Assembly (NCBI GenBank): GCA_025925195.1
Contig: JAICLU010000002.1
Location: forward strand, 1 to 51,218
DNA from: Thermoleophilia bacterium
Lineage (GTDB): Bacteria > Actinomycetota > Thermoleophilia > Gaiellales > Gaiellaceae
DNA: 51,218 nucleotides
Direction: 5' to 3'
The notes under the pieces: generated by a model
The model's input: only the letters and a program-made list of their open reading frames with translations
What the model was told of the DNA's origin: nothing
Databases searched by the model: none
Part shown: positions 1 through 51,218 of the stretch, piece after piece
Numbering within the stretch: position 1 is the first letter of the stretch
How the letters are laid out: each line of letters begins with the position of its first letter
Program-made: the position numbers and the translations under genes

Positions 1-1
1 C

Positions 2-319
2 TTCGAGTTCGAGCGCGACATGGACATCGTCCGCGACGGCGAGGTCGAGGCGACGAACTACTTCTTCTCGCTCGGCGCGTCGAAGTCGGTGCTCGAGCTG
101 ACCTACAACCACGACGGTCGCAGCTACGACCTCGGCACCGGTTACGGGCACATCGCGCTCGCCGTCGACGACCTCGCGGCGTCGCTCGAGACGCTGAAGG
201 GCCAGGGGATCGAGCCGGAGCGCGAGCCGTACCGCGTCCGCGAGGGCGGGTCGCTGCTCTGCTTCGTCCGCGACCCCGACGGCTACAGGATCGAGATCAT
301 CGATCGCAGCGGGAACTAG
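2..319 (+). CDS. Glyoxalase/lactoylglutathione lyase-like VOC protein, 5'-truncated by window edge
   Basis: Frame is open from base 2; GHIALAVDD and RDPDGYRIEIID are typical glyoxalase I/VOC motifs. Confidence 0.85.
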   Translation, partial: FEFERDMDIVRDGEVEATNYFFSLGASKSVLELTYNHDGRSYDLGTGYGHIALAVDDLAASLETLKGQGIEPEREPYRVREGGSLLCFVRDPDGYRIEIIDRSGN

Positions 320-389
320 CTGCAAACAGGCATGTCCCCATTTACCGACGTCGCTTCGGGCGCAAGGCTGCTCGGTCAGATCAGCGCGT

Positions 390-920
390 TCAAAACTCTC
401 GTACCATCAGCAGGCTGTCGCCGTGAACAGGGTCGGTCTCGACGCTGCCCGTCTCGTGGAAACCGAGCTTCTCAAGCACCCGTCGCGACGCGGTATTCCA
501 GTCCCGCACCTTCGCCCACACCCTCGGGTAGCCCGCTTCGCTCGCCCATCTGAGCACGGCATGGCCCGCCTCGGTCGCGTAACCGCAGCCCTGAGCGGCG
601 CGCAGCAACTCGTAGGCCAACTCAGGCTCGTCGGGGCGCGTGTTCTCGTGAAAGACAAGGCCGCAGATCCCGATGACGTCGGCGGTGATCTTGCGCTCCA
701 CCGCGAGAATCCCTGGCCGTGACTCCTCGCGCTCTGCGCGTACGAACGCGGCGATGTCCTCGACGGTTGGCCGACCCTCGGGATCTATCTGCCGATGCGG
801 CGGCGCCCGCCGATCGCGTTCGACCCACAACTGTCGATAGATCGCAGCCTCGTCCACTCTGCGACGCCGGAGAATGAGCCGAGCCGTCTCCAAGTCATCC
901 AGACGGCGCACGTGCGGCAT
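390..920 (-). CDS. GNAT-family N-acetyltransferase (RimJ/RimL-like)
   Basis: ETARLILRR start, ELAYELLRAAQGCGYATEAG acetyl-CoA loop, NTASRRVLEKLGF motif. Confidence 0.9.
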   Translation of the reverse strand: MPHVRRLDDLETARLILRRRRVDEAAIYRQLWVERDRRAPPHRQIDPEGRPTVEDIAAFVRAEREESRPGILAVERKITADVIGICGLVFHENTRPDEPELAYELLRAAQGCGYATEAGHAVLRWASEAGYPRVWAKVRDWNTASRRVLEKLGFHETGSVETDPVHGDSLLMVREF

Positions 921-987
921 CCTCGAATTGTGTCAGCGCCGGCGAGCGAGAGCCGCTGTGGCGGGCATAGAGCCGGCGGGGGCACCG

Positions 988-1761
988 CTAGTGCGCGAAC
1001 CGCCGCCGGATCGCCGCCACGACCTCGTTGGGACGCGTCATGGTCGGCACGTGCCCCGAGCCTTCGAACTCCAGAAGCTCGACGTCTGAGAGCCGCGCCG
1101 CGAGCTCTCTGCTTTCGTCGATCGGGACGATCGCGTCCGCCGTTCCGTGGACGATGAGCGTCGGCGTGGTGATCGCACGCGGGTCGAGCTCGGGCACGGT
1201 CTCGTCCGACCACATCTCCACGATCCGTGCCGCCTGCTCCGGCTCTGCGCGCAGGAGGACGTTCGTCGCCCAGCGCTTGACGTGCTCGCAGTCGGGCTCG
1301 GGGAAGCACGCTGCGACGAACCGGTCGACGGTTCCGGGATAGTCGGCGCGGCAGGCGTCGGCGAACGCATTTCCGCCCGTCGCCTCCCTGCGTCGAGCAG
1401 GCGCCGGCGCAGCGAGGACGAGCCCGACGAACCGCTCGGGCCGGCGGGCTGCGGCGTATTGCGCGATCGCACCTCCCTGGGACTCGCCGGCGAGGACGCA
1501 CTGTTCGATGCCCATCGCGTCCATCACGGCCGCGACGTCGTCGATCATGTGCTGCACGCTGATCCGGCTCGGCTCGACTGGGGATTCGCCGGCGCCCCGA
1601 TGGTCGTAGGCGACGCAGCGCCAGCCGGCCGCGCTCAACTGCGCGAGCGGCTCCTCCCAGACCTCCCAGCTTCCCGTCCAGCCGCCGACGGCGAGGAACG
1701 TCCGCGGACCCTCGCCGAACGACAATGCGTGGAGCTTGACGTCGCCGATCTGCAGGAACAC
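988..1761 (-). CDS. Alpha/beta hydrolase
   Basis: GWTGSWEVWEE, YDHRGAGES, nucleophile elbow GESQGG, C-terminal GSGHVP. Confidence 0.92.
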   Translation of the reverse strand: MFLQIGDVKLHALSFGEGPRTFLAVGGWTGSWEVWEEPLAQLSAAGWRCVAYDHRGAGESPVEPSRISVQHMIDDVAAVMDAMGIEQCVLAGESQGGAIAQYAAARRPERFVGLVLAAPAPARRREATGGNAFADACRADYPGTVDRFVAACFPEPDCEHVKRWATNVLLRAEPEQAARIVEMWSDETVPELDPRAITTPTLIVHGTADAIVPIDESRELAARLSDVELLEFEGSGHVPTMTRPNEVVAAIRRRFAH

Positions 1762-1825
1762 GCCGCGACCCTATGCGACCGCGCGTGCGCGACGCGAACG
1801 CCGTCGCTGCGAGCTGATCGAGGGA

Positions 1826-3454
1826 TCAGTACCGGGGCAGCTCGACCCAGAACGTCGAGCCGCGGCCCTGGCCGGAGTCGATCCCGATGCGGCCCTGCAT
1901 CCGGCTCACGAGCTCGCGGCAGATGTAGAGGCCGAGGCCCGTCCCCCGCGCGCCCTGCTGCATGTGCGGATCGAGGCGGTAGAACTTCTCGAAGACCCGG
2001 CCCTGCTCGTGCCGGGGGATCCCGGGGCCACCGTCGATCACCTCGAAGCGGACGGTGTCGCGAACCTCGCCGACGCGCACGAGGATCGTCGGCGCCGTCG
2101 GGTTGACGCCGTACTTGAGCGCGTTCTCGATCAGGTTCGCGAGCACCTGGCGCAACTTCTCGGGATCGGCCGAGACGGGCGCCATGCCTTCCTCGGCCTC
2201 GATGCGGATCGACGACTCCTCGCCGGCGGCGACGGCACTCGACACCGCCGCCTGGGCGACGGCGCGCGGGTCGACCTCGGAGCGCGACATGACGACCTTG
2301 CCAGAGTCGATCTGACTCGTCATGAGGATCTCGTCGACGAGCGACACGAGTCGCACCGACTCGCCGTCGATGATGTCGAGCAACGCGCGCGAGTTCTCGG
2401 CGCCGACGTCGCGGCGCCGCAGCGTCTGTGCCGCGCCGTACACGGCCGCGATGGGCGTGCGTAGCTCGTGCGACACCGTCGCGATCACGTCCGAGCGGAT
2501 CGAGTCGAGCGTCCGCTGTCCGGTGACGTCACGGAACGCGTAGACCGTCCCGCCGCTGAAGGCGACGCCGTACACCGAGAGCCAGACCTCGCGCCCGTCG
2601 AGCGTGTCCAGCGGCAGCGTGGCCGGCGTCGGGATCCCGTCCTGCTCGCCGATCGGCACATCGAGCGCGATTCGCTCCCAACCCGGCACCGCCTCTCCGA
2701 TCGCACGTCCGAGAACCGCCTCCGCGCGGAGGCCACTGATCGTCTCGGCGGCACGGTTCCAGAGCCGGACGACGCCGTGGTCGTCGACCATGACGACTCC
2801 GTCGCCGACGAATTCGAGCGCCGCCGCCGCCGTCGCTCGCGCTTCCGCCTCGGCGCGGGCGGTTCGCTCCGCCTGCAACAGCCGCGCCTTCTCGATCGCG
2901 AGGCCGGCATGCGTGGCGATGCTGAGCGCCATCCGCTCGTCGTCCTCCGTGAACCTCCCGGGCTCTTCGTGGCCGAAGAACAACCCGCCCACGACTTCCC
3001 CAGATGCGTTGAGCACGGATACGGCGAGGTAGCTGCGCACCGGCAGGTGGCCCGGCGGCATGCCGTAGTACGGCGGTGTGTGCCCGTAGCGCGCGTCGGC
3101 GAGGACGTCGTCGATGCGCACCGGGCCGGCTCCCTCGTACGTCGGCCGGAAGATATCGGTGTTGCGCGGCATCGGGAACTTGTCGAAGTGCGACGCCGGG
3201 ACGCCCGAGATCGTGTAGAGCGAGAACGCCTCGCCGTCGCGTCCGACGACGTTGTAGAAGAACGCGCCGAACTGGGCTCGCGTCAGCTCGGTGGTCTCGT
3301 CGGTGACGACCTGGACGATCTCGTGCAGATCGCTCCGCTCGGCAACTGCCTGCGCGACGCGGTAGAGCGTCTCGACGAGCTGCTTCTCCCGCGCCAGCTC
3401 GGCCAGACTCGACTCGTGAACGCTCCCCCCTGCCACTCCGGCCAAGTGTCGCAA
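1826..3454 (-). CDS. GAF-PAS sensor histidine kinase
   Basis: GAF region, PAS region, HisKA 'SHELRTPIAAVYGAAQTL', HATPase N/G boxes (NLIENALKYG, GTGLGLYICRELV). True start may be GTG at 3436. Confidence 0.92.
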   Translation of the reverse strand: MRHLAGVAGGSVHESSLAELAREKQLVETLYRVAQAVAERSDLHEIVQVVTDETTELTRAQFGAFFYNVVGRDGEAFSLYTISGVPASHFDKFPMPRNTDIFRPTYEGAGPVRIDDVLADARYGHTPPYYGMPPGHLPVRSYLAVSVLNASGEVVGGLFFGHEEPGRFTEDDERMALSIATHAGLAIEKARLLQAERTARAEAEARATAAAALEFVGDGVVMVDDHGVVRLWNRAAETISGLRAEAVLGRAIGEAVPGWERIALDVPIGEQDGIPTPATLPLDTLDGREVWLSVYGVAFSGGTVYAFRDVTGQRTLDSIRSDVIATVSHELRTPIAAVYGAAQTLRRRDVGAENSRALLDIIDGESVRLVSLVDEILMTSQIDSGKVVMSRSEVDPRAVAQAAVSSAVAAGEESSIRIEAEEGMAPVSADPEKLRQVLANLIENALKYGVNPTAPTILVRVGEVRDTVRFEVIDGGPGIPRHEQGRVFEKFYRLDPHMQQGARGTGLGLYICRELVSRMQGRIGIDSGQGRGSTFWVELPRY

Positions 3455-3461
3455 AGGGCGC

Positions 3462-3467
3462 TACGCT
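3462..3467 (+). promoter_or_regulatory. -10-like TACGCT 7 nt before ATG 3475
   Basis: TANNNT at leaderless spacing. Confidence 0.5.
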
Positions 3468-3474
3468 CTGCCCG

Positions 3475-4260
3475 ATGGCTGAAATCGTCCGTGAGCGGGG
3501 CGACCACCGGTGCGACCATCTCGTGCAGGTCTACCGCGAGCCGATCGAGCTCGCCGAATCGGTCGCCACGTTCTTCGCAGCCGGCTTCGACGACGGCGAG
3601 CCGGCCGTCGCGGTCGTGTGTGCCGCCCACTGGCCGGAGATCTGCCGCCGGCTGGAGCGTCACGGCCACGACGCCGCCGCACTCCAGGCGACCGGCATGC
3701 TGATCATGCGCGACGCGCACGAGACGCTCGAGGCGATCAGCGACGGCTCGGCGCCCGCGTGGCGCCCTTTCAAGGAGATCGGGAACGACCTGCTCGACGT
3801 GGCCGCGGCGGTCGTCGCCGACCGCCGCCCGCGTGTGTTCGGCGAGATGGTGGACATCCTCGTCCGGCGCGGCGACCGCGGAGCGGCGGACGCGCTCGAG
3901 GGATTCTGGAACGACCTCGCCGCAAAGCGGAGCTTCACGCTGCTCTGCGGCTACCGGGTCGACCTGTTCGACATCGAGGCGCAGCTCTCGCTGCTCCCGC
4001 AGGTCTACCGCTCGCACACGCACGTGCTGCCCGGTCTCGACGTGGACCGCATCGAGCTGGCGGTCGGTCGTGCGCTCGCCGAGGTGCTCGGTGAGGCCGA
4101 CTCGCAAAAGGTCTACGCACAGGTCGCCCGGCAGGAGCAGGCCAAGTCCGCCCCCGCGGCGCACCTGGCCCTGATGTGGGTCAGCGCGCACATGCCGCGA
4201 ACGGCGGCACGGGTCCTCGCCGCGGCTCGCACGCACTACACCGCGGCCACCGCGGCCTGA
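3475..4260 (+). CDS. MEDS-domain (DcmR-like sensory) protein
   Basis: HLVQVYREPIELAESVATFFAAGFDDGEPAVAVV and later YRVDLFD resemble MEDS sensor domains; ATG preceded by TACGCT -10-like hexamer at 7 nt. Confidence 0.8.
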   Translation: MAEIVRERGDHRCDHLVQVYREPIELAESVATFFAAGFDDGEPAVAVVCAAHWPEICRRLERHGHDAAALQATGMLIMRDAHETLEAISDGSAPAWRPFKEIGNDLLDVAAAVVADRRPRVFGEMVDILVRRGDRGAADALEGFWNDLAAKRSFTLLCGYRVDLFDIEAQLSLLPQVYRSHTHVLPGLDVDRIELAVGRALAEVLGEADSQKVYAQVARQEQAKSAPAAHLALMWVSAHMPRTAARVLAAARTHYTAATAA

Positions 4261-4263
4261 CGT

Positions 4264-5571
4264 CTACGGCTCGAGCGCGCCCGCGAGAGCGTCGACGACC
4301 CGCGGGTCGAAGTGCGTGCCTGCGCTTCGCTGGAGCTCGGCGAGCGCCTCCTCGTGGCTGCGCGCGCGCCGGTAGGACCGATCGGTCGTCATCGCACTCC
4401 ACGCGTCGCACGCGCAGACGATGCGCGCCGCGAGCGGAATCCGCTCGCCCGTCAGCCCGTCGGGATAGCCCTTGCCATCCCAGCGCTCGTGGCACGAGCG
4501 GACGATCTGACCGACCTCGCCGAGCAGGCCGCCGATCTGCTCGAGCATCTGCTCGCCGAGGATCGTGTGCGTGCGCATCAGCGCCCATTCGTCGTCGTCG
4601 AGTGCGCCGGGCTTGTTGATGATGTGCGCGGGAACCTTGACCTTGCCGACGTCGTGCAGCAATGCGGCGAATTCGGCGCGCTGCCGCTCACGGGGGCCCA
4701 GGCCGAGGCGGTCGGAGACCGAAACGACGAGATCGACGACGTCGCGGCTGTGGTGGCCGGTGTACTCGTCGTCGGCCTCGATGACGTCGCCGAGCAGCAT
4801 CGCGGTTCCCCGGTACGCGGTGGAGAGCTCGAGCGCGTTGTCGATGCGGTGCTGCCGTTCCTTCGCGAACGTCGCGAACATGACGAGCACCGGGAGCACG
4901 AACAGCAGCGCCCAGGGCCGCCGGTACGCCTCGAAGGCGACGAGCAGGCCGAACGGCGCCAGCATCGCGTCGACGGCATACGCCGGAAGAACGCTGCGCA
5001 GGTGCCTGCCCGGCGTGACGCCGATCACGGCGCGGGTGCAGATGAACGAGCTGACGTAGTCGAGAGCGAACTGCGCCGCGAGCGCCGCCGTGTAGACCGG
5101 CACGTCGCGCCAGCGTGGCGCGTGCGTGTGCCAGAGGAAGAGCACGACGGCGGGACCGACCGCGTGCCAGCAGGAGAGCACCGACAGCGCCAGACGCTCG
5201 AACGGCAGCCGGCGGCGCGCGACGTCCGGCAGCGCGGCCAGGACCATCGCCGCGCAGACCGCGACCGGCAGCAGGCGCGGCGGGAGGATGAACCACATCG
5301 CGACGAACACGCCCTGCGTCGGCAGCGCCCAGCCCGTGCCGAACTCGAACTCGACACGGGAGGCGAGCGCGTAGCAGACGATCGACACGACGAGCGCCTC
5401 GATCGACAGCGCGCGATGGGCCGGCAGCGCGAATGCCCCGAGCGCCACGGCGAGGAACAGCACCGCCAGCAGCCCCGTCGTCAGCCGCTGCGTCAGGCCG
5501 CCGGCCTCATGCGTGCGCCGGACCGCGATCAGGCCGTCGTCGTCGAGCGCCATCGGGGCGGCCGCAGTCAC
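4264..5571 (-). CDS. Membrane-anchored HD-GYP domain protein (putative c-di-GMP phosphodiesterase)
   Basis: Multiple hydrophobic helices then HHSRDVVDL, LLHDVGKVKVP, HTILGEQML, CHERWDGKGYPDGL. Confidence 0.9.
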   Translation of the reverse strand: MTAAAPMALDDDGLIAVRRTHEAGGLTQRLTTGLLAVLFLAVALGAFALPAHRALSIEALVVSIVCYALASRVEFEFGTGWALPTQGVFVAMWFILPPRLLPVAVCAAMVLAALPDVARRRLPFERLALSVLSCWHAVGPAVVLFLWHTHAPRWRDVPVYTAALAAQFALDYVSSFICTRAVIGVTPGRHLRSVLPAYAVDAMLAPFGLLVAFEAYRRPWALLFVLPVLVMFATFAKERQHRIDNALELSTAYRGTAMLLGDVIEADDEYTGHHSRDVVDLVVSVSDRLGLGPRERQRAEFAALLHDVGKVKVPAHIINKPGALDDDEWALMRTHTILGEQMLEQIGGLLGEVGQIVRSCHERWDGKGYPDGLTGERIPLAARIVCACDAWSAMTTDRSYRRARSHEEALAELQRSAGTHFDPRVVDALAGALEP

Positions 5572-5726
5572 CCTTCGATGATCGGCTCATGCGTGTCGGC
5601 GCTTGACAGTTCCCGCGATAACCCCTCGAACGAGTGAACGTCGTACCCCATCGGGGTGATTGCCTGCCCTTGATCCCTGATGAGAGTGAGACCACTTCCC
5701 TGCGGACGAACGAAGAGGTGGGCTCG

Positions 5727-6332
5727 ATGAGGGCATTGCTGCGGTTTCTCCCGGTGGCGCTGGTGGCAGCGGCGTTTGCCGCTCCGGCGTCGAACGCCGG
5801 ACTGCTCGATCCTGTGACACAGCTGCTGCTGCCGTCGTGTGGGAGCAACGTCTATCCCTTCCGGGGCTTCAACGACTCCAACCCGTACTTCAAGTTCTCG
5901 AACAACGGCTTCGAGAGCGGCGCGAACGGGTGGGCGCTGGCCGGCGGGGCCACCGTCGGATTCGGCAACGAGCCGTGGTACGTGAACGGCTGGGGCGCCC
6001 GCTCGCTCGTCCTGCCTGCGGGCGCGAGCGCGACGAGCCCGTCCTTCTGCATCAACCTGCTCGACCCGGCGGTGCGGATGTTCGCGCGCGGCACGGCGGG
6101 TAGCGGGCTGACCATCCAGGTGCTGTTCCACGGGTTGACCGGGAACCTGACCGGGATCCTGAACTACGACGGCGAGACGGGCACCGGCTCCTGGGAGGCG
6201 ACGAACCGCGCCCCGTCGCTCCTCGCGCTGCCGCTGCTGACGACCTCCGCGCAGATCCGCGTCACGGCGAATACCGGTACCTGGCAGATCGACGACGCCT
6301 TCGTCGATCCGTTCAAGGTCGGCCTCGGCTAG
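5727..6332 (+). CDS. Secreted protein of unknown function, beta-rich (CBM-like)
   Basis: ATG 5727 with signal peptide MRALLRFLPVALVAAAFAAPASNA; NGFESGANGWALAGGA resembles extracellular jelly-roll/CBM N-terminus. Confidence 0.7.
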   Translation: MRALLRFLPVALVAAAFAAPASNAGLLDPVTQLLLPSCGSNVYPFRGFNDSNPYFKFSNNGFESGANGWALAGGATVGFGNEPWYVNGWGARSLVLPAGASATSPSFCINLLDPAVRMFARGTAGSGLTIQVLFHGLTGNLTGILNYDGETGTGSWEATNRAPSLLALPLLTTSAQIRVTANTGTWQIDDAFVDPFKVGLG

Positions 6333-6354
6333 CGACACGAAGGAAGCATCGGTG

Positions 6355-6389
6355 ACGGAACGAACGGACTTCGTGTCCGTTCGTTCCGT
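6355..6389. other. Perfect 15-bp hairpin upstream of DUF2934 gene
   Basis: acggaacgaacggac (6355-6369) ttcgt gtccgttcgttccgt (6375-6389). Confidence 0.85.
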
Positions 6390-6405
6390 ACCGAAAGGGG
6401 TCCCG

Positions 6406-6606
6406 ATGCCTGCCAAACGCACCGAGTCGAAGACGTCGAAAGCTCCTGTCGCGCGCAAGCCCGCCGTCCGGCGGCAGAAGGCCGCGGCCGCGATGACCGT
6501 CTCCTACGAGGACATCGCGACGCGCGCGTACTACATCCATCTCGAGGGCGGGCACGACCCGTTCGATAACTGGTTGCGCGCGGAGCGCGAGCTCGTCGCC
6601 GTCTAG
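6406..6606 (+). CDS. DUF2934-like small protein
   Basis: YEDIATRAYYIHLEGGHDPFDNWLRAERELVA fits the DUF2934 pattern; ATG 6406 preceded by AAAGGGG Shine-Dalgarno-like stretch. Confidence 0.65.
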   Translation: MPAKRTESKTSKAPVARKPAVRRQKAAAAMTVSYEDIATRAYYIHLEGGHDPFDNWLRAERELVAV

Positions 6607-6675
6607 CGAAAACGTCACGCTTCCGGCGGGGAGGTGGCACAGTTTCGTGACGCTTCCCCGCGTAGCGTCGTGGAC

Positions 6676-6933
6676 ATGGCAAAGACGGCGACACCGTGGG
6701 GACCGGCGGATCTCGTCGAGGAGCTGATCGTTCGCCAGCAGGCGGGCGACAAGCGCTTCGCATCGGTCGTGCAGCTGCTGGAGACGTCGGGTGGCGAGCG
6801 GCTCGTCCGCTTCGCCTACTCGACCGGCGGCACGGCGCGGCGCGGGCCGGTCACGCTCCGTGCCCGAGACGTTGCACGGCTGAGAACCGCTCTGTCACAG
6901 CATCCCGCGCTCGCGGCCGCCCTGGGTATCTGA
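6676..6933 (+). CDS. Hypothetical protein, about 85 aa
   Basis: ATG 6676 with TAGCGT hexamer 7 nt upstream; ends 3 nt before the convergent purQ stop. Confidence 0.6.
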   Translation: MAKTATPWGPADLVEELIVRQQAGDKRFASVVQLLETSGGERLVRFAYSTGGTARRGPVTLRARDVARLRTALSQHPALAAALGI

Positions 6934-6936
6934 TGC

Positions 6937-7617
6937 TCAGGCGGCCGCGAGGGCGTGGGTGCGCGCAGCGTCCGCGAGCGAGGCCAGGATGAGCGCGCCG
7001 TCGGCGCTGCCGAGCAGCGGGTCGACCGCGTGTTCGGGGTGCGGCATCAGGCCCAGCACGTTGCCGGCCTCGTTGCAGACGCCGGCGATGTCGTCGACCG
7101 AGCCGTTGCACGCCTCGCCGTAGCGCAGGACGACCTGCGCCGGGTCGAGGCCGGGCGGCGGCGTGTAGCGGCCGTCGCCGTGCTTGACCGGGACGACGAT
7201 CGTCCGGCCCCTCGTGCAGCGCGTCGTGAACGGCGTGTCGTCGCGCTCGACGACGAGCGGCACGTCGCGGCAGACGAACCGCAGCGACGCGTTGCGTCCG
7301 AGCGCGCCCGGCAGCAGGCCCGCCTCGCAGAGGATCTGGAAGCCGTTGCAGATCCCGAGCACGAGCCCGCCCGCGTTCGCGAACTCGACGATCGCCGCCG
7401 TCGCGGGCGAGAAGCGTGCGATCGCGCCGCAGCGCAGGTAGTCGCCGTACGAGAACCCGCCCGGGACGACGACTGCGTCGAGATCCGGCAGCTCGCGCTC
7501 CTCGTGCCAGACGGCCACCGGCTCGGCGTCGACGGCGGCGAGCGCCCAGAGGGCGTCGCGGTCGTCCTGCGAGCCCGGATACGTCACCACGCCGATCCGC
7601 GGCTGCGGGCTAGCCAA
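6937..7617 (-). CDS. purQ: Phosphoribosylformylglycinamidine synthase subunit I (glutaminase)
   Basis: PGGFSYGDYLRCGAIARFSP, GICNGFQIL nucleophile, GLMPHPEHAVDP. Confidence 0.97.
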   Translation of the reverse strand: MASPQPRIGVVTYPGSQDDRDALWALAAVDAEPVAVWHEERELPDLDAVVVPGGFSYGDYLRCGAIARFSPATAAIVEFANAGGLVLGICNGFQILCEAGLLPGALGRNASLRFVCRDVPLVVERDDTPFTTRCTRGRTIVVPVKHGDGRYTPPPGLDPAQVVLRYGEACNGSVDDIAGVCNEAGNVLGLMPHPEHAVDPLLGSADGALILASLADAARTHALAAA

Positions 7618-7858
7618 TCGTCACCTCGAACGACTCGAGCAGCGGGTTCGCGAGCAGCTGCTCGCACATCTTCTCGACCGCCGCCCGCGCGGCACCCTCG
7701 TCGGCGGCATCCACTTCGAGGTCGATCACCTTGCCGACCCGCGCGCCCGACACGCTGAAGCCGAGATGGCCGAGTGCGTTCTCGACCGCCGCGCCCTGCG
7801 GGTCGAGAATGCCTGCCTTCGGCCGAACGAGAACGGTCGCCCTCACGATCCGTTTCAC
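7610..7858 (-). CDS. purS: Phosphoribosylformylglycinamidine synthase subunit PurS
   Basis: GTG at 7858; VRATVLVRPKAGILDPQGAAVENALGHLGF...EKMCEQLLANPLLESFEV; overlaps both purC and purQ. Confidence 0.95.
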   Translation of the reverse strand: MKRIVRATVLVRPKAGILDPQGAAVENALGHLGFSVSGARVGKVIDLEVDAADEGAARAAVEKMCEQLLANPLLESFEVTIG

Positions 7859-8715
7859 CCCAGCACGACGTCGGGGTTCTTCACATACTCCTCGAAGGGG
7901 ATCTTCGTCAGCAGCTCGAACGCCTCGACGTACTTGGCGCGCGTCCGCATGACGACGTCCTCCGGCAGCTCCGGGCCCGGGTACGTCTTGTCCCAGCCGG
8001 TCGTCTCGCAGTAGTCGCGGACGTACTGCTTGTCGAAGCTGTCCTGGCCGCGGCCCGGCTCGTACGTCGCGGCCGGCCAGAAGCGCGACGAGTCGGGTGT
8101 CAGCGCCTCGTCGCCGAGGACGAGATTGCCCGACTCGTCCAGTCCGAACTCGAACTTCGTGTCGGCGATGACGATGCCCTGGCCGCGCGCATATTCGGCG
8201 GCGGTCGAGTAGAGCTGGATCGCGACGCGCTCGACCTCGCGCATCCGGTCGTCGCCGACGAGCTCGGCGGCGCGGTCGCGCGTGATGTTCTCGTCGTGGC
8301 CCTCTTCGGCCTTCGTCGACGGAGTGAAGATCGGCTCGGGCAGCTGGTCGGACTCGCGCAGTCCCTCGGGCAGCGTGTGGCCGGAGACAGCCCCGGTCGC
8401 CTGGTAGTCCTTCCAACCCGAGCCGGTGATGTAGCCCCGGACGATCACCTCGACCGGCAGCATCTCGAGCTTCTTGCACTCCATCGACCGGCCGTCCTCG
8501 CGGATCGCGAGCATGTGGTTCGGCACGACGTCGCGCAGCAGCGTGAACCAGAAGCCGCTGAGACCCGTCAACACGCGGCCCTTGTCCGGGATCTCGGTCG
8601 GGAGGATGACGTCGAACGTCGAGATGCGGTCGCTCGCGACGAGCAACAGGCGCGAGTCGTCGAGCGCGTAGATCTCGCGGACCTTTCCGGACGCGACGTG
8701 CGTGGCCTCAGACAT
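7855..8715 (-). CDS. purC: Phosphoribosylaminoimidazole-succinocarboxamide synthase
   Basis: SGKVREIYALDDSRLLLVASDRISTFDVILP, VIVRGYITGSGWKDYQATG. Confidence 0.97.
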   Translation of the reverse strand: MSEATHVASGKVREIYALDDSRLLLVASDRISTFDVILPTEIPDKGRVLTGLSGFWFTLLRDVVPNHMLAIREDGRSMECKKLEMLPVEVIVRGYITGSGWKDYQATGAVSGHTLPEGLRESDQLPEPIFTPSTKAEEGHDENITRDRAAELVGDDRMREVERVAIQLYSTAAEYARGQGIVIADTKFEFGLDESGNLVLGDEALTPDSSRFWPAATYEPGRGQDSFDKQYVRDYCETTGWDKTYPGPELPEDVVMRTRAKYVEAFELLTKIPFEEYVKNPDVVLG

Positions 8716-10024
8716 GGATGGGCTCCTCCCTCGGTGACAGTGCGTGCAGACGGCTGAAGATCGTGTCGACGTGGCGCGTGTACGCGCTCAGGTCGAAGAC
8801 CTCGTCGAGGTCGATGCGTCCTGCGATCGCGTCGTCGGCGCGCACGAGGTCGCGGAAGTCGAGCTCCTCGTCCCAGGCGCGCATGGCGTTCCGCTGTACG
8901 GCGCGATACGCGTCGTCCCGTGAGAGGCCCGACTCGACGAGCGCGAGCAGCACGCGCTGGCTGAAGAAGAGGTAGAAGCTGGCCTCCAGGTTCCGGCGCA
9001 TGCGCTGCTCCCGGACGACGAGACCGTCCATCAGCCAGGTGAAGCGGTCGAGCATGTAGTCGAGCGCGAGGAACGCATCCGGGACGACGACGCGCTCGGC
9101 GGACGAGTGCGAGATGTCGCGCTCGTGCCAGAGCGCCACGTTCTCGAGGCCGACGACGGCGGCCGCGCGGACGACGCGCGCGAGGCCGCAGATCCGTTCG
9201 GCGACGACGGGGTTGCGCTTGTGCGGCATCGCGGACGAGCCCTTCTGTCCCTTCCCGAACGGCTCCTGCGCTTCCGCGACCTCGGTGCGAGCGAGGTGGC
9301 GGATCTCGAGCGCGAACTTGTCCAGGGACGACGCGACGACGGCGAGCGCCGCGAGGAGCTCGGCATGGCGGTCGCGCTGGAGGATCTGCGTCGACGTCGG
9401 AGCGGGCTCGAGCCCGAGGCGGCCGCACGCGATGCGCTCGAGCTCCGGGTCGGTCGCGGCGTACGTGCCGACGGCGCCCGAGAGCTTGCCGACGCGCATG
9501 CCCTCGAGCGCGCGCGCCACACGGCGTCGGCTCCGGTCGAGCTCGAATGCCCAACCTGCGAGCTTCAGCCCGAAGGTCGTCGGCTCGGCGTGGACGCCGT
9601 GCGTGCGTCCCATCTGGAGCGTGTCGCGGTGCTGCTCGGCGCGGGCGACGACGGTGGCGAAGGCCGCGTCGATTCCCTCGAGGATCAGGCTGCCGGCCTC
9701 GCGGATCTGGATCGCGAGCGCGGTGTCGACGACGTCGGAGCTCGTCAGGCCGTAGTGGAACCAGCGGCCCTCGTCGCCCAGCTTTTCCGCGACCGCGTCG
9801 ACGAACGCGGCGGTGTCGTGATGGAGGGTCGCCTCGATCTCGGCGACCCGCTCGGGCGTCGGAGCGGTCGCGTTCGCCTCGAGTGCCCGGGCGGCGTCGG
9901 CGGGGACGACTCCGAGCTCGGCCCAGGCGGCGGTGGCTGCCAGTTCGACCGCGAGCCAGGTGCGCAGCTTCCCCTCGTCCGACCAGATGCTGGCCATGGC
10001 CGGGCGGGAGTAGCGGGCGATCAC
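8708..10024 (-). CDS. purB: Adenylosuccinate lyase
   Basis: GLTSSDVVDTALAIQ, MGRTHGVHAEPTTFG, GSSAMPHKRNP signature; GTG 10024 with TACACT 7 nt upstream. Confidence 0.97.
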   Translation of the reverse strand: MIARYSRPAMASIWSDEGKLRTWLAVELAATAAWAELGVVPADAARALEANATAPTPERVAEIEATLHHDTAAFVDAVAEKLGDEGRWFHYGLTSSDVVDTALAIQIREAGSLILEGIDAAFATVVARAEQHRDTLQMGRTHGVHAEPTTFGLKLAGWAFELDRSRRRVARALEGMRVGKLSGAVGTYAATDPELERIACGRLGLEPAPTSTQILQRDRHAELLAALAVVASSLDKFALEIRHLARTEVAEAQEPFGKGQKGSSAMPHKRNPVVAERICGLARVVRAAAVVGLENVALWHERDISHSSAERVVVPDAFLALDYMLDRFTWLMDGLVVREQRMRRNLEASFYLFFSQRVLLALVESGLSRDDAYRAVQRNAMRAWDEELDFRDLVRADDAIAGRIDLDEVFDLSAYTRHVDTIFSRLHALSPREEPIHV

Positions 10025-10031
10025 TCATTGC

Positions 10032-10037
10032 AGTGTA
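10032..10037 (-). promoter_or_regulatory. -10-like TACACT 7 nt before purB GTG 10024
   Basis: Minus-strand TACACT-gcaatga-GTG. Confidence 0.55.
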
Positions 10038-10126
10038 AAGCCCGCCCCCGTCGGCGCCTCCGACCCCGAACTCACCCTTTGGGGGGACAGCAGCCGTCCG
10101 GAGGCCGCGGTACTTTCGGGAGATAA

Positions 10127-11329
10127 ATGCTATGCGAAACTCATAAAGACATGGTTTTCAAGGGCGCGATGCGCCTGCTCGTCCTCGGCGGGGTCGCGCT
10201 CGTCGCGACCGGCGGCGTGGCGTCGCGACTGCCCGGCCACGCGGCGCCGCTCACGGCGCAGAGCGCCACCGATCTGAGCAGGCCGGCCGCCTACACGGCG
10301 TTCGGCCGAGCGCTGCGCGGCGTGGCCGTTCACGAGTCGAAGAAGTCGGCCGTCCGGCACCTCGCGAAGCCGGCGCCCCCGCGGCCGCACGCGCAGACAC
10401 CCCACACGGCGCACCCACGGACGGCGCACCCACAGACGGCGCACCCACAGACGGCCGCCCAGCTACAGACAGGGCAGCTCGCGCAGGCGCAGACCGTGTC
10501 CGCTTCGACGGCGCGCGCGACGATCTCGCTCTACGAGCACACGACGTCGCAGGCGGCGCTGCGCGACCAGGGGTGCGAGGCGGCCAAGCGCGGCGTCGGC
10601 GGCATCGTGATCCTCGACTTCGGCCAGCCTGCCTACAACGGCCACACGTACGGCACGTATCTCTTCTCCGGTCGCTTCGCGGGCAACGCGAAGATCACGG
10701 GGGCGATGCTCGCCTACGCCCTCGGCTACCGCAGTTGCCTGCCGCAAGGGTCGACGCTCTCGATCTCGCTCGCCCGTGGGACGAGCAACTACCACCCGCA
10801 GGTGCCGAACGCGTACCAGGCGGGAAGTCGCTGGGCGCGCGAGACGCAGAAGCTCGAGCGGCTCCTCGGTGAGCGCGGTCTCGCGCGGCACGTCACCTCC
10901 GCTGCGGCCGACGATGTCGAGCCGTCGTGGGACAGGTCGTTCCATCGCACGCGCGACTTCTTCCGCGGCTACAGGGCGGCGGGGACGGGGCACGTCCTCT
11001 ACAACTTCGGCTCGCTCGACGGCGGCGTCGGCAGCGTCTGGAACGCCAAGCAGATCTTCTACGTCGCGTCGGGGATGAAGTACGTCGCCGCGATTCCGGA
11101 GATCTACAACCACGCGATGGCGCAACAGTGGGCCGAGCTCGCGCACATCGCCAAGCACCGGTACCACCGGCCGCTCAAGTTCGCGGGCGTCATGACGCAG
11201 CACACCTCTCGCAACCACGCGATGAAGCCGCGTGATGCGCACAAGGTGCTCGTCCGCGCGCTCGCGAGCGTCGGCTCGGGTGTCGCCGAGGTCCCGCCGG
11301 CGCTGACGAACATCCGCTCGGCCGAATAG
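10127..11329 (+). CDS. Secreted protein of unknown function, TIM-barrel/GH-like C-terminal region
   Basis: N-terminal hydrophobic segment, T/H/P/Q repeat linker, then domain with SAAADDVEPSWDRSF, GHVLYNFGSLDGG, YVAAIPEIYN. Start uncertain (10127, 10151 or 10169). Confidence 0.65.
   Translation: MLCETHKDMVFKGAMRLLVLGGVALVATGGVASRLPGHAAPLTAQSATDLSRPAAYTAFGRALRGVAVHESKKSAVRHLAKPAPPRPHAQTPHTAHPRTAHPQTAHPQTAAQLQTGQLAQAQTVSASTARATISLYEHTTSQAALRDQGCEAAKRGVGGIVILDFGQPAYNGHTYGTYLFSGRFAGNAKITGAMLAYALGYRSCLPQGSTLSISLARGTSNYHPQVPNAYQAGSRWARETQKLERLLGERGLARHVTSAAADDVEPSWDRSFHRTRDFFRGYRAAGTGHVLYNFGSLDGGVGSVWNAKQIFYVASGMKYVAAIPEIYNHAMAQQWAELAHIAKHRYHRPLKFAGVMTQHTSRNHAMKPRDAHKVLVRALASVGSGVAEVPPALTNIRSAE
10406..10450 (+). 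repeat. Three tandem copies of a 15-bp repeat (acggcgcacccac[g/a]g) encoding TAHPx units
   Basis: acggcgcacccacgg/acggcgcacccacag/acggcgcacccacag, read directly; in frame in the secreted protein linker. Confidence 0.9.
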
Positions 11330-11335
11330 CCCCGT

Positions 11336-11365
11336 CCCGAACGGACAGGGCCCGAACGGACAGGG
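11336..11365 (+). repeat. Two tandem copies of cccgaacggacaggg
   Basis: Exact 15-bp tandem duplication directly after the stop of the 10127 gene. Confidence 0.92.
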
Positions 11366-11366
11366 C

Positions 11367-11482
11367 CCGGTGTCAGACACGGCGGTTTCGTGACGAAGTC
11401 GTTACACGCAACCATGCGGGTTTGCGCCGATTTCGTGTCACGAAAGTGTGACGGATCGCCCTACGTGCGTGTCAGACACCGG
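11367..11482. repeat. Nested inverted-repeat intergenic element (possible bidirectional terminator or REP-like element)
   Basis: Outer arms ccggtgtcagacac (11367-11380) / gtgtcagacaccgg (11469-11482), one central mismatch; inner arms tttcgtgac (11386-11394) / gtcacgaaa (11437-11445); perfect palindrome tttcgtgtcacgaaa (11431-11445). Confidence 0.7.
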
Positions 11483-11484
11483 TT

Positions 11485-11892
11485 TTAGGCGCCGAGGATG
11501 CGGGCGGCGAGGTGGCCCGCGTTCTTCGCGTTGTCGACGCCGACGGTGGCGACCGGGACGCCGGGGGGCATCTGCGCGATCGCGAGCAGCGCGTCGAGCC
11601 CGTCGAGCACGCTGAGGCTCGACTTGAGCGGGACGCCGATCACCGGCAGGTCGGTGTGCGCCGCAACGGCTCCCGGCAGGGCGGCGGCCAGGCCGGCGCC
11701 GCAGATCAGCACGCGCAGGCCGCGCTCGCGCGCGGTGCGCGCGTACTCGGCGACGGCATCCGGAGTCCGGTGCGCCGACCGGACGTCGAACTCGTAGCCG
11801 ATCCCCTTCTCGTCGAGGACGTCGATCGCGCCCTGCATCCGCTCGCGGTCGGACTCGGAGCCGACGAGGATGCCGACCTTGACGTCAGCCAT
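11485..11892 (-). CDS. purE: 5-(carboxyamino)imidazole ribonucleotide mutase
   Basis: [50 protein letters not shown]. Confidence 0.96.
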
Positions 11893-13051
11893 TCGCGATG
11901 TCCCGGCGGAATTGCATGCCGCCGAAATGTATGCGGTCGACGGCCCGGTACGCGGCGGTTCGGGCGACCTCGACGGTGTCGCCCGTCCCGACGACGTTCA
12001 GCACGCGACCGCCGTTCGTGACGAGCCGGCCGTCGTGCAGCGCCGTCCCGGCATGGAAGACGTGCGCGCCGGTCGCGGTGGCGTCGGCGACCCCCTCGAT
12101 CGGAGTGCCGATGTCGCCGCGCTCCGGGTAGCCGCGGCCCGCGAGCACGACCGTCACGGCTGCCCCCGCCGACACACCGATCGGCGCCGGGCCGCCCGCG
12201 AGGATCGGCAGCAGGTCGGTCTCGAGTCGCGGCAGCAGCGACTGCGTCTCCGGATCGCCGAAGCGACAGTTGAACTCGATCACGCGCAGCCCGTCCGGCG
12301 TTCGCATCAGGCCCGCGTAGAGGAGCCCCTGGAACGGCATCCCGCGCTTCGCGAGCTCGCGGAGCACGGGCCGGTGCACGGTGTCGAGGATCTCGTCGGC
12401 CTCGTCGTCGGCGACATCCGGCAGCGGCGAGAACGAGCCCATGCCGCCCGTGTTCGGGCCGGCGTCGCCGTCGCCGATCCGCTTGTAATCGCGCGCGGCC
12501 GGAAACGCGCACGCTTGCTCGCCCGCCGCGACCGCGAAGAGCGACAGCTCCGGCCCTTCGAGCAGCTCCTCGACGTGAAAGGGCGGCGACACCGCCGCCA
12601 GCGCCTCGTCGAGCTCCGACTGCGTGTGGCAGACCCAGACGCCCTTGCCCGCGGCGAGCCCGTCGGCCTTCACGACGCACGGAGGCTCGGCCGCCGCCAG
12701 CGTGCGTGCGTTCGCGACACCCGCCGCGTCCATGACGTCCTTCGCAAACGCCTTCGAGCCCTCGATCCGTGCGGCGGCGGCGCTCGGCCCGAACACGGCC
12801 AGCCCTCGATGCCGCAGCTCGTCCGCGAGGCCGGCGACGAGCGGTCCCTCCGGGCCGACGACGACGAGGTCGACGCGCAGCTCCGCGGCGAGCGAGGCCG
12901 CGTCGTCCGCGCGCACCGGGTGGCAGTGCGCGAGCTCGGCGATCCCGGGGTTCCCCGGCGCCGCGTGCAGCTCTGTGAGGGACGGGCTCTGCGAGATCGA
13001 CCAGGCGAGTGCGTGCTCGCGACCGCCCGATCCGACGACGAGCACCTTCAC
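11885..13051 (-). CDS. purD: Phosphoribosylamine-glycine ligase
   Basis: MKVLVVGSGGREHALAW, FGPSAAAARIEGSKAFAKD, MGSFSP, EFNCRFGDPETQ. Confidence 0.97.
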   Translation of the reverse strand: MKVLVVGSGGREHALAWSISQSPSLTELHAAPGNPGIAELAHCHPVRADDAASLAAELRVDLVVVGPEGPLVAGLADELRHRGLAVFGPSAAAARIEGSKAFAKDVMDAAGVANARTLAAAEPPCVVKADGLAAGKGVWVCHTQSELDEALAAVSPPFHVEELLEGPELSLFAVAAGEQACAFPAARDYKRIGDGDAGPNTGGMGSFSPLPDVADDEADEILDTVHRPVLRELAKRGMPFQGLLYAGLMRTPDGLRVIEFNCRFGDPETQSLLPRLETDLLPILAGGPAPIGVSAGAAVTVVLAGRGYPERGDIGTPIEGVADATATGAHVFHAGTALHDGRLVTNGGRVLNVVGTGDTVEVARTAAYRAVDRIHFGGMQFRRDIANG

Positions 13052-13096
13052 GGTACGAGTGTTTCAGGTTCGACGGGCGGGCGCACACTCGAAGCT

Positions 13097-13453
13097 ATGT
13101 ACGAACCAGGCCTCGACAGGCACGAGTGGGAGAGCGAGATGCAGGCGCTCGAGGACCAGCTCGGCGAGAACCCGGCGGAGGCGCTGCCGGAGCTCGACCG
13201 GCTGCTGGAGCGGATGCTGCTCGAGACCGGCTACGACATCACCGACCCGGTCGTGCGTGAGGGGGACGAGCGCGAGGTCGTGTCCGAGTTCCTCGCCGCG
13301 CGTGAGATCACGATGCTCGCCGAGAAGGACGAGGGCGACGTCGGGCCGGGTGACGTGGCTGCGGCGATCAACGGCTACCGCGCCGTGTTCGACCATCTCG
13401 TCTCGAGCCGCAGTGCGTCCGATCCGGACCTCGGCGCAGCCGACGACGCGTAA
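13097..13453 (+). CDS. Hypothetical acidic protein, 118 aa
   Basis: ATG 13097 with CACACT hexamer 7 nt upstream; continuous acidic sequence. Confidence 0.65.
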   Translation: MYEPGLDRHEWESEMQALEDQLGENPAEALPELDRLLERMLLETGYDITDPVVREGDEREVVSEFLAAREITMLAEKDEGDVGPGDVAAAINGYRAVFDHLVSSRSASDPDLGAADDA

Positions 13454-13456
13454 CCT
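13451..13456 (+). promoter_or_regulatory. -10-like TAACCT 7 nt before fdhD ATG 13464
   Basis: TAACCT-ccgcgcc-ATG. Confidence 0.55.
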
Positions 13457-13463
13457 CCGCGCC

Positions 13464-14243
13464 ATGGAGGCGCCGCCCTACGCGAGTGCGGCCGTGGACG
13501 TCGTCCGGCTCCCGGCGGGCGCGTGCGAGCGCGATGCGGTCGCGGTCGAGGAGCCGCTCGAGATCCGGATCGGCGGCCGGCCGGTCGCCGTGACGATGCG
13601 GACGCCCGGGCACGACGAGGAGCTCGCGCTCGGCTTCTGCCTCTCGGAGGGCCTGCGGCCGACCGCCGCCCGCGTCCCCGACGACCTCGCCGCCAACGCG
13701 ATCGACGTCGACGCGCCCGGATTCGACCCGCACCGGCTGCAACGCAGCTTCTACACGTCGTCGTCATGCGGCGTGTGTGGCAAGGGCGCACTCGAGGCGG
13801 TCTCGGTCGAGGCCGCCCGCGTCGACTCGCAGCTGCGGGTGCCGCTCGCGCTCGTCTCGGCCCTGCCGGACCGGCTGCGCGACGCGCAGGCGACGTTCGC
13901 GGCGACGGGTGGCCTGCACGCGACGGGTCTGTTCAATGCCGACGGAGACCTGCTCTGCGCCCGGGAGGACGTCGGCCGCCACAACGCTTTCGACAAGGTG
14001 GTCGGCCGCGCGTTCCTCGACGGCGGCCTGCCGCTCGCCGGCTGCGTCATCTGCGTCAGTGGACGGCTCTCGTTCGAGCTGGTGCAGAAGGCGGCCGTCG
14101 CCGGGTGCCCGATCGTCGTGGCGGTCGGCGCGCCGTCGTCGCTCGCCGTCGACCTCGCCCGCGACCGCGGCATCACGTTGTGCGGCTTCGTCCGCGACGG
14201 CCGCGCGAACGTCTACAGCGAGCCGTGGCGCATCGAGGGCTGA
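13464..14243 (+). CDS. fdhD: Formate dehydrogenase accessory sulfurtransferase FdhD
   Basis: TPGHDEELALGFCLSEG, SSSCGVCGKGALE, GGLHATGLF, REDVGRHNAFDKV, SGRLSFELVQKA. Confidence 0.96.
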   Translation: MEAPPYASAAVDVVRLPAGACERDAVAVEEPLEIRIGGRPVAVTMRTPGHDEELALGFCLSEGLRPTAARVPDDLAANAIDVDAPGFDPHRLQRSFYTSSSCGVCGKGALEAVSVEAARVDSQLRVPLALVSALPDRLRDAQATFAATGGLHATGLFNADGDLLCAREDVGRHNAFDKVVGRAFLDGGLPLAGCVICVSGRLSFELVQKAAVAGCPIVVAVGAPSSLAVDLARDRGITLCGFVRDGRANVYSEPWRIEG

Positions 14244-14707
14244 CGGGCGTCCTGCTTGCGGGCGGCGAGAGCCGCCGCTTCGGCTCGCCGAAGGCGGACG
14301 CGCGTTTCCAAGGTGAGACGCTCGCCGCGCGCGCCTGGCGGCTGCTCGGGGAGGCGTGCGACGAGCGGCTGCTCGTCGGGCCGGGAGGCCTCCCTGATCC
14401 CGGTACGGGACCGGTGGCCGCGATCGCCGCAGGCCTGCGCGCGGCGACGCACGACGTCTGCGTCGTCGTCCCGGTCGACATGCCGCTGCTCACCGTCGCC
14501 GCGCTCCACGTCCTCGCCGACGCCTGCCGCGACGCGGCGGTCGCACAACACGGGCCGCTGCCGTGCGCCGTCCGCCGCGACGCGTTCCCGGCCACGGACG
14601 AACGCCGACTGCGCGCTGTCCTCGCCGGTCTCGACACGGCGCAGGTCGAACTGGACGAGAATGTGCTCGTGAACGTCAACACACCAGAGGAGCTGACGAG
14701 CCTATGA
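14225..14707 (+). CDS. mobA: Molybdenum cofactor guanylyltransferase
   Basis: GTG 14225; TGVLLAGGESRRFGSPKADARFQGETL nucleotidyltransferase motif, PVDMPLLT, VNVNTPEEL; overlaps the fdhD 3' end by 19 nt. Confidence 0.9.
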   Translation: MAHRGLTGVLLAGGESRRFGSPKADARFQGETLAARAWRLLGEACDERLLVGPGGLPDPGTGPVAAIAAGLRAATHDVCVVVPVDMPLLTVAALHVLADACRDAAVAQHGPLPCAVRRDAFPATDERRLRAVLAGLDTAQVELDENVLVNVNTPEELTSL

Positions 14708-15450
14708 GCGGCGTCTTCCACATCTCGGGCGACGCGTACGACGCGTTCATGGGCCGGTACTCGGTTCGCCTGGCGCCGCTCTTCGCGGACTTCGCCGGGG
14801 TCGAGGCCGGTCAGCGGGTGCTCGACGTGGGTGCCGGTACCGGCGCGCTGACAGCGGAGCTCGCACGCCGCCGGGCGGACGTCGCCGCCGCCGAGCCCTC
14901 GCCGGAGTTCTGCGCGGTGCTCCAGAGCCGGTTTCCGGACGTCGACGTCCACCAGGCCGCCGCCGAGCAGCTGCCGTTCGCCGGGGACTCGTTCGACGTC
15001 GCGCTCGCCCAGCTCGTGGTCGCGTTCATGGCGGACGCGCCCGCGGCGATCGAGGAGCTGAGCAGGGTCGCCCGCACGGTGGCGGTGTGCATGTGGGGGA
15101 CGACCGAGGTCGAGCTGTTCGCCGCCATCAACCGCACCGCGTCGATCGTCGGCGGCGGTGGGGAGACGACGGCGCGCCGCTATCGCACCAGCGAAGAGCT
15201 CGCGGAGCTCCTCGCCTCGGTGGGCGACGTCGAGACCGCCGAGCTCGACGTGTCGGCCGGCTACGAGGACTACGACGACTTCTGGCGTGCGCTCGCCGGC
15301 GAGGTCGGACCGGCCGGCGCCTGGCTGAACGGCCTCGACGACGAACAACGGGTGCGGGTGCGCGAGGAGATGCACCGGCAGCTCGGCAGTCCGAGCGGCG
15401 CGTTCGAGCTGACCGGCCGGTGCTACGCGGCGAAGGTCACGCGCGCGTGA
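14704..15450 (+). CDS. Class I SAM-dependent methyltransferase
   Basis: VLDVGAGTGALTAEL motif I, LPFAGDSFDVALAQLVVAFM; ATGA overlap with mobA stop. Confidence 0.9.
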   Translation: MSGVFHISGDAYDAFMGRYSVRLAPLFADFAGVEAGQRVLDVGAGTGALTAELARRRADVAAAEPSPEFCAVLQSRFPDVDVHQAAAEQLPFAGDSFDVALAQLVVAFMADAPAAIEELSRVARTVAVCMWGTTEVELFAAINRTASIVGGGGETTARRYRTSEELAELLASVGDVETAELDVSAGYEDYDDFWRALAGEVGPAGAWLNGLDDEQRVRVREEMHRQLGSPSGAFELTGRCYAAKVTRA

Positions 15451-16711
15451 GCACCGAGGCGCGGTCGGCCCCGGTGCCGACGAGCGTCACCTCGACGTCG
15501 AGCTCCCGCTCGACGAACTCCACATAGCCTCGCGCCGCTTCGGGCAGCTCGCCCGCGGATGCGCAGCCGTCGAGCGGCTCGCTCCAGCCGGGCAGCACGT
15601 CGTACACCGGCTCGGCAGCGTGGAAATCGCTCTGGTGCGCCGGAAAGTCGCGCGTCTCGCCGCCGTCGGGCGTGCGGTAGCGCACGCAGACCGGGAGCTC
15701 GTCGAAGTGCGACAGGACGTCGAGCTTCGTCAGGGCGAGCTGGTCGATCCCGTTGACCCGCACGGCATACCGCAGCGCGACGAGGTCGAGCCAGCCGCAG
15801 CGCCGGCTGCGCCCGGTGACCGTTCCGTACTCGTGGCCGAGCTCCCGCATGCGCTCCTGGTCGGCCCCCTCGATCTCGGACGGGAACGGGCCTTCGCCGA
15901 CGCGCGTGACGTACGCCTTCGCGACGCCGATCACGCGGTCGATCCGCTGGGGGCCGATGCCGACACCGGTCGCCGCGTTCGAGGCGACGGGGTTCGACGA
16001 GGTGACGAACGGATACGTCCCGTGGTCGAGGTCGAGCAGTGTCGCCTGCGCCCCCTCGAACAGAACGTCCTTGCCTGCGCGCAGCGCGTTGTCGACGTAG
16101 AGCGACGTGTCGGCGACGTACCGGCGCAGCCGCTGTGCATGCCCCTCGTACTGCGCGGCGACCGTCTCGAGGTCGAACGGCTCGCTGTCGTAGACGCGCT
16201 GCAGCCAGAGGTTCTTCTCCGCGAGCGCGACCTCGATCTTCTGGCGCAGGATCTTCGGATCGAGGATGTCCTGGACGCGGATGCCGAGGCGCATCGCCTT
16301 GTCGGCGTAGCAGGGCCCGATGCCGCGCTTCGTCGTGCCGATCGCGAGCTTGCCGAGCCGGCGCTCACTCGCCTGGTCGATCGCCAGATGCCACGGCATG
16401 ATCAGGTGCGCGTTACCCGACACGTAGACCTCGTCCGTCGAGCGCCCGCGCGACTCGAAGTCGTCGAGCTCGCCGATCAGCACCTCGAGGTCGACGACGC
16501 AGCCGTTGCCGATCACGCACGGCTTGCCGCGCACGATGCCGCTCGGCAGCGCGCGGATCTTGTACGTCTCGCCGTCGACGACGATCGTGTGCCCGGCGTT
16601 CGGGCCGCCCTGGTAGCGGCAGACGACGTCCGAATCCTGCGCGAGCAGGTCGACGATCTTGCCCTTCCCCTCGTCGCCCCACTGCGCCCCGACGATGACG
16701 GTCGCAGGCAC
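15437..16711 (-). CDS. purA: Adenylosuccinate synthetase
   Basis: GTG 16711; VIVGAQWGDEGKGKIVDLL, QGGPNAGHT, GTTKRGIGPCYADKAMR, TGRSRRCGWLDLVALRYA. Confidence 0.97.
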   Translation of the reverse strand: MPATVIVGAQWGDEGKGKIVDLLAQDSDVVCRYQGGPNAGHTIVVDGETYKIRALPSGIVRGKPCVIGNGCVVDLEVLIGELDDFESRGRSTDEVYVSGNAHLIMPWHLAIDQASERRLGKLAIGTTKRGIGPCYADKAMRLGIRVQDILDPKILRQKIEVALAEKNLWLQRVYDSEPFDLETVAAQYEGHAQRLRRYVADTSLYVDNALRAGKDVLFEGAQATLLDLDHGTYPFVTSSNPVASNAATGVGIGPQRIDRVIGVAKAYVTRVGEGPFPSEIEGADQERMRELGHEYGTVTGRSRRCGWLDLVALRYAVRVNGIDQLALTKLDVLSHFDELPVCVRYRTPDGGETRDFPAHQSDFHAAEPVYDVLPGWSEPLDGCASAGELPEAARGYVEFVERELDVEVTLVGTGADRASVLTRA

Positions 16712-16718
16712 GGCCCGA

Positions 16719-16724
16719 AGTGTA
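16719..16724 (-). promoter_or_regulatory. -10-like TACACT 7 nt before purA GTG 16711
   Basis: Minus-strand TACACT-tcgggcc-GTG. Confidence 0.55.
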
Positions 16725-16737
16725 GGCGGCGGCCCGG

Positions 16738-16935
16738 CTACGCGGCGGAGGCCGTGGCCGGCGCTGCCCCTGCCGGCGGCTCGCGCCGCTCGATGCGGAT
16801 CGGATGACCGCCGCGGCAGAGGAACACGCCCTCGTCGAGATCGCCGTCGAGCCGTCCCGCAAACGTCGTCCCGCACGTGTCGCAGGTCGCGGAGAACGTC
16901 GTCTCGATCGGGCCGATCGGGACGACCTGCGTCAC
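16738..16935 (-). CDS. Small zinc-ribbon-like protein, 65 aa
   Basis: CDTCGTTF...FLCRGGH putative metal ligands; GTGA overlap with the upstream dnaB stop. Confidence 0.65.
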   Translation of the reverse strand: MTQVVPIGPIETTFSATCDTCGTTFAGRLDGDLDEGVFLCRGGHPIRIERREPPAGAAPATASAA

Positions 16936-18377
16936 GCGGCGAGATCCGCGAACTTCGCGTAGCGCTTGAGGAACGAGAGCTTGAGCGCGTCGGTCGGGCC
17001 ATTGCGGTGCTTCGCGACGATCACCTCGGCAAGGCCCTGCTGGTCGGACTCGTCGTTGTAGTACTCGTCGCGGTAGATGAACGCGACGAGGTCGGCGTCC
17101 TGCTCGATCGAGCCCGACTCGCGCAGGTCGGAGAGGATCGGGCGCTTGTCGGTGCGCTGCTCGACGGCGCGCGAGAGCTGCGACAGCGCGATGATCGGCA
17201 CCTCGAGGTCGCGGGCGAGGATCTTGAGCGAGCGGGAGATCTGCGACACCTCCTGCACGCGGTTCTCGGAGCTGCCCGCGGACGACATCAGCTGCAGGTA
17301 GTCGATGATCAGCAGCCCGAGGTTCGGATGGCGGGACTTGAGCCGCCGCGCCTTCGACCGGATCTCCATCATGTTGATCGAGCCGGTGTCGTCGACGTAG
17401 ATGTCGGCCTTCGCGAGCTTGTCGCAGGCGGCGGTCAGCCGCGGCCAGTCGTCGGGCGCGAGCTTGCCACTGCGCAGCCGCTGGGATTCCACCTTCGCCT
17501 CCGAGCACATCAAACGCTGCGTGACCTCCGACTTCGACATCTCGAGGCTGAAGATGCCGACCGGCAGGTTGTGGCGGACCGCGATGTTGACCGCCATGCA
17601 GAGGGCGAGCGCCGACTTCCCCATCGACGGCCGGGCCGCGAGGATGATCAGGTTGCCCGGCTGGAACCCGGACGTGATCCGGTCGAGATCACGATAGCCG
17701 GACGGCGTGCCGGTGATGTCGGCGCCGGCCTCGTACAGGCTCGTGATCCGCTCGAAGCTGTCCTTCAGCAGGCCGTCGATGTGGTCGAGCTCGCCGCTGA
17801 CCCGCTGCTGGGAGAGGTCGAAGACGATCTGCTCGGCCTGGTCGACGAGGTCGCCGGCCTCGCCCGGCCGCTCCCAGCCGAGGCGCGAGATCTCGCCGCC
17901 GGCGCGGATCAGCCCGCGCAGCGTCGCGGTCTCGTGGACGATCCGCGCGTAGTGCGCCGCGTTCGCCGCCGCGGGGACGAGCGCCGCGAGCTCGTGCAGC
18001 CGGACGCGACCGCCGACGTCCTCGAGCTCGCCCCGCTCCTCGAGCTGGTCGGTGAGCGTGATCGCGTCGACCGGCTCGCCCTTCGCGTACAGCGCGAGCG
18101 CCGCGCGGTAGATCTTCGCGTGCGACTCGCGGTAGAAGTCGCCCGCGTCGAGGATCTCGCTGACGGCGCCGATCGCGCCCGGCGAGAGCATCATCGCTCC
18201 GAGGACGCTCTCCTCCGCTTCCAGGTTCTGCGGCGGGACGAGGGCTGCAGCATTCGGACCGGCGGGCGACTGGGCGAGTGCGACCATGCCGGGGGATTCC
18301 AGCAGGCGCGGGCCGCCGGCGCCAGGGGGCCTGCCTGGTGTCGACAGGTCGGTTGTGAACAGGTCGTTTCTCGCCAT
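16932..18377 (-). CDS. dnaB: Replicative DNA helicase DnaB
   Basis: PPQNLEAEESVLGAMMLSPGAI, AARPSMGKSALAL Walker A, LLIIDYLQLM, LSQLSRAVEQRTDKRP. Confidence 0.97.
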   Translation of the reverse strand: MARNDLFTTDLSTPGRPPGAGGPRLLESPGMVALAQSPAGPNAAALVPPQNLEAEESVLGAMMLSPGAIGAVSEILDAGDFYRESHAKIYRAALALYAKGEPVDAITLTDQLEERGELEDVGGRVRLHELAALVPAAANAAHYARIVHETATLRGLIRAGGEISRLGWERPGEAGDLVDQAEQIVFDLSQQRVSGELDHIDGLLKDSFERITSLYEAGADITGTPSGYRDLDRITSGFQPGNLIILAARPSMGKSALALCMAVNIAVRHNLPVGIFSLEMSKSEVTQRLMCSEAKVESQRLRSGKLAPDDWPRLTAACDKLAKADIYVDDTGSINMMEIRSKARRLKSRHPNLGLLIIDYLQLMSSAGSSENRVQEVSQISRSLKILARDLEVPIIALSQLSRAVEQRTDKRPILSDLRESGSIEQDADLVAFIYRDEYYNDESDQQGLAEVIVAKHRNGPTDALKLSFLKRYAKFADLAA

Positions 18378-18465
18378 TTGCAGGGGAATCGACCAGTGTC
18401 GCAGGCGCGTCGGACGGCGCGGACTGTGGACAGAAAGAGCCGTCTGAGCGGGAAGTTCCGCGCGA

Positions 18466-18496
18466 GATCCACAGGCCGGCGACCGGCCTGTGGATC
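18466..18496 (-). terminator. Perfect 14-bp hairpin between rplI and dnaB (terminator/attenuator candidate)
   Basis: gatccacaggccgg (18466-18479) cga ccggcctgtggatc (18483-18496); no T-tract directly after it. Confidence 0.6.
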
Positions 18497-18510
18497 CCGG
18501 CGCGGCAGGC

Positions 18511-19146
18511 CTACTCCTCGGCGAGCGCCGCGTCGGCGTCGGCGCGCCAGTCCGGCTCCGCCTCGGCCTCGGCGGCCGGCGTCGGCGTCTCGTCGAGCAG
18601 GTCCTCGATCTCGCCGATCCCCTCGGCCTCGGCGGGCGCCGGAGCCTCGGGCTGCTCGGCGGCGGCCATCGCCGCGAGCTCCTCGTCGGAGGGCAGCTCG
18701 CCGCCCTCCGGGATCACGAGCGTCGCCACCTCGACGGTGACGCCCTGGAACAGGTCGATCGGCACCTGGTAGCGGCCGATCCGCTTGATCGTCTCGACAC
18801 CGATCTTGCGGCGGTCGACGCGCACCTTCTGCGTCTCCCACAGCTGGTCGGCGATGTCGGTCGGCGTCACCGAGCCGAAGAGGGAGCCGGTCGGGCCGGC
18901 CTTCACCTCGAAGCGCAGCTCCGCAGAGCCGAGCTTCTTCGCGAGCGCCTGCGCCTCGTCGGAGCTCTTCGCCTCGTGCCGGGCCCGTTGCGCGTCGCGC
19001 TTCTGCAGTTCGGCCACGCGCGCCTTCGTCGCCTCCTCGGCGAGGTTGCGCGGGAACAGGAAGTTCCGGGCGTAGCCGCGGGCGACCGAGACCACCTCGC
19101 CGCGCAGGCCGACCTGGTCGACGTCTCTGAGCAGGATGACCTCCAT
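18511..19146 (-). CDS. rplI: 50S ribosomal protein L9
   Basis: [40 protein letters not shown]; long acidic C-terminal tail. Confidence 0.96.
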   Translation of the reverse strand: MEVILLRDVDQVGLRGEVVSVARGYARNFLFPRNLAEEATKARVAELQKRDAQRARHEAKSSDEAQALAKKLGSAELRFEVKAGPTGSLFGSVTPTDIADQLWETQKVRVDRRKIGVETIKRIGRYQVPIDLFQGVTVEVATLVIPEGGELPSDEELAAMAAAEQPEAPAPAEAEGIGEIEDLLDETPTPAAEAEAEPDWRADADAALAEE

Positions 19147-19469
19147 CAGCGGTCGTCCCTGTCCCGCCGGCGACCGCCGCCGCCGCCGCTGCGCTCCTCG
19201 ACGCCCTCGGCCACGTACGGCAGCAGCGCCATTTCGCGGGCCCGCTTCACGGCCGTCGCGACCTGCACCTGGTGCCGGCGGCAGGCGCCCGTGATGCGGC
19301 GGCTGCGGATCTTCCCCTTCTCGGAGATGTACCGCCGCAACTGGCTGACGTTCTTGTAGTCGATCTCGTCGATCTTGTCCTTGCAGAAGAAGCAGTTCCG
19401 GCGCTTGACCTGGCCTGCAGGCCCGCCGGGCCGCTTGCGCTGCTGGGTGCTCGTCTTCTCGCGTGCCAT
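19146..19469 (-). CDS. rpsR: 30S ribosomal protein S18
   Basis: [46 protein letters not shown]. Confidence 0.97.
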
Positions 19470-19476
19470 CAGTCTC

Positions 19477-19926
19477 CTAGAACGGAATGTCGTCGTCGGC
19501 CGCGGCGGGGAAGTCGGCGCTTTCCGACCCCGCCCCCGGCGGCACGAACTGGTTGCCGCCGCCGCCGAACCCGCCGCCGCCCTCGCCGCCGTCCCGCGAC
19601 CCGAGGAACTGCACGCTGTCGGCGACGACCTCGACGGCCTCGCGCTTGCTGCCGTCCTGCTGCTGCCACTCGCGCCACTCGAGCCGGCCGTCGATCGCGA
19701 CCGGACGGCCCTTGCTCAGGTACTGCGCGCACGACTCGGCCTGGTTGCCGAAGACGCTGACGCTGAAGTAGTTCGGCTTGTCGGCCCACTGGCCGGTCTC
19801 GTCCTTGCGCCGCGTGTTGACGGCGATGCGGAGCGAGGTGACCGCCGTCCCGCCGGGCGTGTGCTTCAGCTCGGGATCGCGGGTCAGGTTGCCCACGAGG
19901 ACGACGCGGTTGATGTTGGCTGCCAT
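19477..19926 (-). CDS. ssb: Single-stranded DNA-binding protein
   Basis: [33 protein letters not shown]-rich tail ending DDDIPF. Confidence 0.97.
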
Positions 19927-19929
19927 CGC

Positions 19930-20382
19930 TTACTCCTCCTCGTCCGTCTCGACGGCCTCGGGGACGCTGTCGGGTTCCGGTTCGGTCTCGGATACGGCTT
20001 CCGGCTCCGCTTCGAGCGGGGGAGCCGTGTACTGCTCGACGGGCGGGGCGGGCGCCGGGACCGGCGTCTCGTCGCGCGGCGCGCTCGTCTTCGAGCCCTC
20101 GATGTGCTTCGTCGCCATGTGGCGCAGGACGGTGTCGTCGATCTTCAGCACGCGCGAGATCTCGTCGAGCGTCTCCGCGGCTGCCTCGAAGACGACGAGG
20201 TGGTAGACGCCCTCGGCCTTCTTCGCGATCGGGTACGCGAGGCGCCTGCGGCCCCACGCGTCGTGGCTGCGCCAGGTGCCGGCGCCCTTCTCGACGAGGT
20301 CGCGCACGCGCGCGAGCAGGTCGTCCTGGTGCGCCTCGGCGCCCTCAGGGTCCAGCATGAGCAGAACCTCATATGTCGTCAA
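19930..20382 (-). CDS. rpsF: 30S ribosomal protein S6
   Basis: TTG 20382 after GGAGG; TTYEVLLMLDPEG, WGRRRLAYPIAKKAEGVYHL. Confidence 0.95.
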   Translation of the reverse strand: MTTYEVLLMLDPEGAEAHQDDLLARVRDLVEKGAGTWRSHDAWGRRRLAYPIAKKAEGVYHLVVFEAAAETLDEISRVLKIDDTVLRHMATKHIEGSKTSAPRDETPVPAPAPPVEQYTAPPLEAEPEAVSETEPEPDSVPEAVETDEEE

Positions 20383-20508
20383 AGTCCCGATGACCTCCCT
20401 TGCTGTTCGGCCTTGCTGTCAGGCTCCCCACGGTCTGAATCGGCCCCGACTGCTGGTGCCGCTCGGGACGGAACGGCACGATGACGGGGCAGGAAGCGGC
20501 AGCCACTG

Positions 20509-20514
20509 TAGCAT
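20509..20514 (+). promoter_or_regulatory. -10-like TAGCAT 7 nt before GTG 20522
   Basis: TAGCAT-cggtcac-GTG. Confidence 0.5.
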
Positions 20515-20521
20515 CGGTCAC

Positions 20522-20785
20522 GTGAAGCGAGTCCTGGCGGCGCTGGCCGGAATCCTCGGAATCGCCTGGTTGCGGCGCCGCACGACGACGCCGGCGCCCG
20601 CGGGCGCCGATCCGGCCGCCGACCTGCGCGCCAAGCTCGCGCAGGCGCGCGAGGCCGAGGACGACCGCGAGCAGTTCGAGGCGGGCGAGACGCCGGTCGA
20701 CGAGGCGCCGGACGTCGCCGACCGCCGCCGCGACGTCCACGACCGCGCCCGCGCCGCGATCGACGACCTGTCGTCCGACGACTGA
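20522..20785 (+). CDS. Hypothetical protein, 87 aa, hydrophobic N-terminus
   Basis: GTG 20522 with TAGCAT hexamer 7 nt upstream; VKRVLAALAGILGIAWLRRR then charged tail. Confidence 0.65.
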   Translation: MKRVLAALAGILGIAWLRRRTTTPAPAGADPAADLRAKLAQAREAEDDREQFEAGETPVDEAPDVADRRRDVHDRARAAIDDLSSDD

Positions 20786-20799
20786 TCGACACTCCGAGC

Positions 20800-21441
20800 G
20801 TGCGGGCCGTCGACCTGACGCACGCGTTCGACAACGGGATGCCCGTGTTCCCGGGCCTGCCCGACCCGTCGTTCGAGCACATCGCCCAGGTCGAGCAGGA
20901 CGGGTATGCGATGACGCGCTACTCGATGCTCAACCACGTCGGGACGCACGTCGACGCGCCGGCGCACCAGATCGCCGGCGGCGACACGCTCGACGAGATC
21001 GGCCTCGAGCGGCTCGTCACCGACGCGGTGCGGATCGACGTCTCGCAGCGCGACCCGCACGGCGCGATCCCACTCGAGGAGCTCCGCGGCGAGCTCGAGC
21101 GCGTCCGGCGCGGCGACATCGTCCTCTTCTATTCGAACAACGCCCGCAACTACGGCACCGACGCGTACTGGACCGGCTGGTCGTATCCGGATCCGGACGC
21201 GTCGCGGGCGCTGATCGAGCGCGGCGTGTCGGCCGTCGGCTTCGACGGCCCGAGCGCCGACCCGGTCGACTCGACCACGATGGACCTGCACCGGATCTGG
21301 CTGTCGGCGGGCCGGATGATCCTCGAGAACGTCAACAACCTCGACCTGTTGCCGGACCGCGCGCAGATCGTCGTCGCACCGATGAAGGTCGCCCGCGCGA
21401 ACGGCGCGCCCACTCGCATCTTCGCTCTGCTTCCCGACTAG
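20800..21441 (+). CDS. Cyclase-family protein (kynurenine formamidase-like hydrolase)
   Basis: LTHAFDNGMPVFPGLPDP and metal motif NHVGTHVDAPAH. Confidence 0.92.
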   Translation: MRAVDLTHAFDNGMPVFPGLPDPSFEHIAQVEQDGYAMTRYSMLNHVGTHVDAPAHQIAGGDTLDEIGLERLVTDAVRIDVSQRDPHGAIPLEELRGELERVRRGDIVLFYSNNARNYGTDAYWTGWSYPDPDASRALIERGVSAVGFDGPSADPVDSTTMDLHRIWLSAGRMILENVNNLDLLPDRAQIVVAPMKVARANGAPTRIFALLPD

Positions 21442-21451
21442 GAGGAGAAGG

Positions 21452-22897
21452 ATGGAAGGCAGGATCGGTGAACTCCGGCACGGCATCCTCAGCATGGTCG
21501 ACTCGCTCGCCCAGTCGGTCGCGCTGCTCTCCCTCGCGCTCGGCGTCGCATTCGCGTCGTCGGCCGCGGCGGGCGAGGCGGGGATCGCCGCGCCGTTCGC
21601 GTATCTGATCGCGGGCGTCGGCAGCCTCTGCCTCGGCTCGGTGATCATCCGTTTCACGCGCCGTATGGCGAGCGCCGGCGGCCTCTACACGTACATCTCG
21701 CGCGGGCTCAACCCGAGCGCCGGCTTCCTCGGCGGCTGGTTGTACGGCGGGGCGTTCGCAGTCGGGATCTCGTTCGTGCTCGTGATCGGCTCGTTCTTCA
21801 TGTCGACCGCCTTCACCGCGCACACGAGCCTGCACTGGGGCTGGTACCCGTGGTTCTTCATCATGCTCGCTGCGCTGGCGGCGATCTCGTTCCTCGACGT
21901 CCGCATCTCGTCGCGCATCCAGTTGATCGCCGCGGCGGTCGGGGTCGGCGCGATCCTCGTGCTCGCGTTCGCGATCCTGTTCCAGGGTGGGGACTCCGGC
22001 CTGACGCTCGCGCCCCTCAACCCGGCGAACGCGGTCTCGACGAGCGACCTCTTCCTCGCCGTCGTGCTGACGTTCACCGGCTTCATCGGGTTCGAGGCGG
22101 CCGCCGCGTTCGGCGAGGAGACCGCCGACCCGCTGCGCGCGATCCCGAAGGCGATCCTCACCGCCGTGATCGTGGCCGTCGTCTACTACGTCTTCGTCAC
22201 CTGGATGATGGGCGTCGGGTTCGGCGACGCCTCGAAGTGGGCGAAGGATCCGGCGGCGCTCGACACGCTCGCGACTCGGTACGTCGGCAACTGGCTGGCC
22301 GTGATCATCGACTTCGCCGTCGCCGCCTCCGGCTTCATCGCGGCGCTCGCAGGCACGAACCTCACGTCGCGCACCGCCTATGCGATGGGACGCGAGGGCG
22401 GCCTGCCGCGGCTCTTCGCGTGGACGCACCCGCGCTTCCGCACGCCGTGGGTCGGCATCGCGTTCTCGCTCGTCGTGACGCTGCTGCTCGGCGTCTTCTT
22501 CGCGCATCGCTACGACCCGATCACGTACTTCATCTGGATGGCGACGTGCGCGACGATCGGGATCCTGATCACGTACATCCTGATCGCGATCGCCGGCATC
22601 TCGTACTTCGCCCGTGACAGGACCGGCTGGAACCCGCTGCTCGACCTCGTGATCCCGGCCGGCGCGATTGCGATCTGCGGTTACACGCTCTACAAGTCGA
22701 TCCACCCGACGCCCGGTTACACGGGCATCTTCAGGTGGGCGCCGTGGGTGGCGCTCATCTGGCTCGGCGCGGGCGTCTTGATCGACGTCGTGCTCACGAT
22801 CTCGAGGCCCGAGCGCGTGCGCGCGTTCGGCACGATTCTCGGCGCGTCCGAAGGGGCGGAGGCGGCGCCCGAGGCGCCGCCCGTCATGAATCCGTAG
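21452..22897 (+). CDS. APC-superfamily amino acid permease
   Basis: About 12 hydrophobic helices; FTGFIGFEAAAAFGEET, SRTAYAMGREGGLPRLFAWTHPRFRTPWVGI; GGAGGAGAAGG before ATG. Confidence 0.93.
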   Translation: MEGRIGELRHGILSMVDSLAQSVALLSLALGVAFASSAAAGEAGIAAPFAYLIAGVGSLCLGSVIIRFTRRMASAGGLYTYISRGLNPSAGFLGGWLYGGAFAVGISFVLVIGSFFMSTAFTAHTSLHWGWYPWFFIMLAALAAISFLDVRISSRIQLIAAAVGVGAILVLAFAILFQGGDSGLTLAPLNPANAVSTSDLFLAVVLTFTGFIGFEAAAAFGEETADPLRAIPKAILTAVIVAVVYYVFVTWMMGVGFGDASKWAKDPAALDTLATRYVGNWLAVIIDFAVAASGFIAALAGTNLTSRTAYAMGREGGLPRLFAWTHPRFRTPWVGIAFSLVVTLLLGVFFAHRYDPITYFIWMATCATIGILITYILIAIAGISYFARDRTGWNPLLDLVIPAGAIAICGYTLYKSIHPTPGYTGIFRWAPWVALIWLGAGVLIDVVLTISRPERVRAFGTILGASEGAEAAPEAPPVMNP

Positions 22898-22945
22898 CGG
22901 GGTGCCGTAACCGGGGCGCAGCATTGGACGTTTCCAGGACGGACA

Positions 22946-24373
22946 ATGCCGCGCCCCGTTCCCGCCGACCTCGAAGACGCCCTCGCCGCGAGCCCCGCCG
23001 CGCGCGAGCGCTTCTGGGCGCTTCCGCCCGACCAGCTCGACCGCTGGGTCGCCTACGTCGAGCGTTCGCGATTCCCGGGCGCGCGGCGGCGCCGAGTGGC
23101 CGAGACCGTGCGCCGGCTCGGCGGCGCTCCCGTCGCGACGGAGACGGCGGAGCCCCGCGCGGCCGCGGTGCCGCTGCCGCGCGACGACTGGGCCGTCTGG
23201 CTGATCGGGCTCGCGCTCCTGGCCGGGCTCGCGGCCTTCCTCGTCTGGCTGACCGTCTACCGGCACCACGACAACCAGGCGGCGCCGGCCGCCGTCGTCG
23301 TGACCGCGAAGACGGACGTGCCCAAGGTGGTCGGCATCCGCCAGCAGGCCGCGGAGTTCCAGCTGAAGGAGGCGAAGCTCGGCGCCAAGGTGATCCAGCG
23401 CGAGGCGAAGAAGCCGAAAGGGATCGTGCTCTCGCAGGCGCCGCAGTCCGGCACGCGCGTCGTCCAGGGATCGGTCGTCACGCTCGTCGTGTCGAAGGGC
23501 CATCCGGGCGTCGCGGTCCCGAAGGTGGTCGGGCTCGCTGCTGCCGACGCCGCCAAGCAGCTGCAGGCGAAGGGCTTCGGCGTGACCTTGAAGCAGACGC
23601 CCGCGAAGGCCGCGCCGGGCACCGTCGTGCAGCAATCGCCGCAGGCCGGCAAGCGCGCCAAGCGCGGCACGGCGGTCACCCTCGCCGTCGCGAAGGGAGC
23701 CGCCGCGGTCGCCGTGCCCGACCTGACCGGTCAGACGCAGCAGGACGCCGTCGCGGCGCTGCAGCAGCAGGGCCTGAACGCCCACGTCGTCGACGTCGCG
23801 TCCGTGAAGCCGGCGGGCACGGTCGTCGCGCAGAATCCGGCACCGAACAGCAAGGTGCAGCAGGGCGGCACTGTGCGGCTGAACGTCGCACGGCGCGCTC
23901 CCGCGACGACCTCCGCGACCACGACGACCCAGGCCACGACGACCCGGGCCACGACGACGCAGGCGACGACCACGACGCCGACGCAGCAGTCGTCCGGCGG
24001 CAACGACTACCGCGGCATGCGACTGAGCGCCGCCGTGCAGCGCATCGTCGAGGGCCGGCAGGAAGTCGTCGTGCAGTACGTGACCTCGACGCGGCCGGCC
24101 GGTGTCGTCGTCGCGAACTCGAGGGACGGCAGCCGCGTCCGGCTGCAGGTCTCGGCGGGTGCGCATCCGCAGCCCTCCACGAGCGTCCCCGACACGACCG
24201 GTGAGGATTCGTCGACCGCGCAGGACGACCTGACGGGCGCCGGATTCTCCGTCATCACCGCCCAGTGGCCGGTCGGCGACCAGGCGAGCGACGGGGTCGT
24301 CGTCTTCCAGACGCCGACGGGGAGCGCACCCAGGGGGTCGACGATCGTCGTGTACGTCGGCGCAGCGGGATAG
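22946..24373 (+). CDS. YdeI/OmdA-like N-terminal segment, one TM helix, multiple PASTA repeats
   Basis: DLEDALAASPAARERFWALPPDQLDRWVAYVERSRFPGARRRRVAETVRRLGG; TM DWAVWLIGLALLAGLAAFLVWLTVY; repeated VPxVVGxxxxxAxxxLxxxGxxV...Vv.Q.P.aG..v..G..V.L.v units. Confidence 0.8.
   Translation: MPRPVPADLEDALAASPAARERFWALPPDQLDRWVAYVERSRFPGARRRRVAETVRRLGGAPVATETAEPRAAAVPLPRDDWAVWLIGLALLAGLAAFLVWLTVYRHHDNQAAPAAVVVTAKTDVPKVVGIRQQAAEFQLKEAKLGAKVIQREAKKPKGIVLSQAPQSGTRVVQGSVVTLVVSKGHPGVAVPKVVGLAAADAAKQLQAKGFGVTLKQTPAKAAPGTVVQQSPQAGKRAKRGTAVTLAVAKGAAAVAVPDLTGQTQQDAVAALQQQGLNAHVVDVASVKPAGTVVAQNPAPNSKVQQGGTVRLNVARRAPATTSATTTTQATTTRATTTQATTTTPTQQSSGGNDYRGMRLSAAVQRIVEGRQEVVVQYVTSTRPAGVVVANSRDGSRVRLQVSAGAHPQPSTSVPDTTGEDSSTAQDDLTGAGFSVITAQWPVGDQASDGVVVFQTPTGSAPRGSTIVVYVGAAG
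23902..23985 (+). repeat. Thr-rich low-complexity linker with degenerate 15-bp repeats (gccacgacgacccgg-like)
   Basis: Encodes TTSATTTTQATTTRATTTQATTTTPT between PASTA groups. Confidence 0.8.
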
Positions 24374-24402
24374 TTCGGACCGCGAGGTGTATGGTCGCAG
24401 CG

Positions 24403-24726
24403 GTGAGCACCCGCGCGCAGCGTGCCGCCGAGAACGAGAACCTCTTCAGACGGATCAACGAACGCGTCGAGCACTTGACGCCGGCCGGCAGGAGCCTGTC
24501 GATCGTGTGCGAGTGCGCCGACGCGACCTGCGTGCGACGGATCTCGGGCGTGCCCGCGGCGGCGTACGAGGAGGTCCGGCGCCACCCCGACCGGTTCTTC
24601 GTCTCGCGCGGACACGAGCAGACTGACGTCGAAACCGTCGTCGCGGAGCACGGTGCGTATCTCATCGTCGCGAAACGGGGCGAGGCGGGAGCGGTCGCCC
24701 GGCACGACGCCCCAGGATCGGACTAG
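24403..24726 (+). CDS. Conserved-looking actinobacterial hypothetical (CECxxxxC-type)
   Basis: GTG 24403 with TATGGT 7 nt upstream; LSIVCECADATCVRRISGVPAAAYEEVRRHPDRFFVSRGHEQTDVETVVAEHGAYLIVAKRG. Alternative ATG 24391. Confidence 0.75.
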   Translation: MSTRAQRAAENENLFRRINERVEHLTPAGRSLSIVCECADATCVRRISGVPAAAYEEVRRHPDRFFVSRGHEQTDVETVVAEHGAYLIVAKRGEAGAVARHDAPGSD

Positions 24727-24757
24727 GAAGTCGAGGAATCGGGAACCCGAGCCGCCG

Positions 24758-25090
24758 ATGCAGGGCACGTCGAGGAGCGAGCTCGCGGCAGAGCTCGAGC
24801 GGTGCGCGCGGCTGGCCGAGGACACGGCCGAGCAGTACGCGGACCGCGACGGCGATCGCATGCGGAGCGACGTCGTTTCAGGCCTCCTGCTCGCCGCGGC
24901 AGCGCTCGACACCGCCGTCCGCGTCGTGGACGAGGGGACGCGGATCCGCGCGACCGGGCTGATGATCGCGCGGACGCTCGTCGGCGACGCGATCGACGCC
25001 GCGGAGCGGCGCGGCCTCGACGAGCTGCTGCTCGGCTGTGTCGCGTCGCTGCGACGGGTGGCGGAGCGGCTCGACGGGGAGCTGTCGTAG
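24758..25090 (+). CDS. Hypothetical helical protein, 110 aa
   Basis: ATG 24758; RTLVGDAIDAAERRGLDELL; stop overlaps next start. Confidence 0.65.
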   Translation: MQGTSRSELAAELERCARLAEDTAEQYADRDGDRMRSDVVSGLLLAAAALDTAVRVVDEGTRIRATGLMIARTLVGDAIDAAERRGLDELLLGCVASLRRVAERLDGELS

Positions 25091-25569
25091 TGCCGGCGCG
25101 GTACCTGCCGATCTACCTGAACGACCATCTCGCAGCGCTGACGCTCGGCGTTCTCGTCGCGCAGCGCGTCCGCGCCGCGAACGGCGGCGAGCTCGGCGAG
25201 CTCCTCGAGTGGCTGCACGGTCAGCTCGAGGAGGACCGGCAGTGGCTCCTCGCGCTGATGCGACGGCTCGGGATCGCGCCGTCGGCGGCGAAGGTGGCCG
25301 GCGCGCACGTCGCGGAGCGGCTCGGCCGTCTGAAGCCGAACGGCCACGTGACCTCCTACTCGCCGCTCTCGCGGCTGGTCGAGCTCGACGCGCTCGCGGC
25401 GTCGCTCGCGGCGAAGGCCGCATTCTGGGGCTCGTTGCAGCAGGTTCCGGAAGAGCGGATCGACGCCCAGGAGCTCGAACGGCTCGGCGAGCGGGCGCGG
25501 GAGCAACGCGAGCGGCTCGAGCCGCATCGCGTCGCGGCGGCGGCGACCGCCCTCGGCCCGGATCGGTAG
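25090..25569 (+). CDS. Hypothetical helical-bundle protein, 159 aa
   Basis: GTG 25090; VPARYLPIYLNDHLAALTLGVLVAQRVRAANGGELGELLEWLHGQLEEDRQWL resembles ferritin-like/four-helix proteins. Confidence 0.65.
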   Translation: MPARYLPIYLNDHLAALTLGVLVAQRVRAANGGELGELLEWLHGQLEEDRQWLLALMRRLGIAPSAAKVAGAHVAERLGRLKPNGHVTSYSPLSRLVELDALAASLAAKAAFWGSLQQVPEERIDAQELERLGERAREQRERLEPHRVAAAATALGPDR

Positions 25570-25574
25570 CGCGT

Positions 25575-25769
25575 CTACGGGAGCTCGTGGGCCTGGCGCC
25601 AGGGCCAGCCGAGGAGGCCGATCCCGGCGACGACGCAGAGGCCGCCGACGGCGGCCCAGAAGGCGCTCCCGGTCATCGACGATCCCTGGATCACGTTCAG
25701 CCCCTGCCCGAGCCACACCGCGCCGGTCAGGACGAGCAGCGTTCCGATCACACGTCTGGCGATGGTCAT
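25575..25769 (-). CDS. Small two-TM membrane protein, 64 aa
   Basis: RRVIGTLLVLTGAVWLGQGLNVI / AFWAAVGGLCVVAGIGLLGW. Confidence 0.7.
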   Translation of the reverse strand: MTIARRVIGTLLVLTGAVWLGQGLNVIQGSSMTGSAFWAAVGGLCVVAGIGLLGWPWRQAHELP

Positions 25770-25807
25770 GCGTGTTCTTACGGCGAGCGTGGTCGCGCGG
25801 TTTCGAC

Positions 25808-25898
25808 GGAGCGGCGCCGGAGTCGAACCGACCCAGCGACGGGTTACGCCGCCTGACGCGTTTTGAAGACGCGCTGGGCCACCGGGCCCTGCCGCTCC
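25808..25898 (-). tRNA. selC: tRNA-Sec (anticodon UCA)
   Basis: Minus strand: 8-bp acceptor GGAGCGGC/GCCGCTCC; D arm GGGCC-CGGT-GGCCC; anticodon stem CGCGT-CTTCAAA-ACGCG (TCA); long variable arm GCGGCG..CGTCGC; T arm GTCGG-TTCGACT-CCGGC; discriminator G; CCA not encoded. Confidence 0.95.
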
Positions 25899-25905
25899 GC
25901 GCCGG

Positions 25906-25911
25906 ACACTA
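25906..25911 (-). promoter_or_regulatory. -10-like TAGTGT, 7 nt before the mature tRNA-Sec 5' end
   Basis: Plus-strand acacta at 25906-25911; 7-nt spacer to 25898. Confidence 0.5.
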
Positions 25912-25914
25912 GCG

Positions 25915-26406
25915 GTGCGCCGTCGCGACCTCCCCGTGTGTGAGAGTCAGGGAGTGGTCGCACTCGTCGCAGCCGTCGCGCTCGGATACGTCGTCGACGG
26001 CGACACGATCCGGTTGCGCAACCGGCAGTACGTGCGGCTCGTGCAGATCGACACGCCGGAGCGCGACGAGTGCTTCGGCGCGCGGGCGACGCGCGCGCTG
26101 AAGCGCCTCCTGCCGCCCGGCACCGCGATCCGCCTCGTCGCCGACTCGCGGCTCGACCACGTCGACCGGTACGGCCGCCTGCTGCGGTACGTCGTCCGCG
26201 CGCGCGACGGGCTCGACCTCAACGTCGAGCTGGTGCGCGAGGGAGCGGCGGCGCCCTACTTCTACGACGGCGACCGCGGCCGGTACGCGCGGCTGCTGCA
26301 GAAGCTCGCGCTGCGCGCGCGGGCGCGACACCTCGGGCTCTGGGGCGCCTGCCCGGGGACGGGCGTCGACTTCTTCCGCGGCGTCGACACCGGCCGGCGG
26401 CGGTAG
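25915..26406 (+). CDS. Thermonuclease (SNase)-like nuclease
   Basis: VVDGDTIRLRNRQYVRLVQIDTPERDECFGARAT, DRYGRLLRYV, NVELVREGAA. Start may be 25954. Confidence 0.92.
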   Translation: MRRRDLPVCESQGVVALVAAVALGYVVDGDTIRLRNRQYVRLVQIDTPERDECFGARATRALKRLLPPGTAIRLVADSRLDHVDRYGRLLRYVVRARDGLDLNVELVREGAAAPYFYDGDRGRYARLLQKLALRARARHLGLWGACPGTGVDFFRGVDTGRRR

Positions 26407-26409
26407 CGC

Positions 26410-27051
26410 GTGCGTCGCGGAGTTCGCGTGGCGCTGCCGCTGTTTCCGGCGGTGGCGGCTCTCGGCGCGTCGTTCGGGGTGCTCGCGCGCACCGCGCACG
26501 TCGGCGCAGTCGAGGCGGTCGTCATGTCGGCGACGACGTTCGCCGGCTCGTCGCAGGTCGCAGCCATCTCCGTGCTCGGCGCGGGCGGGAGCGTTGCGGC
26601 CGCGGTCGTCGCCGCGCTGCTGCTCAACGCGCGCTACGTGCCGATCGGGATCAGCGTCGCGCAGGGCTTCCGGGGCCGCATTCTGACCCGGCTCGCCGAG
26701 GCGCAGCTCGTCGTCGACGAGTCGTGGGCGCTCAGCGGCGGCGGCACGCCGCGATTCGACAAGCCGATGCTGCTCGGAGTCGGGGCGATGCTGTGGATCG
26801 GCTGGGTCGGCGGCACGGCCGTCGGCTCGGTCGCCGGCCAGGCGATCGGCGACACGTCCGCCTTCGGGCTCGACGGCGCCTTCGCGGCGCTCTTCCTCGC
26901 GCTGCTCGCGACGCAGGTGCGCGGGCGCTCGCGGATCCAGGTCGCCGTCGCAGGCGCCGCGATCGCCGCGATCCTGATCCCGCTGACACCGGCCGGCGTC
27001 CCGATCATCGCCGCAACCGCGGCCGTCGCCGCAGGGTGGCGTCGCGCGTGA
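26410..27051 (+). CDS. azlC: AzlC-family branched-chain amino acid exporter subunit
   Basis: GVLARTAHVGAVEAVVMSATTFAGSSQVAAISVL, LLLNARYVPIGISVA. Confidence 0.9.
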   Translation: MRRGVRVALPLFPAVAALGASFGVLARTAHVGAVEAVVMSATTFAGSSQVAAISVLGAGGSVAAAVVAALLLNARYVPIGISVAQGFRGRILTRLAEAQLVVDESWALSGGGTPRFDKPMLLGVGAMLWIGWVGGTAVGSVAGQAIGDTSAFGLDGAFAALFLALLATQVRGRSRIQVAVAGAAIAAILIPLTPAGVPIIAATAAVAAGWRRA

Positions 27052-27356
27052 GCGCGGGCTGGGTGACGGTCGCGGCGGTCGGCGTCGGCACGGTGCTCCT
27101 CAAGGCGGTTGGGCCGGTCGGCGTTGCGGGCCGACAGCTGCCGCCGGCCGCGGAACGCGTCCTCGAGCTCGTCGCGCCGGCGATCCTCGCGGCGCTCGTC
27201 GTCACCGAGACGTTCGCGAGCGGCCGCCACCTCGTCGCCGACGCACGGCTTGCGGGGGTGGGCGCGGGGCTCGTGTGTGTGCTGCTACGCGCGCCGTTCT
27301 GGGTCGTCGTGCTGTGCGGCGCGCTCGCGACCGCCGCCGTCCGCGCGCTGCAGTAG
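27048..27356 (+). CDS. azlD: AzlD-family protein
   Basis: GTG 27048 with GTGA overlap; LKAVGPVGVAGRQLPPAAERVLELVAPAILAALVV. Confidence 0.88.
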   Translation: MSAGWVTVAAVGVGTVLLKAVGPVGVAGRQLPPAAERVLELVAPAILAALVVTETFASGRHLVADARLAGVGAGLVCVLLRAPFWVVVLCGALATAAVRALQ

Positions 27357-27995
27357 CTCCGCGGGCGGCAGGTCGGCGAGCGACTCGAGGACGAGGTCGG
27401 CCTCCTCGAGGCCGTACTCCCGCGTCACGTCGTTCGGGATGCCGACGACGAAGATGCCGGCGGCCTTGCCCGCGCGGATCCCGTTCGGCGAGTCCTCGAA
27501 GACGATCGCCTCGGCGGCCGAGACGCCGAGCACCTCGAGCGCCTCCAGGTACATCGTCGGGTTCGGCTTGGCCCGCGCCGAGTCGCGGTCGGCCGTGATG
27601 ATCGCGTCCCAGCCGACCGTCTGCTCGAGCCGCTCGAGGTGCATGTCGATCCAGCGACGCGACGCGCTCGAGACGATCGCCCGCTTCAGCCGCCGCTCCT
27701 GCGCGAACGCGAGGTAGTCGAGGATGCCGGGCCGCAGCTCCTCGGTCTCGAGGAGCGTCAGCTCGTGCGCGTAGCGGCGCTCGTTCCACGACTCGCGGTC
27801 GATCGGCTCGCCGACGAGCTGCTCGAGGTGATCCATGACGTTCCACGAGCCGTGCGTGCCGACGACGGTCGACCAGAGGTCGTCCGGCAGCTGCTGGCCG
27901 TGCTGTTCGTAGAGCCAGCGCCAGCCGGCGCGGGAAGCCGTCTCGGTATCGAGGATCAGCCCGTCGAAGTCGAAGAGGAAGGCGCGGATCGGCAC
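27285..27995 (-). CDS. HAD-superfamily hydrolase (beta-phosphoglucomutase-like)
   Basis: RAFLFDFDGLILDTE, IVSSASRRWIDMHLE, KPNPTMYLEALEVLG, VFEDSPNGIRAGKAAG. Confidence 0.93.
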   Translation of the reverse strand: MPIRAFLFDFDGLILDTETASRAGWRWLYEQHGQQLPDDLWSTVVGTHGSWNVMDHLEQLVGEPIDRESWNERRYAHELTLLETEELRPGILDYLAFAQERRLKRAIVSSASRRWIDMHLERLEQTVGWDAIITADRDSARAKPNPTMYLEALEVLGVSAAEAIVFEDSPNGIRAGKAAGIFVVGIPNDVTREYGLEEADLVLESLADLPPAELLQRADGGGRERAAQHDDPERRA

Positions 27996-28015
27996 GGCGA
28001 TGCAGAGTACGGATC

Positions 28016-29755
28016 GTGGCGATCCTGGGCGTCGACGTCGGCGGCACGTTCACCGACGCGGTGCTGGTCGACGGCGGCACGGTGCGAACGGCGAAGGTGC
28101 CCACGGCCGCGCGGCAGGAGGAGTCGGTGCTCGCGGCGGTGCGGGCGGTGGGGGCGACGGACGTCGAGCGGTTCGCGCACGGCACGACGGTCGCGACGAA
28201 TGCGTTGCTCGAGCGGCGCGGCGCGCGGACGGCGTTCGTCTCGAACGATGGCTTCGAGCATCTGCTGCACACGCGGCGGCAGACCCGCGCGCACCTCTAC
28301 CGCCCGTGCGCGGATCACGCGCCGCCGCTCGTCCCGCTCGAGCGCTGCCACGGCGTGCGCGGCCGTCTCGGGCCGGACGGCGAGCTCGAGCCGCTCGACC
28401 TCTCGACGCTGCCCGACGTCGGCGACGTCGAAGCGGTCGCCGTCTGCCTGCTTTTCGCGTTTCGCGATCCGTCGCACGAGATCGCGGTCGCCGCAGAGCT
28501 GCGCGCGCGCCATCCGGCCGTGCACGTCGTCGCATCGCACGAGGTGGCGCCCGAGTTTCGCGAGTACGAGCGCGCGTCGACGACAGCAGCCGATGCATAT
28601 CTCGCGCCGGTCGCCGCGCGCTACTTGCATGCGCTGGGTGTGGGCGCGCGCGACGCGGGTTTACCGGAGCCGCTCGTGATGCTGTCCTCCGGCGGCGTCG
28701 CGACCGTGGCGGAGGCGGCTGCGCACCCGGCGACGATTCTCGTCTCCGGCCCCGCCGGGGGTGTCGTCGGCGCCGGACTGCTCGCGCAGCGCGCCGGCTT
28801 CGAGGACGCGATCGCCTTCGACATGGGCGGCACCTCGACCGACGTCTGCCTGCTGCCGGGCGGCCGCGCCGTGCGTGTCGCGGAGCGTGAAGTCGGCGGT
28901 TTTCCGATCCGGCTGTCGACGGTCGACCTGCACACTGTGGGCGCGGGCGGCGGCTCGCTCGTCCGGCGGGATGCCGGCGGTGCGATTCGCGTCGGGCCGG
29001 AGTCGGCCGGGGCAGATCCGGGTCCCGCCTGTTACGGCCGCGGCGGCGGCGCCACCGTTACCGACGCGAACCTGCTGCTCGGACGACTGCCGGACGAGCT
29101 GCCGGGCGGGCTCGTGCTCGACCGGGAGGCGGCGGCGCGCGCCCTCGACGGCATCGACCCGGCGGCGGTGATCGACGTCGTGAACGCCGAGATGCTGCGC
29201 GCCCTCCGCGTCGTCTCGGTCGAGCGTGGCCACGATCCGCGCGACTTCGCGCTCGTCGCCTTCGGCGGCGCAGGGCCGCTGCACGCGTGCGCGCTCGCGG
29301 AGGAGCTCGGGATCGGGGCCGTGCTCGTCCCGGCGGCCGCCGGCGTCCTGTCGGCGCTCGGCCTCGTCGCGAGCGACGAGCGCCGCGACGGCGTCGTCTC
29401 GTACGTGCGTCCGCTCGACAAAGTTCGTGACGATTTGCCACAAGCGGGGGAGGCGGACGTTCGCTATCGCGGGCAGTCGTTCGAGCTGACCGTGCCGCTC
29501 GGCGGCGACCTCGCGGACGCCTTTCACCGGGCCCACGAGGAGCGGTACGGCTACGCCGACCGCGCGCGCGAGCTCGAGCTGGTCGCCGTCCGCACCGTCG
29601 AGGCGGTGCCCGGGCCGGACATCTCCTTGCTCGTGACGAATCGTCACAAGGTTGTCGGACCGACGTTGCTGGAGCTCGACGGAGCGACGTGCTGGGTGCC
29701 CGGCGGGTGGCACGGCGAGACGAACGACGAGGGAACGCTGGTGCTCCGCCGATGA
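28016..29755 (+). CDS. hyuA: Hydantoinase/oxoprolinase subunit A
   Basis: LGVDVGGTFTDAVLVDGG, HGTTVATNALLERRGARTAFVSNDGFE, DMGGTSTDVCLL, AFGGAGPLHACALAEELG. Confidence 0.95.
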   Translation: MAILGVDVGGTFTDAVLVDGGTVRTAKVPTAARQEESVLAAVRAVGATDVERFAHGTTVATNALLERRGARTAFVSNDGFEHLLHTRRQTRAHLYRPCADHAPPLVPLERCHGVRGRLGPDGELEPLDLSTLPDVGDVEAVAVCLLFAFRDPSHEIAVAAELRARHPAVHVVASHEVAPEFREYERASTTAADAYLAPVAARYLHALGVGARDAGLPEPLVMLSSGGVATVAEAAAHPATILVSGPAGGVVGAGLLAQRAGFEDAIAFDMGGTSTDVCLLPGGRAVRVAEREVGGFPIRLSTVDLHTVGAGGGSLVRRDAGGAIRVGPESAGADPGPACYGRGGGATVTDANLLLGRLPDELPGGLVLDREAAARALDGIDPAAVIDVVNAEMLRALRVVSVERGHDPRDFALVAFGGAGPLHACALAEELGIGAVLVPAAAGVLSALGLVASDERRDGVVSYVRPLDKVRDDLPQAGEADVRYRGQSFELTVPLGGDLADAFHRAHEERYGYADRARELELVAVRTVEAVPGPDISLLVTNRHKVVGPTLLELDGATCWVPGGWHGETNDEGTLVLRR

Positions 29756-31227
29756 ATGTCGAGCTGCAGGTGATCGGCAGCGCGCTGCGCGCGGTCGCCG
29801 AGGAGATGGGCGCGGTGTTGATCCGCTCGGCGTTCTCCGCGAACATCAAGGAGCGGCGCGACTGCTCGACGGCGATCTTCGACGAGCGCGGGCGGATGAC
29901 CGCGCAGGCCGAGCACATCCCCGTCCACCTCGGGGCCATGCCGGACGCGGTCGCCGCGGCCATGTCCTTGTGTCTGACACCGGGACAGGTCTGCATTCTC
30001 AACGACCCGTACACGGGGGGCACGCACCTTCCGGACGTGACGCTCGTCTCGCGGACGGAGCTCGGCTACGCCGTGTCGCGTGCGCACCACGCCGACGTGG
30101 GCGGCATGGAGCCCGCGAGCCTGCCGGCCTTCTCGCACGAGCTCTACCAGGAGGGGCTGATCATTCCGCCGACGCTGCTGACCGACGAGGTCATGTCGCT
30201 CTTCGTCGCGAACGCGCGCAACCCGGACGAGCGGCGCGGCGACCTCCGCGCGCAGATCGCCGCGCACCGGCTCGCCGAGCGGCGGATCGCCGAGCTCTGC
30301 GAGCGCCGCGGCCGCGACACGGTCGCCGCGGCGATGGACGAGCTCTACGGCTACTCCGAGCGCATGGTGCGCGCCGCGATCGAGCGCCTGCCCGACGGGA
30401 CGTGGTCCGCGGAGGACGTCGTCGAGGCGGTCGAAGGGGAGCTCGCGATCCGAGCGACGGTGACCGTCGCGGGTGACGAGATCGTCATCGACTTCGCAGG
30501 CACGGATCCACAGCACCGCGGCAACCTCAACTGTCCCCTGTCGGTGACGAAGAGCGCCTGCTACTTCGTCGTCCGCTGCCTGACCGAGCCGGACCTGCCC
30601 GCCTCGGGCGGTGCGTTCGCGCCGGTGACAGTCGCTGCGCCGCCGGGCTGTCTCGTCAACGCACGTTCGCCGGCGGCGGTGGTCGCGGGCAACACGGAGA
30701 CGTCGTCGCGCATCGTCGACGTCGTGCTCGCTGCGCTGGGCGGCCGCACCCCTCTCATGGCGCAGGGTCAGGGAACGATGAACAACGTCGCGCTCGGCAA
30801 CGACGAGTTCACGTACTACGAGACGATCGGCGGCGGCCAGGGCGCCTGCCCGGAAGCCGACGGCCCCTCCGGTGTGCACGTCGCGATGTCGAACACGCTC
30901 ATCACGCCGGTCGAGGCGCTCGAGCTCTCGTACCCGTTGCGCGTCGAGCGGTGGCACCTGCGCGAGGGATCGGGCGGCGCCGGCGCGCATCGCGGCGGCA
31001 ACGGAGTCGTCCGCGAGCTGCGCGTGCTCGAGGACTGCCGCCTCTCGGTGCTCGCGGAGCGAAGAGGCCGCGCACCGCGAGGTGCCGCCGGCGGCGGCGA
31101 CGGTGCACCGGGCCGGACGCTCGTCAACGGTGAGGAGCAGCCGGCGAAGACGACGCAACAGCTGCGCGCCGGCGACGTCGTGCGGATCGAGACGCCCGGC
31201 GGCGGCGGCTACGGTGCCGCATCGTGA
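29752..31227 (+). CDS. hyuB: Hydantoinase/oxoprolinase subunit B
   Basis: SALRAVAEEMGAVLIRSAFSANIKERRDCSTAIFD, NDPYTGGTHLPDVTLV, ETIGGGQGACPEADGPSGVH; ATGA overlap with hyuA. Confidence 0.95.
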   Translation: MNVELQVIGSALRAVAEEMGAVLIRSAFSANIKERRDCSTAIFDERGRMTAQAEHIPVHLGAMPDAVAAAMSLCLTPGQVCILNDPYTGGTHLPDVTLVSRTELGYAVSRAHHADVGGMEPASLPAFSHELYQEGLIIPPTLLTDEVMSLFVANARNPDERRGDLRAQIAAHRLAERRIAELCERRGRDTVAAAMDELYGYSERMVRAAIERLPDGTWSAEDVVEAVEGELAIRATVTVAGDEIVIDFAGTDPQHRGNLNCPLSVTKSACYFVVRCLTEPDLPASGGAFAPVTVAAPPGCLVNARSPAAVVAGNTETSSRIVDVVLAALGGRTPLMAQGQGTMNNVALGNDEFTYYETIGGGQGACPEADGPSGVHVAMSNTLITPVEALELSYPLRVERWHLREGSGGAGAHRGGNGVVRELRVLEDCRLSVLAERRGRAPRGAAGGGDGAPGRTLVNGEEQPAKTTQQLRAGDVVRIETPGGGGYGAAS

Positions 31228-31616
31228 TCGACCATGTCGGCTACCTCGTGCGCGACCTCGAAGCGGGCATCGAGCTCGTCACCGAGTCGTACGCGGCCGA
31301 GGTGACGCGCGAGATCGACCGGCCGCAGTGGTCGCTCCACGGCTACTACGTCGGCGCGATCGAGGTCTTCACGTTCACCGATCCGGCGCTGCTCGACGAG
31401 CGGCTCGGCGGCCAGGAAGCACAGCTCGACCACCTCGCGCGCGCCGTCGACGACATCGAGGCGGAGATGGAGACCCTGCGCGGGCTCGGCGCGCGTTTCA
31501 GCGGCCCTGACCTGCGGGGCGAGGTCGAGGAGCCCTTCGACCTCGGCTCGCTGCACGTGTGGACGCGACCCGAGACGACGAACGGGCTCTGTCTGCAGCT
31601 GATCGAGTATCGCTAG
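31224..31616 (+). CDS. VOC/glyoxalase-fold protein (methylmalonyl-CoA epimerase-like)
   Basis: [45 protein letters not shown]. Confidence 0.85.
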   Translation: MIDHVGYLVRDLEAGIELVTESYAAEVTREIDRPQWSLHGYYVGAIEVFTFTDPALLDERLGGQEAQLDHLARAVDDIEAEMETLRGLGARFSGPDLRGEVEEPFDLGSLHVWTRPETTNGLCLQLIEYR

Positions 31617-33223
31617 CGCCTTCGGCGCAGGACGCGCGCGTCGCCGACGCGGCGGGTGATGCCGTCGGCGTCGAACCGTTCGAGGTAGAGCTGCGCCGTC
31701 TTGCGGCCGACGCCGAGCAGGTCGCGGAACTGCGCGAGGGTGATCCCGTCGACGAGGACGTCGACCGCCTGCCGGTACGCCTCCGGCGAGACGGCGTAGC
31801 CGGCACCGAGCCGGACGAGCCGGCCCTGCTCCTCGAGATGCCGCGCGAGAGCTGCGTCCTCCACCTTGACCGGCTCGAGGCCGAGCGACGACTCGAGCGC
31901 GCGCGCAGCCTCCTCGCGCGCGCCGAGCTCCGCGGTCGCGCCGGGGCGATACAGCTTCGCGCCGCGCCGCTCGAACCCGAGCAACGGCACGATCGCGTCG
32001 GCCCAGAGCTCGGAGGGCGGCGACACGCCGGGGTCGAGCGGATCCGCCGCGTCGATCGCGCGCTCGAGCTCGGCCCGCAGCTCGTCCACCCACGCCTGTG
32101 AGTACGCCCAGTCGCCGTCGACCTCGACGCCGATGCGTCGCAGCTCGCCCGCGCGCACCGGTGCGTGCACGACCGGCTCGCCGCGCTCGACCGCCGCCAT
32201 CCGCTCGGCATCGGCGTGCCTGGGCGGCGCCGGATCGATCACGCGCCCGCCGCCGACGGTGGTTCCGGCGCGCAGGACGACCCGGTCGTCGCGCGCCGCG
32301 ACGATCGGCTCGTCGAGCCGCAGCTGAGCCCAGCGCTCGCCGACCCGCGCGACCCGCGCGACCGCGGTCGCCGTGCCGTGGTGCACCTGGACGCGCGCCG
32401 GGATCTCGAGCAGCTCGTCGAGCGCCACGTCGAGGCGGTAGCTCGGCCGGAACGACCCGGCCGCGACGAGCGCATCGCCCCGGTGCAGCTCGCTGCGCTC
32501 GACGCCGGGCAGCGAGACGGCCACGCGCTGACCCGCGTCGGCCCGCTCGGCCGGCGTGTCGTGTACCTGCACGCCCCGCACCCGCACCTCGCGACCGCCG
32601 GGCTCGACGCGCAGCACGTCGCCCTCGCCGATCGAGCCGGACCACAGCGTCCCGGTGACGACCGTGCCGACGCCGCGCAGCGAGAAGACGCGGTCGACGT
32701 AGAGCCGCGTGGCGGAGCAGTCCGGAGAGCGCTCCTGCGCGACCGTCCCGAGCGCTGCCCGCAGCTCGTCGAGCCCCGCGCCGGTGCGGGCGCTGACCGC
32801 GACGACCGGTACGCCGGGCACGAGCTCCTCCGCCTCGAGCCGCGCGAGCTCGAGTATCTCGCCGTCGACGAGGTCGGACTTCGTCAGCGCGACGACGCCA
32901 CGTTCGACGCCGAGCAGCCGCAGGATCGCGAGGTGCTCGTGCGTCTGCGGCCGCGCGCCCTCGTTGGCGTCGATCACGAGCAGGAACGCGTCGATGCCTG
33001 TCGCGCCGGCCACCATCGTACGGACGAACCGCTCGTGCCCCGGCACGTCGACGACCGACGCCCGCCGCCCGTCCGGCAGGTCCAGCGGCGCGTAGCCGAG
33101 GTCGATCGAGATCCCGCGCTCGCGCTCCTGCGGCAGCCGGTCGGTGTTCTTGCCGGTCAAGGCCTCGACGAGCGTCGTCTTGCCGTGGTCGATGTGCCCC
33201 GCCGTGCCGATCGTCAGCGGCAT
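31613..33223 (-). CDS. selB: Selenocysteine-specific translation elongation factor SelB
   Basis: [67 protein letters not shown]-terminal winged-helix-like [27 protein letters not shown]. Confidence 0.96.
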
Positions 33224-34476
33224 GCGGCGACGGAGTGTGCGACGTCGTCGATCTCGTCGTCCGCGAGCGCGAGGCAGTCGAGCAGGAGCTTCCCGTCACG
33301 GACGATCCCCAGCACCGGCGGATCGCCGTCACGCAGCGGCGCTGCGAGCGACTCCTCGAGCGCGCAGGCGAAGCTCGGCAGCTCCGCGAGCGGCAGCGCG
33401 CCGCCGCCGACGCGACCGACCGTCTCCTCGACCGTGCCGCCGCACGCCGCCGCGAGCCGCTCTGCCCGCGCGCGCAAGACCCCCGCTTCCTGCCGCAGCA
33501 TGCGCAGCACCGGGATCCGCTCCGGCGCGTCCAGGTAGAGCCGCAGCGTTCCCTCGAGCGCTGCCAGCGAGAGCTTGTCCACGCGCAGCGCGCGCTGCAG
33601 CGGATGGCGGCGAAGGCGGTCGACGAGATCGGCGCGCCCTACGACGATGCCGGCCTGGGGGCCGCCGAGCAGCTTGTCGCCGGAGAAGCAGACGAGGTCG
33701 GCCGGCGATTCGCGTACGAGCGGCTCGCCGGGCAGCTCGACGAGCGCGCCGCTGCCGAGGTCGTCGAGGAGCGGCAGTCCGTGTCGCGTGGCGGTCGCCG
33801 CCAGCTCCTCGACACGCGGCTGCTCGGTGAAGCCGACGACGCGGAAGTTCGACTGGTGCACGCGCAGCAACAACGCCGTGTCGGGGCCGATGGCCCGCTC
33901 GTAGTCGGCGGCGCGGGTGCGGTTCGTCGTCCCGACCTCGACGAGCCGAGCGCCGGAGCGCGCGAGCACGTCCGGGATGCGGAAGCCGTCGCCGATCTCG
34001 ATCAGCTCGCCGCGCGAGACGACGACTTCGCGGCCCTCTGCGAGCGCCGCGAGGGCGAGCAGCATCGCGCCGGCGTTGTTGTTCACGACGAGCGCAGCCT
34101 CCGCGCCGGTCAGCCGACGCAGCAGACTCGCTGCGTGGTCCTGGCGCGAGCCGCGCGTCCCGCTCGAGAGGTCGAGCTCGAGGTTCGAATAGCCGCGCGC
34201 AGCATCGACGACCTGCGCGATCGCCTCCTCGGCGAGTGGAGCCCGTCCGAGGTTCGTATGCACGAGCACGCCCGTCGCATTGAGGACGCGACGGAGCGAC
34301 GGCGCGCGCAGCGCAACGAGCTCGGCGTGCAGTCGCGCGGCGAGGTCGCCCGGCTCGGCGCCGGCTCGGATCTCCTCTCGGGCCCGAGCGAGCACCGTGC
34401 GCGCGGCGTCGACCGCGAGCGGGTCGTCGACGCCGCGGGCGAGCTCGTCCACCGACGGGAGGTCGCGCAGCTCCAC
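33214..34476 (-). CDS. selA: L-seryl-tRNA(Sec) selenium transferase SelA
   Basis: [55 protein letters not shown] lysine region [14 protein letters not shown]. Confidence 0.96.
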
Positions 34477-34493
34477 GCCGGAAACCTATGCGC

Positions 34494-35243
34494 TCAGTCG
34501 ATGTCCAGCAGGAAGCCCTGGAGGAACAGCGGCTTCCCGTGCTCGTCGCTGACGGGGATCGTCTCGTCGAGCAGCGTCACGACGTGACCGTCGGCGTGGA
34601 TCATCCGGTACGTCCCGCGGAACGGCTCGCCCGCCTCGTGCGTCCGCCGCGCGCCCGCGACCACGCGGTCGCGGTCGTCGGGATGGAGGCCGGTCACCCA
34701 GAAGTCGTCCTCGTCGAGCCAGCGCGCGACGGGGTAGCCCAGGAGCTTTTCGATGTACGGGCTGATGTAGCTCGTGCGAATCGGTAGACCGAGCGGATTG
34801 ACGTACGTGCAGATCGGGAGCCGCTCGACGAGGGTGCGGAAGCGTGCCTCGGATTCGACGAGCGCCTGCTCGGCCAGCCGCCGCTTCGACACGTCGACCG
34901 CGATGCCGCCGGCGCCGACGATCTCATCGCCGTCGCGCAGCGGCTCGACGTGGACGTCGAATGCCCAGCGTTGGCCGCCCTCGGTGAACATGACCGACTC
35001 GCCCGCGAGCGCGCGGCGGTGGGCGTCGACGATCACTGCGCCCCCGTCCGTCGTGTCGGCGACGACCGATGCGAGCTCGCGGCCGACGACGTCGTCGGCA
35101 CTCGTGACGCCGAGCATCGGGAGCGCTGCGCCGGCGAGCGACGTGAGCCGCAGGTCCCCGTCGGCGGTCCACACGAACGACGACGGGAGCTGGTCCATGA
35201 GCAGCGCGAGCTGGTGCTGTGAGGGGCGGCGGCCTCGAAGCAT
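34494..35243 (-). CDS. Tandem PAS-domain protein without recognised output domain
   Basis: GAGGIAVDVSKRRLAEQALVESEARFRTLVERLP, YISPYIEKLLGYPVARWLDEDDFWVTGLHPDDRDRV; ends after PAS at FLLDID. Confidence 0.85.
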   Translation of the reverse strand: MLRGRRPSQHQLALLMDQLPSSFVWTADGDLRLTSLAGAALPMLGVTSADDVVGRELASVVADTTDGGAVIVDAHRRALAGESVMFTEGGQRWAFDVHVEPLRDGDEIVGAGGIAVDVSKRRLAEQALVESEARFRTLVERLPICTYVNPLGLPIRTSYISPYIEKLLGYPVARWLDEDDFWVTGLHPDDRDRVVAGARRTHEAGEPFRGTYRMIHADGHVVTLLDETIPVSDEHGKPLFLQGFLLDID

Positions 35244-35286
35244 GCGAGACGCAGCATCGGCACGGCGCCGGGCAGACTTGAGTCGG

Positions 35287-35997
35287 CTACTGCGCGTCGG
35301 CCTTGCGCGTCGTGTGCGGCATGTCCGCACACCGGCGGTCGTAGCACTCGAGCACGCACTCCACCGCCTCGTCGACGTCGTCGGTCACAGTGAGCAGCTC
35401 GACATCCGCCGGCGACACCGTGCCCGCCGGGATCGCCTGCTCGCGAACCCAGGCAACGAGCGGCGCCCAGTACGAGCTCCCGAACAGCACGACCGGGAAG
35501 TGGAGGATCTTGCCGGTCTGGATCAGCGTCAGCGACTCGAACAGCTCGTCGACGGTGCCGAAGCCGCCGGGGAAGACGACGAAGCCCTCGGCGGCCTTCA
35601 CGAACATCGTCTTACGCGCGTAGAAGTGCGAGAACGTGAGGTCGATGTCGAGGTACGGGTTCGCGGCCTGCTCGTGCGGCAGCTTGATGTTGAAGCCGAC
35701 GGACAGCCCGCCGCCCTCCTTGCAGCCACGGTTCGCCGCCTCCATGACGCCGGGGCCGCCGCCGGTGACGACCGCCCACCCGGACTCGCCGAAGCGTTTC
35801 GCAGCCGCGCGCGCCTCGTCGTACGGCGCCGAGCCCTCGCGTACCCGCGCCGAGCCGAAGATCGACACTGCCGGGCGGTCGATCCGGTCGACCGCCTCGA
35901 AGCCGGCGAGGAACTCGTCCGCGATCCGCGCCGTGTGCGCGCGGAGCTCCTCCGTCGCCTCGTGCGCCTGATCGAGGAGCTGCCGGTCGTCGGTCAC
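35287..35997 (-). CDS. LOG-family protein (cytokinin riboside phosphoribohydrolase/lysine decarboxylase-like)
   Basis: GTG 35997; VSIFGSARV, VVTGGGPGVMEAANRG, VVFPGGFGTVDELFE. Confidence 0.92.
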   Translation of the reverse strand: MTDDRQLLDQAHEATEELRAHTARIADEFLAGFEAVDRIDRPAVSIFGSARVREGSAPYDEARAAAKRFGESGWAVVTGGGPGVMEAANRGCKEGGGLSVGFNIKLPHEQAANPYLDIDLTFSHFYARKTMFVKAAEGFVVFPGGFGTVDELFESLTLIQTGKILHFPVVLFGSSYWAPLVAWVREQAIPAGTVSPADVELLTVTDDVDEAVECVLECYDRRCADMPHTTRKADAQ

Positions 35998-36650
35998 AGC
36001 GCGCCGTTGATCCTCGTCGCGAGCATCCCGATCACGAGCAGCGCCGCCAGGCCGAGGTACAGCGCCCAGATCGCCGTCGCACGCGACCGGTCGGGCGCAA
36101 ACGCCTGAACGGGCACGCCGCCTTCGAAGCGGATCACCGGCATCCGCCATGCCTCGCGCGCCGCACGCAGGGTCTGGCCGCCGTCGAGGAAGCCGATCGG
36201 GAGCAGGTTGAACGCGTTGAGCAGGAAGCCCATGTTCGCGAGCACGAGCAGCATCTCCGACTCGCGCGCATGCCCGAACACCCATACGACCGCCGCCGCC
36301 GCGCCGCCGAACAGCGGCCCGGCGAGCGAGATCAGTGCGTTCCGCCACGGCGTCAGGCCCGCCTTCTCGATCATCACGTACGCGCCGATGAACGGGATGA
36401 ACGTCGGCATCGACACCTTCAGCCCCTGCCGGCGCGCCTCGAAGACGTGCCCGAGCTCGTGGATCGCGATCAGCAGCACGAACCCGAACGCGAACGACCA
36501 GCTGTGGAACCAGAACGAGAACGCGGCGACCGAGATGAAGAACGAGAAGAACTTCGCGAAGACGAAGCCGTACTTGATCGCCGCGAGCCCGATCGCCAGC
36601 GCGACCGACCCGATCCGTTCGAGCGAGTGGCGGATGCGTCCCTGGTTCAC
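35994..36650 (-). CDS. Site-2 protease (M50) family membrane metalloprotease
   Basis: GTG 36650; IAIHELGHVFEARRQG (HExxH), NLLPIGFLDGGQ. Confidence 0.92.
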   Translation of the reverse strand: MNQGRIRHSLERIGSVALAIGLAAIKYGFVFAKFFSFFISVAAFSFWFHSWSFAFGFVLLIAIHELGHVFEARRQGLKVSMPTFIPFIGAYVMIEKAGLTPWRNALISLAGPLFGGAAAAVVWVFGHARESEMLLVLANMGFLLNAFNLLPIGFLDGGQTLRAAREAWRMPVIRFEGGVPVQAFAPDRSRATAIWALYLGLAALLVIGMLATRINGAL

Positions 36651-37303
36651 GACCCTCTCCCGATCCATTCCTCGCCGCCGGCGTACACCTCTTTCTTCCA
36701 GAGCGGGATCGTCTCCTTGAGCGTGTCGATCGCCTCGCGGCACGCGTCGAGCGCGGCGGCGCGGTGGGCGGCCGAGACCGCGATCACGACGCTCGGCTCG
36801 CCGATCTCGACCCGGCCGGTGCGGTGGTGGATTGCGACCGCCGCGAGGCCGTGCTTCCCGGTCAGCTCGGCGCCGAGCCGGATGAGCATCGGCTCGGCCA
36901 TCTCCTCGAACGCCTCGTACTCGAGATACATGACGTCTCGGCCCCGCGACGACTGCCGCACCGTGCCGACGAACGAGGCGATCGCGCCGGCCTCGTCGCG
37001 CTCGACCTCGGCGATGACGCGTGACACGTCGAGCGGCTCGCCGGTGATCACGAAGTCGCCGCCCGACACGGGCGGGATCAGCGCCACCTCGTCACCGTCC
37101 TGCAAGGCGTGCGACCGGTCCACGTACTCGCGGTTCAGGGCGTAGAGCAGGCCGCCGGGCTCGTCGCCGAGCTCGAGCCGGGCCCAGACGTCGCCGACGA
37201 CGGCGACGTCGTCGAGCTCGAGACGTGAGACGCCGGCGCGCTCGCGCAGGCCGGCGAAGAGACGAACGGAAATCCGCACGACCTGGATCTTGCCCGACGG
37301 CAT
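36647..37303 (-). CDS. moaDE: MoaD-MoaE fusion (molybdopterin synthase)
   Basis: N-terminal MoaD VRISVRLFAGLRERAG...EVALIPPVSGG followed by MoaE GAIASFVGTVRQSSRGRDVMYLEYEAFEEMAE...IHHRTGRVEIGEPSVVIAVSAAHR...IPLWKKEVYAGGEEWIG. Start may be GTG 37279. Confidence 0.93.
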   Translation of the reverse strand: MPSGKIQVVRISVRLFAGLRERAGVSRLELDDVAVVGDVWARLELGDEPGGLLYALNREYVDRSHALQDGDEVALIPPVSGGDFVITGEPLDVSRVIAEVERDEAGAIASFVGTVRQSSRGRDVMYLEYEAFEEMAEPMLIRLGAELTGKHGLAAVAIHHRTGRVEIGEPSVVIAVSAAHRAAALDACREAIDTLKETIPLWKKEVYAGGEEWIGRGS

Positions 37304-37308
37304 ACCCT
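37303..37308 (+). promoter_or_regulatory. -10-like TACCCT 6 nt before ABC transporter ATG 37315
   Basis: TACCCT-gaaccg-ATG. Confidence 0.5.
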
Positions 37309-37314
37309 GAACCG

Positions 37315-39102
37315 ATGCCGGGTCATCGCTGGGGACCTGTCGAAGAGCCGCCGGAGCGCCCGGCCGACCCCGCGGTGCGCAGGGCGAATCTGCGCCGCGT
37401 GGTCGCGTTGTTCCGGCCGTACGGCGCCCGGCTCAGCGGCCTGCTCTCGCTGATCGTGGTCTCGGCCGCGCTCGGCGTCGTGCCGGCGTTCCTGCTGCGC
37501 GGCGTGATCGAGGCGATCCAGCACCGCGAGTCGCACAAGCTGTCGTGGTTCGCCGGCGGGATGATCGCGATCGCGATCGTCAGCGGCATCCTCGGCGTCC
37601 TCCAGACGCTGCTCTCGAACCAGGTCGGCCAGCGGGTGATGCACGACCTCCGCACGAAGGTGTTCCGCCACCTGCAGCGGCTCTCGCTGGCGTTCTTCAC
37701 CCGCACCCGCACGGGTGAGGTGCAGTCGCGCATCTCGAACGACATCGGCGGCGTGCAGAGCGTCGTCACGAACACCGCCACCTCGATCGCGTCGAACGTC
37801 ACGTCGGTGATCGCAACGATGATCGGCATGCTCGCGCTGAGCTGGCAGCTCGCGCTGTTCGCCTTCGCGCTCATCCCGCTGTTCGTCTTCCTGACCCGTC
37901 GCGTCGGCAACGAGCGCCGGAAGATCGCGAAGACGACGCAGGAGACGCTCGCCGACATCTCCAGCCTCGTCCAGGAGTCGCTCTCGGTCAGCGGCATCCT
38001 GCTCGGCAAGACGATGGGTCGTACGGACGAGCTCGCCGACCGGTTCGACCGCGACTCGCTGCGGCTGTCCGAGCTCGAGGTGCGCCAGCGGATGGCCGGC
38101 CGCTGGGTGATGGCGACGATCCAGACGAGCTTCTCGATCATGCCGGCCGCGATCTACTGGTTCGGCGGGCTGACGCACGTCGTCTCGATCGCGACGATCA
38201 TCGCGTTCACGACGCTGCAGACGCGGCTGTTCTTTCCCGTCGGATCGCTGCTCGGCGTCAGCCTCGACGTGCAGACGTCGCTCGCGCTCTTCGACCGGAT
38301 CTTCGAGTACCTCGACGAGCGCGTCGACATCGACGAGCAGCCCGACGCGCGGTCGACCGCGGTTGCCGGGGACGTCGTCTTCGACGGCGTCTGGTTCCGC
38401 TACGGCACTGAATGGACGCTGCGCGACGTCTCGTTCGTCGTGCCGGAGGGGACGACGACGGCTCTCGTCGGAGAGACGGGCTCGGGCAAGACGACGCTCG
38501 CGTACCTCGCTGCTCGCCTGTACGACGTGGAGCGCGGCAGCGTGTCGATCGGCGTAGTCGACGTGCGCGACCTCTCATTCCGCGCGCTGGCGAGCCTCGT
38601 CGGCGTCGTCTCGCAGGAGACGTATCTCTTCCATGCCTCCGTGCGCGAGAACCTGCGCTTCGCGAAGCCCGACGCGACCGACGTCGAGATCGAGCGCGCC
38701 GCGGCGGCCGCGCGCATCCACCACGTGATCGCCGCGCTCCCCGAGGGCTACGACACCGTCGTCGGCGAGCGCGGCTATCGCTTCTCGGGCGGCGAGAAGC
38801 AGCGGATCGCGATCGCCCGCACCGTGCTCCGGAACCCGCCGATCCTCGTGCTCGACGAGGCGACGAGCTCGCTCGACACCGAGACGGAGCGGCTTGTGCA
38901 GGAGGCGCTCGACGGGCTCTCCGCCGGGCGGACGACGATCGCGATCGCGCACAGGCTCTCGACCGTCCGCGACGCCGACCAGATCGTCGTCCTCGACCAC
39001 GGCGAGGTGGTCGAGCGCGGGACGCACGACGAGCTGATCGTCGCCGGGGGGCGTTACACGACGCTCGCCGCGCGCGACGCGGACGCGATGCTCGTTGACT
39101 GA
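37315..39102 (+). CDS. ABC transporter, fused permease/ATPase (exporter type)
   Basis: Six-TM domain; ALVGETGSGKTTLAYLAARLYD, FSGGEKQRIAIARTVLRNPPILVLDEATSSLDTETE. Confidence 0.95.
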   Translation: MPGHRWGPVEEPPERPADPAVRRANLRRVVALFRPYGARLSGLLSLIVVSAALGVVPAFLLRGVIEAIQHRESHKLSWFAGGMIAIAIVSGILGVLQTLLSNQVGQRVMHDLRTKVFRHLQRLSLAFFTRTRTGEVQSRISNDIGGVQSVVTNTATSIASNVTSVIATMIGMLALSWQLALFAFALIPLFVFLTRRVGNERRKIAKTTQETLADISSLVQESLSVSGILLGKTMGRTDELADRFDRDSLRLSELEVRQRMAGRWVMATIQTSFSIMPAAIYWFGGLTHVVSIATIIAFTTLQTRLFFPVGSLLGVSLDVQTSLALFDRIFEYLDERVDIDEQPDARSTAVAGDVVFDGVWFRYGTEWTLRDVSFVVPEGTTTALVGETGSGKTTLAYLAARLYDVERGSVSIGVVDVRDLSFRALASLVGVVSQETYLFHASVRENLRFAKPDATDVEIERAAAAARIHHVIAALPEGYDTVVGERGYRFSGGEKQRIAIARTVLRNPPILVLDEATSSLDTETERLVQEALDGLSAGRTTIAIAHRLSTVRDADQIVVLDHGEVVERGTHDELIVAGGRYTTLAARDADAMLVD

Positions 39103-39119
39103 TCGTTCAGTCGCTTTTT
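39097..39119 (+). terminator. Intrinsic-type terminator overlapping ABC transporter stop codon
   Basis: gactga-tcgt-tcagtc followed by gcttttt; TGA stop lies in the left arm. Confidence 0.6.
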
Positions 39120-39167
39120 GACCGACGATTCAGTCGAACATTCGTCGAGCGATTCCCGTTTCGGGAG

Positions 39168-39201
39168 GAAATGGGACGGCAAAGAAGGGCCGTCTCATTT
39201 C
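39168..39201 (+). other. 13-bp hairpin (one G-U) in the 5' region of the S53 peptidase gene
   Basis: gaaatgggacggc (39168-39180) / gccgtctcatttc (39189-39201), 8-nt loop. Confidence 0.65.
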
Positions 39202-39229
39202 ATCCTTCGATCCCCCAGGGAGGGACTCG

Positions 39230-41626
39230 ATGCCAGCAGGTCTCCGTCGCCCATGGCACCGGCGCGCACAGCTCGCGCTCGCGGCCATGGGCGTCCTCGC
39301 ACTGGTCGGAGCGGCCGGCCAGGCCCGCGCCGGCGGCGCCACGTCGCCGGTCGCCAGCGCCGCCGTCCGCAACCTCGGACTCGCGACGCTCGTCGGTCCG
39401 GTCCCGGCCTCGCAGCCGCTGACCGTCGGCGTGTACCTGAAGAACCCGAACCAGGCCGCCGAAGATGCGTACGCGAAGCAGCTCTACGACCCGGCAAGCG
39501 CGAACTACCAGAACTTCCTCGACCCGGACACGTTCAACAGCGAGTTCGGCGTGCCCGCCGCGACGACCGACGCCGCGACCGCGTGGCTCTCGGGCGCAGG
39601 GCTGGCCGTCAGCCGGCCCGAGGGCGCGACGAACTACCTGCTCGCGACCGGCACGGCCGGTCAGATCGAGTCGGCGTTCGGCACGCAGCTCAACCGGTAC
39701 ACCGCCAACGGGCGCGCGTTCTACGCGAACGCGACCGTGCCGTCGGCCCCGAGCTCGCTCGGCGTCGGGCACGTGCTCGGGCTGAACGACGTGAACCAGC
39801 TGTTCACGCCGCGCGTGGCCGCGACCGGAACGTCAACGACGTCCGTCGCCGGCATTCCGACGAACGGCTCGACGCCGAAGACCGGGCTGCTCAGCCCGCA
39901 GGACCTGTGGTCGATCTACGACCTGCCGTCCACGAACCGCGGCGCCGGCCAGTCGATGGCGATCTTCGGCTGGGGCGTCACCGACCCGGTCGTCCCCGAC
40001 CTGCGCTCGTTCGAGGCGGAGTGGGGGCTGCCCGGCGTGCCGGTGACGGTGAAGATGTACGGCGACACGTCGACACCCGACACGAGTGGCGACGGCGCCA
40101 CCGGCGAGTGGGAGCTCGACACGCAGGCGTCGACCGGCATGGCGCCCGACGTCGTCTCCGAGACGCTCTACTTCGCACACCACAACTCCGAGACCGATTC
40201 GCTCGCGGCGTTCGTCGGTTGGGCGAACGACAAGAAGGGCCCGCTGCAGGGGAGCGCGTCGTTCGGCGAGTGCGAGAACGTCGGCAACGCGAACGCGGTG
40301 CTGACCGACGGGATGGAAGTGCCCGGAGACGCGATCCTCGAGCAGGCGGCGGTCGAGGGACGCACGCTCTTCGCGTCGACCGGCGACACGGGATCGTCGT
40401 GCCCGATCGCGCCCGAGAGCACGAACGGGCTCGCGACGCAGGGCTACCCGGGTCTCGAGTGGCCGTCGGTGAGCCCGTGGGCGGTCGCCGTCGGCGGCAC
40501 CGTGCTGCAGGGTGACGGGGACACGCCGGAGAAGCGCTTCGCCGAGTCGGCGTGGGCGTACACCGGCGGCGGCAACTCGACCGGCGAGGCAGCCGGCAGC
40601 TACCAGCAGGGCGTCGCTCCGACGAGCTGCATCTTCGATCCGGACGGCAATCCATACGTCCCGGTCCTCGGCGCGGCCGCGCCGCTCTGCCGCTCGACGC
40701 CGGATGTCGCCTCGATCTCCGGCGACGTCGCAACCGGCAACGGCCTGTCGATCACGAACGACAGCGGCTCGGACGAGCAGGGCGCAGGGACGAGCCTCTC
40801 GTCGCCGCTCTGGCTCGGCTTCTGGACACGCATTCAGGCTGCCGCGAAGGGCAAGGGACTCGGATTTGCCAACTACTCGATCTACAAGCTGGCGAAGTCG
40901 TCCGGCGGCCGCGACTTCTACGACATCACGATCGGCGACAACCAGCCGTATCCCGCGAAGCCCGGCTACGACAACGCGAGCGGCTGGGGCACGCCGGAGG
41001 TCACGCAGATCATGCAGGACCTGACGGGCCGCCTCACGCCGTCGCACGACGTCGCGCCGGCTCCGGTCGTCACGACCGCGACGACGACGTGCTCGCCCGT
41101 CTTCTCCGACGTCGCGGGTGACGACTCGTACTCGGTGGAGGGCCAGTCCCTCGCCGCGCAGGGCACGAGCCCGCAGCTCGACATCACCGGCGGGCAGATG
41201 CAGCTCTCGCCCGACGGACAGACGTTGCGCACGATCATCACGGTGAAGGATCTGTCGACGACGGTGCCGACCGGCGGCGTCGAGAACGACTACAACTTCA
41301 TCTGGACGTTCGGCGGCACGCAGTACTTCACGCAGCTCGCGGTCGAGCCGGGTGGCGTCGTCAATGCGTACGACGGCCAGCTCGTGCATCTCTCGCTCGA
41401 GAGCCGCTACCAGCAGCTGCACGTCGACACCGGTGTGCTCACACCGGGGCCGAACGGGACGGTCGAGGTCGACGTCCCGCTCGCGAACGTGCCGGGCATC
41501 GTCGCGGGCTCGGAGCTCGTGCGTCCGTCCGCCGCGTCGTACGTGCGTGAGGGGCTGCTCGCCGCCCCGCTCGAGCCGGTCGACTCGGCCGGCCCGACCG
41601 ACGACTACCTCGTCGGGGGGTGCTGA
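39230..41626 (+). CDS. S53-family (sedolisin/kumamolisin-like) secreted peptidase with propeptide and C-terminal extension
   Basis: Signal peptide; prodomain YAKQLYDPASANYQNFLDPDTFNSEFG; catalytic EWELD, STGD and GTSLSSP motifs; about 200-aa C-terminal domain. Confidence 0.9.
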   Translation: MPAGLRRPWHRRAQLALAAMGVLALVGAAGQARAGGATSPVASAAVRNLGLATLVGPVPASQPLTVGVYLKNPNQAAEDAYAKQLYDPASANYQNFLDPDTFNSEFGVPAATTDAATAWLSGAGLAVSRPEGATNYLLATGTAGQIESAFGTQLNRYTANGRAFYANATVPSAPSSLGVGHVLGLNDVNQLFTPRVAATGTSTTSVAGIPTNGSTPKTGLLSPQDLWSIYDLPSTNRGAGQSMAIFGWGVTDPVVPDLRSFEAEWGLPGVPVTVKMYGDTSTPDTSGDGATGEWELDTQASTGMAPDVVSETLYFAHHNSETDSLAAFVGWANDKKGPLQGSASFGECENVGNANAVLTDGMEVPGDAILEQAAVEGRTLFASTGDTGSSCPIAPESTNGLATQGYPGLEWPSVSPWAVAVGGTVLQGDGDTPEKRFAESAWAYTGGGNSTGEAAGSYQQGVAPTSCIFDPDGNPYVPVLGAAAPLCRSTPDVASISGDVATGNGLSITNDSGSDEQGAGTSLSSPLWLGFWTRIQAAAKGKGLGFANYSIYKLAKSSGGRDFYDITIGDNQPYPAKPGYDNASGWGTPEVTQIMQDLTGRLTPSHDVAPAPVVTTATTTCSPVFSDVAGDDSYSVEGQSLAAQGTSPQLDITGGQMQLSPDGQTLRTIITVKDLSTTVPTGGVENDYNFIWTFGGTQYFTQLAVEPGGVVNAYDGQLVHLSLESRYQQLHVDTGVLTPGPNGTVEVDVPLANVPGIVAGSELVRPSAASYVREGLLAAPLEPVDSAGPTDDYLVGGC

Positions 41627-41628
41627 CG

Positions 41629-42849
41629 ATGAAGAAGCTCGCCGTCTTCGCAGCCCTGGCTGCGATCGCCGCCGGTGTCGCCGCGTCTGCGGGCGACGCC
41701 GGCGGCCCCGTCCTCCAGCCGTTCTGCACGGTGGGGCCGATCCGCTGCATGTCGTCGCTCCGCCTCGACCTGCCGATCGTCGCGCAGGCGACGGCGGCGC
41801 ACAGCGGGCTCGGCGCCCACGACCTGCAGCAGGCGTACAACCTGGTGTCCGCCGCCGCGACGCGCGGCGGCACGCAGACGGTCGCGCTCGTCGACGCGTA
41901 CGACGACCCGACGATCGAGTCGGACCTCGCGACGTACCGGGCGTACTACGGCCTGCCGCCGTGCACGACCGCGAACGGCTGCTTCAGGAAGGTGAACCAG
42001 GACGGCGAGCAGGGCAACTACCCGCTCGCGAACCCGGACTGGGACCCGGAGATCGCACTCGACACGGAAATGGTGTCGGCGATCTGCCCGCTCTGTCGCA
42101 TCCTGCTCGTCGAGGCGAACTCGGCCGATGAGACGACGGTCATGTCCAACCCGGTACAGCACTCCGATCTCGGAGCCTCGGTCGACACGGCGGTCAACCT
42201 CGGCGCGACCGAGGTCTCGAACAGCTACGGCAGCGCGGGCCCGGAGCCGGACCAGACGTTCTGGGACCACTACTACGACCATCCCGGCGTCGCGATCACC
42301 GCGAGCTCGGGCGACGAGGACTACGGGACGATCTGGCCCGCCGCCTCGCCGTACGTCACCGCCGTCGGCGGCACGGAGCTCGTCGCCGCCCCGGCGACGG
42401 CGCGCGGGTGGAGCGAGAGCGTCTGGGGCAGCGCCCTGCCGGGGACGCTGCCGAACGAGGCGCAGGGCGGCGGCAGCGGCTGCTCGCTCTGGGAGCCGAA
42501 GCCGGCGTGGCAGCACGACGCCGGCTGCTCGGGCCGCACGGTCGCCGACGTGTCGGCGGTCGCGGACAACGTCGCGATCTACGACTCGTCGCTCGAGATC
42601 GGCGGCTGGGGCGTCGTCGCAGGGACGAGCGTCAGCTCGCCGATCATCGCGAGCGTGTATGCGCTCGCCGGCAACGCGAAGTCGGTCGTCTACGGCTCGT
42701 ATCCGTACGGCCACACGAGCCACCTCAACGACGTCGTCGAGGGCTCGAACTTCACGCCGTCGTCCGTGTGCGGGTATCTCTGCACGGCCGAGCCGGGGTA
42801 CGACGGGCCGACCGGCAACGGCACGCCGAACGGCATCGGCGGGTTCTAG
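41629..42849 (+). CDS. S53-like secreted peptidase lacking an obvious propeptide
   Basis: Signal peptide then GLGAHDLQQAYNLVSAAATRGGTQTVALVDAYDDPTIESDLATYRAYYGLP; EIALD, SSGDEDYG, GTSVSSP. Confidence 0.88.
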   Translation: MKKLAVFAALAAIAAGVAASAGDAGGPVLQPFCTVGPIRCMSSLRLDLPIVAQATAAHSGLGAHDLQQAYNLVSAAATRGGTQTVALVDAYDDPTIESDLATYRAYYGLPPCTTANGCFRKVNQDGEQGNYPLANPDWDPEIALDTEMVSAICPLCRILLVEANSADETTVMSNPVQHSDLGASVDTAVNLGATEVSNSYGSAGPEPDQTFWDHYYDHPGVAITASSGDEDYGTIWPAASPYVTAVGGTELVAAPATARGWSESVWGSALPGTLPNEAQGGGSGCSLWEPKPAWQHDAGCSGRTVADVSAVADNVAIYDSSLEIGGWGVVAGTSVSSPIIASVYALAGNAKSVVYGSYPYGHTSHLNDVVEGSNFTPSSVCGYLCTAEPGYDGPTGNGTPNGIGGF

Positions 42850-42854
42850 GCGAG

Positions 42855-42884
42855 CGGAGGGGTCGCGTGCGCGCGGCCCCTCCG
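42855..42884 (+). terminator. GC-rich hairpin after S53 peptidase gene
   Basis: cggaggggtcgc (42855-42866) / gcggcccctccg (42873-42884), one G-U; no T-tract. Confidence 0.6.
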
Positions 42885-42893
42885 TCACCACCG

Positions 42894-42899
42894 TACGAT
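42894..42899 (+). promoter_or_regulatory. -10-like TACGAT 7 nt before mutase GTG 42907
   Basis: TACGAT-tggccgc-GTG. Confidence 0.55.
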
Positions 42900-42906
42900 T
42901 GGCCGC

Positions 42907-44451
42907 GTGGATCCGAAGCCCGTCTACACCGCGGCCGACGCGCCGCGCGAGCTCGAGGCGCCGGGCGAGTATCCGTTCACACGCGGGCCGTACCGCGACA
43001 TGTATCGCGGCCGGCCGTGGACGATCCGCCAGTACGCGGGGTTTGCTTCGGCCGAGGAGTCCAACGAGCGCTACCGGTACCTGCTGGCGGCGGGGCAGAC
43101 GGGCCTGTCGATCGCGTTCGACCTGCCCACGCAGCTCGGCTACGACTCGGACGACCCGCGCGCGCTCGGCGAGGTCGGCCGCACCGGCGTCGCGATCGAC
43201 TCGCTCGCCGACATGCGCGTCCTGCTCGACGGCATCCCGCTCGACACCGTGTCGACGTCGATGACGATCAACGCGCCGGCGTCGTTGCTCCTGCTGCTGT
43301 ACGAGCTCGTCGCCGAGGAGCAGGGCGTCGCGTCGGCCGAGTTGCGCGGCACGGTGCAGAACGACATCCTCAAGGAGTACGTCGCGCGCGGGAACTACAT
43401 CTTCCCGCCGCGGCCCTCGATGCGCCTGACGACGGATCTGTTCGCCTATTGCGCCGAGCGGATCCCGAGGTGGAACACGATCTCGATTTCCGGGTACCAC
43501 ATCCGCGAGGCGGGGTCTTCGGCGGTGCAGGAGCTCGCGTTCACGCTCGCGAACGGCATCGCGTACTGCGCGGCGGCCGTCGAGGCCGGGTTGTCGCCCG
43601 ACGAGTTCGGGACGCGTCTCTCCTTCTTCTTCAACGCGCACAACGACTTCTTCGTCGAGGTGGCGAAGTTCCGCGCGGCGCGGCGCCTCTGGGCGCGGAT
43701 CATGAAGGAGCGGTTCGGCGCGACGAACCCGAAGGCGCTCGCTCTGCGCTTTCACGCACAGACGGGCGGCTCGACGCTCACGGCGCAGCAGCCTGAGAAC
43801 AACATCGTCCGGGTTGCGATCCAGGCGTTCGCCGCAGTCTGCGGCGGCACGCAGTCGTTGCACACGAACGGCTTCGACGAGGCGCTTGCGCTGCCGACGC
43901 AGCACTCGGCGACGCTCGCGCTGCGCACGCAGCAGGTGCTCGCGGCGGAGGCGGGCGCGACGAACACGGCCGACCCGCTCGGCGGCTCGTACTACGTCGA
44001 GGCCCTGACCGACGAGCTCGAGGCCGGCGCATGGGAGCTGATCGGCCGCGTCGACGAGCTCGGTGGGGCCGTCGCGGCGATCGAGGCCGGCTTCGTCCAG
44101 GAGGAGATCGAGCAGTCGGCCTTCGAGTGGCAGCAGCAGGTCGAGCACGGCGAGCGCGTGATCGTCGGCGTCAACAAGTACGCGGAGGACGCCGCGGAGC
44201 GCGTCGAGCTGCACCGCATCGACCCCGCCGCCGAGCGGCGCCAGCTCGAGCGAACTGCGCGTGTCCGCGCCGAGCGCGACGCTGATGCCGCGGCCGCGGC
44301 TCTCGACGCCGTCCGCGAGGCCGCCCGCGTCGAGACGAATCTCCTGCCGCCGATGCGCGGGGCCCTGCGGGCTCTCTGCACGGTCGGCGAGATCTGCGAG
44401 GTTCTGCGGGCGGAATGGGGCATGTACGACCAGGTTCGACTCCGCCCGTAG
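42907..44451 (+). CDS. Methylmalonyl-CoA mutase large (catalytic) subunit, no B12-binding domain
   Basis: [101 protein letters not shown]. Confidence 0.96.
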
Positions 44452-44497
44452 CCGGGTAGCGGACCACCGTCGTCAGTCCGCAACAGGGGGAGGACCC

Positions 44498-45649
44498 ATG
44501 CAGAGGAAGACCGCGCTGATGGCGCTGCTGATCGCTGCGCTGACGCTCGTGGCGGTGCAGTCGAGCTCGGCGAAGCCGAAGCCGAAGCACCCGAAGCCGC
44601 ACCACCCGAAATTGAAGACGGCGGCGCCGCCGGTGAAGCACTTCTTCGTGATCATGCTCGAGAACCACTCGAAGTCGAGCGTGCTCGGCGACGCAAACGC
44701 GCCGTACATGAACCAGCTCGCTCAGACCGGGGCGGTCGCCGCCAACTACTTCGGCGTCACGCACCCGAGCGAGCCGAATTACGTCGCGGCGATCTCCGGC
44801 TCCAACTGGTTCGTCAACGACGACAATCCGGCGAACCGGTTCGACCACACGAACATCGTCGACCAGCTCGAGGCGAAGAAGCTGAGCTGGGGCGCATACA
44901 TGGAGTCGATGCCGAGCGTCGGCTTCACCGGCGACTACTGGCCGAGCACGAGCCAGCAGCTCTACGCGTCGAAGCACAACCCGTTCGTGCTCTTCACCGA
45001 CATCCGCAACAACCCGGCGCGGCTCGCCCACGACAAGCCGTACTCCGCGCTGGCGACGGATCTCCAGAAGGAGTCGACGACGCCGAACTTCGTCTGGATC
45101 TCACCGAACCAGTGCCACGACATGCACGGCGGCGTGTACACGACGGTTGCGGCGGACGGCTCGGACGGGACTCCGTGTCCCTACGGCTCGACCAAGGACG
45201 ACGCAAACGACGCAGCGCTGAAGCAGAAGGCGGATGCGTTCGTGAAGGGCGCGGTGACGACGATCGAGGCCAGCCCGGCCTGGAAGGCCGGCAACTCGGC
45301 GATCTTCATCGTCACGGACGAGAACGACTTCACCGGCAACAAGACGACCGACGGCTGGGAGTCGGCGGACGGCTGCTGTGACTCGCCGATCCTGCCGCCC
45401 GGCTACCAGTTCCTCGGCTCGAACGGTCAGCCGGACGGGACCGTGTGGGGTGGGGGCATGTACGGCGGCGGCCTCATCCCGGCCGTCATCGTCACGAGCA
45501 AGGGCAAGAGCGGCGGTTACACGAGCAACGTCTCGTACAACCACTACTCGTTGCTCGCGACGATCGAGTCCGAGTTCGGGCTCGGCTACCTCGGGAACGC
45601 GGCCGACCGGCAGCAGGTGCCGCTGATGACCGAGTTCCTCACGAAGTAG
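44498..45649 (+). CDS. Secreted phosphoesterase (acid phosphatase/phospholipase C-like)
   Basis: Signal peptide; KHFFVIMLENHSKSSVLG, THPSEPNYVAAISGS, FIVTDENDFTG, NHYSLLATIESEFGLGYLG; GGGGGAGGACCC before ATG. Confidence 0.9.
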   Translation: MQRKTALMALLIAALTLVAVQSSSAKPKPKHPKPHHPKLKTAAPPVKHFFVIMLENHSKSSVLGDANAPYMNQLAQTGAVAANYFGVTHPSEPNYVAAISGSNWFVNDDNPANRFDHTNIVDQLEAKKLSWGAYMESMPSVGFTGDYWPSTSQQLYASKHNPFVLFTDIRNNPARLAHDKPYSALATDLQKESTTPNFVWISPNQCHDMHGGVYTTVAADGSDGTPCPYGSTKDDANDAALKQKADAFVKGAVTTIEASPAWKAGNSAIFIVTDENDFTGNKTTDGWESADGCCDSPILPPGYQFLGSNGQPDGTVWGGGMYGGGLIPAVIVTSKGKSGGYTSNVSYNHYSLLATIESEFGLGYLGNAADRQQVPLMTEFLTK

Positions 45650-45657
45650 CGGACATG

Positions 45658-45690
45658 CTCCGGCGCGGGCACTATGCGCCCGCGCCGGAG
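45658..45690. terminator. Perfect 13-bp bidirectional terminator candidate between convergent genes
   Basis: ctccggcgcgggc (45658-45670) actatgc gcccgcgccggag (45678-45690). Confidence 0.7.
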
Positions 45691-45905
45691 TGGCCGCCGC
45701 GCTGCCGAGCGGCCGCGAGCAGCACCCTCGTCGGCCCGCCGAAGACGTGGTGCTCACCGGCGCCGAGCCAGACGACTGTCTCCTCGCCGAGCACGTAGAC
45801 GAGCGTCTCGTCGTCCGCCGAGACCGCCTCGACCGTGGCGAAACGAGCGTGCATCCGCTCGACCTCCACGCCGTCACGCGCGACGTTCTCGATCACCCGC
45901 GCCAT
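45672..45905 (-). CDS. Hypothetical small protein, 77 aa
   Basis: MARVIENVARDGVEVERMHARFATVEAVSADDETLVYVLGEETVVWLGAGEHHVFGG; 25 nt downstream of the cupin gene; start uncertain. Confidence 0.5.
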   Translation of the reverse strand: MARVIENVARDGVEVERMHARFATVEAVSADDETLVYVLGEETVVWLGAGEHHVFGGPTRVLLAAARQRGGHSGAGA

Positions 45906-45930
45906 GAACTCAGGCGCCCCGTTCCCACGT

Positions 45931-46302
45931 TCATATGTCGTCGTCGCGGATCCAGACCGTGTCGACCGGAAACGGCGCCCAGTACTCGACGAAGACGAAG
46001 TCCTCCTCGGTGTCGTTCTCGAACCAGTGCACCTCGCGCTCCTCGACGGTCGCCGCCATGCCCGCCGCAAGTCGCCAGGTGTCCTCCCCGGCATGGAACA
46101 GCCCGCTGCCCTCGAGCACGACGAAGACGTGGTCGCAGCCGACGTGGTAGTGCGGCGCCGCCGAGTCCCCGGGGTGGTACCGGATCCGGTCGGCGCGGAG
46201 CCGCGAAGCAGGCACGGGGACGTTCTCGGTGACGAGGTCGAGCCGGTCGCGCGTGTCGCGCGACGACCGCCAGTGCGGCAGCTCGGCTTTCGTGAAGATC
46301 AC
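45931..46302 (-). CDS. Cupin-domain protein
   Basis: RADRIRYHPGDSAAPHYHVGCDHVFVVLEGSGLFHAGEDTWRLAAGMAATVEEREVHWFENDTEEDFVFVEYW. Confidence 0.9.
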   Translation of the reverse strand: MIFTKAELPHWRSSRDTRDRLDLVTENVPVPASRLRADRIRYHPGDSAAPHYHVGCDHVFVVLEGSGLFHAGEDTWRLAAGMAATVEEREVHWFENDTEEDFVFVEYWAPFPVDTVWIRDDDI

Positions 46303-47075
46303 GCGCTCGCTCCCGAGTACTTCGTGACGCCGAAACGCCAGAACCGGCGTGCGACGAGGAACACGACGATCGCGAATGCGACCGCGACGAGCACGGTCGT
46401 CCACGCGAGCCGGTGCGTCAGTGCCTGCGCCGGCACCGTGACCGCGAACCCGATCGGAACGAGGTAGGTCATCGAGTACCGCAGCCAGCCCGGGTACACG
46501 CCGATCGGCCAGCGCCCGACCTGGTAGATGCCTTCGAAGAGGTCGGACAGGAACCACATGCTGACGACCCAGAACGAGCCGGTCGCGAGGATCAGCCAGA
46601 AGCAGTAGAGAAGCGACGCGCCGATCACGAGCAGCGCGAGGAACGCGAACGCGTGCCCGACGCCGACGGAGCGGCCGAGGCGCGAGACGCCGACCGCGAT
46701 CACGATCCCGCCGGACATGACGTCGACGAGCTGCCACAGCCGCAGCTCGCGCAGCGAGATGAGCAGCTGCGAGTCGGCCGGCTTCGACAGCGCGAAGTCG
46801 AGCTTGCCGTCCTGCACCTCCTGCGTCAGCCGCTCCATGTTCGGCTGCACCGTGGCGTGGATGACGCCGCCGAGCAGGATCTGAACGCCGAGCACGACGA
46901 GCAGCTCGGACTGCGTCCAGCCGTTCAGCGCGTTCGTCTTCGAGTAGACGAGCGCGAGCACGGCGATCGCGACGGCGACGCCGAGCAGCGACTGCACGAT
47001 CGCGACGAAGAAGTTGGCGCGGTACTGCATCTCGTTCAGCACGCCGAGCCGCAGGTAGGTCCACGCGAGCTTCAT
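46299..47075 (-). CDS. ABC-2 type transporter permease (DUF990-like)
   Basis: Six hydrophobic helices; NMERLTQEVQDGKLDFALSKPADSQLLIS. Confidence 0.88.
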   Translation of the reverse strand: MKLAWTYLRLGVLNEMQYRANFFVAIVQSLLGVAVAIAVLALVYSKTNALNGWTQSELLVVLGVQILLGGVIHATVQPNMERLTQEVQDGKLDFALSKPADSQLLISLRELRLWQLVDVMSGGIVIAVGVSRLGRSVGVGHAFAFLALLVIGASLLYCFWLILATGSFWVVSMWFLSDLFEGIYQVGRWPIGVYPGWLRYSMTYLVPIGFAVTVPAQALTHRLAWTTVLVAVAFAIVVFLVARRFWRFGVTKYSGASA

Positions 47076-47899
47076 CAGTTCCCCACCGCCGAGTAGTGGC
47101 GAATCGCGACCTTGAACGACGCCCAGACGAGCACGCAGCCGACTCCCGTCCAGAAGCACTGCCAGAGGAGGCCGGTCAGCAGCGCGTGCGTCGGCATCCC
47201 GCCGACGAGGGCCTCGATCGGGAAGTAGAACGTCCATTTGAACGGCAGCCACGCCGCGATCGATTGCGCCCACGGCGGCATGAACGTCAGCGGCACGAGC
47301 CGCCCCGAGACGAGCAGCTCCCCGAGGAACCAGATCTGGAAGATCGACGTCGCGCGGGTCGTCAGCAGCGTCAGCATCCCGAGCACGAAGTGGTTGAGCG
47401 AGCGTATGACGTATGCGCCCCAGATCGCGACGATGAAGACGACGACCTCGATCGGTCGCGGGTCGAGCGTCGGATGGAAGACGAGCGAGAGCGCCACCGC
47501 GATCGGTGCATACATGACGAGCCACGGGATCTTGTGCCCCGCGAAGGTCGCCATGTCGTAGTGCACGGGGTGCAGGGGCCGCAGCAGCTGCGACGACAGC
47601 TGTCCCTCGCGGATGCGCTCCTCCCAGCCGAACGGCGTGAAGACGATGTTGAACGTGCGGACGAGCGTCCAGACGATGTAGTACGCGGCGATCTGTCCCG
47701 CGCCCGTGCCGTCGACGGTGCCGCCGTGCTGGTTCGCGATCGTCCGCCAGACGACGAGGTAGATGACCGGCTCGGTGACCATCCCGAGCGTGTACATGTA
47801 GGTCGCCGCGCGGTACTGGAACTGCGTCGCGATCTGCGTCCGCATGCCGGTCGCGTAGAAGTCGACGTACGACCGGAGCGCCGAGGGCTGGGAGCTCAT
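47075..47899 (-). CDS. ABC-2 type transporter permease
   Basis: FQYRAATYMYTLGMVTEPVIYLVVW, IREGQLSSQLLRPLHPVHYDMATF. Confidence 0.88.
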   Translation of the reverse strand: MSSQPSALRSYVDFYATGMRTQIATQFQYRAATYMYTLGMVTEPVIYLVVWRTIANQHGGTVDGTGAGQIAAYYIVWTLVRTFNIVFTPFGWEERIREGQLSSQLLRPLHPVHYDMATFAGHKIPWLVMYAPIAVALSLVFHPTLDPRPIEVVVFIVAIWGAYVIRSLNHFVLGMLTLLTTRATSIFQIWFLGELLVSGRLVPLTFMPPWAQSIAAWLPFKWTFYFPIEALVGGMPTHALLTGLLWQCFWTGVGCVLVWASFKVAIRHYSAVGN

Positions 47900-48828
47900 G
47901 ACGCGAAGACCTGTTCGATCACGTCCTCGATCGGTGGATCCTCGACCGTCAGGTCGCTCACGTCGTTCTCGGCGAGCAGCCGCGCCGTCGCCGACGACGT
48001 CTCGTTCCGCGGCACCTGCATGCTGATCGTCTCGCCGTCGGCGAGCACCGCCTCGATCGTCTTGTAGGCGCCGAACCGGTCGGCGAGCGCCTCGAGCTTG
48101 CCGTCGAACAGCATCTGGCCGTGGTGGATGACGACGACGCGCTTGCAGAGCGCCTCGACGTCCGCCATGTAGTGGCTCGTCAGCAGCACCGTCGCGCCGT
48201 AGCGCTCGTTGTAGGCCGCGACGAAGTTGCGGATGCGCTTTTGCATCGTCACGTCGAGCCCGATCGTCGGCTCGTCGAGGAACAGCACCTGCGGTAGGTG
48301 CAGGAGGGACCCGACGACCTCGACCTTCATCCGCTCGCCGAGCGAGAGCTGCCGCACCGGCTTGCGAACGAGGTCCTCGATGTCGAGCAGCTCGATCAGC
48401 TCGTCACGGGTCTCGGTGAACTGCTGCCGCGGCAGGCGGTAGATCGCACGATTCAGCTCGAACGAGTCGAGCGCCGGGAGATCCCATTGCAGCTGGTTCC
48501 GGTTGCCCATGACGAGCGTGATCCGGCGCAGGTAGTCGCGCTCGCGCCGCCACGGCACGTGTCCGAGCACCGTCACCTCGCCGCCGGTCGGGTGCAGGAG
48601 GCCGGAGAGCATCTTCAGCGTCGTCGTCTTGCCGGCGCCGTTCGGCCCGAGGAAGCCGACGACCTCGCCCGGCTCGAGGTCGAACGAGACGCCGTCGACC
48701 GCGCGCACGTCCCGCCAGCGGCGCGCGTACAGGCTGCGCACGGACGCGCGCAGGCCGGCTTCGCGCTCCGGCACCCTGAACACCTTTTCGAGCCCTGCAA
48801 CGTGGACGACCGCGGTCACGGGCGGCAT
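47896..48828 (-). CDS. ABC transporter ATP-binding protein
   Basis: GFLGPNGAGKTTTLKMLSGLLHPTGGEVTVLG, LSLGERMKVEVVGSLLHLPQVLFLDEPTIGLD. GTG 48819 is the likelier start. Confidence 0.94.
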   Translation of the reverse strand: MPPVTAVVHVAGLEKVFRVPEREAGLRASVRSLYARRWRDVRAVDGVSFDLEPGEVVGFLGPNGAGKTTTLKMLSGLLHPTGGEVTVLGHVPWRRERDYLRRITLVMGNRNQLQWDLPALDSFELNRAIYRLPRQQFTETRDELIELLDIEDLVRKPVRQLSLGERMKVEVVGSLLHLPQVLFLDEPTIGLDVTMQKRIRNFVAAYNERYGATVLLTSHYMADVEALCKRVVVIHHGQMLFDGKLEALADRFGAYKTIEAVLADGETISMQVPRNETSSATARLLAENDVSDLTVEDPPIEDVIEQVFAS

Positions 48829-48836
48829 CGTACGCT
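48827..48836. promoter_or_regulatory. Overlapping divergent -10-like hexamers (TACGCT on +, TACGAT on -) sharing one TA step
   Basis: atcgtacgct: + TACGCT 48831-48836, 6 nt to GTG 48843; - TACGAT 48832-48827, 7 nt to GTG 48819. Confidence 0.5.
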
Positions 48837-48842
48837 GCCCGG

Positions 48843-49832
48843 GTGCGGATCCTCCTCGTCTCGCAGATGTACCCGGGCCCCGACGCGCCCGACCTCGGGA
48901 CGTTCGTCGCGCAGGTCGAGCGTGCGCTCGTCGAGCGCGGCAACGAGGTCGAGCTCGCGGTGCTCGACACGCGCGCCGGCGGGAAGCTGCGCTATCTGGA
49001 GCTCGCAAAGCGCGCCGCGCGCGCAGCGCGGCCCGACGTCGTGTACGCCCACTTCCTCGTCCCGAGCGGGCTGATCGCGGCGCTCGCCGGCCGCGCGCCG
49101 CTCGTCGTCACCGCGCACGGGCGCGACGTGCGGAACGTCGGTGAGCTACCCGGCGTGGCGGCCGCAACCCGGCTCGTCGTGCGTCGCGCTGCGACGGTCG
49201 TCTGCGTGTCGGAGTACCTGCGGCGCGAGCTCGAGGCAAAGCTTCCAGCGTGTCGAGGCAAGACCGAAGTGATCTCGAGCGGCGTCGATCTCGAGCGCTT
49301 CGCCGTCGAGCCCGCTCCCGAAGGGCCGACGCGGTATCTCTGCGCCGGCGCGCTGAGCGAGCGGAAGAACGTCGTCCGTCTCGCCGATGCGTTCGCGCGG
49401 CTCGGCGGCGAGGCGACGCTGACGTTCGCCGGCGACGGGCCCTTGCGCAACCGGCTCGAGGGCAGGCCCAACGTGCGGCTGCTCGGACGCGTTCCGCACG
49501 ACGCGATCCCGTCGCTGCTCGCGGACAGCCACGTCCTGTGCCAGCCGAGCCTGCTCGAGCCGCTCGGCCAGGCGCTGCTCGAGGGCATGGCGGCGGGGCG
49601 GCCCGTCGTCGCGACGCGCATCGGCGGCCCGCCCGAGTTCGTGCCGCCGGGCGCCGGCCTCCTCGTCGACCCGCTCGACGTCGGCGAGCTCGCCCGGGCG
49701 CTCGAGTCGGCCGCCGCGCTGCCGGTGCCGAACGAGGCGGCCCGGGCCGCCGCGGCCGAGCACGACGTCAGGCGTCAGGCGGAGCGGATCGAGGCGGTTC
49801 TGCGTCGGGCTGCGGCAGGTCGGCGAGCCTGA
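48843..49832 (+). CDS. GT4-family glycosyltransferase
   Basis: RILLVSQMYPGPDAPDLGTFV, VTAHGRDV, VSEYLRRELEA, SSGVDLERF, PSLLEPLGQALLEGMAAGRPVVATRIGG. Confidence 0.94.
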   Translation: MRILLVSQMYPGPDAPDLGTFVAQVERALVERGNEVELAVLDTRAGGKLRYLELAKRAARAARPDVVYAHFLVPSGLIAALAGRAPLVVTAHGRDVRNVGELPGVAAATRLVVRRAATVVCVSEYLRRELEAKLPACRGKTEVISSGVDLERFAVEPAPEGPTRYLCAGALSERKNVVRLADAFARLGGEATLTFAGDGPLRNRLEGRPNVRLLGRVPHDAIPSLLADSHVLCQPSLLEPLGQALLEGMAAGRPVVATRIGGPPEFVPPGAGLLVDPLDVGELARALESAAALPVPNEAARAAAAEHDVRRQAERIEAVLRRAAAGRRA

Positions 49833-50001
49833 CCTCGACGAGCGGCCGCACCGCATCCTCGAGGCCGGCTTCGCGGGCGACTGCAAGCGCCTGCTCCCAG
49901 CTCTCGCGCGCCTTGTGCGGGTCGACGCCCTGCTTCAACCGGTTGTCCCCGGTGACGAGGAGCTTCTGGATCCGATCACGCGCGTCGCTCTCGCCCTTCA
50001 C
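49768..50001 (-). CDS. Hypothetical protein, 77 aa (TPR-like helix)
   Basis: GTG 50001 with TACGGT 6 nt upstream; KLLVTGDNRLKQGVDPHKARESWEQALAVAREAGLEDAVRPLVEVRLADL; overlaps GT4 3' end. Confidence 0.65.
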   Translation of the reverse strand: MKGESDARDRIQKLLVTGDNRLKQGVDPHKARESWEQALAVAREAGLEDAVRPLVEVRLADLPQPDAEPPRSAPPDA

Positions 50002-50041
50002 AAAACGACCGTAACAAGGCAGATTTCATCCCGGTCGAGAG

Positions 50042-50413
50042 ATGGCTTCTATTCGCGTGCTCATAGCCGACGATCATCGCCTCTTCGCCGAGGCCCTCGA
50101 GGTGATCCTCGCCGGCGACGAGCGGATCGCCGTCGTCGGACACGCGAGCGACGGAGGCGAGGCCGTCCGGCTCGCGAACGACCTGCATCCCGACGTCGTC
50201 CTGATGGACATCTCGATGCCGGTGATGGACGGGATCGAGGCCGCGCAGGCGATCCGGAAGACCGACGGCGACACCTGCATCCTGATGCTGACCGGCTCCA
50301 ACTCGCGCACGGACGTCGACCGCGCGCGCCAGGCCGGTGCCGCCGGCTACGTCACGAAAGACCGGATCGCCTCCGAGCTGATCGACGCGATCGTCGAGAT
50401 CGCCGCCCGATAG
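50042..50413 (+). CDS. Single-domain response regulator receiver protein
   Basis: IRVLIADDHRLFAEALEVIL, DVVLMDISMPVMDGIEA, LMLTGSNS, GAAGYVTKD; no output domain. Confidence 0.92.
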   Translation: MASIRVLIADDHRLFAEALEVILAGDERIAVVGHASDGGEAVRLANDLHPDVVLMDISMPVMDGIEAAQAIRKTDGDTCILMLTGSNSRTDVDRARQAGAAGYVTKDRIASELIDAIVEIAAR

Positions 50414-50445
50414 CGGCTAGCGATAGCGGCTACCCTGGGGTCTCG

Positions 50446-50667
50446 ATGATCAGTGTTCTCGCAGTCATCCAGGTGCTGCTCGTCTTCGTCCTCGTCGCGC
50501 TCGTGCTCATGCACAGCGGCCGCGACGCGGGCATGGGCGGCATGGGCTTCACGCCGGCCTCACAGGGCGGCACGCACATCGTCGAGCGGAACCTGACGCG
50601 GTTCACCGCCGTGTTCGGCGTGCTGTTCTTCATCAACAGCATCGTCCTGTTCCGGTACCTGCGGTAG
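50446..50667 (+). CDS. secG: Preprotein translocase subunit SecG
   Basis: VIQVLLVFVLVALVLMHSGRDAGMGGMGF...NLTRFTAVFGVLFFINSIVLFRYLR. Confidence 0.93.
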   Translation: MISVLAVIQVLLVFVLVALVLMHSGRDAGMGGMGFTPASQGGTHIVERNLTRFTAVFGVLFFINSIVLFRYLR

Positions 50668-50681
50668 GACGCGTGCCTCGC

Positions 50682-50687
50682 TACACT
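50682..50687 (+). promoter_or_regulatory. -10-like TACACT upstream of tRNA-Leu
   Basis: TACACT 14 nt before the mature 5' end. Confidence 0.4.
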
Positions 50688-50701
50688 GGCGCGGCTCTCG
50701 C

Positions 50702-50785
50702 GCGCTGGTGGCGGAATTGGTAGACGCGCTAGGTTGAGGGCCTAGTCCTGGAAACAGGGTGGAGGTTCAAGTCCTCTCCAGCGCA
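50702..50785 (+). tRNA. tRNA-Leu (anticodon GAG)
   Basis: Acceptor GCGCTGG/CCAGCGC; anticodon loop TTGAGGG in CTAGG/CCTAG stem; long variable arm; T loop TTCAAGT; no encoded CCA. Confidence 0.95.
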
Positions 50786-50796
50786 TGAGCTTCGCT

Positions 50797-50824
50797 CCGA
50801 AGGCCGCCTGCGGGCGGCCTTCGG
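50797..50824 (+). terminator. Perfect 12-bp hairpin downstream of tRNA-Leu
   Basis: ccgaaggccgcc-tgcg-ggcggccttcgg followed by tctctt. Confidence 0.75.
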
Positions 50825-50950
50825 TCTCTTGCGGAGCTGCGCACGATACGGCTCGTCGTGCGGACGATCGTGCCTTCGGCAGGATCGTCCTGATCGGCGC
50901 TCGCGAAGCCGCTATGCGTCTTCGCTCGCTTTGCCACTGCGGCGCCTGAG

Positions 50951-51218
50951 TCACCAGTTCAACAGGATGACGGCGATCGCTTCGCCGAAGAAGAACAGCC
51001 CGACCGCCAGGCCGTACAAGGTCAGTGGCAAGCGCCATAAGGAACGCAGCTCCAGTGCGATGCGCATCCCGATCCAGGCGCTCGCCGCCGCGATGAGGCA
51101 GCCGAGTCCGGCGAGCAGGACGCCGCCATGCGACGCGCGGTGCGCCTTTGGACTGCTGACGGCTGCGAGCGCGAACAGGGCAACGAGGGAGGCGGTGGGA
51201 AGCGCACTCGCGAGCCTC
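50951..51218 (-). CDS. Membrane protein of unknown function, 5'-truncated by window edge
   Basis: Open frame into the edge: ...LASALPTASLVALFALAAVSSPKAHRASHGGVLLAGLGCLIAAASAWIGMRIALELRSLWRLPLTLYGLAVGLFFFGEAIAVILLNW*; absent from the ORF track because it has no in-window start. Confidence 0.65.
   Translation of the reverse strand, partial: RLASALPTASLVALFALAAVSSPKAHRASHGGVLLAGLGCLIAAASAWIGMRIALELRSLWRLPLTLYGLAVGLFFFGEAIAVILLNW

Follow-up and report, generated by a model that had tools for sequence, protein, structure and literature searches.

Most known arrays of PASTA domains belong to kinases or penicillin-binding proteins. What purpose, then, could such an array serve on a membrane protein in which a small helical domain takes the kinase's place on the cytosolic side? 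The question is raised by one gene in a 51,218-nucleotide stretch of DNA (the window) from an uncultured actinobacterium of the class Thermoleophilia. Its ORF opens with an ATG codon at a position shared with close relatives. The initial annotation read the product as an unusual fusion of an OmdA-like cytosolic segment, a transmembrane (TM) helix, three PASTA repeats, a Thr-rich linker and two further PASTA-like units.

This order of parts was borne out by Pfam searches and AlphaFold2 modelling (Table 1). The PASTA family (PF03793) matches the protein in four stretches over the cut-off, with 157 bits, and Foldseek aligns the PASTA folds to the ectodomains of PknB and PrkC (E 1e-12 to 1e-13), which upholds the PASTA assignment. 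In the window's genus the fourth unit no longer has the VPxVVG motif at its start, while the corresponding PASTA domain is canonical in relatives from other genera. As claimed, the cytosolic side is not a kinase, since Pfam detects no protein kinase domain (PF00069) anywhere in the protein; nor does it detect a BOF domain (PF04076). The NCBIfam PASTA-kinase model NF033483 aligns to residues 79–314, the TM and PASTA part, scoring 170 bits against a cut-off of 450, a shortfall that follows from the absent kinase domain. The full-length AlphaFold2 model, built like our other structure predictions on a shallow alignment (no more than five rows, from the window and related loci only), comprises a four-helix N-terminus (helices at 7–15, 17–25, 28–39 and 44–57), the TM helix and five PASTA-like units; confidence is low over residues 64–81, 105–119 and 319–351. 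Modelled alone, the OmdA part reached a pLDDT of 88 and a pTM of 0.70. A 944-codon ORF on the minus strand (21332–24166) lies antisense to the fusion gene and the neighbouring permease; its translation is rich in Arg, Asp and Gly and looks like an artefact of high GC content.

Table 1. Coordinates of the fusion gene, its parts and its neighbours in the window.
Feature	Position	Strand	Basis and remarks
OmdA-TM-PASTAx5 gene, 475 aa	22946..24373	+	ORF, domain searches, AlphaFold2
OmdA domain (PF13376), residues 4–58, four predicted helices, predicted cytosolic side	22955..23119	+	
Fast-evolving cytosolic linker, residues 59–80	23120..23185	+	dN/dS about 1, low pLDDT
Transmembrane helix, residues 82–108	23189..23269	+	AlphaFold2 helix, hydrophobic sequence, kept in carriers
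PASTA 1, residues about 124–184	23315..23497	+	Pfam, AlphaFold2
PASTA 2, residues about 188–250	23507..23695	+	Pfam, AlphaFold2
PASTA 3, residues about 253–315	23702..23890	+	Best Pfam stretch 255–315, AlphaFold2
Thr-rich linker, residues 319–351	23900..23998	+	Sequence, pLDDT <50
PASTA 4, degenerate, residues about 353–405	24002..24160	+	AlphaFold2 fold elements
PASTA 5, residues about 411–473	24176..24364	+	Pfam, AlphaFold2
dnaB-rplI-rpsR-ssb-rpsF operon, marker of the orthologous locus	16935..20382	-	Synteny; rpsF and rplI confirmed by NCBIfam
Putative cyclase (PF04199)	20800..21441	+	Co-directional, 10 bases before permease; also in L082, L096
Amino acid permease (APC family)	21452..22897	+	PF13520, 123 bits; co-directional, 48 bases upstream of fusion; beside fusion in L096

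The OmdA assignment, which had been proposed for residues 1–65, also holds. In the full protein PF13376 matches residues 4–58 with an E-value of 9.3e-9 and 35.6 bits (Pfam cut-off 25.6), and the N-terminal 81 residues alone score 39.8 bits. An independent profile built only from 25 OmdA domains of non-fusion proteins gave 43.9 bits, against 8.3 bits for the best of 1000 shuffled sequences and -4.6 for the reversed one; these controls rule out a chance match arising from Arg/Ala-rich composition. The OmdA regions of the ten genomes found to carry the fusion scored 32.5–57.9 bits in a separate profile search (shuffles at most 16.6). Over its approximately 55 residues the domain shares with soluble OmdA proteins the VPxDL motif, a Phe and a TRxRRI-like motif. 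Residues P6, D8, A12, P17, A19, F23, W34, R47 and R50 are invariant in the ten carriers, and P6, A19 and R47 are near-invariant in the wider OmdA set as well. A sequence-profile search for structural relatives of OmdA returned nothing convincing, its best hit (helices of Aer2, E 0.0096) being judged a chance one, and the fold search gave nothing significant (best E 6.8). Our literature search found no functional study of the domain. Stand-alone mini-OmdA proteins of about 60–100 residues occur at loci L043, L048 and L049, and also at L044, L046, L062 and L088; some of them end in a conserved CCWPGC-H-R-xxGR tail, which looks metal-binding.

The family name is another matter. The title of PF13376 refers to "YdeI/OmpD-associated" and "bacteriocin-protection" proteins, names that the initial annotation also used. 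The wording suits the YdeI of enterobacteria, a protein investigated for its binding to OmpD and for resistance to antimicrobial peptides. The E. coli YdeI (L051:9106-9498) matches the BOF family PF04076 with 139 bits and does not match PF13376, so the title seems to describe what an unrelated protein does; we infer that it derives from a shared gene name. The OmpD-interacting YdeI of Salmonella is likewise described as periplasmic and homologous to OB-fold proteins (PMC6370654), whereas the OmdA domain considered here is predicted to be cytosolic. The names thus bring no functional information to this protein, and that reading was dropped: a role in protection against bacteriocins or antimicrobial peptides, for which the Pfam title is the sole argument, is very improbable. 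The case exposes a misleading family name that is passed on by annotation.

How common is the combination? A profile of the OmdA-TM part gave full matches in 10 of the 129 genomes of the order, all within one family. Three of these come from the window's genus, which is represented by 16 genomes; a second genus supplies six and a third genus one. Among 399 genomes sampled across the class, full-length matches were confined to these ten carriers, and among 397 sampled across the phylum the window's own genome was the only one. The samples are partial and many of the genomes incomplete, so that the absence of the fusion is to be taken as a statement of frequency. By itself OmdA is common: in the phylum sample a further 57 genomes match at E≤1e-5, over the OmdA part. 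At the loci inspected it either forms the C-terminus of a soluble protein or makes up a protein of its own, with no TM-like sequence next to it. Misassembly or a chance fusion is ruled out by the recurrence of the same protein in ten genomes at an orthologous locus. The OmdA-PASTA combination is real, conserved and rare, and no paper describing the two domains together was found in our literature search.

Whichever of the three genera the carrier belongs to, the fusion gene lies about 1–6 kb from the dnaB-rplI-rpsR-ssb-rpsF operon. Four congeners possess the same operon with no PASTA gene within the stretch fetched. The permease upstream of the fusion gene is a possible operon partner. The three small ORFs that follow the fusion downstream (24391–24726, 24686–25090 and 25087–25569) have no Pfam match over the cut-off. 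In one genome of the sister genus (G067, locus L096) cyclase, permease, a PLD-family gene and the fusion form one run, adjoined by an Amidase_3 gene, and a PLD gene is found immediately upstream of the fusion in four of the six sister-genus members. Since the PLD proteins score far under the cardiolipin synthase cut-offs, that name is just a lead. This distant likeness, together with an Arg-rich fourth OmdA helix in the window's genus (net charge +6 to +8 in 23 residues), would suit a domain that binds nucleic acid or acidic phospholipid through its last helix and places that ligand, or the membrane, near sites of wall synthesis. However, the OmdA domain as a whole is weakly basic and in some carriers near neutral (net 0 to +6), and the RNA-binding proteins among its fold matches are not significant; we regard such binding as improbable.

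Selection was compared along the protein against two congeneric genomes. By the Nei-Gojobori method, which is rough on segments this short although the contrast is large, dN/dS was 0.16 and 0.20 for the OmdA segment (identity 87% and 78%), 1.03 and 1.16 for the linker behind it, and 0.31–0.65 for the PASTA domains. OmdA is the best-conserved part of the fusion protein. The strongest constraint on OmdA next to a drifting linker agrees with the picture of a tethered, folded interaction domain.

With respect to its origin, the same genome contains a complete PASTA kinase (L122:1465-3414, with PF00069) and a TM-PASTAx3 paralogue possessing neither kinase nor OmdA (L120:1036-1908; G000:C124), whose neighbours are genes for an MFS transporter and a MarR regulator. 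In another genus the MFS/MarR neighbourhood houses OmdA-less TM-PASTAx5 proteins, and OmdA-less TM-PASTA proteins are common in the carriers' family. Given the coexistence of kinase and paralogue, the fusion has the appearance of a PASTA anchor to which a cytosolic module was added. The simplest history would be duplication of a TM-PASTA stem followed by acquisition of OmdA, in that presumed order. In the stem tree a single clade of fusions comes at a cost of 1.6 log units (AU p 0.38), which is compatible with one or two origins, and the OmdA tree, with 60 columns, is weak; a single origin is favoured because the locus is shared. The frequency of OmdA-less stems indicates that the stalk is useful by itself, as would be expected if the protein were a passive tether, its PASTA stalk anchoring or spacing the wall and OmdA being no more than a folded plug on the cytosolic side that neither signals nor recruits. 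Yet a plug would not need a dN/dS of 0.16–0.20 with the family-invariant residues kept, and this explanation is unlikely.

We consider the protein most likely to be a kinase-less membrane receptor or anchor, with a probability of roughly 45%, in which the PASTA array resides at wall-synthesis sites and OmdA docks a cytosolic partner. By analogy with known PASTA biology, peptidoglycan fragments or precursors would be the ligands of the five extracellular domains, and this binding would gather the protein at the septum and poles. In the cytosol the four-helix OmdA domain, held on its flexible tether, may then act as a docking module that brings a partner to these sites independently of phosphorylation. 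Such a protein could have arisen when a stem gene akin to the kinase-less PASTA gene that neighbours MFS and MarR in this genome gained its N-terminal OmdA. Several observations count for this anchor. The PASTA folds match the PknB and PrkC ectodomains, and the PASTA domains of PknB bind muropeptides and are required for its septal and polar localisation (PMC3145798). The mobility of OmdA between contexts (alone, after DUF1905, or after a YdeI-type core) is expected of a docking module, and the wall-related Amidase_3 gene and the PLD-family gene near the fusion in the sister genus point the same way. Against it, the closest neighbours in the window, cyclase and permease, are metabolic, congeners live without the fusion gene, the searches turned up no structurally solved or functionally studied relative of OmdA, and muropeptide binding is not common to all PASTA domains.

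Muropeptide sensing by the fusion protein, as the initial annotation had suggested, is plausible by analogy. In a one-component receptor, as opposed to a fixed anchor, muropeptide binding would alter the oligomeric state and OmdA would relay the change, for instance through release or capture of a regulator, again independently of phosphorylation. The topology is that of the PASTA kinases, to whose model the TM and PASTA part aligns, and the cytosolic domain is constrained. But no output gene or regulator was found adjoining the fusion, and a linker with dN/dS about 1 is ill-suited to tight conformational coupling across the membrane; a relay of this kind is possible, if rather unlikely. Were it true, a phosphorylation-independent muropeptide receptor would provide wall sensing with an output module of a new kind and give the large uncharacterised OmdA family its first functional handle. 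More generally, that a kinase has been exchanged for a small domain, and the exchange conserved under selection, suggests that outputs other than phosphorylation are open to wall sensing or to localisation directed by the wall. OmdA is widespread in bacteria, and the wall-tied version points to where its role might be sought.

As in the PASTA Ser/Thr kinases (PknB, PrkC and StkP; NF033483), a single TM helix of the fusion protein leads to an extracellular array of PASTA domains, but where the kinases carry their catalytic domain inside the cell the fusion carries OmdA. The kinase-less TM-PASTA proteins of the carriers' family (L099-L107, L120) share with it the TM helix, three to five PASTA domains and the Thr-rich linker; they differ in a short Arg/Pro-rich N-terminus devoid of OmdA and are encoded at other genomic loci. 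With the enterobacterial YdeI/OmdA, a periplasmic OB-fold protein, it has the name alone in common. The soluble OmdA proteins (YdeI-type, DUF1905-OmdA and stand-alone) contain the same OmdA domain, either C-terminal or alone and with no TM helix, whereas in the fusion it lies N-terminal to the TM helix.
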